A DNA stretch of 64,000 nucleotides from Haliea salexigens DSM 19537 (lineage in GTDB: Bacteria > Pseudomonadota > Gammaproteobacteria > Pseudomonadales > Halieaceae): NCBI RefSeq assembly GCF_000423125.1, contig NZ_AUHJ01000009.1:1-64000 (forward strand), read 5' to 3'. Of the stretch, positions 1 to 64,000 are shown piece by piece (position 1 is the stretch's first letter; each line of letters opens with the position of its first letter). The notes below the pieces were generated by a model. That model saw only the letters and a list, made by a program, of their open reading frames with translations. It was not told the origin of the DNA and ran no database searches. Made by a program: the position numbers and the translations under genes.

Positions 1-70
1 TGTGCAAAATGCGCTGTGGGTGTTCGGATTTAAGTTAATAAAATCAATGGGTTAAAATTTTACAGCAAAA
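1..70. other. AT-rich flank next to a tRNA attachment site
   Basis: This stretch is much richer in A and T than the rest of the window and has no gene I can recognise. It ends where the tRNA-Met 3' half begins, so I infer it is the end of an integrated element lying mostly outside the window. The sequence CAGCA at 63-67 could pair with the 3' anticodon stem TGCTG at 78-82, but with a 10-base loop, so this is not a normal tRNA 5' half. Confidence 0.35.
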
Positions 71-115
71 TTCATAATGCTGGGGTCGGTGGTTCAAGTC
101 CACCCGTAGCTACCA
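71..115 (+). other. 3' half of tRNA-Met(CAT), probable att site
   Basis: The segment reads as the second half of an elongator tRNA-Met. It has anticodon CAT (73-75), the 3' anticodon stem TGCTG (78-82), a five-base variable loop GGGTC (83-87), and a perfect T-stem GGTGG/CCACC (88-92 and 100-104) around the loop TTCAAGT. The 3' acceptor strand CGTAGCT (105-111), discriminator A (112) and encoded CCA (113-115) follow. The matching 5' half, which should begin AGCTACG, is absent upstream. Tyrosine recombinases often cross over in tRNA anticodon loops, so I read this as one att site of an element to the left. It cannot be a functional tRNA by itself. Confidence 0.75.
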
Positions 116-152
116 CCTTTTCCTGGTGCATTCCGGTCACATAGGTTGCACT

Positions 153-422
153 TTATTCCGAGGGCATGGGTGACACTTTTGGAGCGAAGGGGTTCACACC
201 CACTGGCTCCACCCTGTTCTCGGTCTGGTCAAAAAAGCCTAGATCATAATCCATAAAGCTGGGGTCCGGCCTTCCGGCAAGCCAGATCTCGTCAGCGATC
301 TCTCTAATCCCTACATACTGGCCCGCAAACACGGTACTGAAGTTCACTTTGCGGCTGCCTATGCATATCCGCCCACACTGGGTGACCTGGATCGTACGGT
401 CATGAAACGGGGCTCTACCCAG
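153..422 (-). pseudogene. IS481-like transposase, C-terminal remnant
   Basis: The minus-strand frame, closed by a stop at 423-425, encodes a C-terminal piece containing FHDRTIQVTQCGRICIG, FAGQYVGIREIADEIWL, FMDYDLGFFD and NPFAPKVSPM. These phrases are typical of the C-terminal domain of an integrase-core (DDE) transposase family that I place with IS481. The catalytic core is missing. The usual short link between IWL and FMDYD is replaced by seven residues (AGRPDPS), a small insertion. The bases after the stop (about 120-152) resemble the end of such elements. It lies directly beside the tRNA half, in DNA that appears to be decaying. The family name is from memory. Confidence 0.65.
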
Positions 423-1028
423 TTAACGGGGGAAGCGCTAAGTCTCACTAAACTCGGTTGATAATGCCATCCCACCCGCAATGGACGCTTGGGAAACCAC
501 AAAGCATGAGCTATCGCGTGCACCTGTTCAGAAATGATCGGATTTTACTGGCCTGCTCAACGCAGCGAACAGGATTATCGGGTCAATAGATGGAAACTTT
601 GACAGGTCTGCAGGTCCGGGCAGCACAATCAGCGAGGATGTCTACTCTCGATGGGCCATTGATATGTCCTATGCTTACCGGTCAGACAAGTAGGATTCGT
701 TCCAGCCGGCGTGATCGTCACAGAACGGTTGAGGAAACTCATTTTCCAGCGCGATACCGAATTCCGTTACGTCAAACTCATGGCTCATAGGCGACTCAAA
801 CCCCTTTGAGTTTTTAGATGGGCGTTACTAACTGTAAATCACAGTTACATATCCCGGGCATTGAGGCAACCGCGCAAGCGGCCATGGTGCAATTAGCGGC
901 ACTGTTGCTGATCACAATGCGCCCGTCTGGTGCAATGCTTCTGGTTCGCGTGACCCATTACGCGTGACTACAGATTTGCAGCTGTCACGAATGGCTGGGA
1001 ATTGCGCTGATGACATGGTTCTGTGGGT
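423..1028. other. Gene-poor stretch, no recognisable gene
   Basis: No frame gives a protein I recognise. The longest open stretch is about 66 codons (590-790, plus strand), is arginine/serine rich and has no clear ribosome binding site. Several frames show short runs of plausible protein interrupted by stops, as expected of decayed genes beside an integration site. I see no tRNA, repeat array or terminator. Confidence 0.5.
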
Positions 1029-1029
1029 A

Positions 1030-1071
1030 TCGACCTTGTTTGACTTCGCTATATATGCATTCTGGCATATA
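1030..1071 (+). promoter_or_regulatory. Palindrome and promoter-like region before the Rieske gene
   Basis: An inverted repeat TATATGC-N6-GCATATA lies at 1052-1071, about 60 bases before the Rieske start. A possible promoter is TCGACC (1030-1035) with TATATG (1052-1057), spacer 16, which would put the -10 inside the left arm. TTGACT at 1040-1045 is another -35 candidate. A repressor bound here would block transcription. Related GGCATATA-type sequences occur before three other genes in the window. The hexamers are weak, so the promoter is tentative. Confidence 0.4.
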
Positions 1072-1128
1072 AGTTGCGTCTATCTGAACGAATGACACGA
1101 AAGCACGCGTTACCGAGGAGTGAGAAAG

Positions 1129-2346
1129 ATGACGACTAGCAAATTACTGGCGAGCGATTTCGACGATCCTCAGGCCACTCTGCAATCGCTGCACGACCGC
1201 ATCTGCGATACGGCCCAACTGCCGCTCAATCAGGCACGGGCGCTGCCGGCAGCGACATACACGGACGATGCACAGTTTGCATGGGAGCGCGACGCGGTGC
1301 TTGTGCGGCAGTGGCTTTGTGTGGCGCATATTTCGCAAATTAACCACACCGGAGATTATGTCAATCTCGATTTACTGGGCGAGCGCATCAGCGTGGTCAA
1401 TGCGGGCACCGATGGCATCAGGGTGCTTTCGCGGGTGTGCGCACACAGGGGTATGGATATCATGCCACCGGAATTCGGACATGCCGCGCAGGGCAACTGC
1501 GACAACTTTCGCTGTCCCTATCATCACTGGGTGTACGCACTAGATGGCAGCCTGAAAGGCGCGCCATTAATGAAAGACCATCCGGACGTGGTAGGCGGAC
1601 ACATGTCTTTGCACGCGTTTAACAGCGTTGTATGGCAGGGCTTTGTGTTCGTGAATTTCAGCGGCGACGCGGAGCCGATCAATACACAGTTCGGCGGCCT
1701 CGAAACGCACTTGGCGCGCTGGCAAATGGACGAGCTGGTGATGGTAGCCGATATCGCCTGGGACTGCCCCTTCAACTGGAAGGTACTGGTGGAAAATTTT
1801 ATGGAGCCCTATCACCACGTTGGTGCCCACCAGTCGTTGTTTCAGCCTATCCTGCCCGCGCAGGGCTGTTGGACCGATGAGGAAGGCGCCAACTTTCAGG
1901 TGTGCCACCTGCCACTGTCCAAGGCTCTGCAGCAGAAGGTGAAAGCGGGAGAGCCTCAATTAATATCCTTCAAGCCGATGCCCGCATTGATCGAAGAGGA
2001 CTTTCTGGAATGGACCGTGTACCTCGCAGCGCCCACTATGCTGTTGTTTGTTGCGCCCGATCGCGTGTACTGGTATCGCCTGCAGCCTGAAGCCGCCGGG
2101 CGCATGCAATTGCGCACCACCCTGCTGGTGCACCCTGATTCGATACAGGCATACGATTATGTGCAGACACTTGAGGCGGAAACTGAGTTGATGCGCAAGT
2201 TTCATTTGGAAGATATGGAAATGTGTGGTGCCGTACAGTCTGGTTTATCGTCAGCGGCATACTCCCCCGGTCCCCTCAGTGCATTGGAGGAACCGGTATG
2301 GTTATTTCAGCGCTATCTGGCGCGACAAATACAGTTGCGAGCGTGA
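1129..2346 (+). CDS. Rieske non-haem iron oxygenase, alpha subunit
   Basis: This is an aromatic-ring-hydroxylating-type oxygenase of about 405 residues. The N-terminal Rieske [2Fe-2S] domain carries C104-x-H106 and C129-x2-H132 (VCAHRG and CPYHHW). The catalytic domain has the mononuclear iron motif ENFMEPYHHVGAH near residues 222-234 (likely ligands H229 and H234) and a late acidic EDMEMCG segment. Members hydroxylate or demethylate aromatic and other hydrophobic substrates with O2 and need a separate reductase, which is not encoded nearby. I chose ATG 1129 because GAGGAG (1115-1120) lies eight bases before it; the upstream GTG at 1120 touches that site. The substrate cannot be read from the sequence. 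Neighbouring SDR genes suggest a catabolic role. Confidence 0.9.
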   Translation: MTTSKLLASDFDDPQATLQSLHDRICDTAQLPLNQARALPAATYTDDAQFAWERDAVLVRQWLCVAHISQINHTGDYVNLDLLGERISVVNAGTDGIRVLSRVCAHRGMDIMPPEFGHAAQGNCDNFRCPYHHWVYALDGSLKGAPLMKDHPDVVGGHMSLHAFNSVVWQGFVFVNFSGDAEPINTQFGGLETHLARWQMDELVMVADIAWDCPFNWKVLVENFMEPYHHVGAHQSLFQPILPAQGCWTDEEGANFQVCHLPLSKALQQKVKAGEPQLISFKPMPALIEEDFLEWTVYLAAPTMLLFVAPDRVYWYRLQPEAAGRMQLRTTLLVHPDSIQAYDYVQTLEAETELMRKFHLEDMEMCGAVQSGLSSAAYSPGPLSALEEPVWLFQRYLARQIQLRA

Positions 2347-2567
2347 ATCTCTCGGCGCAGATTGCTGACGGTGTTCCTGCACTTCAATAAAGCGCGCGTA
2401 ACCCTGCGGGGCCAGTGCTGTGAGAAGCCCGGGGGCATCACCAAAGCTATTGGAGCGTGGCTAACGAATACGCTAGAAATAGGCGGCTATGCTTAAAAAG
2501 CGCCTAAGTGGCCCCCCCCCTTTGGGCAAAAATTTCCCACTATTTTCCATTGCTTTACTGGCGACGA

Positions 2568-3383
2568 TTAACGAGCTTCAAGCTTTTTCGCTAACTGCGG
2601 AATATGCAGTACGGTGGCATTGTGGGCCTCGGTAGATTCAGCCAGCCATGTAATCACGTCAGCAACCGTTTTGGCCGGTGTGGCGTCGGCAAAATCAGCT
2701 AACTTTTCACTCAAGCCATTTGCTTTCATCACTTCGGTAACAACAAACCCGGGCTCTACATTCATAAACCGCAGATTAGAACCCTTGTGCTCTACCCGCA
2801 GAACCCCGGCCATTCGTATCAACGCAGCCTTTGATGAAGAATAGGCAAATCCCCATCCGCCCTCGCCTGCGGGCGCGGGCGGGTCAAATTCGGCAGAGCC
2901 TGACACCATATTGATAATAGTGCCTGACTGCCGGTCCAGCATGCCGGGCAATACTGCCTGCACAGCAGCTAGTGGCGTAAATACATTACCTTGATAAATA
3001 TCCCCAAGCTGTTGCGCGGTAATATCCATAATGTGCTGCATGTTTCCCATACCCTGGAAACACGCATTGTTAAACAGCAGGTCGATGTGGCCGTAATGGC
3101 TTAGCGCCTCTTCAATGGCCGCCAACACGGTGTCGGGTTGCAGAATATCCGAGCGCATACATAAGGCCTGGCCGCCGGCAGCGCGAACTGCGTCTGCTGT
3201 AGACTCCAGACTGCCGGGCAACGTCTGGGTATTTGACTGATAAGTACCATGCTCATGCTGCTCGCCGTCACTTAAACTACGTGCCGTGATCGCCACATCG
3301 TAACCGGCATGGGCCAGGGCGATGGCCGTTTCAGCCCCGATACCCCGGCTAGCACCGGTAATGAAAGCAACTTTTCGTGTCAT
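2568..3383 (-). CDS. SDR-family NAD(P)-dependent oxidoreductase
   Basis: A classical short-chain dehydrogenase/reductase of 271 residues. The cofactor-binding motif TGASRGIG is near residue 10, the structural NNA motif is present (LLFNNA), and the catalytic Tyr-x3-Lys is in YSSSKAAL. The family oxidises or reduces alcohol/carbonyl groups with NAD(P)H. A good ribosome binding site (AAGGA) precedes the ATG at 3383. It follows a second SDR gene on the same strand with a 125-base gap and is convergent with the Rieske gene. It could act on hydroxylated products of that pathway, which is inference from position only. Confidence 0.88.
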   Translation of the reverse strand: MTRKVAFITGASRGIGAETAIALAHAGYDVAITARSLSDGEQHEHGTYQSNTQTLPGSLESTADAVRAAGGQALCMRSDILQPDTVLAAIEEALSHYGHIDLLFNNACFQGMGNMQHIMDITAQQLGDIYQGNVFTPLAAVQAVLPGMLDRQSGTIINMVSGSAEFDPPAPAGEGGWGFAYSSSKAALIRMAGVLRVEHKGSNLRFMNVEPGFVVTEVMKANGLSEKLADFADATPAKTVADVITWLAESTEAHNATVLHIPQLAKKLEAR

Positions 3384-3508
3384 TTAATTTCCTTTGGGAA
3401 TCAGCGACCCACTCGTCTTCATAATAACTGGCCCACCAAACGCAGGACCCGTGTTCAGGCAATCGCCCGGTCAGGCCGAGCCAGCAGCAATGGCTAGCCG
3501 GCTACTGG

Positions 3509-4432
3509 TCAAGCGAGCAGCGCAGTGAGCCTGGCGGCCTCCTGCCCTTGCGCTCCCCCACCCCGCTGATGGGCAGCCAACTGCCGGCGCAGCTGCGCGG
3601 GCAGATCGGCAGGCTGCCAGTCCGTCAGCAGCTCCGTACCCGTGAAGTCACGCACCGGTTGGCCGAGCTCCAGTAGTAGTTCCAGGCTGTACACGATGCG
3701 ACCGTGCAATGCGGGGTCACGTGTAGTGCACAGGACGGTGGCCGCTTCCACCATGGTTTCCAGAGGCTCGAAAAAATCCGCATCCAGGTAGCCGGCATCG
3801 CGTACCTGGGCCAGTTCTGGCGTAAGCACCGCGGCCTGCGGCGTCAGGGCGTTGACCGTAATACCCGTACCCTCGACTTCGGCAGCAAGTCCAACCGTCA
3901 TCCGGTTAAGGGCGGCCTTGCTCGCACCATAAGCGCTACCCGCCTGCGCTGGCGCTGTCTTGCCGAACGGCGGGCCAGCGGGCAACTCCGCCACCGAAGT
4001 GGTCAGGTTGAGAATCCAGCCACAACCGCGTTGTTGCATCCCCGGCAGAACCTGTTGGGAGAGTCGCCAGGGCGCCCATACGTTGACCTGCTGTAAAGAT
4101 TCCAGCTCCGCGAGCGTCCAGTCTGCAAAGGGCTTGTAGTCACCGGCCGCTGCATTGTTCACCAGGATGTCGATGCTGCCAAAGTGGGCTTCCACCTGTG
4201 CCACCAGAGATTCTCGCTGCGCCGGGTCGGCGAGATCACACACCAGCGGCAACACCTCACCGCCAGCGGCTTCTATTGCCGCCCGGGTACGCTCCAAACC
4301 GTCAGCGCTGCGTGCGGTAATTGCCACGCGGGCCCCTTCGGCCGCAAGACGCATTGCAATTGTGGTACCACAGCCACCCTTGCTGGCGCCAGTGACGAGG
4401 GCTACGCGGCCTGCACAAGCTTTTGCACTCAT
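3509..4432 (-). CDS. SDR-family oxidoreductase with unusual Gly-rich loop
   Basis: A short-chain dehydrogenase of 307 residues, longer than the common 250. The cofactor loop reads VTGASKGGCGTTIA, one residue longer than the usual TGxxxGxG. ILVNNAA and the active-site YGASKAAL are intact. The C-terminal 50 residues extend beyond the usual SDR fold. The start ATG at 4432 overlaps the stop of a 16-codon open frame (4429-4479) that has a strong ribosome binding site, so its translation may be coupled to that frame. It is probably transcribed with the SDR gene downstream. The substrate is unknown. Confidence 0.85.
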   Translation of the reverse strand: MSAKACAGRVALVTGASKGGCGTTIAMRLAAEGARVAITARSADGLERTRAAIEAAGGEVLPLVCDLADPAQRESLVAQVEAHFGSIDILVNNAAAGDYKPFADWTLAELESLQQVNVWAPWRLSQQVLPGMQQRGCGWILNLTTSVAELPAGPPFGKTAPAQAGSAYGASKAALNRMTVGLAAEVEGTGITVNALTPQAAVLTPELAQVRDAGYLDADFFEPLETMVEAATVLCTTRDPALHGRIVYSLELLLELGQPVRDFTGTELLTDWQPADLPAQLRRQLAAHQRGGGAQGQEAARLTALLA

Positions 4433-4479
4433 GTCCTTACCCCACTTGCGGGGCGCGGTGAAACACGGCTCATGCTCAT
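4429..4479 (-). CDS. Possible 16-residue leader peptide before the SDR gene
   Basis: The minus strand has GAGGAG at 4488-4493, then ATG at 4479 with ideal spacing. It opens the frame MSMSRVSPRPASGVRT, whose stop overlaps the SDR start codon as ATGA. It could be a leader that couples translation of the SDR, or the original N-terminus of the SDR shifted out of frame. I recognise no homologous sequence, and the peptide is too short to judge by composition. Confidence 0.3.
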   Translation of the reverse strand: MSMSRVSPRPASGVRT

Positions 4480-4768
4480 CGTATTGACTCCTCGTATGCC
4501 TTTATTGTGTTTCGAGTGTTGCATGAGGGCCTCGTCGTTGCCACCGGACGGCTTGGATTGTGCCGCCGCGGTTCAAAAATCTGCTTCAGGCGTGCCGCAG
4601 CCTCCAATCACAACACGCTACGGCAAGTGTCCTGGACGCAGACGGCCAGGCCTATATCGAGTGCTGCGCAACCGGCTGGAGAAAGTGCCCCTGCAAGCCA
4701 GTACATTGGTTTGTCTCTATCAAAAACATATTTCATAAAATGAGGGAGTTGTAAGCGATCAGGAGGAT
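4480..4768. other. Intergenic region between MFS gene and SDR gene
   Basis: Both flanking genes run on the minus strand, so this holds the end of the MFS transcript and probably the promoter of the SDR pair. Open frames of 64-94 codons cross it on both strands. None has recognisable motifs or a clear start site, so I do not call them genes. I see no convincing terminator hairpin. Confidence 0.4.
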
Positions 4769-6046
4769 TCATACCATTCGATTTGTCCGGCCGAACAGCG
4801 CCGTCGCAATCAGCCCGATAAAGGCAAACCCCGCTACCACCCCGAATACATGCTGGTGCCCCGCAGCCCCTGGAGAGGAATCGATAAGCCATCCCATCAG
4901 CGGGCCCATGAAAATATCCGGTGTGAATCCGACAAAAGACACCACCCCCACCGCGGTGCCGGTCTGTATTAGCGGGACATTGGCTTCACCAAAAATCGCG
5001 AAATACAGGCCGCGCAAACCATAGATACCGGCACTGGTGCCCGCGATGGTCGCCAGCAACAGCCAGGGCAGTCCGGGCACAATCATGCCGGCCGCGATCG
5101 CCCCACTGCCCAGCATGACGACGACAAAACTCCACAACAGCATAATCGTGCCGCTGAACCGGTCTGCCAGCAATCCCGCGCCGATGGCCGCGACCGGGCG
5201 CACCCAGAAAGAGATGGTGCCGATAGTGGCGGCCTCCACTTCGTTATAGCCGAAGGCGTCTCTGGCATACAGGGAAAAATCATCGGTGCTTTTGTAGGCC
5301 ACGTACGCACACAGCACGATGACCGCGTGGCACCATACCGTGCGCATGGCCATGACCTGCTGCAGGCACCGCAAGGTCACCCCGGTACCGGCCAGGGTAT
5401 CGGTCCGCGGCGTCGGCGGAACGAAAAACCAGACCAGTGCCGCCGACAGGACACACATACCGGAAAATCCCTGGATGATTACAGCAAGTGCCTGCCCGCG
5501 CTGTGCCAGAGTGGCGGTTTCAACATCCGCCGGCAACAGAGCCGCGAACACCAGGACCGACACCGAAGACATGACCGCAGCAAACAGACCGCGACCGCCG
5601 TCCAGCAGACCGAAGGTCCTGCCCTGGTGAACACTGCCCAGCTCCCGGGTGGTTTTGATAAGTGCCCCCCAGAACAGCAGGATCGTGGTCAGTCCCCAGA
5701 AACCGTAGAGCAGGGTCAGGACACCAATCGATGGTATGGCGGCCATGACCACCCCGCCGAGGGAAGTCGCCAGCAATGCCGCCACCAGCAGGTTGCGGGC
5801 GGAGAAGCGATCCGCCAGCGGACCGCCAGCAAGATAAGACGCCATGGCTATAACGCCATACAGGGAGAACGCGGTGCCGAGCTGGAAGTTGGTAATGCCG
5901 AATATGTCGATGAAGGTGGGACGGAAAATGCGCGCAAGGACGAAGGGCAGTAGAAAGATGGCCTCGCCGGCAATGATGAGGGCGGCGAGCGCCAGAAAAC
6001 CGGAATTCTCAGGGACTCTGTCCTTGCTTGTCTCAATGACCGAGAT
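4769..6046 (-). CDS. MFS transporter, apparent ATC start codon
   Basis: A major facilitator of about 425 residues with 12 predicted membrane segments. After TM2 it has the loop GGPLADRFSARN, the MFS signature between TM2 and TM3. The first in-frame ATG is at 5845, too late because it would remove the first membrane segment and most of the second. The same frame continues upstream with SVIETSKDRVPENSGFLAL and a full TM1. No ATG, GTG or TTG exists there. The ribosome binding site AAGAGG (6054-6059) sits seven bases before ATC 6046, exactly where a start codon is expected. Either ATC is used as a rare start or the original ATG has mutated. The substrate is unknown; it may serve the nearby Rieske/SDR genes. 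Confidence 0.75.
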   Translation of the reverse strand: MSVIETSKDRVPENSGFLALAALIIAGEAIFLLPFVLARIFRPTFIDIFGITNFQLGTAFSLYGVIAMASYLAGGPLADRFSARNLLVAALLATSLGGVVMAAIPSIGVLTLLYGFWGLTTILLFWGALIKTTRELGSVHQGRTFGLLDGGRGLFAAVMSSVSVLVFAALLPADVETATLAQRGQALAVIIQGFSGMCVLSAALVWFFVPPTPRTDTLAGTGVTLRCLQQVMAMRTVWCHAVIVLCAYVAYKSTDDFSLYARDAFGYNEVEAATIGTISFWVRPVAAIGAGLLADRFSGTIMLLWSFVVVMLGSGAIAAGMIVPGLPWLLLATIAGTSAGIYGLRGLYFAIFGEANVPLIQTGTAVGVVSFVGFTPDIFMGPLMGWLIDSSPGAAGHQHVFGVVAGFAFIGLIATALFGRTNRMV

Positions 6047-6151
6047 AACAGCACCTCTTGGTATCCATCCGGCAAATCACGGCGGCTCCCACCAGAAACC
6101 AGGCAGTGCAGCTCAGAAGAGCGGGGGCACTCAGGCTGCTGATACCGGGAA

Positions 6152-7573
6152 TCAACTGGGCACTTGATCCGCTTCCATCTGCCTCGGATCAAAAATCAAC
6201 TGAAAGGAGGTGGGGTTACCGGCCCTTACCTTCAGATCCGCCTCGATCTGCAACGCCAGTGCTTCCAGCAATCGCAGTCCCAGTGTTTCGCCTTCGCGGC
6301 CAGTCCTTCCGGATGGCAGGCCGACGCCTGTATCTGTTACAGCCAACATCGCTCTGGAGGCACTCTCTGCTTTCAAGCTAACAGTCAGTTTGCCAGCTCG
6401 GCTTTCAGGGAAAGCATGTTTCAACGCATTTGACACCAGCTCATTGACGATAAGGCCCAGCGGGAGACTCCGGTTCATCGACAGAATCAGAGGATCGACA
6501 TCAAGTTCCAGGTCAATGCGTGCTCGGTCCATGCCATAGGACTGAACCAGGTTGTGTGTCAGCGAGGCAATGAACTCACCCGCGTCTATATGAGCAAAAT
6601 CCTGTGACTGGTAGAGGATCTGGTGTGTCAGAGATATCGTTTTGACGCGATTTTGACTGTCCATGAGGGCAGCCCGAGCCTGCTCTCCCGCGACATGCTC
6701 CATCTGCATACCAATCAGGCTGTCGATGATCTGCAAATTGTTTTTCACCCGATGATGAATCTCCGCCAGCAGGACTTCTTTCTCAAGCAAAGCAGATTTG
6801 AGCGACTCCTCCTGCTGCTTGCGCTCGGTGATGTCTACAACTGACGCGAGGATCATCACCCCTGTCGCCGTATCCAGAGGATTCAACCCTATTTCAACAG
6901 GAAATTCCTCGCCCTTTTTGTTGAGTGCGTACAGGTCGCGGCCCTGACCCATCGCTCTGGATACGGGCCGCGCGGTATAGGCATGACGAACCTCCGGGTG
7001 GTGTTGCCTGAACCGCTCGGGAACCAGCATATCGATGTTGGCGCCTATCAGTTCATCGCGACTGTAACCAAACATGGTTTCAATCATTGAGTTCACGAGT
7101 GTGATTGTGCCGGTCTTGTCCGTCATCACCATCCCGTTGGGTGCTGCCTCAACTGCCAGATGGACCATCTCCTGGGAGCGTTGGCGTTCGGTGATGTCCA
7201 GAATGGTCGCAAGCGTATAAACCCGTTCCCCGATACTGATCGGGTTGAGGCCGATTTCGACCGGCATCTCGATACCATTCCGATGCAAGCCATACAGGTC
7301 TCGCCCGTGCCCCATGGCACGGGCCTTTGGTCGCCGAAGGTAGCTGGAGCGAAGCTGGGGGTGTGCCTGCGCAAAGCGTGGAGGCACCAGTCGCTCAATG
7401 GGCTGTCCGAGCAGTTCATTCCGGGTGTAACCAAACTGGCTTTCAGCACTGGAATTGGCCAGCACGATTGTGCCTCTGTCATCAACAATGACCATGCCAT
7501 TCGGCGCCGCCTCAATGGCGAAGTGCATGAGTTCCTCATTATCAAGCACGTCTGCAGGGTTGTCTGTCGCCAT
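6152..7573 (-). CDS. PAS-PAS sensor histidine kinase (HisKA_2 type)
   Basis: A soluble 473-residue histidine kinase with no membrane segment. Two PAS domains (about 12-125 and 135-250) resemble each other strongly; both contain EAAPNGMV, FGY, GRDLY and PVEIGLNP, so they arose by tandem duplication. The phosphoacceptor region is EIHHRVKNNLQ (H273-H274), typical of HisKA_2 kinases. The ATPase domain has the N-box NELVSNALKHAF and the G-box DTGVGLP. It starts 13 bases after the stop of the REC-GGDEF-EAL gene, so the two are an operon and it probably phosphorylates that protein's receiver domain. The signal sensed is unknown. Confidence 0.92.
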   Translation of the reverse strand: MATDNPADVLDNEELMHFAIEAAPNGMVIVDDRGTIVLANSSAESQFGYTRNELLGQPIERLVPPRFAQAHPQLRSSYLRRPKARAMGHGRDLYGLHRNGIEMPVEIGLNPISIGERVYTLATILDITERQRSQEMVHLAVEAAPNGMVMTDKTGTITLVNSMIETMFGYSRDELIGANIDMLVPERFRQHHPEVRHAYTARPVSRAMGQGRDLYALNKKGEEFPVEIGLNPLDTATGVMILASVVDITERKQQEESLKSALLEKEVLLAEIHHRVKNNLQIIDSLIGMQMEHVAGEQARAALMDSQNRVKTISLTHQILYQSQDFAHIDAGEFIASLTHNLVQSYGMDRARIDLELDVDPLILSMNRSLPLGLIVNELVSNALKHAFPESRAGKLTVSLKAESASRAMLAVTDTGVGLPSGRTGREGETLGLRLLEALALQIEADLKVRAGNPTSFQLIFDPRQMEADQVPS

Positions 7574-7586
7574 GATGCCCTACCCG

Positions 7587-10025
7587 TCACTCTTCGAGCT
7601 GTTGATGCTCTCGCAGCAGCTCAGCTAGATCCCCGGGCGGCAACGGCACACTGAGCAGATAGCCCTGCATTTCGTCACAGCCTGCCGCCCGCAGGAAATC
7701 CGCCTGTTCCCGACTCTCTATTCCCTCGGCAATGACGCGCAGTTCCAGCTGATGCCCCAAAGCGATAATGGCTGTAGCGATAGCGCAGTCATTTTTATCG
7801 CCAGGAATATCCCTCACAAATGACTGATCAATCTTCAACCGATGAATCGGGAGCAATTTCAAAGAACTCATACAGGAATAGCCGGTGCCAAAGTCGTCAA
7901 TAGAAATGGTAACACCCAGGGACTCAACTCTGCGTAGTGCGACGAGGCTGGCCTCACAGTTTTGCAGTGATGACTCTGTAACTTCCAGCTCGAGGAATTC
8001 ACCGGGCATCTGGCTGGTCTTCAGAGCGTTGGTGACAATGCTGACAAACCGCGGTTCCCGCAGTTGCCTGGGAGACACATTGACCGCAATGCGTATGTTC
8101 TTGCCGAATTTATCGACCCAGATACGGTATTGTCGACAGGCCTCGCCGATCACCCATTCGCCGATATCGACGATCAGGGAGCTGTTCTCGGCCACTGGAA
8201 TGACCTCTGCGGCGGATAGCAGGCCGACCTCGGGGTGCTGCCAGCGAATAAGCGCCTCCATACCAACAATATCCTGGTTTTCCGCGCTAAATTGAGGCTG
8301 GTAATACAGGACAAACTGCCGCTGCTGAAGCGCATGTCGCAACTCCTGTTCACGGTTCAGATAGTGCGCCACTGCCTGCGTCATTTGCGGCTGGTAGAAT
8401 GCGTAGCAGTTCCTCCCGAGGCCTTTCGCAGAATACATAGCAGTATCCGCCATTTTTACCAGGTCGTCCTTGTCGTCGGTATCCGTTGGATAGATACTGA
8501 TACCGACGCTACAGCCTGGTGTCACCTCATTCTTGCCAAGAAGCATCGGCTGGTGAACCGCTTCGATTATCTTTCGGCACAGCGCCTCAAGGTCATCGGT
8601 AGTATCAAAAGCATCGACAATAACTATGAACTCGTCCCCGCCGATCCGGCACAACGTATCCGAAGTCCGCAACACCGGCTGCAAGCGATCTGCTATGGCA
8701 CGCAGCATCTGGTCTCCAACCTGATGGCCCAGTGTGTCATTGACTCGCTTGAAGTGATCGAGGTCGATGAAAAGTACAGCCAGCCTGCTTTTCGCCCTCG
8801 CAGCATGCGCAATCGCCATGTTCAGCCGATCCATGAAGAGGTGCCGATTGGGTAGCCCGGTGAGGGTGTCGTAGTAAGCAATATAAGCCAGCTCGGCCTG
8901 GGCACGTCGCATCTCCGATATATCGGATATCAGGATGACATATTGCCAGGGGCCGTTTGCCCTGGACGCAACTCGCGAGATATTCACCAGCGCATGGAAG
9001 GGTTGATCGTCCTGCCTGTAGGCGCGGACCTCACCGCGCCAGCACTCGCCCTGAGCCAGCGCGGCATTCATCTTCTCGCGCGTCGCCTGACCGATGTTGG
9101 CCGCCGAGAGTAAATCCAGTGGTTGACCCTGTACGCTGACCGCTGTGAGCCCGGTAATCTGGTAGAAGGTCGCGTTGGCATTCGCTACTGTCAAGTTTTG
9201 ATCGGTAACTACGATGGCTTCCGAACTGCTGTTGAACACCAAGGCGGCCTGCTGCAGCTCCCGCTCCGCCAGTTTACGTGCAGTGATGTCCTGGATCACA
9301 CCCAGGACATCGCGGGTGCCGCGCTCTCCTTGATCATCGGCTACCCCGTACAACACATAAAAACTCGGTCCTGTGCGCGCGTCGTCAACCTCAAATTCGA
9401 GCTCGATCGAGTCCTGCAGACGGTTCTGCAGATTATTGATCTCGCGATCAATCCGGCGCCTGTCTCTCGCCGTGATCAGGGGGCGGAATTCGCTCCAGTT
9501 GGAGAACTGGGTATCACCGTGCTTGATAGGGTTCGCCAGCACTACGGTGCTGCCAGAACGCTCGCCAATCTCCCACGTTCCCATATTGGCAGCGTCAATT
9601 GCCAGTTTCAGGCGAGCTTCGCTGCGCTGCAATTTCTGATCCCACTTCGAGCGTTCAAGAGAAATCTTGAGTACTGCTTGCAAGTCGCGTTCGGAAAATG
9701 GTTTCAGAAGGTATCCATAGGGTAGAGCCTGGCTGGCCCGGCCCATCGTAGCGTCTTCCGAATATGCAGTAATGAAAATGATAGGCAGACGGTACTTTTC
9801 ATTGATCGCGTTGGCGACATCAATACCATCGATAGCGTCATTGAGATGGATATCCATGAGGACAATATCGGGGAGCTCGCTCTCAATCAGTGTCATAGCC
9901 TGCTGAGCACGGACTGCCATTCCCGTCACCCGATAGCCGAGCTTTTCCACTCGCCGCCGGATATCCAGAGCGACAATACTCTCGTCCTCGACTATCAGGA
10001 TCTTGCTCTGTACGGTGGCACTCAC
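7587..10025 (-). CDS. Response regulator with PAS, GGDEF and EAL domains
   Basis: An 812-residue cyclic-di-GMP enzyme. An N-terminal receiver domain (about 1-120) has the phosphoacceptor D58 in VLMDIHL, T86 and K108. Two PAS-like regions follow (about 135-380). The GGDEF motif is intact at about residue 462, with an RTSD inhibitory site five residues before it. The EAL domain has E590 in GMEALIRW, NVSPRQL, DDFGTGYS and KIDQSFV, so both cyclase and phosphodiesterase sites look complete. Which activity dominates cannot be read. GTG at 10025 is supported by AAGGA six to seven bases upstream. The downstream histidine kinase is the likely partner. Confidence 0.93.
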   Translation of the reverse strand: MSATVQSKILIVEDESIVALDIRRRVEKLGYRVTGMAVRAQQAMTLIESELPDIVLMDIHLNDAIDGIDVANAINEKYRLPIIFITAYSEDATMGRASQALPYGYLLKPFSERDLQAVLKISLERSKWDQKLQRSEARLKLAIDAANMGTWEIGERSGSTVVLANPIKHGDTQFSNWSEFRPLITARDRRRIDREINNLQNRLQDSIELEFEVDDARTGPSFYVLYGVADDQGERGTRDVLGVIQDITARKLAERELQQAALVFNSSSEAIVVTDQNLTVANANATFYQITGLTAVSVQGQPLDLLSAANIGQATREKMNAALAQGECWRGEVRAYRQDDQPFHALVNISRVASRANGPWQYVILISDISEMRRAQAELAYIAYYDTLTGLPNRHLFMDRLNMAIAHAARAKSRLAVLFIDLDHFKRVNDTLGHQVGDQMLRAIADRLQPVLRTSDTLCRIGGDEFIVIVDAFDTTDDLEALCRKIIEAVHQPMLLGKNEVTPGCSVGISIYPTDTDDKDDLVKMADTAMYSAKGLGRNCYAFYQPQMTQAVAHYLNREQELRHALQQRQFVLYYQPQFSAENQDIVGMEALIRWQHPEVGLLSAAEVIPVAENSSLIVDIGEWVIGEACRQYRIWVDKFGKNIRIAVNVSPRQLREPRFVSIVTNALKTSQMPGEFLELEVTESSLQNCEASLVALRRVESLGVTISIDDFGTGYSCMSSLKLLPIHRLKIDQSFVRDIPGDKNDCAIATAIIALGHQLELRVIAEGIESREQADFLRAAGCDEMQGYLLSVPLPPGDLAELLREHQQLEE

Positions 10026-10360
10026 AGTCTTTCCTTTTCCGACATGAAGCGAGTGGCCCCCGCATCCATGTAACGTAGTGTATTAGTTCACGTTGCCGGG
10101 AGTGTCAACCGACGCCGTGTCTTGTCAGCGCGCTGTTAAAGTGATTTGCGCTGGCCTCACCACGAGGCACTACGGTGTTGCATCGCTGCAAACACCGGGT
10201 TCAAAAGAGAGTGACGCGATGTAGCTTTCCTGCGCGGCTGCCAAAGCATGGATCTACCCCAGGATGTTGCGCGTACACCCGCACTGTCCTAGCATGCGAC
10301 CCTCGCTAGACTACCCGGTCAGCCTCCCTACACACTTTCCAACACGAGTGGTGATTTACC
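10026..10360. other. Divergent intergenic region, GGDEF-EAL / FadL genes
   Basis: This region must hold the promoters of the signalling operon (minus) and the FadL operon (plus). I see no strong -35/-10 pair, terminator or RNA gene. The 126-codon plus frame starting at 10264 overlaps the FadL gene in another frame and is Pro/Arg rich, so it is a shadow. Confidence 0.4.
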
Positions 10361-11614
10361 GTGATTTCCCAGAACCGACATCTGCCCGGCGCTCTGCTCC
10401 TGGCGGCACTTGCCACCGGCAACGCCCACGCTACCAACGGCTACTTCACCCACGGCACCGGGGTGCGCGCCCAGGCAGTTGCCGGTGTCAGTTTTGCCCT
10501 GCCCCAGGACGCCCTGGCAGCGGCAACAAACCCCGCCGGCACCGCTCTGGTGGGAGATCGCCTGGACGCCGGGATCACCTGGTTCCAGCCCGACCGCAGC
10601 TCATCCATTTCCGGCAACCTGGCCGGAGCCAACGGCAGCTATGACGGCAACGACGACGCCTGGTTTCTGCTACCGGATATCGGCTTCACCAGCGCAGTGA
10701 ATGAACAGCTTAGCTGGGGGGTCGCCTTATACGGCAATGGCGGCATGAATACAGGCTATGAGAGCAATCCCTACGCGGCGTTTGGCGCTACCGGAACTGC
10801 CGGTGTGGATCTGGCGCAGGCTTTCATTACGCCCTCCGTTGCCTGGAAATCAGGCGCGCACAGCTTCGGTGCGGCGGCGACCTTTGCCTACCAGCGCTTT
10901 GAAGCGCGCGGCCTTGCACCCTTTGATGGTTTCAGCAGCCGTCCCGGTTCGGTGACGGACCGCGGGCACGACAGCAGCGCTGGCTGGGGTGTCAAACTGG
11001 GTTGGATGGGGGAGGTTCACGAGAACATCATTCTCGGTGCTGCCTGGTCTTCGGAAATCGATATGTCGAATTTTGACGACTACGCCGGACTCTTCGCCGA
11101 CGGCGGCGGTTTCGATATCCCCGAGTCCTATGGCGCAGGCATCGCCTGGGAGGCATCAGAAGCCCTGACCGTTGCGGCCGACTGGCAGCGCATCCTCTAC
11201 AGCGACATCACCTCCGTGGGTAACCCGCTGGCACCTTTGCTGACTGGCGTACCCCTGGGTGTTGCGAATGGCCCGGGGTTCGGCTGGGAAGACAGCGACG
11301 TGTACAAGCTGGGGGCGGTTTATCGTGTCACCGGCGCATTGACACTCCGCGCCGGCGTGAGCCACATGGATCAGCCCATCCCGGGCTCGGAGACCTTCTT
11401 CAATATACTGGCGCCAGGTGTGATCGAAACCCATGTGAGCCTGGGCGCAAGCTGGGCCCTGTCCGACAGGAACGAATGGAACGTTGCCTATACCCACGGG
11501 CTTGAAAAAACCGTGCGCGGCACCAACTCCATACCCATGCCGTTCGGTGGCGGTGAGGCCGACCTCACCATGCACCAGAACATACTTGCAATCGGGTATA
11601 CGAGACACTTCTAA
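10361..11614 (+). CDS. FadL/OmpP1/TodX-family outer-membrane transporter
   Basis: A 417-residue outer-membrane barrel. The signal peptide (GALLLAALATGNAHA) is followed by TNGYFTHGTGVRAQAVAG and the conserved NPAG segment of the FadL N-terminal plug. The protein ends in aromatic residues (YTRHF), as barrel proteins do for BAM recognition. The family carries long-chain fatty acids, toluene-like aromatics and other hydrophobic molecules across the outer membrane. GTG at 10361 is the only start that keeps a complete signal peptide. Its stop overlaps the ATG of the YeeE-like gene by one base, so the porin and the two inner-membrane proteins are translationally linked. Confidence 0.9.
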   Translation: MISQNRHLPGALLLAALATGNAHATNGYFTHGTGVRAQAVAGVSFALPQDALAAATNPAGTALVGDRLDAGITWFQPDRSSSISGNLAGANGSYDGNDDAWFLLPDIGFTSAVNEQLSWGVALYGNGGMNTGYESNPYAAFGATGTAGVDLAQAFITPSVAWKSGAHSFGAAATFAYQRFEARGLAPFDGFSSRPGSVTDRGHDSSAGWGVKLGWMGEVHENIILGAAWSSEIDMSNFDDYAGLFADGGGFDIPESYGAGIAWEASEALTVAADWQRILYSDITSVGNPLAPLLTGVPLGVANGPGFGWEDSDVYKLGAVYRVTGALTLRAGVSHMDQPIPGSETFFNILAPGVIETHVSLGASWALSDRNEWNVAYTHGLEKTVRGTNSIPMPFGGGEADLTMHQNILAIGYTRHF

Positions 11615-12075
11615 TGGATATCGCCTGGTCCCTGTTTACACCTTGGCACTCACTAGCCGGCGGGGCGCTGATTGGCCTTGCTGCGAGCCTGCTGTTGCTT
11701 GCCAACGGGCAGATTGCCGGCATTAGCGGGATACTCGGCAACCTGTTGACACGTGAGGGGCGTGCCCCGTGGCGGCTCGCCTTCCTGGCGGGCATGGTGC
11801 TGTCTCCACTGCTGCTGTGGTCGGTAATGACAGAGGTTGCTCCCGCTACCGTTCAAACCCCGGATATCGATACGCAGACAGTTGCACGCCTGTTGGTGGG
11901 GGGCTTTCTGGTCGGCCTCGGCACTCGCCTCGCCAACGGCTGCACCAGCGGGCATGGTGTGTGTGGCCTGGCCCGTTTCTCCCTTCGCTCGCTGGTTGCG
12001 GTCATCACCTTCATGGGCGCGGGCTTTGTGACTGTTGCGCTGTGGCGGCTGATCAACGGAGGCGTTGCGCTATGA
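11614..12075 (+). CDS. YeeE/YedE-family membrane protein, first half
   Basis: A 153-residue inner-membrane protein with about four hydrophobic segments. It carries the family signature LANGCTSGHGVCGLARFS followed by RSLVAVITFMGAG. The family (sulf_transp) includes the thiosulfate transporter YeeE, which uses cysteines in a central pore; the Cys of NGCTSGHGVCG is the expected relay residue. YeeE is often one polypeptide of about 350 residues; here two half-size genes occur. It overlaps FadL by one base and the second half by four bases (ATGA). A role in thiosulfate or other sulfur-compound uptake is the family-based guess. Confidence 0.88.
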   Translation: MDIAWSLFTPWHSLAGGALIGLAASLLLLANGQIAGISGILGNLLTREGRAPWRLAFLAGMVLSPLLLWSVMTEVAPATVQTPDIDTQTVARLLVGGFLVGLGTRLANGCTSGHGVCGLARFSLRSLVAVITFMGAGFVTVALWRLINGGVAL

Positions 12076-12494
12076 AAAGTGCCCTCACTGCGATGATCGC
12101 GGGCCTGCTGTTCGGCAGCGGCCTGATTGTGTCAGGCATGGTAAACCCCGCCAAGGTGCTCGGATTCCTCGACCTCACCGGGCAGTGGGACCCCTCCCTT
12201 GGGCTAGTGATGGCCAGCGCAATCGTGCTGTCCTGGGTGGGCGTGAAACTGGCCGCTCGACGCAGCGACCCCGCTTGCCCTGTCGACCCGCCCGCCAAGC
12301 CGATCGACAAACCACTGGTACTGGGCAGCATCATGTTCGGTATCGGCTGGGGCTTGAGTGGCTTTTGCCCCGGCCCGGCGGTTGTCGCAGCCAGCGACTG
12401 GTACTGGCCCGCACTGGCTGTCATGGCGGGCCTGCTCCCCGGTCTCGCGGTCGCAGGCGCCTTTCAGGCTCGAGAAAGGAATAGCGCTGGGTAA
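12072..12494 (+). CDS. YeeE/YedE-family membrane protein, second half
   Basis: A 140-residue membrane protein beginning at the ATGA overlap with the first half. It has SGMVNPAKVLGFLDLTG near the N-terminus and the C-terminal signature GIGWGLSGFCPGPAV with a conserved Cys. It is the usual partner of the preceding half and should pair with it to form the complete YeeE-type pore. The downstream gene is on the opposite strand 33 bases away. Confidence 0.88.
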   Translation: MKSALTAMIAGLLFGSGLIVSGMVNPAKVLGFLDLTGQWDPSLGLVMASAIVLSWVGVKLAARRSDPACPVDPPAKPIDKPLVLGSIMFGIGWGLSGFCPGPAVVAASDWYWPALAVMAGLLPGLAVAGAFQARERNSAG

Positions 12495-12527
12495 TGTTCG
12501 GGGCGCTGGCCTCCCCCTGGGCGCTAT

Positions 12528-13322
12528 TCACAGCACCCAGGGAATCAGCACCTTGCGCTCTCGCGGGTAGTTGTCGAATTTGTTGAGATACCAGCGGTGC
12601 ACCTGAAACGCACGCGGTATCAAGTTGGCAGCACTGACAAACAACACAAAAAGCGCGCCGGGGGACCAGGTCGCAATCGCGAAGCCCGCAAAGGACACCA
12701 GTTCGGTAAAGTAACTGGGGTTGGTGACGTAGCGGAAAAGCCCGCCTTGGGGAATGCGGTAAATGCGTTCTCCACTCTCCACTTCAGCCTTGCTTCGCAA
12801 GTTGCGGATGATCGCGTCAGAGTGCACATTCATGACAAAGCCAAACAGGTAGATGGCCATGCCCAGCAGGAACCGCGGGTCGCTCAACCAATCGGGTGTG
12901 AGGTGCGTAGACAGGTGAGAGATGAATACCGCGTTGAGGTAGCCGTGCAGGGTGGTGACCAGCCAGCCCGCGACCACCACCAGCAACCCAAAGGTACCTT
13001 TACTACCACTCGCAACGCGCATCAGCAGCGGAAAAATAAAGCCGCGATTGGCGTAGTGAATAAGCCACACACCGAGGAAGATCATCGGCACCCATTCACT
13101 CGCGTTCTTGCCGTGCAGGTAAAACCAGAGAAAACTCAAAGTGGCCGGGAGCTCCATAAGAAACCACCCCAGCCGAGGTGAGAGGGAGAGCCCCGCACCC
13201 TCCGAGCCGAAACGCCCGTAAGGTGCCTTTGACAGGAATGCACCCACCAGAATGAAAGCGGCGTAGACAAAACTGCCGACCAGGATCGTGTTATACACTT
13301 CAGCGGACATTAACCAGTCCAT
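12528..13322 (-). CDS. Steroid 5-alpha-reductase-like membrane enzyme
   Basis: A 264-residue polytopic membrane protein with six to seven hydrophobic segments. The C-terminal domain has GGLFRYVTNPSYFTEL and ends in HRWYLNKFDNYPRERK, the hallmark of the steroid 5-alpha-reductase C-terminal family (NADPH-dependent reduction of an enone double bond). The length matches human SRD5A1 (about 259 residues) and the whole protein aligns in style with that enzyme, not only with the shorter DUF1295 proteins. Bacterial members are poorly characterised. Steroid or polyprenoid-like lipids are possible substrates. It is transcribed alone. Confidence 0.82.
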   Translation of the reverse strand: MDWLMSAEVYNTILVGSFVYAAFILVGAFLSKAPYGRFGSEGAGLSLSPRLGWFLMELPATLSFLWFYLHGKNASEWVPMIFLGVWLIHYANRGFIFPLLMRVASGSKGTFGLLVVVAGWLVTTLHGYLNAVFISHLSTHLTPDWLSDPRFLLGMAIYLFGFVMNVHSDAIIRNLRSKAEVESGERIYRIPQGGLFRYVTNPSYFTELVSFAGFAIATWSPGALFVLFVSAANLIPRAFQVHRWYLNKFDNYPRERKVLIPWVL

Positions 13323-13583
13323 AATTTCTCCTTCGCAGCTGCCCCGGCAGACACGTTCAGTTCTCGTGAGGCTCAGGTACGGCGAGCCGTGAAACCTTGG
13401 ATCACATCCGGCCCGATGGACGCCCAGCGGAGCTGCTCTGGGTACGACTTTCTATACAGCCAGAGACAGTCTACCCATTGAGCGCACCCCACCCCCAAAG
13501 CGGCAGATTTGCCACAATCGTCGCGCACCAGAGGCCACCTATGCACTACACTAGCACCAAAGATCTTGTCTCCGGATAATGAC

Positions 13584-14222
13584 ATGCAGTACGCGATTGG
13601 CCAGGTCGTCTGGCTCAAGGTAATAGAGGTGAACGCGCTGGGCGCCTTTGCAGATTGGGGTCAGGCAAAGGACCTCTTTATCCCCTTTGCCGAGCAGCAG
13701 CACCCACTGACGCAGGGCACCCATACCCTGGTGAAAATTTATGAGGACAATCAGGGCAGAGTCGCGGGCTCCACCCGGGTTGATCACTGGATAAAGGACA
13801 CCGCCGCAGGCCTCTCGCGGGGGCAGAAAGTCAAGCTGATCATCGCTGACCGCACTGAACTTGGCTTCAAGGCTGTTATCAATGACAGCTGCTGGGGATT
13901 GCTATACAGCAATGACCTCTACCGCCGAATTCGCAAAGGTGAGGTTGTGGAGGGGTACATCCAAAATATACGCGATGACGGGAAGATTGATCTGTCGCTT
14001 AATCAACCGGGGTTCAGCAAAGACAAAATGGATACCGCATCCGGTAAAATTCTCGAAGCGCTCGAGAAAAATCAGGGCTTCTTGCCGCTGACGGACAAAT
14101 CCTCGCCGTCAGAAATCCACGCAGCTTTCGGCTTCAGCAAAAAGGTATTCAAGCAGGCGATTGGCACGCTATACAAGCAGCGCGTGATTGTGCTGGAAAC
14201 GGAAGGGATCCGGCTGACCTGA
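13584..14222 (+). CDS. CvfB-like S1 RNA-binding protein
   Basis: A 212-residue cytoplasmic protein. The N-terminal part (MQYAIGQVVWLKVIEVNALG, then ADWGQAKDLFIPF) and the middle (GEVVEGYIQNIRDDGKIDLSL) are S1-type OB folds. The C-terminal part (HAAFGFSKKVFKQAIGTLYK) is the winged-helix end of CvfB/YitL proteins. It is shorter than the usual 280 residues. I chose ATG 13584 because the S1 fold begins there; an upstream in-frame start at 13509 would add residues unlike the family. CvfB proteins bind RNA and affect virulence-gene expression in some bacteria; the role here is unknown. Confidence 0.82.
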   Translation: MQYAIGQVVWLKVIEVNALGAFADWGQAKDLFIPFAEQQHPLTQGTHTLVKIYEDNQGRVAGSTRVDHWIKDTAAGLSRGQKVKLIIADRTELGFKAVINDSCWGLLYSNDLYRRIRKGEVVEGYIQNIRDDGKIDLSLNQPGFSKDKMDTASGKILEALEKNQGFLPLTDKSSPSEIHAAFGFSKKVFKQAIGTLYKQRVIVLETEGIRLT

Positions 14223-14470
14223 GTTCTGCTATTCTTTCCTTTCATTCCCGGCAGGCTTTGTTATCATTAGCAGTCTCCTGGCGCGCATCGGTCTGCGCCA
14301 ACGCGAAACGCCACATCTTCTCCACGCTCTGTGTCACCCGGTGCTCGACAAGCACCCAAAGCAACACCCAAACGCATCCCGTTCTGGACCGAACCATCAC
14401 ACAAGTAGATTGGCTACTTCGCATGTTGGTCAGACGAATCCGTAAGCCAAAAAATCAGGATTAACATCAC

Positions 14471-15766
14471 GTGTTCTTTAAAGATCTCGGCCTTTCCGCC
14501 GAACTGCTACGCGCAGTCGAAAAACAGGGCTACAGCAAAGCCACACCAATACAACAGCAGGCGATACCGCTTGTGCTCGAAGGCAAGGATCTGCTGGCCG
14601 GCGCGCAAACTGGCACCGGTAAAACGGCAGGCTTCACCCTGCCGTTGCTGCAGCTGTTGCAAAACAAATACTCCGGCGGCGAAAAAAGCTACCCGAAAGT
14701 ACTGGTGCTGACACCGACACGCGAACTCGCCGCGCAGGTGCATGAAAGCGTCCGCGACTATGGCGCCTACCTGCCCTTTCGGTCAGCCGTAATTTTCGGC
14801 GGCGTGAGCATCAACCCGCAGAAGCAGAAACTCATCAAGGGTGTCGATATTGTCGTAGCCACGCCGGGCCGCCTGCTCGACCACGTGCAACAACGCAGTG
14901 TTGATTTATCCCGGGTAGAAACTCTGGTCCTGGACGAAGCTGACCGCATGCTGGATATGGGCTTTATCCACGATATCCGCCGAGTGATGAAAGTCATCCC
15001 CAAACAACGCCAGACTCTGCTGTTCTCGGCCACTTTCTCCAACGACATCAAGAAGCTCGCTTCCGAGTTTCTGCAGTATCCCGCAGAAATACAGGTAACA
15101 CCCGAGAACACCGCGACTGAACTGGTCAGCCAGACCGTGTATCCGGTGGACAAAAAACGCAAGCGTGAGCTGCTGTCGGAAAAAATCGGCGAGGAAAATT
15201 GGCAGCAGGTGCTGATTTTTACCCGCACCAAGCACAGCGCAAACAAGCTTGCGGAGCAGTTGGGGAAAGACGGTATTACCGCAGCCGCTATCCACGGCAA
15301 CAAGTCCCAGGGCGCACGCACCCGGGCCCTGTCTGACTTCAAGGCCGGCAGCGTGAGAGCGCTTGTCGCCACGGATATTGCAGCGCGCGGAATCGACATC
15401 GACAAATTGCCCCACGTTGTCAACTTCGAATTGCCCAACGTGCCAGAGGACTACATCCACCGCATCGGCCGCACCGCCCGAGCCGGGCAACAAGGCAGTG
15501 CGATTTCGCTGGTATGCGTGGATGAGCTGAAACTGCTGAAGGATATTGAAAGACTTCTGGGGACAGCGATTCGGAAGGTGCACGCACCCGGCTATGAGGT
15601 GGACCCGAGCATCAAGGCCGAGCCCATTCAGAATGGCAGCAATCGAGGCGGCGGGCGCAACAGGCCGGGCAGCGGCGGAAGAGCGCAGCAGGGCCGTGGG
15701 CGCCCAGGGGCGTCTGGCAACGCCGCGCGAGGCCGTTCTGCCAGCGGCAACCGGCGCGCCGGCTGA
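14471..15766 (+). CDS. rhlE: DEAD-box RNA helicase RhlE
   Basis: A 431-residue ATP-dependent RNA helicase. It has the Q motif [14 protein letters not shown], Walker [19 protein letters not shown] in [16 protein letters not shown] (LFSATF), [10 protein letters not shown] and [10 protein letters not shown]. The C-terminal 60 residues are Gly/Arg/Asn-rich and basic, an RGG-like RNA-binding tail. MFFKDLGLS and [10 protein letters not shown] fit RhlE rather than DeaD or RhlB. Translation begins with GTG at 14471, preceded by AGGA. RhlE helps ribosome assembly and RNA turnover. Confidence 0.93.
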
Positions 15767-15783
15767 TTTCGACTGAGCGGCGC

Positions 15784-17064
15784 CTACAGGTTCAACTTCA
15801 GAGTATCCCGCGCCTGCCGCGCCAGCTCCTCCTGAAAGCTCGGGTGGGATATGGCCACAAGGTCCCTGGCCCGCTCACGCAGTGAGCGGCCCCGGAGCTT
15901 GGCGACGCCGTATTCCGTCACCACATAGTCAACCTGCGCACGCGTAGTCACCACCCCCGCGCCACTGGCCAGCGCCGCCACCAGCCGCGAGGACTGGCCG
16001 TCGCGCACCGTGCTGGGCAGCGCGATAATGCTCTTTCCGTGCTCTGAGTATGTGGCGCCGATGACGAAATCGACCTGGCCACCAACGCCCGAGTAAATCC
16101 GGTGACCAATCGAATCGGCGCAAACCTGCCCGGAAAGATCAATCTGCAAGGCACTGTTGATCGACGTTACCCGAGGATTCTTGGCGATGACGGTGGGATT
16201 GTTGACGAACTCCACATCAAGAAAAGCCACCTCCGGATTATCGTGCACAAAGTCGTATAACGCCTCACTACCCAGCGCAAAGCTGGTCACGGTTCTGCCG
16301 CGAGCGATGCGTTTCCGTGAGTTGTCAATCACACCCGCTTCAAGGAGAGGCAACACGCCGCTGGAGAACATTTCCGTATGAACCCCCAGATGCTGACGAT
16401 CGCCGAGGCAACGCAAGGCGGCATCCGGGATGGAGCCAATACCCATCTGTAAACACGCACCGTCTTCCACCAGCGACGCAACATGCGCCCCAATACGTTC
16501 TTCCGTATCGCCCCGCCGACTCTCACTGACCTCCATAGGCGCCTCATCGAGCTCAAACGCCGTGTGAATATTGCGGGTATTGATAAAACCGTCGCCATGC
16601 GTGCGCGGCATACGTGGATTGATATGGGCAATAATCCGCCCCGCAACTTCACAGGCGGCCGCAGTCGCCTCAACGGAAATACCCAGGGAGCAATTGCCAT
16701 GACGGTCTGGCGGTGAGACCTGCACGAGCACGGTATCGATTTTCTGTTCCCGCCGACGAAACAGCTTGGGCAATTCCGACAGGAAAAGGGGCACATAATC
16801 TGCCCGACCCTGGTTAATCAACTCGCGGGTTTGCTTGCCGGCAAAGAAACAGCGGTGTCGCAGGTGCCCGTCAAGCTCAGGTGCCGTAACCGCGTCGGCG
16901 TTCTCCAGGTGCAATTGCATCAGCGTGATGTTGCTGTGGGACAGCGCATGACGGGCGAGTGCATCAAGCAGCCGCGTCGGCGTGGCTGCCATGGAGTGGC
17001 ACCAGACAAACTCATCGGAACCGATATGCTCAACCGCCTGTTCAGCGCTGCTTACAAGTCGCAA
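15784..17064 (-). CDS. Acetyl-CoA hydrolase/CoA-transferase family protein
   Basis: A 426-residue member of the acetyl-CoA hydrolase / 4-hydroxybutyrate CoA-transferase family. The N-terminal domain has VQVSPPDRHGNCSLG. The C-terminal domain has GVGGQVDFVIGA, then YVVTEYGVAKLRGRSLRERA, where the conserved Glu is expected to form the acyl-enzyme intermediate. Such enzymes move CoA between short-chain acids. The start is probably TTG at 17064 with GGAG six bases before it. It lies 24 bases downstream of the GNAT-nitrilase gene on the same strand, a likely operon. The exact substrate is not evident. Confidence 0.85.
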   Translation of the reverse strand: MRLVSSAEQAVEHIGSDEFVWCHSMAATPTRLLDALARHALSHSNITLMQLHLENADAVTAPELDGHLRHRCFFAGKQTRELINQGRADYVPLFLSELPKLFRRREQKIDTVLVQVSPPDRHGNCSLGISVEATAAACEVAGRIIAHINPRMPRTHGDGFINTRNIHTAFELDEAPMEVSESRRGDTEERIGAHVASLVEDGACLQMGIGSIPDAALRCLGDRQHLGVHTEMFSSGVLPLLEAGVIDNSRKRIARGRTVTSFALGSEALYDFVHDNPEVAFLDVEFVNNPTVIAKNPRVTSINSALQIDLSGQVCADSIGHRIYSGVGGQVDFVIGATYSEHGKSIIALPSTVRDGQSSRLVAALASGAGVVTTRAQVDYVVTEYGVAKLRGRSLRERARDLVAISHPSFQEELARQARDTLKLNL

Positions 17065-17088
17065 CTCTATCTCCCATTGTGATGTGAC

Positions 17089-18648
17089 TCAGTCTTTAGA
17101 GCGCTCTTCCAGCCATCTGACCTGGTACAAATCCCTTCTTCGGTCGAGGAAATTACGCACAGAGCCTTCATTGCGCAACTTGTTCAGCTTCTCGAGATCA
17201 AGGTCGACAATCAATGTCATTTCCGTGTTCGGCGTTGTTTCAGCCATGATGGCATCGTGGGGAAACGCGAAATCCGAGGGTGAGAAAACCGCCGACTGGG
17301 CATATTGAATATCAGCGCCGTCCACCTTGGGCAGGTTGCCCACACTACCGGCCATTGCCACGTAGCACTCATTCTCGATCGCGCGCGCCTGCGCGCAACA
17401 GCGCACACGAAGATAGGCATTTTTTGTGTCCGTCCAGAAAGGCACAAACAGCATTTGCATGTCCTGCTCTGATTGCAGGCGCGCGAGCTCTGGGAACTCC
17501 ACGTCGTAGCAGATGAGAATACCGATCTTGCCAAAGTCGGTGTCAAATACCCTGAGCTTGTCGCCACCGTGCATGGTCCATGCACGCGCCTCATAGGGTG
17601 TTGGGTGAATCTTATACTGTGAATCAAGGGTACCGTCACGGCGACACAAATAAGCCACGTTCAACAACTCATCGTTTTCCAGAACGGGAACCGAGCCCGC
17701 GATGATGTTTATGTTGTAGGACACTGCCAGCTTCGATGTCGCGTCAACGATCTCATCGCTGAAGCTGGCCAGGGCCTTTATCGCGTCTACAGAAGTTCGA
17801 TGCTGCTCCAGCCCCATCAACGGTGCGTTGAAGAACTCCGGGAACAGTGCCAAGTCACACTGATAATCCGAGAGCGCATCAACAAAGAACTCGACTTGCT
17901 GAATCAATTCTTCTACGGACTTGAGCGGCCGCATCTGCCACTGCACACACCCGACTCTTGCCGTCGACCGGGTGGCTCCAATCAGCGGTGCCTTGCCAGG
18001 GTCGTAGTACAGGTTGTTCCACTCCAGCAGGGTGGCGTATCCATGGGATTCCTTGTCCTCTGGCAAGTAGTTTTTCAGTACGCGTTTGACATCGAAATCG
18101 TTGGACAGCTGAAAACTCAATATGGGGTCGTACAGTTCCTTTCGCTTCACACACTCGATATAGGCTTGCGGGGTCATCTCACTGGCGTGATCCTCGTAAT
18201 TTGGAATGCGCCCACCCGCGACTATGCTTTTCAGGTTCAGGTTCTGGCACAACTCTTTGCGTGCCTCGTAGAGACGCCTGCCGAGACGCATACCGTGGTA
18301 ATCCGGGGACACACAGACCTCCACGCCATACAGCACATCCCCTTTAGGGTCATGCGTGGTGAGGTACGCGTCGCCTGTTATTTCATCGTAGGTGTGCTGG
18401 TCACCAAATTTGTCATAATCCACAATGACGGAGAGGGCCGCCGCGACAACAACGCCATGATCTTCAATACAGATCTGCCCTTCAGCGAACGCGGTTAACT
18501 GTGCCTGGAATTTCTCTCTCGGCCAGGCACCCCCCAGATCCGGGTAAACCCGGTCCATAATCGCCTTTAAATCGGCGTAATCATCAATTGTAAGATGACG
18601 AAGGGTAAGCTTGTGCTCCGATCCCTCTCCTGCGGCGTTATCTACCAT
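17089..18648 (-). CDS. GNAT acetyltransferase-nitrilase fusion
   Basis: A 519-residue two-domain protein. The N-terminal GNAT fold (about 14-215) includes VCVSPDYHGMRLGRRLYEAR, the acetyl-CoA pyrophosphate loop. The C-terminal carbon-nitrogen hydrolase domain (about 228-515) has the nitrilase triad: Glu in LFPEFFN, Lys in YKIHPTPYE and Cys in ILICYDVEFPE. This architecture is known in bacteria under the joint name GNAT/carbon-nitrogen hydrolase. An amide or nitrile hydrolysis combined with N-acylation is expected, but no substrate is established to my knowledge. It starts at ATG 18648 and is followed by a CoA-transferase gene. Confidence 0.9.
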   Translation of the reverse strand: MVDNAAGEGSEHKLTLRHLTIDDYADLKAIMDRVYPDLGGAWPREKFQAQLTAFAEGQICIEDHGVVVAAALSVIVDYDKFGDQHTYDEITGDAYLTTHDPKGDVLYGVEVCVSPDYHGMRLGRRLYEARKELCQNLNLKSIVAGGRIPNYEDHASEMTPQAYIECVKRKELYDPILSFQLSNDFDVKRVLKNYLPEDKESHGYATLLEWNNLYYDPGKAPLIGATRSTARVGCVQWQMRPLKSVEELIQQVEFFVDALSDYQCDLALFPEFFNAPLMGLEQHRTSVDAIKALASFSDEIVDATSKLAVSYNINIIAGSVPVLENDELLNVAYLCRRDGTLDSQYKIHPTPYEARAWTMHGGDKLRVFDTDFGKIGILICYDVEFPELARLQSEQDMQMLFVPFWTDTKNAYLRVRCCAQARAIENECYVAMAGSVGNLPKVDGADIQYAQSAVFSPSDFAFPHDAIMAETTPNTEMTLIVDLDLEKLNKLRNEGSVRNFLDRRRDLYQVRWLEERSKD

Positions 18649-18886
18649 TCTCAGTTCCCGATTGCTGTCAGCTGACGCGTCGTCATGTGGCCGTAAAGTA
18701 TACGCGAACGTAAAATCCGGCAGGTAGTTCTTTCCAGCGCGAAGGCGATGAGAGCAGGCGTGGCCGAGCGGTCAACACCCTTTGAAAAAAACGCTCGCGA
18801 ATCGGCCACCGGTATAGATCATTGCCTTGACGCTGCTGCCCGTGGAACTTAGTCTCAGGGCTTTCCAATGATAATAAGCCAACTCT

Positions 18887-20194
18887 ATGCCCAGTTCTCT
18901 GGACACAACCGCGGCCGCTAACGTTTCCACGACGAGCAGCGCTGAGCGCCGCACTGCAAACCTGATGGCAGTTTTGGCGTTTCTGGCCCACAACGCAGCG
19001 GTCGGGCTGTGCTACGGCTCTTTTGGCGTACTGGTGATGGAGTTTGAGCGCCATTTCAGTGCAGGCCGCGCCCAAACCTCTCTCGCTTTTTCGCTGGTGG
19101 TGCTGGCGAGCGGTTTGATGGCGCCCTTTGTGGGTGCACTGCTGGGCCGCGTGCAGATCCGCTCGGTGATGATCAGCGGTGCAGTGCTTGCGAGTGCGGG
19201 GTTCTTTTGCCTGCCACTCACCCAGCAACCTGCCATTATGCTGGCCTGCTTCGCCTTGCTGATCGGCCCGGGGATCAGTTTCCTTGGGCTCTTGCCCGCT
19301 GTCACACTGGTCAACAACTGGTTTACCCAGCGCCAGGGGCTGGTGCTGGGACTGGTGATGATGCCCGTCGCGGTCACCGTAGTACCGTTAATCGTAGTGG
19401 AACTGCTGCCGACGCTCGGTTTTGAGACATTGTTGCGCGGCATCGGTGTCGTTTACCTGTTGATTATCCCCGCACTGCTTCTCGTCAAGGACAGTCCAGA
19501 GCACTGGCGCGCCACCTCCAGGGACCGCGAAGATGCAGATGACAAAGGCGATGTTCAGCCCGCGCACCAACAGCGACCGTCAGTTGCGGACGTGCTGAAA
19601 CATCCTGCATTTCTGCCGCTGGTCATCGCCACTGGCCTCATGATGGGTGCCGGCGTCGCCAAAAACACCCACATGGTACCGCTACTGGTAGAGAGCCACT
19701 GGTCGATGGAAAAGGCCACGCTGCTACTCGCAATCTCAGGGGGCTGTGCGGTGCTGGGCTCGCTGTTACTGGGTTGGCTGGCGGACCGGTACAACGCCGC
19801 GGCGGTGATCGCTTTGAATGCTCTGCTGCAGGCTGTGGTGTGGTTGATCCTTATCACCCCTGCCTCATTCGCATTGCTGGTGCTGGATGCGGTACTCATC
19901 GGCATGTGTATCGGTGGTATTTCCACGGCCAAGGCCGTGGTGGTGTCTCGCGTTTTCGGTCGCCGGCACTTCGCTTTTGTCAGTGGCCTGATGGGGTTTT
20001 GCACCTTGCCTCTCTTGTTTACCTTGTCACCACTGATGGGGTTATTGCGGGAAACCAGTGGTGGATACGTACTGCCCATTTCACTGATCATCGGCGGGTT
20101 TTGTGTCGCGGCCGCCTGCATGTGGCTGGTAAGCGGGGTGGAGCGCCGCCACCCGGACGCCACGCAGGCGGAATTGGCACCGGTAGCCCCTTGA
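18887..20194 (+). CDS. MFS transporter, monocarboxylate-porter-like
   Basis: A 435-residue major facilitator with 12 predicted membrane segments and a hydrophilic central loop rich in Asp, Glu and His (about residues 200-228). NNWFTQRQGLVLGLVM and LLGWLADRYNAAAVI are typical of the oxalate/formate and monocarboxylate porter branch. The TauD/TfdA dioxygenase gene begins 58 bases downstream on the same strand, so the transporter probably imports that enzyme's substrate. The start is ATG 18887; no strong ribosome binding site is visible. Confidence 0.85.
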   Translation: MPSSLDTTAAANVSTTSSAERRTANLMAVLAFLAHNAAVGLCYGSFGVLVMEFERHFSAGRAQTSLAFSLVVLASGLMAPFVGALLGRVQIRSVMISGAVLASAGFFCLPLTQQPAIMLACFALLIGPGISFLGLLPAVTLVNNWFTQRQGLVLGLVMMPVAVTVVPLIVVELLPTLGFETLLRGIGVVYLLIIPALLLVKDSPEHWRATSRDREDADDKGDVQPAHQQRPSVADVLKHPAFLPLVIATGLMMGAGVAKNTHMVPLLVESHWSMEKATLLLAISGGCAVLGSLLLGWLADRYNAAAVIALNALLQAVVWLILITPASFALLVLDAVLIGMCIGGISTAKAVVVSRVFGRRHFAFVSGLMGFCTLPLLFTLSPLMGLLRETSGGYVLPISLIIGGFCVAAACMWLVSGVERRHPDATQAELAPVAP

Positions 20195-20252
20195 CGACTG
20201 CCAAGGCCCGATACTTTCACTCGCCCCCATAACTCAGCCGGAGCAGCACACT

Positions 20253-21173
20253 ATGCAGCAATTCGAAGTTTCCCCATTGGAAGGCGGTATCGGCGCCGAG
20301 GTTCGAGGACTGGACCTCAGCCGTGAGATTGGCGATTCGGTGCGTGAAGCCATGATGGAAGCCTGGCTGGATGCCGGCATTCTACTGTTTCGAGGCATTG
20401 GCGACAGCCCGGAAAAGCAGCTGGCCCTGAGCCGCGCATTCGGCGAGCTGGAAGTACACCCCATCGAGAACATCCGCGTTGAGGGCTACCCTGAACTCAT
20501 CTGGCTCTCAAACCGCAAGAGCGACGAAACAGCCCCGGTCTACCATTACGACGGGGTGGCCACAGTCGGCCGCATTCCCTGGCACAGCGACCTCGTCTAC
20601 ACCACTACGCCCAACCGCGGCGCGCTACTGCGTATGCTGGAGATGCCGTACTCTGGCGGACAAACGGGCTGGATTGATACCGCGGCGGCCTACGACGCTC
20701 TGCCGGAGACGACCAAGCAGCGTATCGAGCACCTCGAAGCACGGTTTAGCTTTATTGCCGACCCACGGGAAATGCGCTTCGGTCGGCCCAACGTGGAACG
20801 CCACGATGAAACCAACCTGGAAAAGGAAAAAGCCTTCTACCCGCATTTTCCGGACACCCTCCACCCGCTGGTGTGGCGCCACCCGGTGAGCGGTCGCAAG
20901 GCTCTGTGTGTCAGTCCGCTGCACTTACGCGAGGTCGTGGACCTGCCACAGCAAGAGGGAGACGCCCTGCTGCGCGAGCTTGTTGCACACGCAACCGATT
21001 CACGGTTCAGCTATGTACACGCGTGGCAGCCGAACGACATGGTGCTCTGGGACAATTTGCGCAGCATGCACCGCGCCTTTGGCAACCCGCCGGATGCCTC
21101 CCGCCTGGTGCACCGCACCACGCTGAAGAGCACCGTGACAATGGGGCGACTGGTGCCCACTGCAAACAACTGA
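20253..21173 (+). CDS. TauD/TfdA-family Fe(II)/2-oxoglutarate dioxygenase
   Basis: A 306-residue oxygenase with the iron-binding triad: H-x-D in IPWHSDLVY (near residue 111) and the distal His in NLRSMHRAF, followed by RLVHRTTLK with the 2-oxoglutarate-binding Arg. The N-terminal GGIGAEVRGLDLS is typical of TauD/TfdA. These enzymes hydroxylate their substrate while converting 2-oxoglutarate and O2 to succinate and CO2. Known substrates include taurine, 2,4-D and alkyl sulfates; none can be assigned here. It is likely co-transcribed with the MFS gene upstream. Confidence 0.9.
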   Translation: MQQFEVSPLEGGIGAEVRGLDLSREIGDSVREAMMEAWLDAGILLFRGIGDSPEKQLALSRAFGELEVHPIENIRVEGYPELIWLSNRKSDETAPVYHYDGVATVGRIPWHSDLVYTTTPNRGALLRMLEMPYSGGQTGWIDTAAAYDALPETTKQRIEHLEARFSFIADPREMRFGRPNVERHDETNLEKEKAFYPHFPDTLHPLVWRHPVSGRKALCVSPLHLREVVDLPQQEGDALLRELVAHATDSRFSYVHAWQPNDMVLWDNLRSMHRAFGNPPDASRLVHRTTLKSTVTMGRLVPTANN

Positions 21174-21197
21174 CAGTATCGCAGGGCAAACCCGGCG

Positions 21198-24100
21198 TTA
21201 GCGCGGCATAACCCGGACTCTGCCCAGCTGCTCCAGGGGCGCCGGCTCGCCAATCAGGTAACCCTGGACAAAGTCCACACCAATATCGCGTAGCAGGTCC
21301 AGCGTGCTCTGATCTTCAACAAACTCGGCAATCGTCTTCAGCCCCATGATATGGGCGATATTATTGATTGAGGCCACCATCGCCTGGTCGATTTCACAGC
21401 GCGCGATATCACGAATGAAAATACCATCAATCTTCAGGTAGTCTACATCCAGCTTCTTCAGGTAGCCGAAGGACGAGAGGCCGCTGCCAAAGTCATCGAG
21501 CGCAAAGCGACAGCCCAGTTGGCGCAATTCCGCAATAAATCGTCGGGCCGCCTCCGGATCGTTCATCGCGGCAGTCTCGGTAATCTCGAAGGAAAGATAA
21601 CGCGCGGGAATCCGGTGCTGGGCGATGAGGTCTTTAATCAACTGCAGGCATTCCGCACTGCCAATCGACACACCCGACAGGTTGATGGCGCAGTGAATGG
21701 GCTTCTGTTGCGAATGCAGCCTGTCACCCACCCAGGCGAGCGTGTTGCGCACCACCCACTGGTCGATCAGCGGCATAAGATCGTAGCGTTCGGCAGCCGG
21801 TATGAAAGCGCCCGGGGGCACGACTTGATCCCGGTCATCAAGCATACGCACAAAAATCTCTATGTGGGAGATCTCGCCGAGCTCTGACGTCAAGGCACTA
21901 ATCGGCTGGTAGAACAACCGCAGGCGATCACTATCAATCGCCTGTTGAATCTGAGTCGCCCATTGCATCTGCCCCTTGCGATGAATCAGTTCCTCATCGC
22001 CCATGACGTAGACATGCACCCGGTTCCGCCCCGCCTCTTTGGCCGCGTAACAGGCACTGTCAGCAACGCTGAGCAGCTCATCCAGCGAAGGACAATCGGG
22101 GCCAAACGGCACCAGACCAATGCTCACCCCCACGGAAAAGATCTGCTCCTGCCAGGCAAAGCGGAAGTCTCTGACCGCGATGCGGAGGTCCTCGGCGATG
22201 TCTCGAGCCCGCTCTGCAGGGCAGTTGGCGAGCAGGATTCCAAACTCATCACCGCCTAGACGCGCCAGGGTATCGTTCTGCCGCAGCAGCGACTTGAGTT
22301 CATGGGCCAGTCGACGCAGCAACAGGTCCCCGGCGCGATGACCGCAGGTATCATTAACAATCTTGAACTGGTCCAGATCCAGATAGAGAACGACATGTTC
22401 GCTGTTGTCAGAGCGGGCTGCAATGACCAGCTGATCCAGCCGACGCTCAAACTCCCGCCTGTTTATAAGACCGGTCAGGCTGTCGTGTACGGCCTGAAAT
22501 GTCAGCCGGGCCTGTAGTTCGCTGTTGCGCGTGATGTCCTGCATGGCCAGCACCCAACCCACGCTGGTTCCAGCAGCATCGCGAAGGGGCGCGCAGTTTA
22601 CCTGTACCCGCGCAGGTTCCCTGTTTCTGCCTTGCAGTTGCAATTGCTGGTACTCCCCAGCAGGCCGCATGTCCCGGCACAGCGCTGCGATCGAAATGCT
22701 CTCCTCCCCACCATCCAGAAGCTTCACAACCGTATCGATTTCCTCACCGTAGGCACTGGCGCTGCTCCACCCGGTCAACATTCTGGCGACTGGGTTGAGG
22801 TAGACCACATTGAAACCGGCATCGCAGGTGATAACAGCTTCCGTAATGGCCTCCAGGGTTACCTGAGCCAACTCCGAATGGCGGTGCAGCCGTTCCTCCA
22901 TCCGCTTGCGCTCACTGATGTCTCGCACAACCGCACTGTACTGTATGCCCGTTTCAACCGGACTGGCAGCGGTAATGACTTCAATGGGGACAGGCTCTCC
23001 CTGGCCATCGCGACCACTCAACTCATGGGGTCCTTCATTGCCGCCCGCAGCCAGCAGCGTCAATAGAGAATCCATTGCGGCTCCCGGATAGCGGGCGCTG
23101 TTTTCTTCATGCAGTAATACACCGACGGGGTGGCCAACGAGTTGCGGCGCGACACGACCGAAGATCTGCTCCGCACCGGGGTTGACGCTGGTGATAATGC
23201 CGCGCTCGCTGAACGTGACCACGCCATCTCGCATGTCCTGGAGTATGAGGCGGGTGCGACTGATGACCTGACTGAGCTTGGACATGACCTGATTGTACTT
23301 TCCGGCTATCTGTCCCACTTCCGTGAACGGCTCAACCGGCATTTTTTGTGTCATGTCTCCGCTAAGCTCCTGCTCATTCATGGCGCGCAGGAGCTGCGCC
23401 AGCTCCGTGGACGCACCGTGCTCGGAGCTGTTCAACCCCTCCTGCTCTGCTTCCGCAGACACTCTGAGAGGAATGAAGCGACGCACAATCAACAGGAAGA
23501 GAATCGTCACCGTGAACGCCCATGCTCCGCAGATGAGAATGCCCTGCAGCTGAACCAGGACTTGAGCACCACGGGAGAGCCCGGTTCCCAGCAACGTTGG
23601 ATCGCCAAAGAGGGCGACCGCCAGCGTGCCCCAGATACCCGCGCCGAGGTGCACCGGAACCGCGCCTATGGCGTCATCCAGTTGCAATTTGAGCAGCAGG
23701 TGCTCTGTTGCTCGCATACACAGGGCGCCAATCAGGCCGATGCAGGCAGCCTCAGGTGTCGTTACGGCATGACAACCCGCCGTAACCGCTACGAGTGCCG
23801 CGAGAGTGCCATTAATGGTCAACTGCGGCGTCTGGTTTCGCCCAGGCTGTAGGTGGCCGAGCAGCATGCCCGTCATGCCCCCTACCGCCGCAGCCACCAG
23901 CGTGTTGACAATGATCCCCGGAATGGCCGCGGAAAAGCTGAGGGTGCTGCCGCCGTTGAAACCCACCCAGCCGATAACGAAGAACATCATACCCAGCATG
24001 GCAAACGGAAGATTACTGCCTGGAATGTTGATCGCAGTGCCGCTGGCGAACCGCCCCAGACGCGGGCCAATCACAATAATCGCCGCCAGGGCGACCCAGC

Positions 24101-24611
24101 CACCGGTACTGTGCACCACTGTACTGCCGGCGAAGTCGACAAAGCCGCGTGCGGCCAACCAACCAGGAGGCCCGACAAGCGCACCGCCCCATGCAATATG
24201 GCCAAAGGCAGGGTAGATCACCATCGCGATTAGAGCGGTGAGCAAAAGGTAGGTGACAAACCGGGCGCGCTCCGCGATCGCCCCAGATACAATCGTTGCC
24301 GCAGTCGCACAGAATGTCAGTTGGAAAATAAAGAAGCAGGCGTGCCAGAAATCGCGGTGAGTGAAATCGGCGGCAAACATACTGATGTCCAGCACTACCC
24401 CCTGATGGGCACCGAACATCAAGCCAAAACCCAGCAGCCAGAACAGACCGCTCGCCACCAACAAATCCAGGGCGTTCTTCAGGGCTACGTTGATCGCGTT
24501 CTTGCTCCTCGTCAGCCCGGACTCAAGACACAGGAAGCCGCCCTGCATCACGAGCACAAGAACTGCGGCAAGAAGTAGCCAAAGGGCGTCGAAAGCTTGC
24601 TGGTCCGTCAC
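21198..24611 (-). CDS. Ammonium channel-PAS-PAS-GGDEF-EAL fusion
   Basis: A 1137-residue membrane protein. Residues about 1-395 form an Amt/AmtB channel with about 11 membrane segments. The channel twin histidines appear conserved (STVVHSTGG and AVPVHLGAG), as does GFNGGSTLS. A linker (about 396-465) joins two PAS domains (about 470-715). A GGDEF domain follows, with GGDEF at about 786 and RQND at the inhibitory site. The EAL domain carries E918 in IEIFVRM, a variant of EAL, but keeps INLSG, EITETA, DDFGSG, YLKIDG and QGYLIGEP, so it may still hydrolyse c-di-GMP. It looks like an ammonium sensor or transporter tied directly to c-di-GMP turnover. The start is GTG 24611. No glnK gene is nearby. 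Confidence 0.93.
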   Translation of the reverse strand: MTDQQAFDALWLLLAAVLVLVMQGGFLCLESGLTRSKNAINVALKNALDLLVASGLFWLLGFGLMFGAHQGVVLDISMFAADFTHRDFWHACFFIFQLTFCATAATIVSGAIAERARFVTYLLLTALIAMVIYPAFGHIAWGGALVGPPGWLAARGFVDFAGSTVVHSTGGWVALAAIIVIGPRLGRFASGTAINIPGSNLPFAMLGMMFFVIGWVGFNGGSTLSFSAAIPGIIVNTLVAAAVGGMTGMLLGHLQPGRNQTPQLTINGTLAALVAVTAGCHAVTTPEAACIGLIGALCMRATEHLLLKLQLDDAIGAVPVHLGAGIWGTLAVALFGDPTLLGTGLSRGAQVLVQLQGILICGAWAFTVTILFLLIVRRFIPLRVSAEAEQEGLNSSEHGASTELAQLLRAMNEQELSGDMTQKMPVEPFTEVGQIAGKYNQVMSKLSQVISRTRLILQDMRDGVVTFSERGIITSVNPGAEQIFGRVAPQLVGHPVGVLLHEENSARYPGAAMDSLLTLLAAGGNEGPHELSGRDGQGEPVPIEVITAASPVETGIQYSAVVRDISERKRMEERLHRHSELAQVTLEAITEAVITCDAGFNVVYLNPVARMLTGWSSASAYGEEIDTVVKLLDGGEESISIAALCRDMRPAGEYQQLQLQGRNREPARVQVNCAPLRDAAGTSVGWVLAMQDITRNSELQARLTFQAVHDSLTGLINRREFERRLDQLVIAARSDNSEHVVLYLDLDQFKIVNDTCGHRAGDLLLRRLAHELKSLLRQNDTLARLGGDEFGILLANCPAERARDIAEDLRIAVRDFRFAWQEQIFSVGVSIGLVPFGPDCPSLDELLSVADSACYAAKEAGRNRVHVYVMGDEELIHRKGQMQWATQIQQAIDSDRLRLFYQPISALTSELGEISHIEIFVRMLDDRDQVVPPGAFIPAAERYDLMPLIDQWVVRNTLAWVGDRLHSQQKPIHCAINLSGVSIGSAECLQLIKDLIAQHRIPARYLSFEITETAAMNDPEAARRFIAELRQLGCRFALDDFGSGLSSFGYLKKLDVDYLKIDGIFIRDIARCEIDQAMVASINNIAHIMGLKTIAEFVEDQSTLDLLRDIGVDFVQGYLIGEPAPLEQLGRVRVMPR

Positions 24612-24890
24612 GTAGTGGCCCGCATATTGAGAGGAGGTACCTGCTACATCACGGCAATTTCCGTGCCAGACTCATTCTGCGCAAGAGCGTGAAGACGAGT
24701 CGCCATGCTCCGCTTGTTTTCTCGCCAAGCACAGCCCCCAGACACCGACGACGTTTACACCGGCCCTGGATTCGCGGCAGCCTGCGCCAAAAAGAAGCGC
24801 GATGCTGCACCTGATTGGCGCAAGGCAGCGTCCATTGCCAAGAAATGGTGCCTCCACACGGCATCAGCGCGAACAAGGAAGGCCAGAACT

Positions 24891-25889
24891 CTAGGCGACC
24901 GTCAGATAATGAACGCTGAACAGCTCATCCGCATCCAGCCAGCTCTTTTCCAACGCAAAACCGGCAGACTCGCTCAAGGCTGAAAAGTGTTGCAGGCTGT
25001 ATTTGTAAGAGTTCTCGGTGTGCAGTGTCTCGCCCTGCCTGAAGTGGATACTGCGCCCGTTCACCGCAACCGTCTGCGCCTCGTTGCTGACCAGGTGCAT
25101 TTCAATGCGTTTGAGCTCGCTGTTGTAGAAGGCCCGGTGTGAAAATGCATCCTGCCTGAACTCGCCGTCAGCCTGCCGATTCAGCGCGTTCAGGATATTC
25201 AGGTTGAACTGGGCGGTGACACCACGGGAGTCGTTATAAGCGGCGTTCAGCAGGGCCGCTGACTTGTGCAGATCCACCCCGATCAGGATACCGCCGTCGC
25301 GACCCAGCCACCGGCGCAGGCCGGAAAGAAACGCCTGCGCCTGCGAGGGCTCCATATTGCCAATGGTGGAACCCGGGTAGAACACAACGCGGCGCCCCAC
25401 AGGCAATTGCACCTGCTCCTGCCACGGCGACCCGAAATCCGCACACACCGCGTGGACCTTGAGCCACGGGTATTCACCCCCGAGTTTTACCGCCGTTGCA
25501 TAGAGAAACTCACTGGAGATATCGACCGGTACATAGGCCGCTGGGCGCAGGGCCTTCAACAGCAACCGAACCTTCTCGCTGTTGCCGCTGCCGGGCTCAA
25601 TCAGCACACAGCCGGCGCCACAGCAAGCGGCTATTTCAGTGGCATAACCATCGAGAATACCCTTCTCGGTACGGGTCGGGTAGTACTCTGGCTGTTGTGT
25701 AATCTGTTCGAACAACTCGGAGCCGCGGACGTCATAAAAATACTTGGGGTCAACCCGCTTCTGCGGCAACTGCAACCCGGCAAGAAGCTCGGCACGACTT
25801 TCGGTTTGCGCCGGATGCAGGTTCTCGAACACCACGTTCGCTGGCGCAGCGCCGCGGGCAGGTTGCGTATCATGTCGTTTGCAATCCAT
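24891..25889 (-). CDS. egtD: EgtD, L-histidine N-alpha-trimethyltransferase
   Basis: A 332-residue SAM-dependent methyltransferase of the EgtD family. Characteristic segments are PKYFYDVRGSELFEQITQ, PEYYPTRTE, the SAM-binding IEPGSGNSEKVRLLL, VPVDISSEFL, and FYPGSTIGNMEP. EgtD methylates histidine three times to hercynine, the first step of ergothioneine synthesis. Its ATG lies two bases after the egtB stop, so the two are translationally linked. It is the last gene of a four-gene operon. No egtA, egtC or egtE is in the window. Confidence 0.95.
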   Translation of the reverse strand: MDCKRHDTQPARGAAPANVVFENLHPAQTESRAELLAGLQLPQKRVDPKYFYDVRGSELFEQITQQPEYYPTRTEKGILDGYATEIAACCGAGCVLIEPGSGNSEKVRLLLKALRPAAYVPVDISSEFLYATAVKLGGEYPWLKVHAVCADFGSPWQEQVQLPVGRRVVFYPGSTIGNMEPSQAQAFLSGLRRWLGRDGGILIGVDLHKSAALLNAAYNDSRGVTAQFNLNILNALNRQADGEFRQDAFSHRAFYNSELKRIEMHLVSNEAQTVAVNGRSIHFRQGETLHTENSYKYSLQHFSALSESAGFALEKSWLDADELFSVHYLTVA

Positions 25890-25891
25890 GA

Positions 25892-27163
25892 CTAAAGATC
25901 TCTCGCCAGACGCAATCCACTGAACTGCCAGCGGTCCTGCGGATAAAAGAAATTTCTATAGGTCGCGCGTACATGCCCCCGCTGGCTGATACAGGACCCA
26001 CCCCTGAGCACCCACTGATTGGCCATGAACTTGCCGTTGTACTCACCAATGGAGCCGGCACCCGCTTTAAAGCCGGGATAAGGCCGGTAGGCGGACCCCG
26101 TCCATTGCCAGCAATCGGCAAATAGTTGCAGCAGCGGGTCGGCGCCACTCGCGGCACTGGGATGCAACCGCGATGGGTCGAATACGGTTTCAGGGCACGG
26201 CTGTGCACGAGCGGCGGCCTCCCACTCGAACTCGGTGGGCAGGCGTGCACCCGCCCAACTGGCGTAGGCATCCGCCTCATAGCCGCTCAAGTGGGTAACC
26301 GGCTCGTGAGGAACGCGCGGCTGCACGCCGCACAAGGTAAAATGCGCAGGTGCCGAACCCTGTTCAAGCCAGTACAGCGGCCGGCACCAACCCTGTTCCT
26401 GCACCACGGCCCAGCCATCTGCCAGCCAGAACTCGGGGCGACGATAACCGCCGTCATCGATAAATGCCTGGTACTCCTCGTTGGTCACCAGCCGGTTCGC
26501 CAGTGCATAAGGGTTCAGGTACACCCGGTGAGCAGGGCCTTCGTTGTCGAACGCGAAGCGGGTGTCAGCTGTCGCTTCCGCCTGCGCGCCAACCTCAACC
26601 AGGCCGCCGGCATATTCCAGCCACCTGAACGCTTGTGTATCGGAGGGTGCGGTTGATGGCAGCGAGAGTAGTGCCCTGTATGCCGGGTAGAGCGGGTTGG
26701 CAAACAATGAATACTTGAGGTCGGTATAGAACAGCTCCTGGTGCTGCTGCTCATGCTCAATGCCAAGGCGGCTGCGCTGCAAAATCCCGACACGCTGCGG
26801 GTGTGCGGTATCTTTGAGTAACCGCGCCATGGCGTCGTCAACATGCGAACGGTAGGCCCTGACTTCATTCACGGTAGGGCGCGACAGCAACCCGCGTTGG
26901 GGTCGGGAAAACTGCTGCCCGACGCCGTTGTAATAGGAATTGAATAACACCGCGTACTGCGCATTGGGCGTTTCATAGCCGGGAAGAAACGGGATGAGCA
27001 GAAATGTTTCGAAGAACCAGCTGGTGTGGGCAAGATGCCATTTTGGCGGACTGGTGAAAGCCTCGGCCTGCAAGCCATAGTCTTCGATGGCCAGTGGCTC
27101 GCACGCCGCCAGTGATTGCGCGCGCACCTGCCTGAAATGTTCGTACAACCCCTGCTCAGGCAT
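25892..27163 (-). CDS. egtB: EgtB, iron-dependent hercynine oxygenase
   Basis: A 423-residue sulfoxide synthase. The N-terminal DinB-like domain has SPPKWHLAHTSWFFETF and IEHEQQHQELF, which supply the iron-binding histidines. The C-terminal formylglycine-generating-enzyme-like domain has GARLPTEFEWEAAAR and WVLRGGSC near the end. EgtB joins hercynine to a thiol (gamma-glutamylcysteine or cysteine) with O2. I chose ATG 27163 (MPEQGLYEHFRQV), which overlaps the end of the PhzF-like gene by eight bases; the longer frame from 27223 would run far into that gene. No egtC is present, which fits a cysteine-using EgtB, but this is inference. Confidence 0.94.
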   Translation of the reverse strand: MPEQGLYEHFRQVRAQSLAACEPLAIEDYGLQAEAFTSPPKWHLAHTSWFFETFLLIPFLPGYETPNAQYAVLFNSYYNGVGQQFSRPQRGLLSRPTVNEVRAYRSHVDDAMARLLKDTAHPQRVGILQRSRLGIEHEQQHQELFYTDLKYSLFANPLYPAYRALLSLPSTAPSDTQAFRWLEYAGGLVEVGAQAEATADTRFAFDNEGPAHRVYLNPYALANRLVTNEEYQAFIDDGGYRRPEFWLADGWAVVQEQGWCRPLYWLEQGSAPAHFTLCGVQPRVPHEPVTHLSGYEADAYASWAGARLPTEFEWEAAARAQPCPETVFDPSRLHPSAASGADPLLQLFADCWQWTGSAYRPYPGFKAGAGSIGEYNGKFMANQWVLRGGSCISQRGHVRATYRNFFYPQDRWQFSGLRLARDL

Positions 27164-27965
27164 CGTTGGCGACCTCGCCGGTGGGAATACAATAGCCTCC
27201 GACCTCGACATGGTCGGGCGCAAGCCTCGTCATGAGCAGGCCACCCTCGGGCGAACACTGCACAGCGCTCAGTGTGTTGAAACGATGAGACCAGTAATCA
27301 GCCAGCACCCTGACGGCCGAACCGGTGGCCGCATCCTCGGGCACACCGTATTGAGGCGCGAAATAGCGCAGCGTGATGGCAGCGTTACCGGACGCGGGTT
27401 GTGCTGCGGTGCAAATTACTGCCCGTTGAGACCACTGTGTCAGGCCACGCCCCGGCGGGGAGAGATCCCCGAGGTCATAATCATCCGGCCATTGCAGCAC
27501 CAGGTAACCGCGCTCACCACCACAGGTCGCTGCAGCCACCGGCTGCGGCTGCTGTGGAAAAACGGCTGCTGTCCACGCGGGCACCGTGGCCGCCACTACG
27601 CTCTCACGCCGGAACCTCAACCAGGTAAGGCCATCGCTACGCCAACAATGCACGGTGCTCTGGTGCATGGAAAGTATCAACAGGTCGCGCTGCAGGCGCC
27701 GCAGCCAGATGTGTGCTACCGCCAACAGGCCGTGACCACAACACTCGATAGGGTGCACCTGCGGTGTGAAGCAGCGTACAAAAACCACTGGGCCTTCCGT
27801 AGCCTCTTCCGCCCACGACTGGCAGACCGTGTGCCTGGAAGCATTCTCAGGCGGAGTCGCAGGGGTGCGGTCAAGAGCCTGCACCAGGCAAACATTACCG
27901 CCGACGGATTCCACAGAGAACCCGTCGGCGGCAGGAACGAAGGCGCGAATCGTGTGCTCTGCCAC
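27156..27965 (-). CDS. PhzF-family isomerase-like protein
   Basis: A 269-residue protein of the PhzF / diaminopimelate-epimerase-like fold. The evidence is RCFTPQVHPIECCGHGLL in the N-terminal half and RYFAPQYGVPEDAATGSA in the C-terminal half, both family signatures. PhzF isomerises a phenazine precursor, but most relatives have unknown roles. The translation start is GTG 27965, 36 bases after the aminotransferase stop, and its 3' end overlaps egtB by eight bases. No phenazine genes are nearby, so its function probably relates to the ergothioneine/aminotransferase operon. Confidence 0.85.
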   Translation of the reverse strand: MAEHTIRAFVPAADGFSVESVGGNVCLVQALDRTPATPPENASRHTVCQSWAEEATEGPVVFVRCFTPQVHPIECCGHGLLAVAHIWLRRLQRDLLILSMHQSTVHCWRSDGLTWLRFRRESVVAATVPAWTAAVFPQQPQPVAAATCGGERGYLVLQWPDDYDLGDLSPPGRGLTQWSQRAVICTAAQPASGNAAITLRYFAPQYGVPEDAATGSAVRVLADYWSHRFNTLSAVQCSPEGGLLMTRLAPDHVEVGGYCIPTGEVANDA

Positions 27966-28001
27966 GCTGTGCCGTTATCCGGTAGCCCGCCTCACGCCGC
28001 T

Positions 28002-29255
28002 TCAGGCGTGTTTGCGCGCCACCTCCCGAAACACATCAGCAAAAATATCCAGACCCTCGCGAAGGATATCGTCCTCAATGGTCAACGCCACGAAGAGTTT
28101 ATTGACATGACCATCCGCGCCACAGGTCTCGCAGACCAGCATGCGCTCGAAAGCCGCAGCGGCTACTTCCGCTGCAAACCCGTCGATGGGCGTTTCGATA
28201 CCCACCACCAGGCCGCGACCCTTGACCCTGCTGTTCAGCTGCGGAAACTCGTCTCGCAGCGCGCGCAGCGTGTCGAGCACAATCTCGGACTTGCGGTAAA
28301 CCTCATTCGTCAGGCTGTCATCGGACCAGTACTGGTCGATGAGTTCTTTTGCTGCAACGAAGGCGAGCGAATTGCCGCGGAATGTGCCGGTGTGCTCACC
28401 CGGAGACCAGACATCGACCTCCGGATTGATGAGCAGTACTGCCATGGGGTTGCCACCGCCAATGGATTTGGACAGACAGATAAGATCGGGCCTGATCCCC
28501 GCCTCTTCAAACGAGAAAAACTTGCCGGTACGGCCATTGCCAACCTGAATGTCGTCAACAATCAGCAGAATGCCATGCTTGCGGCACAGTTTTTCCAGAC
28601 CCTGCAACCAGGCGCTGGACGCCACATTGATACCGCCTTCGCCTTGCACCGTTTCCACAATCACCGCCGCCGGTGCTTCCAGGCCGGAGCCCTTGTCATC
28701 CAGATAGCGCTCAAAAATATACAGGGTGTCCATGTCGCCCAGGAAGCCGTCGAAGGGCATGAAATTCACCGCCCCGCGCGCACCGTAGGATTCATCGCGG
28801 TAGGCCTGGTTGCCGGTCACGGCCAGTGCACCCATGGTGTGACCGTGGTAGCCATTGGTGAATGCAACGATCAGGTTGCGCCCTGTGGCCTGCCGGGCAA
28901 GCTTCATGGCAGCCTCGGTACAGTTGGTGCCGGTCGGCCCGGTGAACTGGAGCTTGTACTCCATCTGCCGCGGCTCGAGAATCTTCTCGATAAAGGTTTC
29001 CAGAAACGCCTTTTTGGCCACGGTGGCCTTGTCGAGGCCATGCGCAATACGCCGATCCCGCAAATACTGGATTTGCGCTTCAACAGCGCGCTCCGGGTTG
29101 TGTCCGTAATTCAGCGTCCCGGCACCGGCAAAGAAGTCGATGTAACGACGGCCGTCCTCATCAAACAGTTCCGAGCCAACAGCCTTGTCAAAAACCGTGG
29201 GAAATGAGCGGATGTAACCTCTAACCTCGGATTCGTACTCGTCAAAAACTTCCAC
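28002..29255 (-). CDS. Class-III aminotransferase, EctB-like
   Basis: A 417-residue PLP-dependent aminotransferase closest in style to diaminobutyrate-2-oxoglutarate transaminase (EctB). Motifs are DFFAGAGTLNYGHN, TGPTGTNCTEAAMKLAR, FTNGYHGHTMGALAVTG, ETVQGEGG, VDDIQVGNGRTG and the PLP-lysine segment CLSKSIGGGNPMAV. The start is GTG 29255 (VEVFDEYESEVRGY) with AGGAGA eight bases upstream; the much longer open frame is not needed. No ectA or ectC adjoins it, so ectoine synthesis is not supported here. It heads an operon with phzF-like, egtB and egtD genes and shares a divergent promoter region with a TonB receptor. Confidence 0.85.
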   Translation of the reverse strand: MEVFDEYESEVRGYIRSFPTVFDKAVGSELFDEDGRRYIDFFAGAGTLNYGHNPERAVEAQIQYLRDRRIAHGLDKATVAKKAFLETFIEKILEPRQMEYKLQFTGPTGTNCTEAAMKLARQATGRNLIVAFTNGYHGHTMGALAVTGNQAYRDESYGARGAVNFMPFDGFLGDMDTLYIFERYLDDKGSGLEAPAAVIVETVQGEGGINVASSAWLQGLEKLCRKHGILLIVDDIQVGNGRTGKFFSFEEAGIRPDLICLSKSIGGGNPMAVLLINPEVDVWSPGEHTGTFRGNSLAFVAAKELIDQYWSDDSLTNEVYRKSEIVLDTLRALRDEFPQLNSRVKGRGLVVGIETPIDGFAAEVAAAAFERMLVCETCGADGHVNKLFVALTIEDDILREGLDIFADVFREVARKHA

Positions 29256-29392
29256 GGGTAATTTCTCCTGTGCGGGTGCGGATGTTAGGGATGATCGATT
29301 ATAGCGCAATCGCGCGCGTCGTTCCTGTCGCCGCGGGTCGTTCCCGTCAAACCACCTGCCAGGTGCCACAAACAGGGCCTCACCAGCCCTGC

Positions 29393-29433
29393 TTGCCGAG
29401 GGGATAGTTTCGGCATATTCTATGCCGTTATAA
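29393..29433 (+). promoter_or_regulatory. Promoter with overlapping palindrome before the TonB receptor gene
   Basis: TTGCCG (29393-29398) and TATTCT (29416-29421), with a 17-base spacer, form a plausible promoter pointing to the TonB receptor. A perfect palindrome CGGCATA-TTC-TATGCCG (29411-29427) covers the -10, as a repressor operator would. A further GGCATAA copy lies at 29437-29443. The palindrome is also within reach of the divergent EctB-like operon. The regulator is unknown; similar half-sites occur upstream of three other genes. Confidence 0.5.
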
Positions 29434-29482
29434 ATTGGCATAACACGTGCCGCTAAAAAACAGAAACTCGGGGAACGCCACA

Positions 29483-31744
29483 ATGACTGCAACCCGGCCG
29501 CTCGTCGCCGCACTTCTCATTGTCAGCAACGGAGCACTGGCCCAGACCGGGGCCCTGGAGGAGGTGATCGTCACGGCAACCAAACGTGCGGAGAGCCTGC
29601 AGGACATTGCCGTCACAGTTACCGCGTTTACCGAAGATGAGATACAACAGGCCAACATCCGCGATGCGTCGGATATTGCCCTGCTGACGCCCTCACTCAA
29701 CATCAATGCCAATATCAGCCCGTTCAGCACGCGTATTGCCATCCGCGGCATAGGCACACCGGGGTCGACATTTCTTGAACCCTCAGTGGGCACCTTCGTC
29801 GATGGGGTCTACCTGAATCGTTCTGGCCTCGCGGTGTCCGACCTGGTGGATGTAGAGCGCATTGAAGTTCTGCAGGGGCCACAAGGCACACTGTACGGCA
29901 AGAACACCAACGCCGGCGCCATCAGCATCACCACCAAAGCACCCAAGCTGGACGCCCCCGAGGGCCATCTGGAGGTGACCACCGGCAACTACGCCATGAC
30001 CCGGCTTACCGGTGCGCTCTCCAGTCCCATCGGCGATACCGTTGCTTTCAGGCTGGCAGGTAATGCACACCAACGCGACGGCTACCTGCAGAACGCTGCC
30101 GGCCCGGATCTCAACGACGCTGACGAGTGGAGCCTTGTCGGCAAAGTGCTGTGGGAACCCACCGCACGACTGTCTGTATTGCTGCACACCAGCCACCTGC
30201 GGCGCGACATGAATTGCTGCGCGCCGGATTCCGTGCACGACTCAATTGCCGAGCAGGCAATTATCGACCGAGGGTTGCCGCCACTGGGCAGCAATCCGTT
30301 TGACCAGCGAACCGCCCAGGACACGCTTACCCCGTTCAAGCAGGAATCCACTGCCGCGTCATTGCATGTCGACTACGAGACAGACTGGGGAATGCTGGAA
30401 TCGATCACCGCCTGGGACGAGTACGATGTGGAGTCCTCACAGGAAACCAGTCGCTCGGTGTTGGACACCACGTTCCTCAACCAGCCCCAGTCCGGGAACA
30501 GCGTCTCCCAGGAACTGCGTTTCAGCGCCAGTACCGACCACGTTGACTACATGGTCGGCCTCTACTACTTCCAGCAGGACACCCGCGAGTTTGAAGGAGA
30601 ACTGAGCGCACTGGTCGGCGCTGATGTTGGCGTCGGCACAGGAATTTTCGGCCCCCAACTGGGCCTGATCGCGGCCACAGGGGACAGCTCTTTCCAGGAC
30701 AATCGCTTTGCCACTGAAACCATCGCCCTGTTCAGCCGGGCCAGCTGGCAGGTGAGTGACGATTGGCAATTCACCGCGGGCCTGCGCTGGAGCGAAGAAC
30801 AAAAGGACGCGGACCTGTTCGTGGCAGTGGAGTCCTCCGCGTTGACAGCACAGAACCCGGAGAATCTGCCAGCACCCCTGCTCGCCCTACTGTCGCAACA
30901 GGGGATCTTCCCGCCATTTTCACTGCTCGCCGCCGCCCGCCCGGAAATTGATGAGCGCTTCAGCCGCAAGGCAGACAATGTCGACTGGCTGGCCAGCCTG
31001 AGCTACGGCCTGACTGCCCGCAACCTGCTCTTTGCCAGCGTATCCACAGGTACCAAGTCAGGCGGTTTCAATGGTGTGGCCGGCGCCACAGAGGAGCGGG
31101 AATTCGACGATGAAGACACCATCAGCTACGAACTGGGCATTAAAAGCACGCTGCTTGATGCGCGCCTGCGCCTCAATTCCACCCTGTTTCTGACGGAGAT
31201 CAACCAACTGCAAAGCTCGCAACAGGCGGCATCGGGGTTGGGTCAGGTCACCTCCAACCAGGGTGAAGCCGAGGTATCGGGCGTCGACCTGCAGCTGGAC
31301 GCCCTGCCGGCCCCCAACCTCACTCTGAGCCTGGGTGTGCAGTACCTGCATACCTATGAGTTCACAGAAGGGCCCGACAAGGGCCTCGAGCTGCCGTATG
31401 CCGCGGAACTGAGCGGCAGCCTCGCTGCAACGTTCGCCTTGCCTCTGGCGGACGGCAGCGCCTACCTGCGCGGCGACTACACCGTGATGGGAAATCACTG
31501 GACCAATTCAGCCAGCACCGGGCAGCTGGAGGACAAGGACCGGCAGGACCGCAGCAACATCAACGTGACCGTCGGCTGGCGCAATGACCGCTGGGCGATC
31601 AGTGTGTGGGGCAAGAATCTGGGCGACGAAGAATACGCGGTGCAGACGCTCACGCCGTACCCTGTCACCGACACGGACGCCTACTTCCTTACCCCGCCCA
31701 GAACCTATGGGGTGACCCTGCGTTACGATTTCGACCAGGGCTGA
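29483..31744 (+). CDS. TonB-dependent outer-membrane receptor
   Basis: A 753-residue receptor. The signal peptide (PLVAALLIVSNGALA) is followed by a TonB box within ALEEVIVTATKRAE. The plug domain contains RIAIRGIG and VERIEVLQGPQGTLYGKN. The barrel ends in VTLRYDFDQG, with the usual aromatic residues near the C-terminus. Such receptors import iron complexes, vitamins, glycans or hydrophobic compounds using TonB energy. I chose ATG 29483 (MTATRPLVAALL) because GGGGAA lies before it and it gives a clean signal peptide; the frame starts 36 bases earlier. It is convergent with the sulfatase gene, overlapping by 22 bases. Confidence 0.93.
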   Translation: MTATRPLVAALLIVSNGALAQTGALEEVIVTATKRAESLQDIAVTVTAFTEDEIQQANIRDASDIALLTPSLNINANISPFSTRIAIRGIGTPGSTFLEPSVGTFVDGVYLNRSGLAVSDLVDVERIEVLQGPQGTLYGKNTNAGAISITTKAPKLDAPEGHLEVTTGNYAMTRLTGALSSPIGDTVAFRLAGNAHQRDGYLQNAAGPDLNDADEWSLVGKVLWEPTARLSVLLHTSHLRRDMNCCAPDSVHDSIAEQAIIDRGLPPLGSNPFDQRTAQDTLTPFKQESTAASLHVDYETDWGMLESITAWDEYDVESSQETSRSVLDTTFLNQPQSGNSVSQELRFSASTDHVDYMVGLYYFQQDTREFEGELSALVGADVGVGTGIFGPQLGLIAATGDSSFQDNRFATETIALFSRASWQVSDDWQFTAGLRWSEEQKDADLFVAVESSALTAQNPENLPAPLLALLSQQGIFPPFSLLAAARPEIDERFSRKADNVDWLASLSYGLTARNLLFASVSTGTKSGGFNGVAGATEEREFDDEDTISYELGIKSTLLDARLRLNSTLFLTEINQLQSSQQAASGLGQVTSNQGEAEVSGVDLQLDALPAPNLTLSLGVQYLHTYEFTEGPDKGLELPYAAELSGSLAATFALPLADGSAYLRGDYTVMGNHWTNSASTGQLEDKDRQDRSNINVTVGWRNDRWAISVWGKNLGDEEYAVQTLTPYPVTDTDAYFLTPPRTYGVTLRYDFDQG

Positions 31745-33564
31745 TCGTCAAGCGTTGCCCGTTGCCTGCGGTAATTCAACCGCATGCGGTAGGCCACCAG
31801 AAACGGCAGCAATACCAGCAGCGACAGCAGCAAGATCAAAACTGCATCCGTGTACTGCGCACGCACCGTGTTGGTAACCAGCTGCCGCATCTGTGAATAG
31901 CCGGCGGGCAGCGGCAGCACGCCGTTTTCGATCTGGTATTGTGCATAGCGTGCCTGCATGCGCTGGAACAGGCCGGGCCGGTCCCCGGCGAGATCGACAA
32001 CCTCTCCGGGATCGCGGACGATATCGTATAGATGCCACTGACCATCCCCCAGCGGCGGCCGATTGAGCACCAGCTTGTAATCCCCCTGAAACAGGGCGGC
32101 ATGACCGGTCAGTTCGTAGCCGACTGCATCGTCTTCTGTGTATACACGCTGTTTTTCACCCCTCAGCAGCGGCGTCAAATCACGCCCCGTTATCGGCTGC
32201 ACCGGCTGGCCCCCGTATCGCTCGCCCGGCGGCGGCGTGCCAGTGAGCGACAGAATGGTTGGGGTGATATCCGTGGCCCAGGCAAAGGCGGGTAGCACAG
32301 CATTGCGGCGCGGCAGGCGCTCTCCGGCAATAATCAGCGGCACCCGCATTCCGCCCTCACCCGTGTAGAATTTATAGAACGCCAGCGGGCTGGCAGCGGC
32401 ACTGGCAAAACCCGGGCTGATGGTGTTGTAACTCCCTTTGAGGCCGAGGCGAGCATAGTCCACGTGGTAACCCATGAGCGCGGCACCCAGACGGGAAGAC
32501 AGCGCTGTGGGGTCGACCGGGCCACTGCCCTCACTGCCGTTATCCGACGTGAAAATGAAAATTGTGTTCTCGTAGGCGCCCTGAGACTTGAGGTAGCGGA
32601 CGAGGCGTCCGAGGTGAAAATCCATGGCTTCAATCATGCCAGCGTAAACCGCCATGCGTTTGGCCTCGTACCGTTTGCGCTGCTCTGTCAGCGCCTGCCA
32701 GTCACCGCTGCCCGGCATAGTCCGCAGCGCGGTGTGGGCCGGCACGATCCCCAGCGCCACCGCGCGCTGCAGGCGTTGCTCTCGCAGCACGTCCCAGCCG
32801 CTGGCGTACACACCGTGGTAACGGTCGGTAAATGCCTGCGGTGCCTGCACTGGCATGTGCACAGCCATGAACGGGAGGTAGGCGAAGAACGGTTTGCCGT
32901 CCTGCAAATTGCTGCCTATAAACTCAATGGTCTTGTCGACAAGAAAGCGCGAGGAATAGAAGTCATCTGGCAGGGTGAAGCGTTCACCGTCCGCAAACCA
33001 GTTGGCCTCATCATACAGCGGCAGATAGGGCCGCTGCTCCCAATTGTCAGCACCGGAGTCCATCAGGGCAACGGTGCGCTCGAACCCGCGACGGCTGGGC
33101 CGTTTTTCCGGGGTGGCACCCAGGTGCCACTTGCCCGCCATATACGTGTGATATCCAACCCCCTCCAGCAGGGTAGCGACGGTGACCACATTGTCGCCAA
33201 GCACCCCCTGGTAATGCCGGTGCCGGCGCTGCTCAGGTGCCAGCATTTCCGGAATATTCGGCACGCCGGCCAGGTGGTTGTTGACACCGGTCAGCAGCAT
33301 GGCCCGGGCCGGCGCGCAATTGGCCGCCGTATGGTAGTTGGTAAATCGCACACCTTGCCGCGCGAGAGCAGACAGCGTGGGCGTGTTTACCTCGCTGCCA
33401 TACGGGGCGATGTCCGTGTAGCCCAGGTCATCCGCCAGAATAAAGACGATGTTCGGGCGCGCCGCCGGCAACAGCGCCTCCGCAGCGTGCAGGCCGGGTA
33501 GGGGCAAAACAAAAAACAACCACAGCGCCCAGAGCGTATGCAACGCCCGAGGACAGTTGAGCAC
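31723..33564 (-). CDS. Exported arylsulfatase-family hydrolase
   Basis: A 613-residue sulfatase. An N-terminal signal sequence is followed by PNIVFILADDLGYTD, giving metal-binding D45-D46. The modification site is C83-A-P-A-R87, which fits the C-x-P-x-R motif whose Cys becomes formylglycine. Later motifs are GKWHLG and FTSDNGSEG. A hydrophobic segment near residues 575-595 followed by basic residues should anchor the protein in a membrane with its catalytic domain outside. It starts with GTG 33564 directly after the stop of a small membrane-protein gene, a likely operon. The proper maturase is not in the window. Confidence 0.88.
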   Translation of the reverse strand: MLNCPRALHTLWALWLFFVLPLPGLHAAEALLPAARPNIVFILADDLGYTDIAPYGSEVNTPTLSALARQGVRFTNYHTAANCAPARAMLLTGVNNHLAGVPNIPEMLAPEQRRHRHYQGVLGDNVVTVATLLEGVGYHTYMAGKWHLGATPEKRPSRRGFERTVALMDSGADNWEQRPYLPLYDEANWFADGERFTLPDDFYSSRFLVDKTIEFIGSNLQDGKPFFAYLPFMAVHMPVQAPQAFTDRYHGVYASGWDVLREQRLQRAVALGIVPAHTALRTMPGSGDWQALTEQRKRYEAKRMAVYAGMIEAMDFHLGRLVRYLKSQGAYENTIFIFTSDNGSEGSGPVDPTALSSRLGAALMGYHVDYARLGLKGSYNTISPGFASAAASPLAFYKFYTGEGGMRVPLIIAGERLPRRNAVLPAFAWATDITPTILSLTGTPPPGERYGGQPVQPITGRDLTPLLRGEKQRVYTEDDAVGYELTGHAALFQGDYKLVLNRPPLGDGQWHLYDIVRDPGEVVDLAGDRPGLFQRMQARYAQYQIENGVLPLPAGYSQMRQLVTNTVRAQYTDAVLILLLSLLVLLPFLVAYRMRLNYRRQRATLDDQPWSKS

Positions 33565-33951
33565 TCAGCTTTTCTCGGGCAAATAGCGCGCTGCAACCAG
33601 CAGAATGATCGACACCAGCACTTCCGGGCCAATCAGGTGCAGTGCCAGCGCGGCATCGTGCAGTAGCCACGCCAGAACGCGGCCAATGGCCGCCAGTGAC
33701 AACAGCATGATCGCCGGGTAGTACCAGGTGCGCCGGCCGCTGATCAGTGCGATCAGCATGCAGGCTCCCAGCGTGAGAAAGAATGCCGCCATGTCTCCAA
33801 CCTGAGAGCTCAGTGCAATCCCGTCACCCAGGGTCAGGCCAAAGGATGGCGCAACGCCTGCGGGGGCAATCAGCCAGCGCACCCCACTCACTACAAACAA
33901 CAATGCGGGCAGCAACACCAGCACACGCAGGACAATTTTTATTCGGGGCAT
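33565..33951 (-). CDS. Small membrane protein, DUF4345-like
   Basis: A 128-residue protein with four predicted membrane segments (about 6-26, 42-65, 70-92 and 102-122). MPRIKIVLRVLVLL begins after GGAG with eight-base spacing, so I chose ATG 33951 rather than the longer frame at 34047. It resembles small DUF4345-type membrane proteins, though I am not certain of the family. Its stop codon abuts the sulfatase start, suggesting coupled expression. The function is unknown. Confidence 0.65.
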   Translation of the reverse strand: MPRIKIVLRVLVLLPALLFVVSGVRWLIAPAGVAPSFGLTLGDGIALSSQVGDMAAFFLTLGACMLIALISGRRTWYYPAIMLLSLAAIGRVLAWLLHDAALALHLIGPEVLVSIILLVAARYLPEKS

Positions 33952-34028
33952 TGGCAGAACTCCTATCATCGCCACAGTATCCTGAGCTGGATTACAGCAT
34001 GGCGCGCACAATGAGCAAAATCCTATTT

Positions 34029-34057
34029 TTGACACACTATATGCCATTATGTAACCT
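34029..34057 (+). promoter_or_regulatory. Promoter of the metallo-hydrolase gene
   Basis: A consensus -35 TTGACA (34029-34034) and a -10 TAACCT (34052-34057) are separated by 17 bases. The spacer contains CTATATGCCATTATG, whose reverse complement holds GGCATATAG, the half-site also seen before the Rieske and TonB receptor genes. On the other strand the same DNA lies upstream of the small membrane protein and sulfatase genes. Confidence 0.5.
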
Positions 34058-34104
34058 GCGACAGGTCAAGTCCATTCGGTCCGCACGCGGCCACGGAGAT
34101 TGCA

Positions 34105-35175
34105 ATGAGAAAAACAAGCCTGCTGGCCGGCGTGATTGTCATCGCCGCTGTGATCGCCTATAGCCAACGCGCCAACCTCGCTGCACGTGTGCTGGAAAAC
34201 GGCCTGCCGGCGCGCCTGGGGGCGGACCGGATAGCCGAACTGGAAGACGGGCTGCACCTGGCGCTCTGCGGCGCCGGCGGTCCACTGCCTGCGCCCCGCG
34301 CCTCGGGACCCTGCGTCGCCGTCATCGCCGGCAAGTCACTGTTTGTCGTTGATGCGGGTACCGACGGCGTGCGCAACCTCAACCGCATGGGCTATCAGGT
34401 CGGCAACATCCAGGGCGTTTTCCTCACACACTTTCACTCCGACCATATTGACGGGCTGGGTGAGATGGGCACGGTGCGCTGGGCCGGCGGCGCCAACGCC
34501 ACACCACTACCGGTCTACGGCCCGGATGGCGTTGAGCGCGTTGTCGCCGGCTTTAACATGGCATACGCGCAGGATTTTTCCTACCGCCACGCCCACCATG
34601 GGGATGCCGTCGCGCCGCTGCGGGGGGCGGGCCTGGACGCCCTGCCGTTTGCCCAGCCCGCGCCGGGCACCCTGACCACGGTACTGGAAGCCGGCGGTCT
34701 CAAGATCGAGGCGCTGTCGGTTGACCACGCACCCGTAGAACCTGCGGTGGGTTACCGCTTCACCTACAGGGGGCGATCGTTGCTCATTACCGGTGATACC
34801 GTAAAAACGGCGGATATTGAACAGTTCGCACAGGGGGTAGACCTGCTGGTGCACGAAGCGCTGGCGCCCAACCTGGTCAACATGATGCACGAAGCCGCCG
34901 TGAAGAATGGCAACACGGTTCTGGCGCAGATCACCCATGACATTCTCGACTACCACGCGAGCCCGGTAGACGCGGCCGAGACCGCGCGTGACGCCGGGGT
35001 GGGGCACCTGCTTTACTACCACATTGTCCCCCCCTTGATCATTCCCGGGCAGAAAGCGCTTTTCCTGAACGGCGCGGAGGACATTTTCCCGCACTACACC
35101 ATCGGCGAAGACGGCGTCAGCTTCTCCCTACCGGCGAACAGCGACGAGATCATCATGACCCGCAAGGGGCTCTGA
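34105..35175 (+). CDS. MBL-fold metallo-hydrolase, membrane-anchored
   Basis: A 356-residue metallo-beta-lactamase-fold hydrolase. The metal-binding motif is H109-x-H111-x-D113-H114 in LTHFHSDHIDGL; VDHAPVEPAVGYRF and SLLITGDTV supply later ligands. An N-terminal hydrophobic segment (about 6-20) suggests a signal anchor facing the periplasm. ATG 34105 has GGAG six bases upstream. The overall pattern resembles RNase Z-like and arylsulfatase-like MBL enzymes. Its substrate is unknown. It is divergent from the sulfatase gene pair. Confidence 0.85.
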   Translation: MRKTSLLAGVIVIAAVIAYSQRANLAARVLENGLPARLGADRIAELEDGLHLALCGAGGPLPAPRASGPCVAVIAGKSLFVVDAGTDGVRNLNRMGYQVGNIQGVFLTHFHSDHIDGLGEMGTVRWAGGANATPLPVYGPDGVERVVAGFNMAYAQDFSYRHAHHGDAVAPLRGAGLDALPFAQPAPGTLTTVLEAGGLKIEALSVDHAPVEPAVGYRFTYRGRSLLITGDTVKTADIEQFAQGVDLLVHEALAPNLVNMMHEAAVKNGNTVLAQITHDILDYHASPVDAAETARDAGVGHLLYYHIVPPLIIPGQKALFLNGAEDIFPHYTIGEDGVSFSLPANSDEIIMTRKGL

Positions 35176-35186
35176 ACGCGCCAGGC

Positions 35187-36566
35187 TCAACCCGCTTCGC
35201 GCAGGCGTAACTGGCGCCGGATGGCGCGGGCGATCAGCCACAGGCGATCCTGCCCCCACAGCGCCAGCAGCTGCGCCCCGCTCTCATCGAGCAATCTGAA
35301 ACTGGGCACCCCCCAAAGGCCCGCCTGGTACATGGCCAGCCGGTTGTCCTCCAGCAGCTGCTCCCAACCCGGCTGGCCGAGGTGCACTGCTGCCGCCTGC
35401 CAGTCGAGGCCAGCCGACTCCACCACCTTGCGCAGGCCCCTGTCGCTATTGGTGTTGGTGCCCCTGGCGAACGCATGGGTGAGAAAGCTGGAGAGCAGCT
35501 CGTTGCCCTTGCCCTGAGCCACAGCCCAGGGGTATAGGGAATAGCAACGCCGGGCCGGCTCGCCTATGGGATCATAAAACCTGCCGTAGGGCACACCCGC
35601 CTCGCGTGCTTCACGCGCGGCGTCCATAAAGATGTAAAAGCCTTTCTCGCGGGTTGCCGGCACACCACGCATCACCATGGGTAGCACTGGCCGCACCGCC
35701 AGCCTGACGCCAGTATCACGCGCCAACTGCACGGCCCGATCGAACACGATGGCCGTGTAAGGGCTACGCAGAGACGCATAGAGCTCCAGCGTCAGGGTGC
35801 CAGTATCACGCAATCCCCCCGTCTCGATGTCGGGGCGCGGCACGAGCATGGGCTCGCCGGGATGGCGATCAAGGCCCAAGGCCGCAAGGCGCTTCTCCAG
35901 GTGATAGAGTCGGTCCACTCCCCAGTACCATTCTCCACCGTAATACAGCATGGCACCGGAGTAGTGTTTCAGGTGCGCCCTGCGCTCGCTGCCAGCGGCG
36001 ATCGCTGCGGCGGTGCCCTGCCCGGAGGCGCTGCCGTGGGCAGCCGCCAGCGAAGCCAGCGCACCTGCGTCCTCGCTCCACAGCGCGCGCCCCACATCAG
36101 CAGCCAGTGCAATGAACCCGGCTGTGTCTTGCGCGGCGAGGATGGCGGCAGCCTGCTGCACGTTCGCCGGCGCCGGCGGCCCGGACTGCCTGGGGAATTC
36201 GAGGTTGTACTCCGGTGCCACCTGAAACGCGTCGTAGCGCGATAATTGCAGCAATAACGCAGGCTCGGCCACGTTGCGGCCTTGCGGCCCCGACACCAGG
36301 TGGCATTGCAACTCGACGGCGTAGCGCGCCACCAGCTGCGGCAGAACCTGCGCCACCAGGTGACTGTATCCATCATCAACCTGGTGAAAATACTCGATGC
36401 GGTGTGGCACGCCCTGCGCGCGACGCTTCTTTTCTGCCCGCGCCCGGCGCCTGTCAACCTGCCCAGGGCTGAACAGGCGGCTCATGAGGGTCGAGGTAAC
36501 CCAGCGTTTCAGGGGGCCAGGGTCCATGGTGGCTGCCCCACCCTGCTCTGTGAATTGCTCAGCCAT
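35187..36566 (-). CDS. Tandem DsbA/HCCA-isomerase-like protein
   Basis: A protein of about 459 residues built from two thioredoxin-like HCCA-isomerase/DsbA domains. The first begins at HRIEYFHQVDDGYSHL, the second at LTLELYASLRSPYTAI. The second keeps the family features RPVLPMVMRGVP, a helical insert (FYIFMDAAREAREAGVPYG) and WGVPSFRLLD near the C-terminus. Family members include 2-hydroxychromene-2-carboxylate isomerase of aromatic degradation and kappa-class GSTs. No CxxC is present, so disulfide exchange is unlikely. ATG 36566 follows GAGAGAGG with good spacing. It starts 21 bases after the TetR gene and is probably co-transcribed with it. Confidence 0.75.
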   Translation of the reverse strand: MAEQFTEQGGAATMDPGPLKRWVTSTLMSRLFSPGQVDRRRARAEKKRRAQGVPHRIEYFHQVDDGYSHLVAQVLPQLVARYAVELQCHLVSGPQGRNVAEPALLLQLSRYDAFQVAPEYNLEFPRQSGPPAPANVQQAAAILAAQDTAGFIALAADVGRALWSEDAGALASLAAAHGSASGQGTAAAIAAGSERRAHLKHYSGAMLYYGGEWYWGVDRLYHLEKRLAALGLDRHPGEPMLVPRPDIETGGLRDTGTLTLELYASLRSPYTAIVFDRAVQLARDTGVRLAVRPVLPMVMRGVPATREKGFYIFMDAAREAREAGVPYGRFYDPIGEPARRCYSLYPWAVAQGKGNELLSSFLTHAFARGTNTNSDRGLRKVVESAGLDWQAAAVHLGQPGWEQLLEDNRLAMYQAGLWGVPSFRLLDESGAQLLALWGQDRLWLIARAIRRQLRLREAG

Positions 36567-36587
36567 GCGCTGCACCTCTCTCGCGGG

Positions 36588-37178
36588 TCAAGGGTCTGGA
36601 ACCAGCGGCCTGATGAGTTGGATAACAATGCGGGTACTGGTTTTCTTGCTCAGGCCCTGATGCTCACGCAGACGGTGCCACATCTCGAATGACGCAAGAG
36701 CGTCGACGGCTTCGCGGTCATCCGATGGCAGCGCATTCAGCTCCGGCATCCAGTCACTGAGGTTTTGCCGCAGGCCTCGCAACGCGCGCGCGTAGTTCTG
36801 CCGCAAAAACTCATAACGCCAACGCTGTGCAGCCGTGGACAGCATCACGTTGCCGATTTGCTCATAGGCATCGGCGTGACGCTCTATCGCATGGGTGAGC
36901 CGCTCGTTCAGTGTGCCCTCTCGGTCGCCACCGGTGAAAAGGTCTTTCCAGGTGGCACCCAGTTGTCCATTGACCGCCTCCGCCAATGCGCCCATGTCTT
37001 CGAAGTGGCGAAAGAAGGAGCGAATACCCACACCGGCGCGCTCCGCAATCTGCTGCGCCGTAGGCACCAGAACGCCCTCCTCCATGAAGGCCACCGCAGC
37101 CTGGATAATAGCCTGGCGACTGCGTTCGCTGCGTTGACGGCGCCCGTCGATGGCCTCGGTCTGCGTCGCTTTTGTCAT
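36588..37178 (-). CDS. TetR/AcrR-family transcriptional regulator
   Basis: A 196-residue repressor-type protein. The N-terminal helix-turn-helix spans about residues 18-64 (RQAIIQAAVAFMEEG, then AQQIAERAGVGIRSFFRHFED). The rest is a helical ligand-binding domain with no recognisable specificity. A palindrome GCATAT-N11-ATATGC lies 28-50 bases upstream of its start and may be its own operator. The gene is upstream of the HCCA-isomerase-like gene and divergent from the FAD oxidase/thioesterase pair, which are its likely local targets. Confidence 0.9.
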   Translation of the reverse strand: MTKATQTEAIDGRRQRSERSRQAIIQAAVAFMEEGVLVPTAQQIAERAGVGIRSFFRHFEDMGALAEAVNGQLGATWKDLFTGGDREGTLNERLTHAIERHADAYEQIGNVMLSTAAQRWRYEFLRQNYARALRGLRQNLSDWMPELNALPSDDREAVDALASFEMWHRLREHQGLSKKTSTRIVIQLIRPLVPDP

Positions 37179-37205
37179 GACGTTCTCACCCTGCCCACAG
37201 GGCCC

Positions 37206-37228
37206 GCATATAATGACATCTCATATGC
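37206..37228. promoter_or_regulatory. Palindrome between TetR and FAD oxidase genes
   Basis: GCATAT (37206-37211) and ATATGC (37223-37228) form a perfect six-base inverted repeat with an 11-base spacer. A consensus TATAAT (37209-37214) overlaps it on the plus strand. A second small palindrome CTGCC-ACG-GGCAG follows at 37235-37247. The position in a divergent promoter region next to a TetR gene is what an autoregulatory operator would show. Confidence 0.45.
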
Positions 37229-37422
37229 AATATTCTGCCACGGGCAGGATGCAATGCCCAGCGGACTGCGCCGCCGGCACCGGCCGACCGCGGACTGACA
37301 TCACAGGTCACCAGCAAAAACGTCGGGCACGGTGTATATTACGGCAAAGACCATAGACGCCTCGGCTGTGTATGTGTTGTGGCCAGCTGTCTATCGTTAA
37401 GAGAACAATCGAGAAACGTTTC

Positions 37423-38808
37423 ATGCGCATCATTGATGAAATTCACGCTGTTGTCGGCACCAAGGGGGTACTCACGGGTGAGGACGTGCGCGCACGCCCC
37501 AATCACAGCTGGTGGCAGGGACAGTGCAAGGCCATGGCCATTGTGCGGCCTGCGAGCACCGAAGAGCTGTCAGCGGTGATGCGCATCTGCCACGCGCACA
37601 ACCAGAGTGTGGTGCCCTGGGGCGGACTGAGCGGCCTGGTAGACGGTATCACCTGTACCGGTAGCGACATCGTGATTACGCTGGAAAGAATGCAGGCCAT
37701 TGAGCAACTGGACGACATCGCCGGTGTGATGACGGTGCAGGCCGGTGCCATTGTGCAAACGGTGCAGGACGCGGCTGCGGCCGCAGGTTGGCTCTTTGCC
37801 GTGGACTTCGGTGCGCGCGGCAGTGCCCATATCGGCGGCATGATCGCCACCAACGCCGGCGGCAACAGTGTGGTGCGCTACGGCATGGCGCGGGAGCAGG
37901 TACTGGGACTGGAGGCGGTACTTGCCGATGGCACCGTCATCAGCTCGATGAACGAAATGCTGAAAAACAATGCGGGGTACGACCTCAAGCAGCTGTTCAT
38001 CGGCTCCGAGGGCACACTGGGCATTGTCACCCGGGCGGTCCTGCGGCTGCGCCCCGCACCCAGCGCCACCCAGACGGCCTTTGTCGCGGTGGAGAATTTT
38101 TCATCTCTGCTGCAGGTGCTGCGGCGCCTGGGCACCGACCTCGAAGGCAAGCTCAGCGCCTTTGAAGTCATGTGGAACAACCACTACCAGCTGTTGGTGG
38201 AGGAAACCCGGCGCCACCAGGCCTTCCTGCCCACGCACCACGCCTTTTATGTACTGGTGGAGGCGCAGGGCGCGGACAGCGAAACCCTGGAGGCGCAGTT
38301 CACGGCGGTCATGGCTGGCCTGCTGGAAGACGACCATGTGGTCGATGCGGTGATCGCGCAAAGCGGCCAGCAGGCCGATCAGCTCTGGGCCATGCGCGAT
38401 GATGTGGAAGCGCTGGTGCACTGCATCAACCCCATCGCGGTCTTTGATGTCAGCCTGCCCATTCGACATATGGAGAGCTACATCAACGACCTGCTCGCCG
38501 CCCTGGAGCAACACTGTCCCGGCACAAGGCTGGTGTGTTTCGGCCATATGGGCGATGGTAACCTGCACCTCGGCATTGGCCCCGCCCACGAGCGTCACCG
38601 TATTGAGCGCATCGTCTACGAACATCTGGTGCCGCTGCATGGCTCAGTCTCGGCCGAACATGGTATCGGCCTGGAGAAGCGCGAGTTCCTGCACTGCAGC
38701 CGTTCGCCGGCGGAAATCGCCCTCATGCGCACGTTAAAGCAGGCGCTGGACCCCAAAGGCCTGCTGAACCCGGGCAAGGTCCTGCCACCGACAGAGACAA
38801 CAACATGA
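37423..38808 (+). CDS. FAD-linked oxidase, GlcD/D-2-hydroxyacid dehydrogenase type
   Basis: A 461-residue flavoprotein. The FAD-binding PCMH domain includes VPWGGLSGLVDG, GGMIATNAGGNSVVRYG and FIGSEGTLGIVTRAVLRL. The C-terminal domain has FGHMGDGNLHLGI and EHGIGLEKREFL, typical of D-lactate, glycolate and D-2-hydroxyglutarate dehydrogenases. ATG 37423 (MRIIDEIHAVVG) matches the usual N-terminus; the open frame begins 51 bases earlier. The thioesterase gene overlaps its stop by four bases, so they form an operon, divergent from the TetR gene. Confidence 0.88.
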   Translation: MRIIDEIHAVVGTKGVLTGEDVRARPNHSWWQGQCKAMAIVRPASTEELSAVMRICHAHNQSVVPWGGLSGLVDGITCTGSDIVITLERMQAIEQLDDIAGVMTVQAGAIVQTVQDAAAAAGWLFAVDFGARGSAHIGGMIATNAGGNSVVRYGMAREQVLGLEAVLADGTVISSMNEMLKNNAGYDLKQLFIGSEGTLGIVTRAVLRLRPAPSATQTAFVAVENFSSLLQVLRRLGTDLEGKLSAFEVMWNNHYQLLVEETRRHQAFLPTHHAFYVLVEAQGADSETLEAQFTAVMAGLLEDDHVVDAVIAQSGQQADQLWAMRDDVEALVHCINPIAVFDVSLPIRHMESYINDLLAALEQHCPGTRLVCFGHMGDGNLHLGIGPAHERHRIERIVYEHLVPLHGSVSAEHGIGLEKREFLHCSRSPAEIALMRTLKQALDPKGLLNPGKVLPPTETTT

Positions 38809-39200
38809 AGTTCTATTCGCGTAAATGGGTAAAACCGGAAAACCTGAACCCGCACGGCAGCCTGTTCGGGGGCCAGTTACTCAGCTGGATCGACGAAGAG
38901 GCCGTCATCTACGCCATGTGCCAGCTGGGCAGGAACCGGCACCTGGTCACCAAGTTCATGTCGGAAATCAATTTCGTCAGCTCCGCCCACCAAGGTGACA
39001 TCATTGAAATGGGCGTGGAAGTGATCGCCTGTGGCCGCACCTCGGTCACGCTGCGGGCCGAGGTCAGGAACAAACTGACCAAACAGACCATCATCTCCAT
39101 CGACCGTATTGTGTTTGTGAACCTGGACGACGACGGCGCTCCCCTGCCTCACGGCTACGCCTGGCCGGGCGCGGAGGCCAGCGTCGAGGGCGAGCCCTAG
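38805..39200 (+). CDS. Acyl-CoA thioesterase, hotdog fold (YciA-like)
   Basis: A 131-residue hotdog-fold protein. It has NPHGSLFGGQLLSWIDEEA, in which the conserved Asp is followed by Glu, and FVSSAHQGDIIEMGVEV, both typical of the YciA/BACH acyl-CoA thioesterases that release fatty acids from CoA. Its ATG overlaps the FAD oxidase stop (ATGA), so the two are co-translated. Substrate chain length is unknown. Confidence 0.88.
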   Translation: MKFYSRKWVKPENLNPHGSLFGGQLLSWIDEEAVIYAMCQLGRNRHLVTKFMSEINFVSSAHQGDIIEMGVEVIACGRTSVTLRAEVRNKLTKQTIISIDRIVFVNLDDDGAPLPHGYAWPGAEASVEGEP

Positions 39201-39211
39201 GCCGCGCTGTC

Positions 39212-39229
39212 CGTATCGCTGACGATACG
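39212..39229 (+). terminator. Hairpin after the thioesterase gene
   Basis: CGTATCG-CTGA-CGATACG forms a perfect seven-base stem with a four-base loop 11 bases after the thioesterase stop. No T-run follows, so it is not a standard intrinsic terminator, but its position suggests it ends or stabilises the FAD oxidase/thioesterase transcript. Confidence 0.35.
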
Positions 39230-39346
39230 TCCGGGCCGGAGGCATACTCATTGACACATTGCGCTTCGCGAGAACATCCCTGATGCCCGTGTAGTGAACG
39301 CTCGGGGCCTGCTGCTCATTCCACCGAGCAGCAACCCAGACTACGG

Positions 39347-40003
39347 CTATTGCATGGAATCCATGAAGCGGCTCGCCTCGGCGATGGACTCTTCCATATC
39401 TGCTATCAGCGAGGCAGTGGCCTGCTCTATCGTGTTCAGCTCGCCCTGCAGGGAGCCGATGGCACGCGCGTTCAGGTTGTGGCGAAGAAAGGTAACGTGA
39501 TCCTTCAGGATAGTAAGGACGGGCTCCATGGAGCGCTCCGCCCGCTGCATGGCTTGCAACATGACCGCATACTCAGAGCGCGTTTCGTTCAGCAGTTTTC
39601 GACTTTGCCGTGCCATCCCGGCATCTGCAAAGTCATCTATCTCACCATCCCATTCATCGAAGAGGTCCTCCGCCACTGACTCTACGGCTTCGATGCGCGC
39701 AGACACTTCTTCTGCATCACGCTCGCAGCGCTGGTATTCAGCGTTGAGGCGATCGTAAACCTTCTCGAGTTCGCCACCGTCGACATCGATAATACTGCGA
39801 TACTGTTCCAGTGCGGAGGCGAACTGCGTCTTGGCCTCTTCCTGAGACTCCCGGGTATCGTCAATCCGATCCACTAGAATCTCGCGCTTTTCAATTCCAA
39901 GCTTCTCCAGCGCCCCGTAATAGGTGCTGGAGCACCCGGTCAGTATCAACAACATCACAAGGCATGACAGGGGACTACGCAAGCGAACGGGAACACACAT
40001 CAT
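39347..40003 (-). CDS. DUF2959-family lipoprotein
   Basis: A 218-residue lipoprotein. The signal peptide ends in the lipobox LLILTGC, with Cys near residue 24. The mature part is almost entirely charged helix (for example YDRLNAEYQRCERDAEEVSARI), predicted coiled coil, and fits DUF2959. ATG 40003 has GGAG six bases upstream; GTG 40015 is an alternative. The function is unknown. It lies downstream of the mgtC-like gene on the same strand with a 77-base gap. Confidence 0.82.
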   Translation of the reverse strand: MMCVPVRLRSPLSCLVMLLILTGCSSTYYGALEKLGIEKREILVDRIDDTRESQEEAKTQFASALEQYRSIIDVDGGELEKVYDRLNAEYQRCERDAEEVSARIEAVESVAEDLFDEWDGEIDDFADAGMARQSRKLLNETRSEYAVMLQAMQRAERSMEPVLTILKDHVTFLRHNLNARAIGSLQGELNTIEQATASLIADMEESIAEASRFMDSMQ

Positions 40004-40080
40004 TTTTTTCTCCACATAGCGAGTTTTTTCACAGCCTACACCAAAGGATAGCCAGAGCTACGTCGCCCAACGCCACTCGG

Positions 40081-40521
40081 CTAATCAGCGGCGTCTGCAC
40101 GCGGGTGCATCTTGATGAGACCAGAAAACTGAAAGATCAGAAATCCAATGGCCGACAGCACCAGGGCGATTTCATAGCGAGCGTACGCCACGGACAACCC
40201 GATCGCACCGGTGAGCCATAGACCCGCTGCCGTCGCAGTACCTTGGGCCCGACTTCCCCGCTTGATAATGGAACCGCCGCCAATGAAGCCCATGCCCGTG
40301 ATGATGCCATACATAATGCGTGCCTCGGCTTCCCCCTCATCGTAGACGTCCATACCCACAAGCATGAAGGCGCAGGAGGCGATGGCAACCAGGGGAAAGG
40401 TTCGCAACCCGGCCCCGTAAGCCCGGTATTCTCGATTAATCGCAATGGGCAAGGCCAGAATGAACGCGATGCCGATTTTGTACAAATGATGCCAGACAAG
40501 CTGGAAATCGATCTCGATCAT
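40081..40521 (-). CDS. MgtC/SapB-family membrane protein
   Basis: A 146-residue inner-membrane protein with four hydrophobic segments. It has PIAINREYRAYGAGLRTFPL and MGFIGGGSIIKRG, then GTATAAGLWLTGAIGLS, the signature of the MgtC/SapB N-terminal domain. MgtC proteins act in magnesium limitation and intracellular survival, partly by affecting the F-ATPase. This copy lacks the extra C-terminal domain of Salmonella MgtC. The ATG at 40521 has GGGAG six bases upstream. Confidence 0.88.
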   Translation of the reverse strand: MIEIDFQLVWHHLYKIGIAFILALPIAINREYRAYGAGLRTFPLVAIASCAFMLVGMDVYDEGEAEARIMYGIITGMGFIGGGSIIKRGSRAQGTATAAGLWLTGAIGLSVAYARYEIALVLSAIGFLIFQFSGLIKMHPRADAAD

Positions 40522-40724
40522 GTTGAGCTCCCGGATAAGCCGCGCAGGTGCCCGGCCCGATGTCGCCGTGAAAGCTGATCGTACCCAGAGTCGCAGCGAC
40601 GCGAAACCGCTGCTCTGGATTGAGCGCAGCTGAAACTATAGTATGGCAATAGAATCTGTGCATCAGCCAACGCCGTCCACGCTCGAATCGCGCAGCCGTG
40701 CACCAAGGCCATCAAGGAGCCTGC

Positions 40725-43175
40725 ATGAACGCCAACCAAGCACCCGACGCGGTACCCGAGCGGGAGCTGCGGCTTGCGCTCGTGTGCTACGGCGGTGTTT
40801 CTCTCGCGGTATACATGCACGGTGTCACGCGGGAAATCCTCAAACTGGTTCGCGCCTCCCGGGCCTACCACGCTGTGCCGGAAGATGCGGCCAGCGACGC
40901 AAGCTATACCGATGCCGCGCCCCATCGCGGTGAGCTCGACACCGAAACCGTGTACTTTGAACTGTTGCAACAGATTGGCGGGCATGTGCGCCTGCGCGTA
41001 CTGGTGGACGTGATCGCGGGCGCCTCTGCCGGCGGCATCAACGGTATCATGCTGGCGCGCGCGCTGGCCTTCGACCTGTCGCTGGATGCACACCGCAAGC
41101 TCTGGCTGGACCTTGCCGACATCGAGGCACTGCTCGACCCAGCCGCGCGGCCCTCGCGCCTGTCCAAACTCTACATGCGCCCGTTGTTCTGGTTTGCGGG
41201 GCTGCTGCGCAAACGCCGTAACCGCCAAGCGGGTGGCGCGGGTGAAGACCCCGAGGTGCTGCAGAACCTGTCCCTGTTCATGCGCTCGCGCTGGTTCGAG
41301 CCACCTTTCTCTGGCCCCACCATGAGCAACATGATGCTCGACGCCCTGGAATCGCTCGGCGAGGAACAGGCCGATGGCTGTCAGTCGCTGTTGCCGCCCG
41401 GACTGCCCCTCGAACTGTTCGTGACGACCACCGACTTCTGGGGGTCGCCGCAAACCATTCCACTGCACGACCCAGCGACCGTGCGCGAACGCGAACACCG
41501 CCACACATTCCACTTCCATCACCAGTTCAGCAAGAACTGCGACCTGCACCCTTCCACACTGGGACGCGATCACCTGCCCTCGCTCGCTTTTGCCGCACGC
41601 GCCACCAGTAGTTTTCCCGGCGCATTCCCGCCCCTGCGTCTCGCGGAAATGGACGCGGTACTGGAACAACGCAACACCGGCTGGGCCGGCAGGGGCGCCT
41701 TTATTGCCCGACAGCTGCGCAGAGCCCGACGCGCAGGCGAGAGCGCGGACGAATCCGCCTTCATCGACGGCAGCGTGCTGATGAACAAGCCCGTGTCCGT
41801 GGCACTGGACGCCGTACAGCGCCACCCCGCACACCGTGAGACTGACCGCCGGCTGGTGTATCTCGAGCCGAACCCGGAGCCCGAGCGCGAGACAGCGCGC
41901 GAAGCACCCGGTTTCTTTACTACCATTCTCGGCGCGCTCTCGACCATCCCGCGGCACCAGCCAATTCGCGATGATCTGGACTGGATTGCCGCGTTCAACA
42001 ACAAGGTACAACTGCATCGTGAGGTCGCCGACGGCGTGCGCAGCCAGGTGCTCGTCGCCATCGGCAGCCACCTTGAAAGCACGCTGACAGCAACACCCAC
42101 AGCGGCGACCATTGCCCACTGGGGCAAAGAAGCGAACATGCGCGCCGCCATGGACGCCGGTTACGCCTACGAGGGCTATTCGCGGCTGAAAGTACTGGGC
42201 TTGCTGGATGAGCTGGCGGAACTGTTTCAGCGCAGCACGCGCGGACTGACGCGCACCGAAGCCGTCGCCCGCCTGCAAGCCTGGGCGCGCATGGCGCGCA
42301 TCCGCCCGCTGGGTGACACCGCCAGCAGCGCACGGTATCAGGAGGGTGCCCCCTGGGTACGCTTCCTGCGCAACTACGATATGCGCCATCGGCTGCGCCG
42401 GGTGATGTTGCTGATTCGCCGCGTGAACGAGCTGTACACCGACCCGGATACTCTGACGATTGCCGATTACCGCGAGCATCTCGATCGGCTCAAATTGCGT
42501 CTCTACGCCCGCGCAGAAACGCTGCGCGAACACATGGACTGGCGCGGCGAGCACCTGCAGCGCCCCTCCACCGAATGCCTCGATGATCACCTGAACGACT
42601 TTCTGGTCAGGGTGCGCGAACGCTTGGACCTGATTGAGTTCGATGCCGCCCTGGAGAGTGACCTGGCGGCCTGGTGTGGCGAAGTCGGCGCCCGAAGCAT
42701 GATGCGTGAAGTGCTCACCACCTACCTGGGCTTTGCACATTACGATGTGCTGACCTACCCCATGAGCCAGAGTCGGGAAATGGATACCATGGAGCAGATC
42801 AAGGTCGACCGCATTGCGGTAGACGATGCCAACAGCCTGCGCCAGGGCGGCGCGCGGGAGATTCTCAAGGGCGTACAGTTCGGTAATTTCGGTGCGTTTT
42901 TTTCCCGCCGCTTTCGTGAGAACGACTACCTCTGGGGCCGCCTGACCGCCGCGGAACGGCTGGTGGATATTGTCGGCAGTGCGGCCCCGGAAGCCGTCGC
43001 TGCGGGGCTGGACCTGCAGGACTACAAGCGACGGCTATTCCTGGCTGTCCTGCGCGCCGAAGCACCACACCTCACGGGAATCAGCGAGATGATCGCCGAC
43101 CTGAAAGCCAGCGCACACGCCATGGAAAACGACTCCGCCGCCGCGTCAACCGCCGGGTCGGTACCAGACCGGTGA
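40725..43175 (+). CDS. Patatin-like phospholipase, large (DUF3376 type)
   Basis: An 816-residue patatin-like lipase. The start is LALVCYGGVSLAVYMHGVTREI with the oxyanion-type Gly-rich turn. The nucleophile Ser is in IAGASAGGING (G-x-S-x-G), and the catalytic Asp is in FIDGSVLMNKP (D-G). The C-terminal 400 residues are helical and Arg-rich, as in the large DUF3376-containing patatins. There is no signal peptide, so it is cytosolic or peripheral. ATG 40725 has AGGAG five bases upstream. Its 3' end overlaps the DUF3604 gene by 30 bases, tail to tail. The substrate is unproven; membrane phospholipids are usual. Confidence 0.88.
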   Translation: MNANQAPDAVPERELRLALVCYGGVSLAVYMHGVTREILKLVRASRAYHAVPEDAASDASYTDAAPHRGELDTETVYFELLQQIGGHVRLRVLVDVIAGASAGGINGIMLARALAFDLSLDAHRKLWLDLADIEALLDPAARPSRLSKLYMRPLFWFAGLLRKRRNRQAGGAGEDPEVLQNLSLFMRSRWFEPPFSGPTMSNMMLDALESLGEEQADGCQSLLPPGLPLELFVTTTDFWGSPQTIPLHDPATVREREHRHTFHFHHQFSKNCDLHPSTLGRDHLPSLAFAARATSSFPGAFPPLRLAEMDAVLEQRNTGWAGRGAFIARQLRRARRAGESADESAFIDGSVLMNKPVSVALDAVQRHPAHRETDRRLVYLEPNPEPERETAREAPGFFTTILGALSTIPRHQPIRDDLDWIAAFNNKVQLHREVADGVRSQVLVAIGSHLESTLTATPTAATIAHWGKEANMRAAMDAGYAYEGYSRLKVLGLLDELAELFQRSTRGLTRTEAVARLQAWARMARIRPLGDTASSARYQEGAPWVRFLRNYDMRHRLRRVMLLIRRVNELYTDPDTLTIADYREHLDRLKLRLYARAETLREHMDWRGEHLQRPSTECLDDHLNDFLVRVRERLDLIEFDAALESDLAAWCGEVGARSMMREVLTTYLGFAHYDVLTYPMSQSREMDTMEQIKVDRIAVDDANSLRQGGAREILKGVQFGNFGAFFSRRFRENDYLWGRLTAAERLVDIVGSAAPEAVAAGLDLQDYKRRLFLAVLRAEAPHLTGISEMIADLKASAHAMENDSAAASTAGSVPDR

Positions 43176-45002
43176 GGTATACGCCCGCTCCTGCAAGGTA
43201 GAGGGGAAACCCTCGGCCTCCCGTTGCTTCAGTGCCAGCGCATCCAGCAGTGAATGGCGCGGCGTGGGAATCTGCAGCACGCGCACGTAATAGAACGCAG
43301 CCTGTGTCGGGTCAAAATCCGGATCCTGCCAAAGCGCGGCCAGGCGCGGCGCGCCAATACTGTTATCCCACTCGCCTGTGCCCAGGTTCACCGTATTACC
43401 CACGGCCGGGAGATCACCCGTCGCATCCGGCTCGCGCGCACCCGACCAGACAACGTCATAGATACGTTCGTGCGTATCGCCGGCCGCATCGATCCAGCCC
43501 TTGATCACCTGGATACGGTCGAGGTTGGCGCCCACCGGGTCACGCGAGGCCTGCACCAGAATCTGCGGGCCAGCTGCACCATCGGTTGCCGCAAGCTCAC
43601 CGCCCATGGGCACCCCGGCCGCGGCCGCGGCCTGCCAGTCTTCCGCACTGTCTGTGCCCACCACGGGCAGGTTCCAACCCGCGAACAGCCGTACACCGAT
43701 GCGCGGACCCGTGGTGGCATAGACTTCACGTCGACGCATTGCTTCCAGTATGGATTCCCGTGTGTTGCTCTCTGCCCAAACCGCCGCGAGCCCCGAGGCA
43801 GACATTGCCCAACCGCTGGGCCCCTCTTCCTCTGCCCAGCGGTTTGTCTTGTTCTCGGGAATGGAGTCGGTGGCGAGTTTGCCGTGAAAGTTTCCTTCCT
43901 CTGCCGAAGACAGGCTGGTGTGCGAATCCGTGGAGCCGATAAAACCGAGCTGATAGGGGTTTACACCCAACGACGCTTCCAGTACCAGCCCCCGCAACAG
44001 CGCCGGGCGCAGGAAATCGCCCGCTGCGGGGGTGTAGGAACTGGCGCCCTGCTGAATATAAAACGGGTAATTCTCGAAATCCGCAAATGCGTCATCGGGT
44101 GACAGCGCTGGGTGCGTCTCGGAATCACCCTTGATTTGTGTGATTTCTGCCACCGGCTCCCAATAACTGCGCACGCTGGCCAGCTCCTCGCTGAGGGGTT
44201 CACCGCGCAGGGTGGTTTCATCGAACATGTAGCCCTTGGAAATATTCGCGTTGTGCGGAATCGCAATAAAGTCGTCACCGGTTTCTTCGGCAGTGGCCGC
44301 CAGCCACTGCCACAGATCTTCAGGATACTGACTGTCGTCCAGGCCAAAAGGCTCGTATTTACGCGCACTGCGCGCATCCCCATCGGTCATCACCACACGG
44401 TGCAGGTTTGCGCCCCCGGGAATCGAGCTCCACTCCCAACCGATCAGCGCGGTAAAGCGTCCGGGATCGTTGTAGCGATCAGCGGTCTCGGCAATCTGGC
44501 GCCAGGTATCCGCTTCCACCGACAACATCGGCGGAATCATGCTGGAGCCGACCCGCATAGTCGCCGCGGCCTCGCGCGGGTCGTCCGTGGACTTGGGCAA
44601 TACCGACATGAACAGCTCGCGGCCGCGGCCTGCGTCCACGCGCCGTCGCAGCAGCCAGCCCACAAAATCGGCCTTGAGCCCATCGACAAAACCCAGCTCC
44701 ACGCCGTCCGAGCCGTTGTAGTAAAGGTGGCGGATAACCCCCATGTATTCCGCGTGGTCAGACACCACCAGGAAATCCAGTGGCGTTTCAATTTGCAGCC
44801 GCGCATGGTGGTAGGGATGCACTACCGGCAAGCCCTGCGCGTACCGGTAGGCCGTGTCCGGGTCGGCCAGAAGGTTGTTGTTGGCAAAGGCGTCGGAGGA
44901 ATAGGTGGTATGCAGGTGCGTATCGCCCCACAACAGCGTTTTTTCCTGTGCGCTGGCCAGTATCGGCAGAAGCAACGCAGCGATAAAAAGCGGTCGGCGC
45001 AT
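43146..45002 (-). CDS. DUF3604-family exported protein, PHP-like
   Basis: A 618-residue protein with signal peptide (PLFIAALLLPILASA). The mature N-terminus has WGDTHLHTTYSSDA, and FLVVSDHAEYMG follows; these His/Asp motifs are like the metal-binding motifs of PHP-fold phosphoesterases. FIGSTDSHTSLSS near residue 360 adds another. DUF3604 proteins have no firm function but are common beside oxygenases and TonB receptors in marine Proteobacteria. AGGA lies eight bases before the ATG. It follows the P450 gene by 39 bases on the same strand, so cupin-P450-DUF3604 is probably one operon. Confidence 0.88.
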   Translation of the reverse strand: MRRPLFIAALLLPILASAQEKTLLWGDTHLHTTYSSDAFANNNLLADPDTAYRYAQGLPVVHPYHHARLQIETPLDFLVVSDHAEYMGVIRHLYYNGSDGVELGFVDGLKADFVGWLLRRRVDAGRGRELFMSVLPKSTDDPREAAATMRVGSSMIPPMLSVEADTWRQIAETADRYNDPGRFTALIGWEWSSIPGGANLHRVVMTDGDARSARKYEPFGLDDSQYPEDLWQWLAATAEETGDDFIAIPHNANISKGYMFDETTLRGEPLSEELASVRSYWEPVAEITQIKGDSETHPALSPDDAFADFENYPFYIQQGASSYTPAAGDFLRPALLRGLVLEASLGVNPYQLGFIGSTDSHTSLSSAEEGNFHGKLATDSIPENKTNRWAEEEGPSGWAMSASGLAAVWAESNTRESILEAMRRREVYATTGPRIGVRLFAGWNLPVVGTDSAEDWQAAAAAGVPMGGELAATDGAAGPQILVQASRDPVGANLDRIQVIKGWIDAAGDTHERIYDVVWSGAREPDATGDLPAVGNTVNLGTGEWDNSIGAPRLAALWQDPDFDPTQAAFYYVRVLQIPTPRHSLLDALALKQREAEGFPSTLQERAYTSPVWYRPGG

Positions 45003-45041
45003 GGAGTGTGTCCTGTTCTTGTTATTGATGGATGTGCATGC

Positions 45042-46238
45042 TCAGGCGGCCAGCAGGCGCACCGGCATCTGTTTGAAGGCATGAATACTGTTGGAGCGGA
45101 TAAACACCGGGTCGCCTGTCCGTTCCACTCCGGCGAAGGCGCGGAAGAATTCCTCGAAGAAGATCCGCGCCTCCATGCGCGCCAGGTTGGCGCCAAGGCA
45201 GAGGTGAATGCCGTGACCGAAAGCGAGATGCGGATTCGGCGTGCGTGTGATGTCAAAGCGCCGCGCGTCGGCAAACACCTCCTCGTCGAAATTGCCCGAG
45301 CTGTACAACATCACCACACGCTCTCCCTCGCGGATGGGCTGCCCGCGTATCTCCGTATCGCAGGTTGCCGTGCGGCGAAAATAGTGCAGCGGGCAGGTCC
45401 AGCGCAACATTTCTTCAATCGCCAGCGGCAATGCGCTGGGATGGGCCGCGAGCTGTCGGTACAGGCCCGGGGTGCGCAGTAACTGATCCATGCCAGAGCT
45501 GATCAGGCCTCGCGTGGTTTCGTTGCCGGCAACCGCGAGCTGAACAAAGAGTGAGGCGAACTCCATCTCCGATACAGTGTGGCCATCGATCTCCTGGTTG
45601 ACCAGCAGCGACACGAGGTCCTCTCCCTTGCCGTCGCGGCGCTCTGCCGCCAGCGAGTAACCGTAGCTGCCCATGTCGATCGACGCCTGAGTGACCTCCT
45701 CCGGCGTGCCGCCCAGGTCCGGGTCTGAGCCGGAGGTTTGCACATCGGACCAGTGCCGTATCTGTGGCCACATGTCTTCGGGAATATCGAGCAGCGAGCA
45801 GATCACCGCCGTCGGCAGGTCGCCTGCCAGGTCATCGACGAAATTGATTTCCGTGCCACAGCGAGCATCGACCATGATGCGCCGGGCAATCTCGCGCACC
45901 CGCGGCTCCAGCTCCGCCAGGCGGCGCGAGGTAAAGCGCGTAATCACCGCACGGCGAATGGGGCCGTGGTTGGGCGGATCCATACCCAGCAGCTGATTCT
46001 GCACCATGCCCAGGATCTCCGGTGGCATGTCGTCCACCATGACAAAACCGCGCTGGGCAGAGAAGGTCTTGAAGTCACGGGACACGGCAACAATATCGGC
46101 ATGCTTGCTCAATACCCAGTAGCCTCCCCCGTCGGGATGGGGGTGCCAGTACACTGGCGCATGCTCGCGCAGCCAGGCGAACTGGGCATGCGGAATACCC
46201 TGCACGTAGGCGTCCGGGCTGTAGATATCAATCTCCAT
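45042..46238 (-). CDS. Cytochrome P450
   Basis: A soluble bacterial P450 of 398 residues. Features in order: the I-helix AGNETTRG (acid-Thr pair for O2 activation), the E-x-x-R of EEMLRW, and the haem-binding loop HLAFGHGIHLCLGANLARME with the Cys ligand near residue 343. The family hydroxylates hydrophobic substrates using ferredoxin electrons; no ferredoxin gene is nearby. ATG 46238 begins one base after the stop of the cupin gene, so expression was probably coupled to it. The IS insertion in that cupin may reduce P450 expression unless a promoter from the IS replaces it. Confidence 0.92.
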   Translation of the reverse strand: MEIDIYSPDAYVQGIPHAQFAWLREHAPVYWHPHPDGGGYWVLSKHADIVAVSRDFKTFSAQRGFVMVDDMPPEILGMVQNQLLGMDPPNHGPIRRAVITRFTSRRLAELEPRVREIARRIMVDARCGTEINFVDDLAGDLPTAVICSLLDIPEDMWPQIRHWSDVQTSGSDPDLGGTPEEVTQASIDMGSYGYSLAAERRDGKGEDLVSLLVNQEIDGHTVSEMEFASLFVQLAVAGNETTRGLISSGMDQLLRTPGLYRQLAAHPSALPLAIEEMLRWTCPLHYFRRTATCDTEIRGQPIREGERVVMLYSSGNFDEEVFADARRFDITRTPNPHLAFGHGIHLCLGANLARMEARIFFEEFFRAFAGVERTGDPVFIRSNSIHAFKQMPVRLLAA

Positions 46239-46470
46239 GTCAGCCCACCAACACATTGGGGCGTGGCAAGCCCTGCTGCTCACACATGGCGAGGTAGAAC
46301 TCCAGGGTCAGACCACCATCGGTCACCGAGGTGATGTTTCCGGCCTCGTCGAGGTTGATGTTGGAGCCGGTCATGTGGAACCAGACCCGCGTGTTGTCCT
46401 CAACACACTGCAGTGTGTGCACTGAGCCCGCAGGCTCGTACAGGAAAGACCCTGCCCGATTGACGTAGTC

Positions 46471-46500
46471 GTAAGAGGTGGCCCCAGTTCTTTGAACAGC
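46471..46500. repeat. Left terminal repeat and target duplication of the IS
   Basis: GTA (46471-46473) is one target copy. The inverted repeat 46474-46500 begins AGAGGTGGCCCC. The segment that follows, with TATAAGTGGATGCCTGCC, also resembles the inner part of the other end (TGTAAGTGGATTCCCTGCC), a subterminal repeat that may bind transposase. Confidence 0.85.
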
Positions 46501-46535
46501 AATACCCATTCTATAAGTGGATGCCTGCCCGAGGT

Positions 46536-47363
46536 TTAAGCTGCCATGGGTAGTGGCAGCGATTCAAAGTAAAACTGATCCGGTGTCTGCCGGTCAAGAC
46601 TGCTGTGTGGGCGGCGGCTGTTATAGAACCGAAAGTAGCGATCCAGTCCTGCCTTGGCAGCTGACACAGTATCGTACGCATGTAGGTACACTTCTTCATA
46701 TTTCACTGATCGCCACAAGCGCTCTACGAACACGTTGTCTCGCCAGGCCCCCTTGCCGTCCATGCTGATCTGGATACCATTGTCCTTGAGAAGGCCCGTG
46801 AATGCCTGGCTGGTGAACTGACTGCCCTGATCGGTGTTCATGATCTCTGGTTTGCCATGCCGCTCTATGGCCTCCTCAACAGCCTCCAGGCAAAAGTGGA
46901 CGTCCATGGTGGTCGAGACCTTCCAGGCCATTACGCGGCGAGAGAACCAGTCCACCACAGCCGCAAGATAGATAAACCCGCGCGCCATGGGAATGTAGGT
47001 GATGTCCATCGCCCACGCTTGGTTGGGTCGTGTCACTGCGAGATTACGCAGTAAATACGGATAGACTTTGTTCTCCGGGTGTCGGCGCGTGGTCCTGGGT
47101 TTGCGGTACAGCGCCTCAATGCCCATGAGCCTCATCAAGCGGGAGACCTTTGAGCGGCCCGCCTTGTGGCCTTCCTGCCGCAGTAGATCCCGCAACATTC
47201 GAGCGCCGGCAAAAGGTAGCTCCAAGTGCAGCCGGTCGATGCGATTCATCAGCATCTGGTCGCGCGGGGAGATTGGCCTGGGCTGGTAGTACACCGTACC
47301 TCTGCTGATATCCAGCAGCCTGGCCTGACGCGAGATGGGGAGTTTGTGTTTGCAGTCGATCAT
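46536..47363 (-). CDS. IS3-family transposase OrfB (DDE integrase core)
   Basis: A 275-residue DDE transposase. It has an HTH-like start (ISRQARLLDISRGTVYYQ), the HTH_21 segment (RSKVSRLMRLMGIEALY) and the catalytic core: first Asp in AWAMDITYIP, second Asp in IMNTDQGSQFTS, and Glu in NVFVERLWRSVKYEEVYL. YFRFYNSRRPHSSLDRQTP is the usual IS3-family C-terminal segment. Its ATG overlaps the orfA stop by four bases, so it can be made by coupling or, as in other IS3 elements, by frameshifting into an OrfAB fusion. It looks functional. Confidence 0.94.
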   Translation of the reverse strand: MIDCKHKLPISRQARLLDISRGTVYYQPRPISPRDQMLMNRIDRLHLELPFAGARMLRDLLRQEGHKAGRSKVSRLMRLMGIEALYRKPRTTRRHPENKVYPYLLRNLAVTRPNQAWAMDITYIPMARGFIYLAAVVDWFSRRVMAWKVSTTMDVHFCLEAVEEAIERHGKPEIMNTDQGSQFTSQAFTGLLKDNGIQISMDGKGAWRDNVFVERLWRSVKYEEVYLHAYDTVSAAKAGLDRYFRFYNSRRPHSSLDRQTPDQFYFESLPLPMAA

Positions 47364-47662
47364 CGTTTTGCGCTCAGCAATCCCGCTTTGGTGAGCGCGC
47401 CGCCTAAAAAATCGACTTCCAGGGTTAGCTCGCCGATCTTGGCGTGCAGTGCCTTCACATCAACAGGCGGCTCCCTGGATTCATCGCCCCCAAAGACGTC
47501 GGCAGAGCGCTCCAGCAGCTGCGTTTTCCACTGGGTGATTTGATTGGGATGCACATCGAAACGTTCCGCGAGCTCCGCCATCGTCTGTTCACCCTTGAGG
47601 GCCTCCAGCGCCACCTTGGCTTTGAACTGGGGTTTGTGATTACGGCGAGGTCTTCTGGCCAT
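47360..47662 (-). CDS. IS3-family OrfA (HTH DNA-binding protein)
   Basis: A 100-residue protein starting MARRPRRNHKPQFKAKVALE. FKAKVALEALKGEQTMAELAERF followed by VHPNQITQWKTQLLE is the helix-turn-helix that recognises IS ends. The tail (VKALHAKIGELTLEVDFLGG) is a leucine-zipper-like coiled coil. I prefer ATG 47662 over the in-frame upstream codon at 47686 because this is the conserved family start. Confidence 0.9.
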   Translation of the reverse strand: MARRPRRNHKPQFKAKVALEALKGEQTMAELAERFDVHPNQITQWKTQLLERSADVFGGDESREPPVDVKALHAKIGELTLEVDFLGGALTKAGLLSAKR

Positions 47663-47724
47663 AGTGATTCTCCTGAATATGGGCAATACGATGCCCTATG
47701 TCAGGCAGGGAATCCACTTACAGC

Positions 47725-47754
47725 GCTGTTCAGATTTCAGGGGCCACCTCTGTA
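47725..47754. repeat. Right terminal repeat and target duplication of the IS
   Basis: Read on the minus strand, the repeat 47751-47725 starts AGAGGTGGCCCC and ends TGAACAGC. GTA at 47752-47754 is the second target copy. Joining the flanks across one GTA restores the cupin reading frame, which proves the element's limits. Confidence 0.85.
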
Positions 47755-47987
47755 TTCCTTGTACTTCCAGGCACCGCTGGTGGTAAAGCCGTAGACCGGG
47801 CCTGTATGACGGTGCGTCTCCACCTCATAACCCGCGTGGAATATGTTCTCGATTACCCAGATACCCTCATCCGGCTTGACCTGCAACACTTTGAGCTGGC
47901 TGCCATCACCGATATCGACGAAGGGCAAATCGTGGTTGCCGATGTGCACGGCGAGCGGCATGTTCATGAGAAGGCTCCACTGCATGG

Positions 47988-48008
47988 TGTTGGAAGTTGG
48001 TGCCAACA
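47988..48008. promoter_or_regulatory. Operator-like palindromes before the cupin gene
   Basis: Two nested inverted repeats lie 21-41 bases upstream of the cupin start: TGTTGG-N9-CCAACA (47988-48008) and GTTGG-TG-CCAAC (47996-48007). Nested perfect repeats next to a start codon are typical of repressor operators. The region is also the divergent promoter of the GDPD gene. No regulator is adjacent. Confidence 0.4.
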
Positions 48009-48167
48009 CGGGTGACTATTGATTATTAGCTGAGGATACTGTGTGCCTGTGCCGGCAACAAGTAGCGCGCCAGCATGTTCGGAGGACGAGCGACAAAGCA
48101 GTTGCTGCCATTGGATGCCGACACGGAACGGCGTATGGTTCATTTACGACCCACCTTCAGGATCATC

Positions 48168-48971
48168 ATGCCCGGCATCAGCAGCCTGTTGAACAGTCTT
48201 GCCAATCAAGTGTGGAGCATCGGTCCCGGCTCGCGTGCAACACTGCGGGGCCGTGAGGTCAAACTGATTGCGCACCGGGGCGCACACGGTCCCGGCATTG
48301 CCGAGGAAAATACCGCAGCCGCTTTCGCACACTGCGTAACGGCGGGGGTCTGGGCGGTGGAGACCGACATCCGACTGACCGCCGACGGGCATCCCGTGAT
48401 CTACCACGATCCCCATTGCGGACGCCTGCACGGCAGGCCCGAGTTGACGATTGCGCACAGCACCCTGGCCGAACTGCGTGCAGCGGTGCCAGCACTTTTC
48501 ACGCTGGCCGAGCTGGTGGACGACTTCGCGGGCAAGGTGCATCTGATGCTCGAAGTGAAGGAGTCGTGGCGTGAGCGCCCCGCCTACCCGCAGCGGATCA
48601 TGGACTGCCTGACGGCGCTGGAGCCCGTGCGGGACTTCCACCTGCTTTCCCTGGTGCCCGATCACCTGGAGGGATTTCCCGATCTGCCGCGCGCCGCGTG
48701 CGTGGACGTCGCCTGGATGAACACAGGGCGCATCATTGCCGAGAATGCCTCACTGGGCCACGGGGGACTCGCCGGTTCGTTCGCCCTGCTGGGACGACGG
48801 CGCCTGCAACGGCTGCACGCCGCCGGGCGTACAGTGGGCACCGGTTTTGTGACCCGGCCCGGCGCTCTGCGCCGCGAAGTCTACCGCGGCGCCGACTGGA
48901 TCTTCACGGACCACGCGCTCAGGCTGCAAACGCTCATCAACCACGAGCAAAAGGGCGATCGCCGCGGTTGA
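48168..48971 (+). CDS. Glycerophosphodiester phosphodiesterase-family protein
   Basis: A 267-residue GDPD-domain protein. It has LIAHRGAHGPGIAEENT with the conserved HRG and ENT, then AVETDIRLTADGHPVIYHDP, the catalytic E-x-D and H-D motifs. The usual third segment follows as LMLEVKE. GDPDs hydrolyse deacylated phospholipids to glycerol-3-phosphate. ATG 48168 has AGGA six bases upstream; the open frame extends 93 bases further without family similarity. No signal peptide is evident, so it is probably cytosolic. Confidence 0.87.
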   Translation: MPGISSLLNSLANQVWSIGPGSRATLRGREVKLIAHRGAHGPGIAEENTAAAFAHCVTAGVWAVETDIRLTADGHPVIYHDPHCGRLHGRPELTIAHSTLAELRAAVPALFTLAELVDDFAGKVHLMLEVKESWRERPAYPQRIMDCLTALEPVRDFHLLSLVPDHLEGFPDLPRAACVDVAWMNTGRIIAENASLGHGGLAGSFALLGRRRLQRLHAAGRTVGTGFVTRPGALRREVYRGADWIFTDHALRLQTLINHEQKGDRRG

Positions 48972-49067
48972 TACCGGGACTTCGCTCAGGGCTGTTCATT
49001 TGCCAGCACATCGCGCGTGGCGCAGAATGACCGACCGTACACGCCGCCATGCCGCAGGGAGATATTC

Positions 49068-49514
49068 ATGGCCGATTCCGTCACCGCCCTCGCCAGCATT
49101 ATCCAGATCGCCGTGGCCCCGGTATTCCTGCTGGCGGGCATTGCCGGCTTTCTCAACGTCATGTCAGGGCGGCTGGGGCGGATTGTCGACCGCGCACGGG
49201 TACTGGAGCGACGCGTCAACACCGTCAGCGATGACACCCGGCTGGCCATCGTCAGCCGTGAACTGCGCACCCTGTGGCGACGGGTCAAGATCATCAACTG
49301 GTCAATCGGTATGTGTACTGCCTCTGCCCTTATGGTTTGCGTGGTGGTGGTCAGCCTGTTCATCGGTGATTTCCTGGCGATTCACATTGAAACCTTCGTG
49401 GTTATTACGTTCGTGCTCGGACTGCTGTTGCTCATCGTGGCACTGGTGCTGTTTCTCAAGGAAGTGCAGCTCGCCACCCGCGTCCTGGTGGCCGGACTGG
49501 AGTACGGCGATTGA
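49068..49514 (+). CDS. DUF2721-family membrane protein
   Basis: A 148-residue protein with three hydrophobic segments (about 5-30, 72-95 and 103-128). Between the first and second is a basic helix (GRLGRIVDRARVLERRV), a DUF2721 hallmark. ATG 49068 follows GGGAG at good spacing. The function is unknown. It overlaps the upstream part of the peptidase open frame by four bases but not its chosen start. Confidence 0.82.
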   Translation: MADSVTALASIIQIAVAPVFLLAGIAGFLNVMSGRLGRIVDRARVLERRVNTVSDDTRLAIVSRELRTLWRRVKIINWSIGMCTASALMVCVVVVSLFIGDFLAIHIETFVVITFVLGLLLLIVALVLFLKEVQLATRVLVAGLEYGD

Positions 49515-49567
49515 GCAGCGCCGCCGACATCACCTCATTCATTCATATCGCAGGGAGCTCGACTCGC

Positions 49568-50893
49568 GTGAACACTTACTTTCGCCTGTTTCTTGTCACC
49601 ACCCTCTCGCTGTGGTGGGCCGTGCATACACACGCGTCCAGCCCCGAGTCGCAACCCGCGGTGGAGCAGCGCCTGGTGGACCACATTGACCGCCAACAGC
49701 CGGTCGCACTCGATCTACTGGTCCGCAGTGTGAACACCAACAGCGGCACCATGAACCTGGCCGGTGTGCGCGAAGTCGGCGATCTGTTCAGTGAAGCCTT
49801 CGCGCAACTCGGCTTCGCCGTGGAGTGGGTGGAGGGTGCCAGCTTCCAGCGTGCGGGCCACCTGGTTGCGCGCTATGCCGGTGCAGAGGCGCGTCGCAAG
49901 GTGCTGTTGATCGGTCACCTGGATACCGTGTTCGAACCGGACAGCCCGTTCCAGCGCTTCACTCGCATCGACGACGAGCACGCCACCGGCCCCGGCATCG
50001 CCGACATGAAGGGCGGCAACGTCATCATGCTGCAGGCGCTATCCGCCTTGCGCGCCAACGGTGTACTGGAGCAACTGGACGTCACCGTCGTACTCACCGG
50101 TGATGAGGAATTGAGCGGCAAACCATTGGCGCTTTCCAAACAGGCCCTGGTTGACGCCGCGCGCCACGCCGACGTGGCACTGGGTTTCGAGAATGGGGAC
50201 GGCGACTATCGCACCGCCAATGTATCGCGGCGCGGCAGCGTGAGCTGGCGGCTTGACGTTACCGGCACCCCCGCGCACTCCTCCCAGGTGTTTCGTGAGG
50301 ACATCGGGTCGGGCGCCATCTACGAGGCCGCGCGGATTATCAGCGCCTTCCACGACGATGACGCGCTGCGGGGTGAGGAGTATCTCACCTTCAACCCGGG
50401 ACGTATGGCCGGTGGCACCACGCTGCGCAACAACCCGGTGGACAACACCACCAGCACCTACGGCAAAAGCAACGTGGTGGCAGAATTCGCACTGGTGGAA
50501 GGCGATATTCGCGCCCTGTCGGCGGAACAACTGACGCGCAGCAAGGCGCGCATGCAGGCCATCGTGGCAGAACACCTGCCCCAGACTACGGCGGAACTCG
50601 CCTTCGACGAGGGCTACCCGCCCATGGCGCCCTCCGCCGGCAATCTGCGCTTGCTGGCGCTCTACTCACAGGTCAGTGAAGACCTGGGGTTTGGGCCGGT
50701 GACAGCAGTCAATCCGCTGCGTGCCGGGGCGGCGGATATTTCCTTCGCCGCAGACCACGTGGACATGGCCATCGACGGCCTGGGCATGAGCGGCAGCGAA
50801 GGCCACACGGTCAACGAAACGGGCTACCTGCCCTCCCTAGCCCTGCAAGCCAAGCGCGCCGCCGTATTGCTCTACCGACTGGCGCAGGAATAG
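49568..50893 (+). CDS. Exported M20-family metallopeptidase
   Basis: A 441-residue dizinc peptidase. The metal site is seen in LIGHLDTVF (His, Asp), GPGIADMKGG (bridging Asp), TGDEELSG (Glu-Glu catalytic and metal) and GFENGDG. The dimerisation domain includes GTPAHSSQVF. From GTG 49568 the protein starts with a signal-like segment (FLVTTLSLWWAVHTHAS), so it is probably periplasmic, unlike most cytosolic M20 enzymes. GGGAG lies ten bases before the GTG. The substrate could be a dipeptide or an N-acylated amino acid. Confidence 0.87.
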   Translation: MNTYFRLFLVTTLSLWWAVHTHASSPESQPAVEQRLVDHIDRQQPVALDLLVRSVNTNSGTMNLAGVREVGDLFSEAFAQLGFAVEWVEGASFQRAGHLVARYAGAEARRKVLLIGHLDTVFEPDSPFQRFTRIDDEHATGPGIADMKGGNVIMLQALSALRANGVLEQLDVTVVLTGDEELSGKPLALSKQALVDAARHADVALGFENGDGDYRTANVSRRGSVSWRLDVTGTPAHSSQVFREDIGSGAIYEAARIISAFHDDDALRGEEYLTFNPGRMAGGTTLRNNPVDNTTSTYGKSNVVAEFALVEGDIRALSAEQLTRSKARMQAIVAEHLPQTTAELAFDEGYPPMAPSAGNLRLLALYSQVSEDLGFGPVTAVNPLRAGAADISFAADHVDMAIDGLGMSGSEGHTVNETGYLPSLALQAKRAAVLLYRLAQE

Positions 50894-50900
50894 CCTGGAG

Positions 50901-52262
50901 CTAGCCAATAAAGGCGTTGTAAATTGCGCGCAGCGCCGGAGCGTAATCGTCTGGCGCTACACCCACGATGATATTCAACTCCGAGGCGCCCTGATTGATC
51001 AGCCGCACGTTCACGCCGGCGCTTGCCAGTGCGCTGAATACCTTGGCTGCAATACCCGGTGTGCGCGCCATTTCTTCGCCGACGATGGCGATGAGCGCAA
51101 TGCTCGGCACGTACTCCAGCTCGTCGGGCTCCAGCGTACGGCGAATTTCATCCAGCAGGCCGTCGACCCTCCCCTCCAGCCAGCATGACTCCAGCACCAC
51201 GCTCACGCTGTCAATCGCCGAGGGGCAATGCTCGAAGGGAATGTCATTGTGCTCGAGCACACCCAGCAGGCGATACACGAAGCCCACTTCGCGGTTCATC
51301 AGGTGCTTGCCTATGGTGATCATGGCAAAGTTCGACTTGCCTGCTACGCCGGCTATCTGTGTGCTCTGGATAACCTCGGGCGAGAGCTCGGCAACAATGC
51401 GCGTACCCGGATGTTCCGGCTCGTTCGTATTGCGAATATTGACCGGTATACCCACCTCGCGCACCGGCGCCATGGCTTCGTCATGCAAAACGCTGGCACC
51501 CATGTAGGACAGTTCGCGAATCTCTGCGTAGGTCACCTCGGCCATGGGACGGGGGTTGGGCACAATACGCGGATCCGCCATCAACAGCCCGGACACATCG
51601 GTCCAGTTTTCATACAGCGAGGCATGCGCTGCGCGCGCGGCAACCGCGCCACTGACATCGGAACCACCGCGGGAAAACGTGCGTACTTCGCCTTTTCCAT
51701 CGCATCCGTAAAAACCCGGCACCACGTAACGGCGGGTGCTGTCCTGCAGGCGTGCGCCGAGCAGTGCCCAGGTGGCGGGATCAACCAGGCCGTTGCTGCC
51801 AATGACCACGCATTCCGCTGGCTCGACAAACTCGGCGCCCAGCCATGCCGCCAACAGCAGGCCCGAGAAATGCTCCCCGCGCGATGCCGCAAAGTCCGCG
51901 CTCACGCCTGCCGCGAGCTGCGCCCGAAAGTGCTCCAGGTGCTCGTGCATCATCGGCTGCATGCCCAGCTCCTGCTCAATCGCCGCAAAACGCTCGGCCA
52001 CCTGGGCAAACGGCGCGGAGAAATCGGCGTTCATACTCGCCGCGTGATGGCAGAGATACAGCAGGTCCGTGACCTTGGTATCTGCGCTGTCGCGCTTGCC
52101 GGGAGCCGAGGGCACTATGATGCTGCGACGCGGATCCGCCTCGATAATCGCCCTCACCTTGCGCAGCTGTGCCGCGCTCGCCAGGCTGGAACCGCCGAAT
52201 TTACATACGATACGCTGCTGGGCAGACGCACTTCCCGCCACTGCCTGATCTTGATCCGTCAC
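50901..52262 (-). CDS. lysC: Aspartate kinase
   Basis: A monofunctional aspartokinase of about 453 residues. The catalytic domain begins IVCKFGGSSLASAAQL and has FSRGGSDVSGAVAARA and SYMGASVLHDEA. Two ACT domains follow (from about ITIGKHLMNREVGF, and IVGEEMARTPGIAAKVFSAL). It phosphorylates aspartate for lysine, methionine and threonine synthesis and should be inhibited by end-product amino acids through the ACT domains. I chose GTG 52262 because AGGA lies eight bases upstream; ATG 52307 is possible. VVPSAPGKR-type segments (here IIVPSAPGKR) are unlike E. coli LysC and recall clostridial-type aspartokinases. Confidence 0.88.
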   Translation of the reverse strand: MTDQDQAVAGSASAQQRIVCKFGGSSLASAAQLRKVRAIIEADPRRSIIVPSAPGKRDSADTKVTDLLYLCHHAASMNADFSAPFAQVAERFAAIEQELGMQPMMHEHLEHFRAQLAAGVSADFAASRGEHFSGLLLAAWLGAEFVEPAECVVIGSNGLVDPATWALLGARLQDSTRRYVVPGFYGCDGKGEVRTFSRGGSDVSGAVAARAAHASLYENWTDVSGLLMADPRIVPNPRPMAEVTYAEIRELSYMGASVLHDEAMAPVREVGIPVNIRNTNEPEHPGTRIVAELSPEVIQSTQIAGVAGKSNFAMITIGKHLMNREVGFVYRLLGVLEHNDIPFEHCPSAIDSVSVVLESCWLEGRVDGLLDEIRRTLEPDELEYVPSIALIAIVGEEMARTPGIAAKVFSALASAGVNVRLINQGASELNIIVGVAPDDYAPALRAIYNAFIG

Positions 52263-52462
52263 TGCGATAATCCTGTACGCTCGCACACCGCCGTTATGGG
52301 GTGCCATAAAGCTGCACAGTTTACTGGATAGGCAGGGTTTAGCTGAAGAGGTTGCGCGAAACTGGCTGAGCCAGAAAGAACGCCACGCGCTGCTGGCCCA
52401 ATAACGGCGATAACGCGTACACTCCTCCACACCAACGACCTCATAACAAGGATCACAACCCC

Positions 52463-53134
52463 ATGCTGACACTGCACGGTTTTTCCGCCAGCAATTACTA
52501 CAACATCGTCAAACACTGCCTGCTGTACAAGGGCGTGGAATTCACCGAGAACCTGGTTTACCCCGGGGCGCCAGAGCTGCTCGCCGTGAGCCCGGCCGGC
52601 AAGGTGCCCGCACTGACCACGGCAAACGGCACGGCGCTCTCTGAAAGCAGCGTGCTGGTGGAATACATCGAAGACGCCTATACACAGACGCCGCTGCTAC
52701 CCGCAGACCCGGAACAGCGTGCCCTTGTGCGTCAGGTAATGAAGGTGGCGGAGCTGTATCTCGAACTGGCGGGAAGACGGCTGCTGCCCGCCGTGCTGGC
52801 GAATGCTCCGGTGGCGGATGGCGTGAAGGAGGAGGTGCGCGCAACACTCGACAAGGGCGCCGCCAGCCTGACGCGCCTGGCCGCATTCTCGCCCTGGGTG
52901 TGTGGCGCCGACATGACCCTGGCGGACATCTATCTTCGTTATGCGTTGGCCATGCCCAAACTGGTCGGCCCCAGTCAGCTGCAGTGGGATGTACTGCAGG
53001 CGGTGCCCGGCCTTGCGGAATGGGATGCACGCATGGCGGAGGAAGCGGTGTCGAAGCAGGTAGACGCAGACCAGCAAGCCAATATGACCGAGTTCATGGA
53101 GTACGTCAGCGCGGCAATACAGCGCGGCAAGTAA
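52463..53134 (+). CDS. Glutathione S-transferase family protein
   Basis: A 223-residue GST. The N-terminal thioredoxin-like domain starts LTLHGFSASNYYNIVK (Ser/Asn region for glutathione activation) and has the cis-Pro segment AGKVPALTT and the glutathione-binding SESSVLVEYIE. The helical C-terminal domain has the conserved GADMTLADIYLRYAL. ATG 52463 has AAGGA within a suitable distance. It is divergent from aspartokinase and convergent with the acyl-CoA ligase gene. Its substrate is unknown. Confidence 0.87.
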   Translation: MLTLHGFSASNYYNIVKHCLLYKGVEFTENLVYPGAPELLAVSPAGKVPALTTANGTALSESSVLVEYIEDAYTQTPLLPADPEQRALVRQVMKVAELYLELAGRRLLPAVLANAPVADGVKEEVRATLDKGAASLTRLAAFSPWVCGADMTLADIYLRYALAMPKLVGPSQLQWDVLQAVPGLAEWDARMAEEAVSKQVDADQQANMTEFMEYVSAAIQRGK

Positions 53135-53140
53135 GAGGCC

Positions 53141-54667
53141 TCAGCTGCGCTCGCGGGCCTCGGCCCGCAGCGCTGGCTTGTCTACCTTGCCCGCCGCATT
53201 CAGCGGCAGGGCCTGCACGCGCCGCCAGCTCTTTGGCGTTTTGTAACCGGCCAGGTACGCGCGGCAGTGAGCTGCGAGCTCGTCATCGCTGGCCTCCCCG
53301 TCCAGCACCAGCACCGCAGCGACCTGCTCCCCCCACTGGGCGTCTGGCAAGCCGATGACCGCGCAGTCCTTCACCGCCGGGTGGCCACGCAACACTTCCT
53401 CCACCTCGCGCGACGCCACATTCTCGCCACCGCTGATAATCATGTCTTTCTTGCGGTCAACAATGCTCAGGTAACCTGCGCTATCGAAGCGGCCGACATC
53501 CCCGGTATGCAGCCACCCGTTCACCAGCACAGCGGCCGTTGCCTCAGGCTGCTGCCAATAGCCGCTCATGCACTGGGGCGCTTTCACCAGCACTTCACCG
53601 GCCACCCCGGGCGGGCAGGTCGCACCGGCTTCATCCACCACCTTCAGCTGTACCGTCGCCAGGGGCTTGCCCACGGTGCGCAGCAACGCCGGCTGCCCCG
53701 CCACAGCGCGCTGGTGATCCTCCACGGTGAGAAAGGCAGCACTGCCGGACAACTCAGTCATGCCGTAACTCTGGCAGAGACCCACGCCGGTATCGGCCAA
53801 CAACCGCCGCAGCAGGGTTTCCGGCATCGCGGAAGCGCCGTAGCCGATAGTGCGCACCGATGCCAAATCCGCCGGGCAAAACGCGGGGTCATCCAGCAGC
53901 ATGGCGATCATGGTGGGCGCCAGTGACAAGGTGGTCACGCGCTGTTCCCGGCAGGCGCGCAGGGTGGCCTCGGGGGAAAACGACCGCAACAGCACGACTG
54001 CAGCACCGTACTGGTGTTGCAACAACACATTGTGCGCCGCCACGTGAAACAGCGGGAACGGGTACAGGTAGGTGTCGCCCGGGAGCACCGGCCGCGCCAG
54101 TGCCGCAGACTCAAGCCCGGCCAGAAAGGAACGGTGGGTAAGCACCGCGCCCTTGGGCCTGCCGGTGGAACCCGAGGTGTACAGAATCCACACCGGATCA
54201 TCCGCCGCAGTCGCGGGCAGGGTCGCCTGCGGCCCCTCCAGCCACTGTGCATAGTCGCCCTGTAAATCCACCGCCGGTAGCGTCTGCGGAACCCCCGGCT
54301 CTGCACGCAGCGCCTGCAACAGTTCGGCATCGGCAAACAACAGGCTTACCCCCGACGCGCCAAGTTGATAACACCACTCCGGGGGTGCCAGCCGTGCGTT
54401 GAGGGGCACCAGGATGCGGCCGCTGGCCGCCGCCGCGTACATGAACTCGATGAATTCCGGGCCGTTGAAGGCGAGAACCCCAATGCGGTCGCCGGGGTTA
54501 CCAACGCTCGCCAGTCGTTGTGCAAGTCGCGCTACGCGCGCCTGCAAGTGCGCGTAGCTTGTCGCCCGTCCCTGCCACCAGAGTGCCGTCGCTGTTGGCT
54601 GGCGCTGCGCCTGCAGTGCCAGCAGCTCGTGCAGCCGCGTTGCCGAAGGCGCCGTTGTGCTACTCAT
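53141..54667 (-). CDS. AMP-forming acyl-CoA synthetase/ligase
   Basis: A 508-residue ANL-superfamily enzyme. Motifs: WILYTSGSTGRPKGAVLTH (P-loop-like A3 near residue 165), YGMTELSGSA, LHTGDVGRFDSAGYLSIVDRKKDMI and the C-terminal catalytic Lys in LNAAGKVDKPALR. It activates a carboxylic acid as acyl-AMP and passes it to CoA. The substrate is not clear; fatty or aromatic acids are likely in this context. Its start at ATG 54667 is 37 bases downstream of purT on the same strand. Confidence 0.9.
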   Translation of the reverse strand: MSSTTAPSATRLHELLALQAQRQPTATALWWQGRATSYAHLQARVARLAQRLASVGNPGDRIGVLAFNGPEFIEFMYAAAASGRILVPLNARLAPPEWCYQLGASGVSLLFADAELLQALRAEPGVPQTLPAVDLQGDYAQWLEGPQATLPATAADDPVWILYTSGSTGRPKGAVLTHRSFLAGLESAALARPVLPGDTYLYPFPLFHVAAHNVLLQHQYGAAVVLLRSFSPEATLRACREQRVTTLSLAPTMIAMLLDDPAFCPADLASVRTIGYGASAMPETLLRRLLADTGVGLCQSYGMTELSGSAAFLTVEDHQRAVAGQPALLRTVGKPLATVQLKVVDEAGATCPPGVAGEVLVKAPQCMSGYWQQPEATAAVLVNGWLHTGDVGRFDSAGYLSIVDRKKDMIISGGENVASREVEEVLRGHPAVKDCAVIGLPDAQWGEQVAAVLVLDGEASDDELAAHCRAYLAGYKTPKSWRRVQALPLNAAGKVDKPALRAEARERS

Positions 54668-54704
54668 GCACGGCCATTCACGTATCGTGGGTCACAAGGC
54701 AGCC

Positions 54705-55886
54705 TCACAGGCTGACCTCGATGGCGGCGGTAACCTGCAGCGCCTTCTCTACCGCTTCTTCGATGGTATTGCCGCGCGCCAACCCCACCCCGAGGCGCCG
54801 CTCACCGCGCACTTCCGGCTTGCCAAACAGGCGCAGGTCTGTGTCGGGCAGGCTGAGCGCCTGTGCCAGGTTGCCGTAGCGCATGTTGCTGGAGTCTCCC
54901 GCCACCAGCAGAACTGCAGAAGCAGCAGGGCCCCACTGGCGAATGACCGGCACCGGCAAACCGAGAATGGCGCGCGCATGCAGTGCAAACTCCGAGAGGT
55001 TCTGCGAGATCAGCGTCACCAGCCCGGTATCGTGCGGCCGCGGGGAGACTTCGCTGAATATCACCGCATCGCCCTTGATAAACAGCTCTACCCCGAATAT
55101 CCCATGGCCACCCAGCGCATCGGTGACGGCCGTTGCCACCCGCTGCGCGTCGGCCAGCGCGGCCGCACTCATGGCCTGGGGTTGCCAGGACTCGCGATAA
55201 TCACCCTTTTCCTGCCGATGCCCGATGGGCTCACAGAAGCTGGTACCGTCGCTGTGACGCACGGTGAGGAGGGTGATTTCGTCGTCGAAGTCAACGAACC
55301 CCTCGACGATGAGCTTGCCGGCGCCGCTGCGCCCGCCCGACTGGGCATAGTCCCAGGCCACCTGAATATCCGCAGGCGTGCGCAGCGTGCTCTGCCCCTT
55401 GCCAGAGGAAGACATGATGGGTTTTACCACACAGGGCAGCCCGACAGCCTCCACCGCCGCTTCGTACTCCGCGCGGGTTGCCGCGAAACAGTAGGGCGAG
55501 GTAGCCAGGCCGAGCTCTTCGGCTGCCAGGCGACGAATGCCCTCGCGGTTCATGGTGAGCTGTGCGGCCCGTGCCGAAGGCACCACATGCCAGCCCTCGG
55601 TCTCCATGGCCACCAGTTCGCCTGTGGCGATGGCTTCGATTTCCGGCACAATCAACTGTGGGCGCTCCTGTTCAATGAGCGCGCGCAGCGCAGCGCCATC
55701 CAGCATATTCACCACATGTGCGCGATGTGCCACCTGCATGGCGGGAGCATGGGCATAACGATCAACCGCAATCACTTCGCAACCCAGGCGCATCAGCTCA
55801 ATCGCCACTTCCTTGCCCAGTTCGCCGCTGCCCAGCAGCATGACGCGCGTGGCGCCGGGAGTCAGTGGTGTTCCGATGGTGGTCAT
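54705..55886 (-). CDS. purT: PurT, formate-dependent GAR transformylase
   Basis: A 393-residue ATP-grasp enzyme, the same length as E. coli PurT (392). It has [46 protein letters not shown]-type segment (IVPEIEAI), [25 protein letters not shown] and [10 protein letters not shown]. It makes formyl-GAR from GAR, formate and ATP in purine synthesis. ATG 55886 ([15 protein letters not shown]) is the family start; the open frame runs 39 bases further upstream. Confidence 0.96.
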
Positions 55887-55931
55887 TACTTGGGCTTCCC
55901 GCTGTGAAAAATACCAGTTTATCATCCGTGC

Positions 55932-57023
55932 TCAGAACTGCAGCGGATATTGCGCGGGGGCGGGTTCGGCAATGTCCTGGGTTGCCTGTGCCGTGGGCGT
56001 CTCGAAACCGGACAGGCTGAGGCCCAGCAAGCGCACGCCGAGTGGCACCGGCAACAGGCCTGCAAGAATTGCGCGTGCCAGCTCCCCGAACTGCTCGCGG
56101 CCAACAATCGGCGCCGGCAGGGATTGCGCCCGGGTAACCTGGCGGAAGTCGGCATATTTCATTTTCAGGGTAAGTGTGCGTCCCTGCGCGCCCTGCTGCG
56201 CAATACGCTGCCAGACAATGTCGATAATGTCCTCCAGGGCGGCGTACAGTTCTATGCTTGATGTCATGTCCTGTGCATAAGTGCGCTCTCCTCCCACCGA
56301 CTTGCGCACCCGGTCCGGCCGCACGGGACGGTCATCCTCACCGCGGCTCGCGCGAAAGAGATACATGGCCGACTTGCCAAAATGCTGTTGTAAGAAACCC
56401 AGGCTCTGGGCCCGTAAATCAGCGCCGGTGTGAATGCCCAAATCTGCCATGCGCTCTGCTGTGCGCGGCCCCACGCCATAGAATCGCCGCGTCGGCAGCG
56501 CGGCAACAAAGGCGGCTCCTTCCGCGGGCAGGACGACAAATTGGCCGTCGGGCTTATTCTGGTCTGAAGCCACCTTGGCCAGAAACTTGTTGTAGCTGAT
56601 GCCCGCGGAAGCCGTTAACGCCGTCTCCGCGAGAATATCCCGACGGATGCAGCTGGCCACACGGATGGCGCTGCCTATCCCCTGACGATCCTCGGTCACG
56701 TCGAGGTAGGCCTCATCCAGCGACAGGGGCTCAACCAGGCTGCTGTAACGGTCGAAAATGGCGCGAATCTGTCGCGACACTGACTTATAAACGTCGAAAC
56801 GCGGTTTCACGAAGGTCAGCTGAGGGCAGCGCCGCTTGGCGGTGACCGAGGGCATCGCGGAGCGCACACCGAACTGACGCGCCTCGTAGCTGGCCGCTGC
56901 CACCACGCCACGCTCGGCTGAGCCGCCCACGGCAATGGGCCGGCCACGCAACGCAGGGTTATCGCGCTGCTCTACGCTGGCGAAAAAGGCATCCATATCG
57001 ATGTGAACAATCTTGCGCAGCAC
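55932..57023 (-). CDS. dinB: DNA polymerase IV
   Basis: A Y-family translesion polymerase of about 363 residues. IVHIDMDAFFASVEQRDNP carries the first catalytic Asp; VEPLSLDEAYLDVT carries the second acidic pair. GISYNKFLAKVASDQNKP and VGPRTAERMADLGI (HhH) follow. The little-finger domain has SVGGERTYAQD. The C-terminal QYPLQF is a plausible beta-clamp-binding motif. GTG 57023 matches the family N-terminus; longer starts add unrelated residues. It is probably part of the DNA-damage response, but I see no clear LexA box. Confidence 0.94.
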   Translation of the reverse strand: MLRKIVHIDMDAFFASVEQRDNPALRGRPIAVGGSAERGVVAAASYEARQFGVRSAMPSVTAKRRCPQLTFVKPRFDVYKSVSRQIRAIFDRYSSLVEPLSLDEAYLDVTEDRQGIGSAIRVASCIRRDILAETALTASAGISYNKFLAKVASDQNKPDGQFVVLPAEGAAFVAALPTRRFYGVGPRTAERMADLGIHTGADLRAQSLGFLQQHFGKSAMYLFRASRGEDDRPVRPDRVRKSVGGERTYAQDMTSSIELYAALEDIIDIVWQRIAQQGAQGRTLTLKMKYADFRQVTRAQSLPAPIVGREQFGELARAILAGLLPVPLGVRLLGLSLSGFETPTAQATQDIAEPAPAQYPLQF

Positions 57024-57136
57024 CTTTCGGGCTCCCCAACTCCAGCAGCAAAGGTGCAAGCGGCGGTAAGAGGCAACAAACGAGGTCTGCTACACTCACT
57101 CCACAGGCCTCCTGACCCAGGCAGTGTGATTATCCC

Positions 57137-57421
57137 ATGGAAACGCCACAGCAACGCAAAATTCGCGAAGCCCTGAACCGCCCATCGCCGAGCGACAGCA
57201 GCTCGATGGACAACAGTGAGCCGGAAGCCAGCACGTCCCTGCAGGCGCACGCCCTTGAACACACCGACCCGGACTACGTGCCCAAAACGCTGACACCCCA
57301 CGAGTGGGAAGCGTGGTATGCGGAGCACGGGGTGCCCGCTTCACACCGGCAAACGTCGACAGGTGCACCGGCAGCACAATCGCTCTGGTCGCGGCTAAAA
57401 AAATTGCTCCGCCGCAGCTGA
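57137..57421 (+). CDS. Small conserved-looking protein, unknown function
   Basis: A 94-residue acidic-then-basic protein. The central segment LTPHEWEAWYAEHGVPASH looks like a conserved motif; the tail SLWSRLKKLLRRS is a basic amphipathic helix that could touch membrane or nucleic acid. The N-terminal 40 residues are low complexity (Ser/Glu/Pro). Base composition by codon position fits a gene. It is divergent from dinB and lies 96 bases before the amidase gene. I do not recognise a named family. Confidence 0.6.
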   Translation: METPQQRKIREALNRPSPSDSSSMDNSEPEASTSLQAHALEHTDPDYVPKTLTPHEWEAWYAEHGVPASHRQTSTGAPAAQSLWSRLKKLLRRS

Positions 57422-57517
57422 GGGTCGGCTACCGCGCACCTGGGCCAAAAAGCTGAACCGGGAAAGCCCGCCCGCTGCGGTATAGTGCCTCGATTGCCAA
57501 CGCCGAGGACACCACCC

Positions 57518-59032
57518 ATGGAAGATTTCTCCCGTCGCACGTTGATCAAACAGGGCCTGCTGGCAGCCACTACCGTCGCGCTGGCTCCAACCTTGCGCGC
57601 GAGCAGCGCCACCACCCTGCCGCTGGAGGAATACCGCCAGTGGGATGCCCTGGACATCGCCGAGCGCGTGCGTGCGGGGGATGTGTCAGCGTCAGAAGTG
57701 CTGGAGACCGCCATTGCGCGGGCCCGGGCAGTGAACCCGACACTGAACTGCATCGTCGAGACACTCTACGACCGGGCGCGCGCAGCCGTTGCAAAACCCC
57801 TGCCTGCGGGCCCCTTCCACGGCGTGCCGTTCCTGCTGAAGGACCTGGGCATGATGCTGGAGGGCACCGTGACCACCCACGGCTCGCGCTTCTATCGCGA
57901 CAACGTGGCCGACTACACCAGCACGGTGGTCAGCCGCTATCAGGCCGCCGGGCTGGTGATCATGGGCAAAACCCACAGCCCCGAGTTCGGTGGCACCGGC
58001 AGCAGCGAATCCACCCTCTTCGGTGACACGCGCAACCCCTGGAACCTGGAGCACTCGGCCGGGGGATCCTCAGGTGGCTCGGCCGCAGCGGTAGCCGCCG
58101 GTATTCTGCCCATCGCCAATGCCACCGACGGCGGCGGCTCTATTCGCATTCCCGCCTCTGCCTGCGGCCTGTTCGGCATGAAACCCAGCCGCGGGCGGGT
58201 ACCCCACGGGCCGCGTACCCTGTCGTCGCTGATGTCGGTCACGCATGCCGTCTCGCGCAGCGTGCGCGATAGCGCGGCGCTGCTGGACGCCACCAGCGGC
58301 CCAGAGCCTGGCCAGACAGTCATTGCGCCACCACCCGAGGGCAGCTTTCTCGAGGCATCGATGCGCGCGCCGCGAACGCTGCGTGTTGGCCTCGTCACAA
58401 CACCGCTGACACATACCCCGGTCGCGGAGGAGTGCCTGACGGCGGCGCGCAACGCCGCCACACTCTGTACGCAACTGGGGCATAACGTGGAGGAGATTCA
58501 GCTCCCCGTCGATCCCAGGCAGTTTTTTGCCGCCTTCGGCCCGGTCATGGCAGCGAGTACTGTTGAACGCATCCACGCACGGGAACGGGCGCTGGGCCGT
58601 AAGGTAACCGAAGATGACCTCGAGCCGCTGATCTGGGAACGCTACCTTGCCGACCGCGACAACAGCGCGGAGCAGCTCTTTTCCGCCATGCAGGTGCTGG
58701 AGCAGATCACGCGCGACATGGCGCTGCTGCAGCAAACCTACGACGTTCTGCTTTCCCCTACCTTGACCACGCCTCCGGTAAAACTGGGCAAACTCAGCCT
58801 GGATCAGGACAAGGCCAGCTACGAGCAGGAGGCCATCAGCGTGTCGGCATTCACCAGCCTGTTCAACGCCACCGGGCAGCCCGCCATGTCTGTGCCGCTG
58901 CACTGGAGCGCGGAAGGTCTGCCGGTAGGCGTGATGTTTGCCGGGCGCTACGGCGAGGAGGCGCTGTTGTTCCAACTGGCCGCACAACTGGAAAAAGCGG
59001 CGCCCTGGTTCAACCGATTGCCAACAGTGTGA
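57518..59032 (+). CDS. Tat-exported amidase (amidase-signature family)
   Basis: A 504-residue amidase-signature enzyme. A Tat signal SRRTLIKQGLLAATTVALAP starts at about residue 5. The Ser-cisSer-Lys triad is visible: Lys in FLLKDLG, cis-Ser in GGSSGGSAAAVAAG and nucleophile Ser in TDGGGSIRIPAS. It should hydrolyse amides in the periplasm. I chose ATG 57518, eight bases after GAGGA, over the upstream ATG at 57485, because it places the twin arginines near the N-terminus. The substrate is unknown. Confidence 0.9.
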   Translation: MEDFSRRTLIKQGLLAATTVALAPTLRASSATTLPLEEYRQWDALDIAERVRAGDVSASEVLETAIARARAVNPTLNCIVETLYDRARAAVAKPLPAGPFHGVPFLLKDLGMMLEGTVTTHGSRFYRDNVADYTSTVVSRYQAAGLVIMGKTHSPEFGGTGSSESTLFGDTRNPWNLEHSAGGSSGGSAAAVAAGILPIANATDGGGSIRIPASACGLFGMKPSRGRVPHGPRTLSSLMSVTHAVSRSVRDSAALLDATSGPEPGQTVIAPPPEGSFLEASMRAPRTLRVGLVTTPLTHTPVAEECLTAARNAATLCTQLGHNVEEIQLPVDPRQFFAAFGPVMAASTVERIHARERALGRKVTEDDLEPLIWERYLADRDNSAEQLFSAMQVLEQITRDMALLQQTYDVLLSPTLTTPPVKLGKLSLDQDKASYEQEAISVSAFTSLFNATGQPAMSVPLHWSAEGLPVGVMFAGRYGEEALLFQLAAQLEKAAPWFNRLPTV

Positions 59033-59111
59033 ACCCCGTCACCCAAGCTGTGTGGCACGCAACAACTGGTCTGCGGTAACCTCACCACTGATTCCAGCCA
59101 AGCACCACACC

Positions 59112-60887
59112 ATGAGCAAACCGGTCCCCATCGAGCTACGCATCCCACCGCAGGACGGCGCTCCATTCACGCGTTTCGCCGCCACCCTCGCGGGCGCAGC
59201 CGGGTGGTGCGACGCGCTGCCGATGGCAGATCCGCCCGGGGTGGCGCAGCGGCTGCGCGACACGTTGCTGGAGCTGAATCGCGCGCCACTGGACCCGGAA
59301 CTTCGCTATGAATTGCTGGAAACCCTGCGGCCCAGCCTGACCCAGACCCTGACACTGCTCGACCGCGTGTTGATCAACCAGCCGCTGGCCATGCCGCCAC
59401 GTATGCAGGCATTGGCTGCGGTTTCCGACCAGATCGGCGGGTTGGCGTGCACCGCCTATTCCATCTGCGTGATGCACGCGGCCCGCGAGCCCGCGCGAAT
59501 CACCCGCAGGGCACCCGCCAGGCTGGTGTGCGAGGCGCTGGAACGCAGCCTGCACTATGCAGCACACAAGGTTCTCCTTGCACTCAACTTGCAGCTGCCC
59601 ATCGAATCGCGTACCTGGTCAACGCTGCATCAACTCTACCTGCTGGGCGAGCGCTATCGCCTGACAGACCTCGCCGTGCCCGCGGCCACCGGTGGTGAGA
59701 GCACCCTGAGGAACACCTGGCTATTGCCGCAGCTGCTGGCCTGCTGCCATACCGGCCAACTGCTGCGTAGCGACATCAACGTGCTTCACGCTGCGCTGCG
59801 GCATTCGGCACCGCGCTGCACCGTGCAGCTGGCCAGTGAACCCGGGCTGTTTGCCGTCGACCTGGGAGGCGCCAGCCCGCCGGTCTACCGCGCCAGCATG
59901 GCTACTTTGGGCAAGCAGGTGCGGGTGCTGGACACCACGGAAATGCTGAAACCGCTGACACAGGCCAGCGCAATGGCGCGCAAAGCGAACCGCAGCGGCG
60001 TGTTACTGGGCGACACCCGAATTCCCCTGCCGGTGCTGGAACATTTGCTGGATTGCCTCGGCAGCGAGCGCGAGCGCGGGAGCCGCAGGGTGATTGTGCG
60101 GGAACCGCTACAGGCCGTCTTGGGCTTCAGCGCCACGCACTTTCACCTGGCCGGCGAGCGCACCCTTGACGAGCTGGTACAGAAGCCCGGGGCCCGGAAG
60201 GCCAAACCCAGCACCGAGAACCCTTTTCTGGTAGAACGCAAAAGTGACGACCCCTGGTCCGCCGCACCCGATACCGACCGCAACCACTCTTCGCTGAACC
60301 GGGACGGCAGTATCAATGTGCTGGCTCGCGCACGCACCGAAAAAACAACCGCGCCCGAACTGCCTGCCGGATTCAGCGTTCTGCAGGTCACCACCGTGGA
60401 TGCCAGCCCAGGGGGCTATTGCCTGGACTGGGGCGCCACCGCGCCCGCAGCGGTACGCAACGGGGAACTGGTCTGTTTACGCAGGGATCAGAAAGACCCC
60501 TGGCTATTGGGTGTCGTACGCTGGACACATCGGCAGCACACCCGTGGCACGACCACCGGTATTGAAATCCTGGCTTCGCGGGCTGAGTCCTGGGCCTGCC
60601 AAACCCTGCGCGACGGGGCCAGCCAGGCCTCCTCGTTGCGGATCATTATCCTGCCACCAAACCGGCTTTCACAGGGGCGGGAGACTATCATCACGCCGCG
60701 CAGCGGCTTCGCCCCCGGCAACCACCTGCTGCTGCAGCGCGGGCAGGAGCAGCGCACCATTACCCTGGGCAAGCAGATGGCGATCAGTGCCGGGATGAAT
60801 CAGTTTGAAGTGCGAGAGGGGTTGTTGGCGGTGGAGGATACCGCCACTGCAGTGAAACAGCTGAATGATATCGACTACGCGCCCTAG
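59112..60887 (+). CDS. Large protein with C-terminal PilZ-like domain
   Basis: A 591-residue cytoplasmic protein. Residues about 1-400 are helical with no known catalytic motif (for example LLETLRPSLTQTLTLLDRVL). After a low-complexity linker, residues about 460-585 form a beta-rich domain (VTTVDASPGGYCLDWG, then GELVCLRRDQKDPWLLGVVRW) that looks like a divergent PilZ fold. It resembles a widespread but uncharacterised proteobacterial family, in some databases misnamed a chaperone. With two GGDEF-EAL proteins in the window, c-di-GMP binding is a reasonable guess, but a canonical RxxxR/DxSxxG pair is not complete. Its end overlaps the nucleotidyltransferase gene by four bases, tail to tail. 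Confidence 0.7.
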   Translation: MSKPVPIELRIPPQDGAPFTRFAATLAGAAGWCDALPMADPPGVAQRLRDTLLELNRAPLDPELRYELLETLRPSLTQTLTLLDRVLINQPLAMPPRMQALAAVSDQIGGLACTAYSICVMHAAREPARITRRAPARLVCEALERSLHYAAHKVLLALNLQLPIESRTWSTLHQLYLLGERYRLTDLAVPAATGGESTLRNTWLLPQLLACCHTGQLLRSDINVLHAALRHSAPRCTVQLASEPGLFAVDLGGASPPVYRASMATLGKQVRVLDTTEMLKPLTQASAMARKANRSGVLLGDTRIPLPVLEHLLDCLGSERERGSRRVIVREPLQAVLGFSATHFHLAGERTLDELVQKPGARKAKPSTENPFLVERKSDDPWSAAPDTDRNHSSLNRDGSINVLARARTEKTTAPELPAGFSVLQVTTVDASPGGYCLDWGATAPAAVRNGELVCLRRDQKDPWLLGVVRWTHRQHTRGTTTGIEILASRAESWACQTLRDGASQASSLRIIILPPNRLSQGRETIITPRSGFAPGNHLLLQRGQEQRTITLGKQMAISAGMNQFEVREGLLAVEDTATAVKQLNDIDYAP

Positions 60888-61942
60888 CTAGCCATCAATC
60901 CGCTCTTCTGAACCAGGTGGCGCAGTAGCAACCCCGGCGGCATGCGGATCCAGTGAGAACGTAGATACAATAACTGTTCTGCGGCTGTCACACGCCATGG
61001 CTGATCCACCTGAGGCACCAGGTGCCAGCGCATCAATGTGCTCATCAAGCGATCGACGGGGTATGCAGGCCGCGCCGCAAGCACCGTGTGCCAGACAGTA
61101 TCCGGCGGCTCAAGGCCAAAGAGATCCCCGGCGAGGGACAAACAGTAGTAAAGCGGCCGCAACAGACCCAGCGCCCTGCCATGCGCCAACAGGTCGGGCC
61201 AGAAATTCGCATCTCGCTCTGCGCCATGCAGGCAGGCCACATGAATATCGTAAAGATCGCGTATTCCACCGCGTAGTTCATCACTCATCATCAAGTGCAG
61301 CGCACTGTGCAACACCCTGTCTGTCGGAGCCAATACATAAAAAGGCGTGCCCGCAACGCGCTCCGAGCGCTCTATGACCGGCGCAACATCCAGCGCGCTG
61401 CGGCTGGTGACCTGAATCAGATTGTGATGGACATCGAGCTCCAGCGAGCAGTCGGAGTGCCGCAGGGGGGGCAGCTCATGACTCCACTGGCGGTAATACT
61501 GATTATCGTACGCCGTCAGGTTGGGGTCGAACTCCCAGCCTACATCACGCAAGCGCTGCTCGAAGTCCGGCAGCGCATGCCGGGGCACCAGCACATCAAT
61601 ATCGCTCAAGCCACGACCCGCAGCGAACGGCAGTTCCGCCATCAGATACGCCGCGCCCTTCAGGAGTATGACCGGATACTCGACCTGGGCCGCGAGCTTA
61701 CCCAGGCCGCGGAGTTCGCTGCGTACCAGCACATGCATATGTGCTACGTAGCGCGCATGCCCCGACAGCATATCGCGCACCGCAACCGGCAGGTCCAGGT
61801 CTGGTACCTCATGCGCGAGCAGATGATGGAGGCGCGCCAGCATCCGCGAGCGCCGCCCCTCGCCGAGCAGCGCCTCCCATTGCGACGGACTCAACTCGCG
61901 AGCACAGTCCGGATTGCGCAACACCGCGATCAGTGTATTCAT
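60884..61942 (-). CDS. Nucleotidyltransferase-fold protein (NTP_transf_5 type)
   Basis: A 352-residue protein with the polymerase-beta-like fold. The motif ILLKGAAYLMAELP is followed by GRGLSDIDVLVP, where the Asp-x-Asp pair would bind metal. ELDVHHNLI supplies the third acidic residue. This is the PF14907-like family often found in peptide-modification and exopolysaccharide clusters. ATG 61942 overlaps the kinase stop (ATGA), so translation is coupled. It is the last gene of a four-gene unit. Its substrate is unknown; transfer of a nucleotide to a protein or small molecule is the family-based expectation. Confidence 0.82.
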   Translation of the reverse strand: MNTLIAVLRNPDCARELSPSQWEALLGEGRRSRMLARLHHLLAHEVPDLDLPVAVRDMLSGHARYVAHMHVLVRSELRGLGKLAAQVEYPVILLKGAAYLMAELPFAAGRGLSDIDVLVPRHALPDFEQRLRDVGWEFDPNLTAYDNQYYRQWSHELPPLRHSDCSLELDVHHNLIQVTSRSALDVAPVIERSERVAGTPFYVLAPTDRVLHSALHLMMSDELRGGIRDLYDIHVACLHGAERDANFWPDLLAHGRALGLLRPLYYCLSLAGDLFGLEPPDTVWHTVLAARPAYPVDRLMSTLMRWHLVPQVDQPWRVTAAEQLLYLRSHWIRMPPGLLLRHLVQKSGLMAS

Positions 61943-62856
61943 GGTTCCCGCGCCTGCACCAGGCTTTCTACAGCGGCCACGGCTTCGGAGAGGTCGCCGT
62001 TGATCAGTTGGTAGCTCGCACACTCTCTGACGAGCCGACAGAGCGAACGGAAACCCAACGCACCACTCACGCGGTAGTTGAATGAGTTGTTGACCAGTCG
62101 CGTCATGGCCACTTCGGGAGGCTGCTCCTGCAGCTGCAACGCAGCACCGGGCTCATAGCGGGGAAAAACAATGAACCGCGGACGCGCCGGGTCTGCCTGG
62201 CGCTGCAAGCTGTCACCAGGCGGGAACATGTGTACCACATCGCCCTTGCGCGTTTTAGCATACCGCGGGCCGAAGCCGAGATGCGGGGCAAAGTCACGCA
62301 GCAGAGGTATCGAGGCATTCTTCAACGGCGCGGCACGCGGCAAGGGCAGGAAGCAGCCATCTGCATGGCGCAGAATGCCGAATTCATCGGAGAGCAGCCG
62401 CCAGCCGCGACCGACCAGAGCCGCACACAAGGTACTCTTGCCTGAGCCCGGCTGCGCCGGCAACACCACGGCGCAGCCATCGCGTTCCACCACGGCACTG
62501 TGCAGCATCAAATAATCGTGGGCCGACATGGCAATGCACCAGTTCAGGCCCCACTCGAACATCGGAAATGCATGATCCAGCGGATAGGGATCGAAAGGCG
62601 TGAGCCCTTCAATGCGAAATACCACCTGCGGACGGTACCAGCGTCGAGCGCCTAGCTGCCGCTCCACGACGATACGGAAGTGACAGACCTCATCCTCTGG
62701 GAGCACATCGAGTGATGCGTACGATCGCTGCCACGTGGCAGAAAAACTGTCCACATCACTGCCCAACCGCACTTTAAAAGGTCCTGTCTCGAAACACAGG
62801 CGCCGCTCCCGCAGCCTGCGCGACAAATCCGCCTCACCCAACGCCCCGACTTTCAA
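61939..62856 (-). CDS. HPr-kinase-related protein (HprK-related kinase A type)
   Basis: A 305-residue protein whose C-terminal half resembles HPr kinase/phosphorylase. It shows LMLHSAVVERDG, the P-loop AQPGSGKST (about residues 136-142) and WRLLSDEFGIL, which align in order with the His, P-loop and acidic motifs of HprK. The HprK signature after the P-loop is not retained, so the substrate need not be HPr. I chose TTG 62856 because it overlaps the PqqD-like stop by four bases (TTGA), as the other junctions here do; the longer frame starts inside the upstream gene. This is the core gene of the arrangement called HPr-rel-A in protein-family databases. Confidence 0.82.
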   Translation of the reverse strand: MKVGALGEADLSRRLRERRLCFETGPFKVRLGSDVDSFSATWQRSYASLDVLPEDEVCHFRIVVERQLGARRWYRPQVVFRIEGLTPFDPYPLDHAFPMFEWGLNWCIAMSAHDYLMLHSAVVERDGCAVVLPAQPGSGKSTLCAALVGRGWRLLSDEFGILRHADGCFLPLPRAAPLKNASIPLLRDFAPHLGFGPRYAKTRKGDVVHMFPPGDSLQRQADPARPRFIVFPRYEPGAALQLQEQPPEVAMTRLVNNSFNYRVSGALGFRSLCRLVRECASYQLINGDLSEAVAAVESLVQAREP

Positions 62857-63137
62857 CGTGCGAAGCGCTCGACGAGCTGCATGGAAGCCAGGCGTTCCAA
62901 TACGTTGCAGACCTGTGGCAGCCAATTCTCCCATGGTTCATCTGCGACCTTTGCCACTGCTACAGCGAGCTCCAAGTGCGTCAGACAGGCCCCCGAAGAA
63001 AGGCACGAGAGCACCTCCGCTGGCAAGGCATCAAGCAAGTGAGTCTCGCCGGTCGCATTGGAGTAAACGGCGACACAATCGCCGATCTCCTCTAGGATCA
63101 AAGTATCGTGGGAACTGAGTTGCCAGCCGTGCATCAT
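62853..63137 (-). CDS. PqqD-like small protein of the HPr-rel-A type
   Basis: A 94-residue protein with a PqqD-like pattern: a beta-rich N-terminus (LILEEIGDCVAVYSNATGETHLLD) and a helical C-terminus (NVLERLASMQLVERFA). PqqD proteins bind precursor peptides and present them to modifying enzymes. Its stop overlaps the kinase start, and it follows the Tat-exported protein gene by 34 bases. It may present that exported protein or another peptide to the kinase or nucleotidyltransferase; this is inference. Confidence 0.78.
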   Translation of the reverse strand: MMHGWQLSSHDTLILEEIGDCVAVYSNATGETHLLDALPAEVLSCLSSGACLTHLELAVAVAKVADEPWENWLPQVCNVLERLASMQLVERFAR

Positions 63138-63171
63138 GTCATGCTAACACGAGCCACGGCGGCAAAGGTGA

Positions 63172-63696
63172 TCAGTTGAAAGTGCGCAGGCTCGAGGGAT
63201 TGAGAGACGTCCAGCAGGAGCCCGTCATCGGTGTAGCGTGGAGATCATTGAACGCGGACTCAGGAATCTGCGGCCAATACCCGACAATCTCCGGGGTGCG
63301 ACCGTTGACATCAAAAAGAACCAGCACATGCCGCGTTGACTCTACGTATCCATGGCCCAAAAGTTCTTCACGATTGGTGGCGTAAACCGTTCCGCTGTTG
63401 TGGTAGTACACGCCGTTGATGTCGTACAAGTCATTCGCCAGGCCCTGCACACTACGACCCTGCTTCTTGAAGTACGGCACTTCGAGCCTCACCGCGGTAT
63501 CGCCCTGCAGGCTGTTCCCTTGACTCGCGGACTTCATATTGGAAAAACTGCCGCCGGAGCATTGTGCCGCGCTCGCCATCGCGAGTGCCGCGTTAGGGGT
63601 TAGTGACACGATTACCGGTGCCGCCGCTGACGCTTTCAACAAGCGACGCCGGGTGGCATTGACCACATGCGTTTCGTCCTTCGACTTTTTACTCAC
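63172..63696 (-). CDS. Tat-signal exported protein, possible substrate of the cluster
   Basis: A 174-residue protein starting at GTG 63696 with GAGGG seven bases before it. A Tat-like signal, NATRRRLLKASAAAPVIV, leads into SLTPNAALAMASAAQCSGG. The mature part has just two cysteines, in AAQCSGG at its start and in TGSCWTSLN near its end, so a disulfide or lipid/peptide modification is possible. The middle is Tyr/Gly/Asn-rich with no known domain (for example YDINGVYYHNSGTVYATN). It is the first gene of the unit with the PqqD-like, kinase and nucleotidyltransferase genes. Similar Cys-bracketed Tat proteins accompany such clusters in my recollection, which I cannot verify here. Confidence 0.75.
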   Translation of the reverse strand: MSKKSKDETHVVNATRRRLLKASAAAPVIVSLTPNAALAMASAAQCSGGSFSNMKSASQGNSLQGDTAVRLEVPYFKKQGRSVQGLANDLYDINGVYYHNSGTVYATNREELLGHGYVESTRHVLVLFDVNGRTPEIVGYWPQIPESAFNDLHATPMTGSCWTSLNPSSLRTFN

Positions 63697-63785
63697 TGTA
63701 TTACCCTCGTACGCGGCTCCGCGTCTCAAAACTGGTCGATCTTGTTGGCCACAAAGCAGCCACAAAGCAAAAATCAAGCCAAAAT

Positions 63786-63814
63786 ATTAACACACTGATT
63801 TATAAAGAAAACAA
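63786..63814 (-). promoter_or_regulatory. Promoter of the HPr-rel-A-like operon
   Basis: On the minus strand TTGTTT (63814-63809) and GTTAAT (63791-63786) are separated by exactly 17 bases, with TG one base before the -10 (TGTGTTAAT, extended -10). This gives a leader of about 80-85 bases before GTG 63696. The local DNA is AT-rich, as expected for a promoter. Confidence 0.45.
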
Positions 63815-64000
63815 ACTGCTCGAATCCACGCGATCTCGGTCAATTGTAAAAATTCTCGACAAATAATCAGCGCCGCACTCTTGCTCTGTCGACGAGCAGA
63901 TACGCTCGCACATCATCCTTCGTAGACTAACACAAGTGTCCGCCTGACTTTTGCGCACTGGTTCACAGTGCTTGACATAACGCGCGATGCGTGGCGTTTG
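63815..64000. other. Intergenic end of the window
   Basis: I see no coding sequence here. TTGACA at 63973-63978 on the plus strand could be the -35 of a gene beyond the window; its -10 would lie near the edge. No terminator or RNA gene is visible. Confidence 0.35.

Follow-up and report, generated by a model that had tools for sequence, protein, structure and literature searches.

Genes and features of the locus

The window, a stretch of 64,000 nucleotides from Haliea salexigens DSM 19537, carries a unit of four minus-strand genes, which an earlier note had read from the letters and which is borne out by its reading frames, with family matches for three of the four. The first gene (63172..63696; 174 aa, GTG start) encodes a precursor, the putative substrate, with a twin-arginine leader at approximately residues 14-39 and a two-cysteine mature part. 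An intergenic gap of 34 bases (63138..63171) separates it from the gene for a PqqD-like RiPP recognition element (RRE; 62853..63137; 94 aa; TIGR04353, predicted RRE fold), which is followed by HprK-related kinase A (61939..62856; 305 aa from TTG; TIGR04352) and a PF14907 nucleotidyltransferase-fold protein (NTase; 60884..61942; 352 aa) with the motif GRGLSDIDVLV. The kinase frame is open to an ATG at 62934 (331-aa frame, numbering P0002), and the start in most close relatives corresponds to residue 27 of this frame, here the TTG at 62856. With this start, the kinase and PqqD-like genes overlap by four bases (62853..62856), as do the NTase and kinase genes (61939..61942), so that the gap and two four-base overlaps described previously hold. 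The gene directly downstream of the unit runs convergent. Of the promoter candidate proposed earlier, one site (63892-63863) does lie upstream of the first gene, but the count in the promoter scan (three sites, versus 1.2 +/- 1.1 in shuffles) is not clearly above chance.

The assignments of the other three proteins made in the note all stood. The kinase scores 361 bits against the TIGR04352 cut-off of 200, and its His145, Lys166, Asp183 and Glu184 (331-aa-frame numbering) are invariant in 13 aligned kinases, with SDE present in 131/137 kinases. The His-Lys-Asp spacing (145-166-183) equals that of BsfK (148-169-186), while the fourth residue of the His-Lys-Asp-Asp set is Glu184 here and Asp in the lasso kinases. 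HprK chains match the kinase profile at E 0.0014, as the only PDB sequence matches at E <= 0.01, and the HprK models fall below cut-off on the kinase (PF07475, C-terminal domain, 17.2 versus 33.3; TIGR00679, 16.7 versus 240 bits). The NTase scores 146 bits with PF14907 (cut-off 31.2), and a homologue is found in 94/97 loci, in one of which (L073) it lies upstream on the other strand. A PF14907 NTase adjoining the kinase, as found in the window, is presumably part of the definition of HPr-rel-A. Genes resembling nucleotide-sugar enzymes, named by eye, occur directly upstream in four loci (L036, L038, L039, L040).

The PqqD-like protein scores 35.0 bits with TIGR04353, exactly at the cut-off of 35, with eight relatives scanned ranging from 35.0 to 73.7. 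Its AlphaFold2 model (pLDDT 92) was used as Foldseek query and gave as best match a TbiB1-leader complex (TM 0.76, E 6.2e-5, rank 1), with PqqD (E 3.4e-3, rank 6) and a lasso B1-leader complex (E 0.021, rank 8) further down. The protein is thus predicted to adopt the small winged-helix fold of the lasso-peptide recognition elements.

The leader of the precursor (residues 15-39, TRRRLLKASAAAPVIVSLTPNAALA; 63580..63654, minus strand, coordinates by arithmetic) includes the twin arginine, Pro27 (-13), Ile29 (-11) and Val30 (-10). TRRRLLK and ALA are legible, corresponding to an SRRxFLK-type motif and an AxA site with a hydrophobic stretch, and on the basis of the AxA site and the leader profile signal peptidase is predicted to cut after Ala39. 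Ser42 (codon 63571..63573, minus strand), which would become mature Ser3, is the predicted phospho-acceptor in the window protein, and is invariant in 8/8 rows of alignment A4. With a trained leader HMM, the precursor scores 35.3 bits, versus 1.4 bits for the other Tat-like protein of the window. The reading of this gene product as a Tat-exported protein is supported by these motifs and by a TatC encoded in the genome (247 bits), but the curated Tat models remain below cut-off on the precursor (TIGR01409, 12.7 versus 16.7; PF10518, 13.1 versus 22.7). The precursor matches no Pfam or NCBIfam family at E <= 0.01, and 37 precursors compared with both databases gave nothing beyond single weak matches. 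A PDB profile search with the same number of precursors yielded two matches (E 0.27 and 0.77), which were judged to be chance, while an AlphaFold2 model of the exported protein from eight sequences reached a pLDDT of 51 and its fold search gave no match at E <= 0.001.

Linkage of the leader gene and variation of the mature proteins

A gene with the twin-arginine leader lies at the cassette in 91/97 loci, on which the leader HMM was itself trained, and in 38/40 further loci. The kinase was the search query for these loci, and their scope is therefore that of cassettes with a kinase; one locus scan comprised at least 79 loci among the matches listed, and three pairs are, judged by length, the same contigs (L045/L030, L108/L038, L162/L066). 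Precursor matches at E <= 1e-5 were found in 18/18 kinase-positive and 0/40 kinase-negative relatives, where the profile alignment (A2) holds precursors from 11 of the 18 and, from the class sample, those of G000 and G352 at the least, and Fisher tests ignore kinship among genomes. In the class sample, 41/369 genomes encode a kinase over cut-off, and 40 of these 41 have a linked precursor match, with stop codons inside the match in two (G065, G114). A further 14 kinase-negative class genomes match A2; seven of these matches lead to a related short-peptide system, four cover the mature domain only and three are weak (G070, G178, G346). The gene linkage of the cassette is far beyond chance, and the association in related genomes on which the earlier note had staked its proposal holds in general form. 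It is not absolute, since in G352 another leader-bearing gene (L199) lies unlinked to the cassette. At one locus, L105, kinase, PqqD and NTase are present and no leader gene was recognised within its 14.9 kb.

That the leader is simply a generic Tat signal was considered and rejected: when a profile of the leader only, drawn from 45 other loci, was run on the 18 kinase-positive relatives, the cassette gene came out on top in all 18. The two sets of E-values do, however, cross among the weakest scores, since the lowest-scoring cassette gene lies at 8.6e-4 and a kinase-negative genome reaches 2.1e-4 at best. Among the 6448 open frames searched in the 97 training loci, three leader genes, located in L085 and L086, were the matches with E <= 0.05 that lay elsewhere than in the usual upstream position.

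Behind this leader the proteins differ widely. The mature parts of 129 precursors, including duplicates and one probable non-member (L123; 49 residues matched, no NTase), fall into 27 BLAST components, with 93 parts in one of them. Even within the genus of the window, G006 carries a different body (L033). The window's own precursor family is narrow, and it is the leader rather than the two-cysteine body that is common across loci. Thus, of the two-cysteine exported protein proposed as linked partner, the linkage of the leader gene stood and the two-cysteine body did not, and because the mature bodies differ so widely, the two cysteines were dropped as a defining feature of the substrate. Many Gram-negative bacteria have similar cassettes in which the same signal precedes very different proteins, and a function not yet assigned can now be tested as a result. 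The retention of the leader where the body is not retained fits recognition of the exported protein.

Arginine occupies the two leader columns in 124/129 and 127/129 precursors and is followed by a hydrophobic stretch, with [AG] at position -1, taken from the leader profile, in 122/129. The first cysteine is found in 81/83 aligned precursors, most with a second cysteine (8/91 rows, comprising duplicates, truncated leaders and L123, were left out). For the counts at +3 and -13, six duplicates or non-members and five rows lacking an aligned -1 residue were left out of the 129. Serine occurs at +3 in 17/29 precursors outside the large mature-part component (background 0.096, p 8e-11), a pattern noticed in the data rather than preset, and among related rows. 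It occurs there in only 7/89 precursors of the large component (class I), in which Cys stands at this position instead and the serines come later. Pro-13 is present in 49/89 class I and 22/29 other precursors. Position -16 is Ala24 in the window precursor, and HPr-rel-A leaders do not commonly have tyrosine there. In the related short-peptide system (57-149 aa), 15/15 peptides have the twin arginine and Y-x-A-P-x-[VIL], and in each of them a GS serine follows the tyrosine at a distance of 19 or 20 residues, with -1 set as Tyr + 15 (Ala in 14/15). Class I domains were also seen, by eye, to terminate larger proteins with Sec-like N-termini. Across genomes, the cassette tracks the exosortase XrtA.

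Proposed function and alternative explanations

The best explanation, held at a probability of a little under 0.6, is that the systems of RRE, HprK-like kinase and NTase which modify lasso peptides and linear polyphosphorylated peptides (LPP) have in this cassette a Gram-negative, Tat-coupled relative, with the precursor as its substrate. Judging from the sequences, the cassette probably adds phosphate to a protein with an export signal before it exits the cell and, by analogy, perhaps a sugar as well. The twin-arginine leader would have two roles, in enzyme recognition inside the cell and in Tat export. The RRE may bind the hydrophobic stretch of the leader around Pro-13 and pass the precursor to the kinase, which would phosphorylate the serine just behind the leader, in this genome Ser42, or, in the large conserved-cysteine group, one of the serines after that cysteine. 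The NTase might then add a group, most likely a sugar, to the phosphate, and the modified protein would be exported by Tat, be freed of its leader by signal peptidase I and act in the cell envelope or in the exopolysaccharide matrix organised by XrtA. What is observed is the linkage, the co-occurrence, the shared leader with divergent bodies, the predicted RRE fold, the association with XrtA and a register that agrees in part. The earlier proposal of a PqqD-like protein that presents its exported partner for modification before secretion is supported comparatively by the linkage, the predicted RRE fold and the partial leader and Ser+3 register, but nucleotidylation as the modification is not favoured, as PsmN is reported to be needed for a hexose on phosphoserine, with a preceding nucleotidylation left possible, and deletion of LppN was silent. 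The role of the NTase is itself weakly founded, because that deletion had no visible effect.

A broader reading, on which opinion stops just short of even, is that Tat signals serve as RiPP leaders across the Gamma- and Betaproteobacteria, where the RRE would read the hydrophobic part, the kinase and NTase would assemble a phospho-sugar on an edge serine of the mature protein and the protein, possibly folded, would be exported to the XrtA matrix. LPP biosynthesis would thereby have a Gram-negative counterpart on the scale of proteins, with the 57-149 aa peptides that keep Y-x-A-P as a second lineage. If true, intracellular enzymes use a twin-arginine signal as their leader too, and envelope proteins modified with phosphate or sugar would be common, given the frequency of the kinase in the class sample. 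In a comparable manner, the signals of redox enzymes are read by Tat chaperones.

The substrate of HprK proper is HPr, and together with HprK chains being the sole PDB matches of the kinase profile at E <= 0.01, this would suit a cassette whose enzymes modify another protein, such as an HPr-like protein or a polysaccharide-export regulator, with the exported protein as an unmodified output or sensor. The tracking of XrtA makes a regulatory role in exopolysaccharide possible, and L105 showed no recognisable leader gene within its 14.9 kb. This alternative is nevertheless improbable, as the leader is conserved across bodies that are not, related kinases have beside them short peptides whose leaders are of this kind, leader-binding proteins have the fold predicted for the PqqD-like protein and PF07475 falls under its cut-off. 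The precursor could instead be the substrate of a lasting mark made by the NTase, by nucleotidylation or direct glycosylation, in which case the kinase would have a small molecule as its target or act only transiently. This has in its favour the upstream nucleotide-sugar-like genes of four loci, and that PsmN is needed for the hexose of pseudomycoidin, possibly after nucleotidylation (PMC9266682). It is judged unlikely, considering that the described systems need the kinase for phosphorylation and that the hexose sits on a phosphorylated serine (PMC13381572, PMC9266682). The least probable reading is that the leader is no Tat signal, that its arginines are kept for the RRE or kinase and that export proceeds by Sec, by another route or not at all. 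Although the curated Tat models score under cut-off and the LPP consensus is printed without twin arginine, the near-invariant arginines with their hydrophobic stretch and [AG] at -1, the encoded TatC, the cysteines, as in secreted proteins, and the class I domains that end larger proteins with Sec-like N-termini (by eye) all speak against this reading.

Comparison with known systems

The belief that biochemistry of this kind is unknown does not stand, since HprK-like peptide kinases have been described in PadeK, ThcoK, SyanK and PsmK (PMC9266682), BsfK (PMC10368454) and LppK (PMC13381572). The phosphorylated lasso peptides (paeninodin, pseudomycoidin and Bsf) share with the cassette the RRE, the HprK-like kinase and, in some, the NTase. 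PsmN was reported to be necessary for a hexose on the phosphoserine of pseudomycoidin, with prior nucleotidylation left possible (PMC9266682). In Bsf of Bradymonas sediminis, a Gram-negative host, BsfK phosphorylates Ser3 of its precursor, BsfB1 speeds the reaction, and substitutions of Tyr, Pro and Leu did not stop phosphorylation (PMC10368454). However, lasso clusters encode a B2 peptidase and a C cyclase alongside small precursors, and neither a B2 peptidase nor a macrolactam cyclase is found among the four cassette genes. The paeninodin types are modified on a C-terminal serine, and no twin-arginine leader is mentioned for lasso peptides in the text available. With HprK, the kinase shares the P-loop core, as reflected in the profile match, but PF07475 is under cut-off and the four-gene unit has no HPr gene.

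By the curated cut-offs (TIGR04352, TIGR04353) the window is a member of HPr-rel-A, a literature search for which found no paper carrying its names. The leader-bearing protein matches the NCBIfam and Pfam models in no more than single weak hits and adds a substrate candidate. HPr-rel-A thereby gains a putative substrate family, XrtA as partner system, an acceptor residue by prediction and a leader that in part keeps a characterised register.

LPP, encoded by lppAKBSDN of Paenibacillus alginolyticus (PMC13381572), is described as limited to Bacillota, unlike the Gram-negative cassettes, and has a dedicated SipW-like peptidase and an MsbA-like transporter, neither of which is among the four genes here (neighbours were read by eye). 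Its printed consensus, YxxPxVL...T|xxS, retains a Tyr-16 that is replaced by Ala in the window leader and shows no twin arginine, and the precursor frames of the present cassettes reach approximately 300 aa. The YxxP motif is essential for LppB binding, whereas V-11A and L-10A had no noticeable effect, so that a match of the window leader at these two positions does not speak for binding (PMC13381572). LppK phosphorylates Ser3 of the precursor, while deletion of LppN caused no detectable change (PMC13381572). Both systems combine a discrete RRE, an HprK-like kinase and an NTP transferase, and precursors that vary at the C-terminus behind a single conserved N-terminus. They further have in common a core without macrolactam cyclase, location at polysaccharide loci and, in part, the P-13/V-11/L-10/S3 register, which in the window leader reads P-13, I-11, V-10 and S+3.

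The four-gene cassette and its recurrence

The cassette occupies positions 60884..63696 on the minus strand of the window, with all genes in one direction, and combines an exported precursor with the three HPr-rel-A components. The leader-bearing precursor (174 aa) is encoded first, followed by a PqqD-like protein (94 aa; TIGR04353, 35.0 bits, exactly at the cut-off), an HprK-related kinase (TIGR04352, 361 bits) and a nucleotidyltransferase (NTase; PF14907, 146 bits). The kinase start was assumed to be the TTG at 62856, and alignment of relatives places the start used by most close relatives at the matching residue. With this start, the 34-base gap and two four-base overlaps described in the earlier note hold. 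TatC is encoded in the genome.

The earlier note had proposed that co-occurrence be checked across genomes, and the precursor does track the kinase among relatives: a profile of 37 precursor sequences, including rows from 11 of the 18 kinase-positive relatives, matched all 18 of these genomes and none of the 40 kinase-negative ones at E<=1e-5. Two of the latter gave weak matches (0.0074-0.0075), and no precursor-profile match was obtained in the same-genus genomes that lack the kinase (G002 and G004). In the class sample, the kinase scored over the cut-off in 41/369 genomes and in 0/14 control genomes. A precursor match lies beside the kinase at E<=0.001 in 40 of these 41 genomes, the exception being G315, where the kinase is situated at a contig end; the kinase-adjacent match contains stops in G065 and G114. 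The profile also matched 14/328 class genomes without a kinase over the cut-off. A second leader-bearing precursor gene, a possible unlinked substrate, occurs away from the cassette in G352 (L199; G352:C20).

Scanning of a genome collection with 13 aligned kinases yielded at least 79 loci, mostly from Gamma- and Betaproteobacteria, which together with 18 loci of relatives formed the training set of 97 from which a leader profile was built. A leader gene was found in 91/97, with the best match upstream on the same strand in 89 and downstream in two, while PqqD and NTase genes were present in 92 and 94 loci, respectively. The six loci without a leader match include three at contig ends, two with an RR protein in place by eye, and L105 from a Phycisphaeraceae MAG, in which no leader gene was recognised with the leader profile although upstream sequence is present, and a transposase-looking frame of 279 aa takes the precursor's place upstream of PqqD. 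Forty further loci outside the training set, at least one of which (L162) repeats a training contig, encode PqqD in all 40 cases, NTase in 38 and an upstream leader gene in 38; of the two misses, L174 ends at a contig end and the mature part at L153 is matched by the precursor profile. The proposed linkage of the exported protein to the other three genes thus stands for the leader-bearing gene, but the family of the window's own precursor is narrow, comprising four same-genus loci and one from another genus (42% identity). The other loci read, including that of same-genus G006 (L033), encode a different protein with a similar N-terminus in the same place.

Variations in gene arrangement were also observed. 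Two leader-bearing genes per cassette occur in L070, L085 and L112, the leader genes follow the NTase in L085 and L086, and a single frame in L203 (2095-3261, minus strand) is matched by both the PqqD and kinase profiles, and may represent a fusion of the RiPP recognition element (RRE) and kinase.

A common leader on divergent mature parts

The leaders of 129 precursors align to a single profile, with a consensus of commonest residues of RR, followed by P (80/129), [LIV], [LM], [TS], L, x, S, [RK], P, [AV], [LW] and [AG], whereas their mature parts fall into 27 BLAST components, one of which holds 93. Comparison of 37 precursors with Pfam and NCBIfam revealed no family beyond isolated weak matches. 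A leader-only profile derived from 45 other loci ranked the cassette gene first in 18/18 kinase-positive relatives (E 9e-14 to 8.6e-4), but the best kinase-negative genome reached 2.1e-4; the specificity of the leader therefore exceeds that of a general Tat signal, although the two are not perfectly separable. As a negative control within the window, an amidase-like protein (named by eye; 57485..59032, plus strand) with its own RR signal scored 1.4 bits (best domain 5.4) against the leader profile, compared with 35.3 for the cassette precursor.

The mature domain of the class I precursors, which belong to the large component and have a conserved Cys, has a GCTPGYWK-like start, an LNA motif and often GCPL at the end. 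The same domain forms the C-terminal part of secreted-looking proteins without an RR leader at L195, L196, L197, L198 and L200.

Of the 14 kinase-negative class genomes matched by the precursor profile, seven gave hits to leaders of short peptides (57-149 aa), as did kinase-positive G342. Several of the peptide genes adjoin those for a PqqD-like protein, an NTase and a distantly related HprK-like kinase. Among the eleven loci read (L184-L194), a kinase was found in seven, PqqD in five and an NTase in three; L187, L190, L192 and L194 contain peptide genes only within the sequence covered, and three of the peptide genes lie in L185. Two of the kinases were scanned and scored 49 and 85 bits against TIGR04352, under the cut-off of 200, and an NCBIfam scan of 4/15 peptides, 2/7 kinases, 2/5 PqqD-like proteins and 1/3 NTases gave no match over cut-off. 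All 15 peptides, which were picked by the leader HMM, carry RR and Y-x-A-P-x-[VIL], with 19 or 20 residues from the Tyr to a GS serine. This distance is 18 in the consensus of the linear polyphosphorylated peptides (LPP; PMC13381572). Setting the cleavage site 15 residues after the Tyr, where Ala occurs in 14/15, places the serine at +4 or +5. As judged from sequence, the short peptides combine a YxxP motif with an RR leader and link HPr-rel-A to LPP, and are possibly an undescribed phospho-RiPP lineage.

Association with XrtA and polysaccharide genes

XrtA was detected over the cut-off in 18/18 kinase-positive relatives and 3/40 others (p 3e-12, kinship ignored), and in 35/41 kinase-positive and 38/328 other genomes of the class sample (p 1.4e-22, likewise disregarding kinship). 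In the window's genome it is encoded on the same contig, ~48 kb from the cassette (C9:110600-111376). Neighbouring genes at several loci appear PEP-CTERM- and polysaccharide-like by eye. LPP clusters are likewise reported from capsule loci (PMC13381572), and a putative role of the cassette in the matrix is plausible.

Just past the window (L044; G000:C9, about 66.2-69.8 kb), a PEP-CTERM-like protein and a PEP-CTERM system TPR lipoprotein-like protein were recognised by eye. Upstream of the precursor in L036, L038, L039 and L040, genes resembling those for a nucleotide-sugar epimerase and dehydrogenase, and for a PrsK-like histidine kinase, were noted, also by eye; the nucleotide-sugar genes might supply the NTase with sugar.

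Leader register, proposed mechanism and known systems

The predicted fold of the PqqD-like protein (four strands, three helices, one strand; pLDDT 92) has the lasso protein TbiB1 with leader as its best solved match (TM 0.76, E 6.2e-5), followed by PqqD (E 3.4e-3) and a second lasso B1-leader complex (E 0.021). According to the 2026 LPP report (PMC13381572), the leader consensus is YxxPxVLxHQxIxFETxxS, the YxxP part is required for RRE binding, a signal-peptidase-like enzyme cleaves behind T-1 and the HprK-like kinase phosphorylates Ser3. Counted from the predicted site after Ala39, the window precursor has Pro-13, Ile-11, Val-10 and Ser+3 in the LPP register, but Ala in place of Tyr-16. The same report describes V-11A and L-10A as without effect on binding, and the register thus speaks for leader kinship more than for binding. 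Outside the large component, Ser+3 occurs in 17/29 precursors against a background of 0.096 (p 8e-11, with kinship ignored and the pattern noticed post hoc), and 16 of these 17 also have Pro-13. Ser+3 is rare in class I precursors (7/89), in most of which Cys occupies one of the positions +3 to +5, followed by conserved serines.

In a Gram-negative lasso cluster (Bsf), BsfK phosphorylates Ser3, helped by BsfB1, and substitutions of the leader Tyr, Pro and Leu left phosphorylation going, according to that study (PMC10368454). The catalytic residues H148, K169 and D186 given there for BsfK correspond at equal spacing to H145, K166 and D183 here, although D183 is followed by Glu rather than Asp. 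The NTase homologue PsmN is reported as required for hexose addition to the phosphoserine of pseudomycoidin (PMC9266682), while LppN is described as without activity in its host (PMC13381572). From the RRE fold, the leader register, the Bsf and LPP kinases and PsmN we infer a four-step scheme, in which the RRE would read the leader, the kinase would phosphorylate the serine adjoining it, the NTase would extend the phosphorylated serine and Tat would export the product.

A literature search without preprints and with few subscription journals returned no paper naming 'HPr-rel-A' or 'HprK-related kinase', joining twin-arginine with an RRE and kinase, treating Tat-signal, phosphorylated, PqqD-type RiPPs of Gammaproteobacteria, or tying exosortase/PEP-CTERM to an HPr kinase and PqqD; for twin-arginine with PqqD and RiPP it gave nothing but a Streptomyces expression review, and broader queries turned up lasso-peptide papers. 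As for the candidate undescribed modification system of the earlier note, its enzymes belong to known families, and the logic of the system is that of LPP and Bsf.
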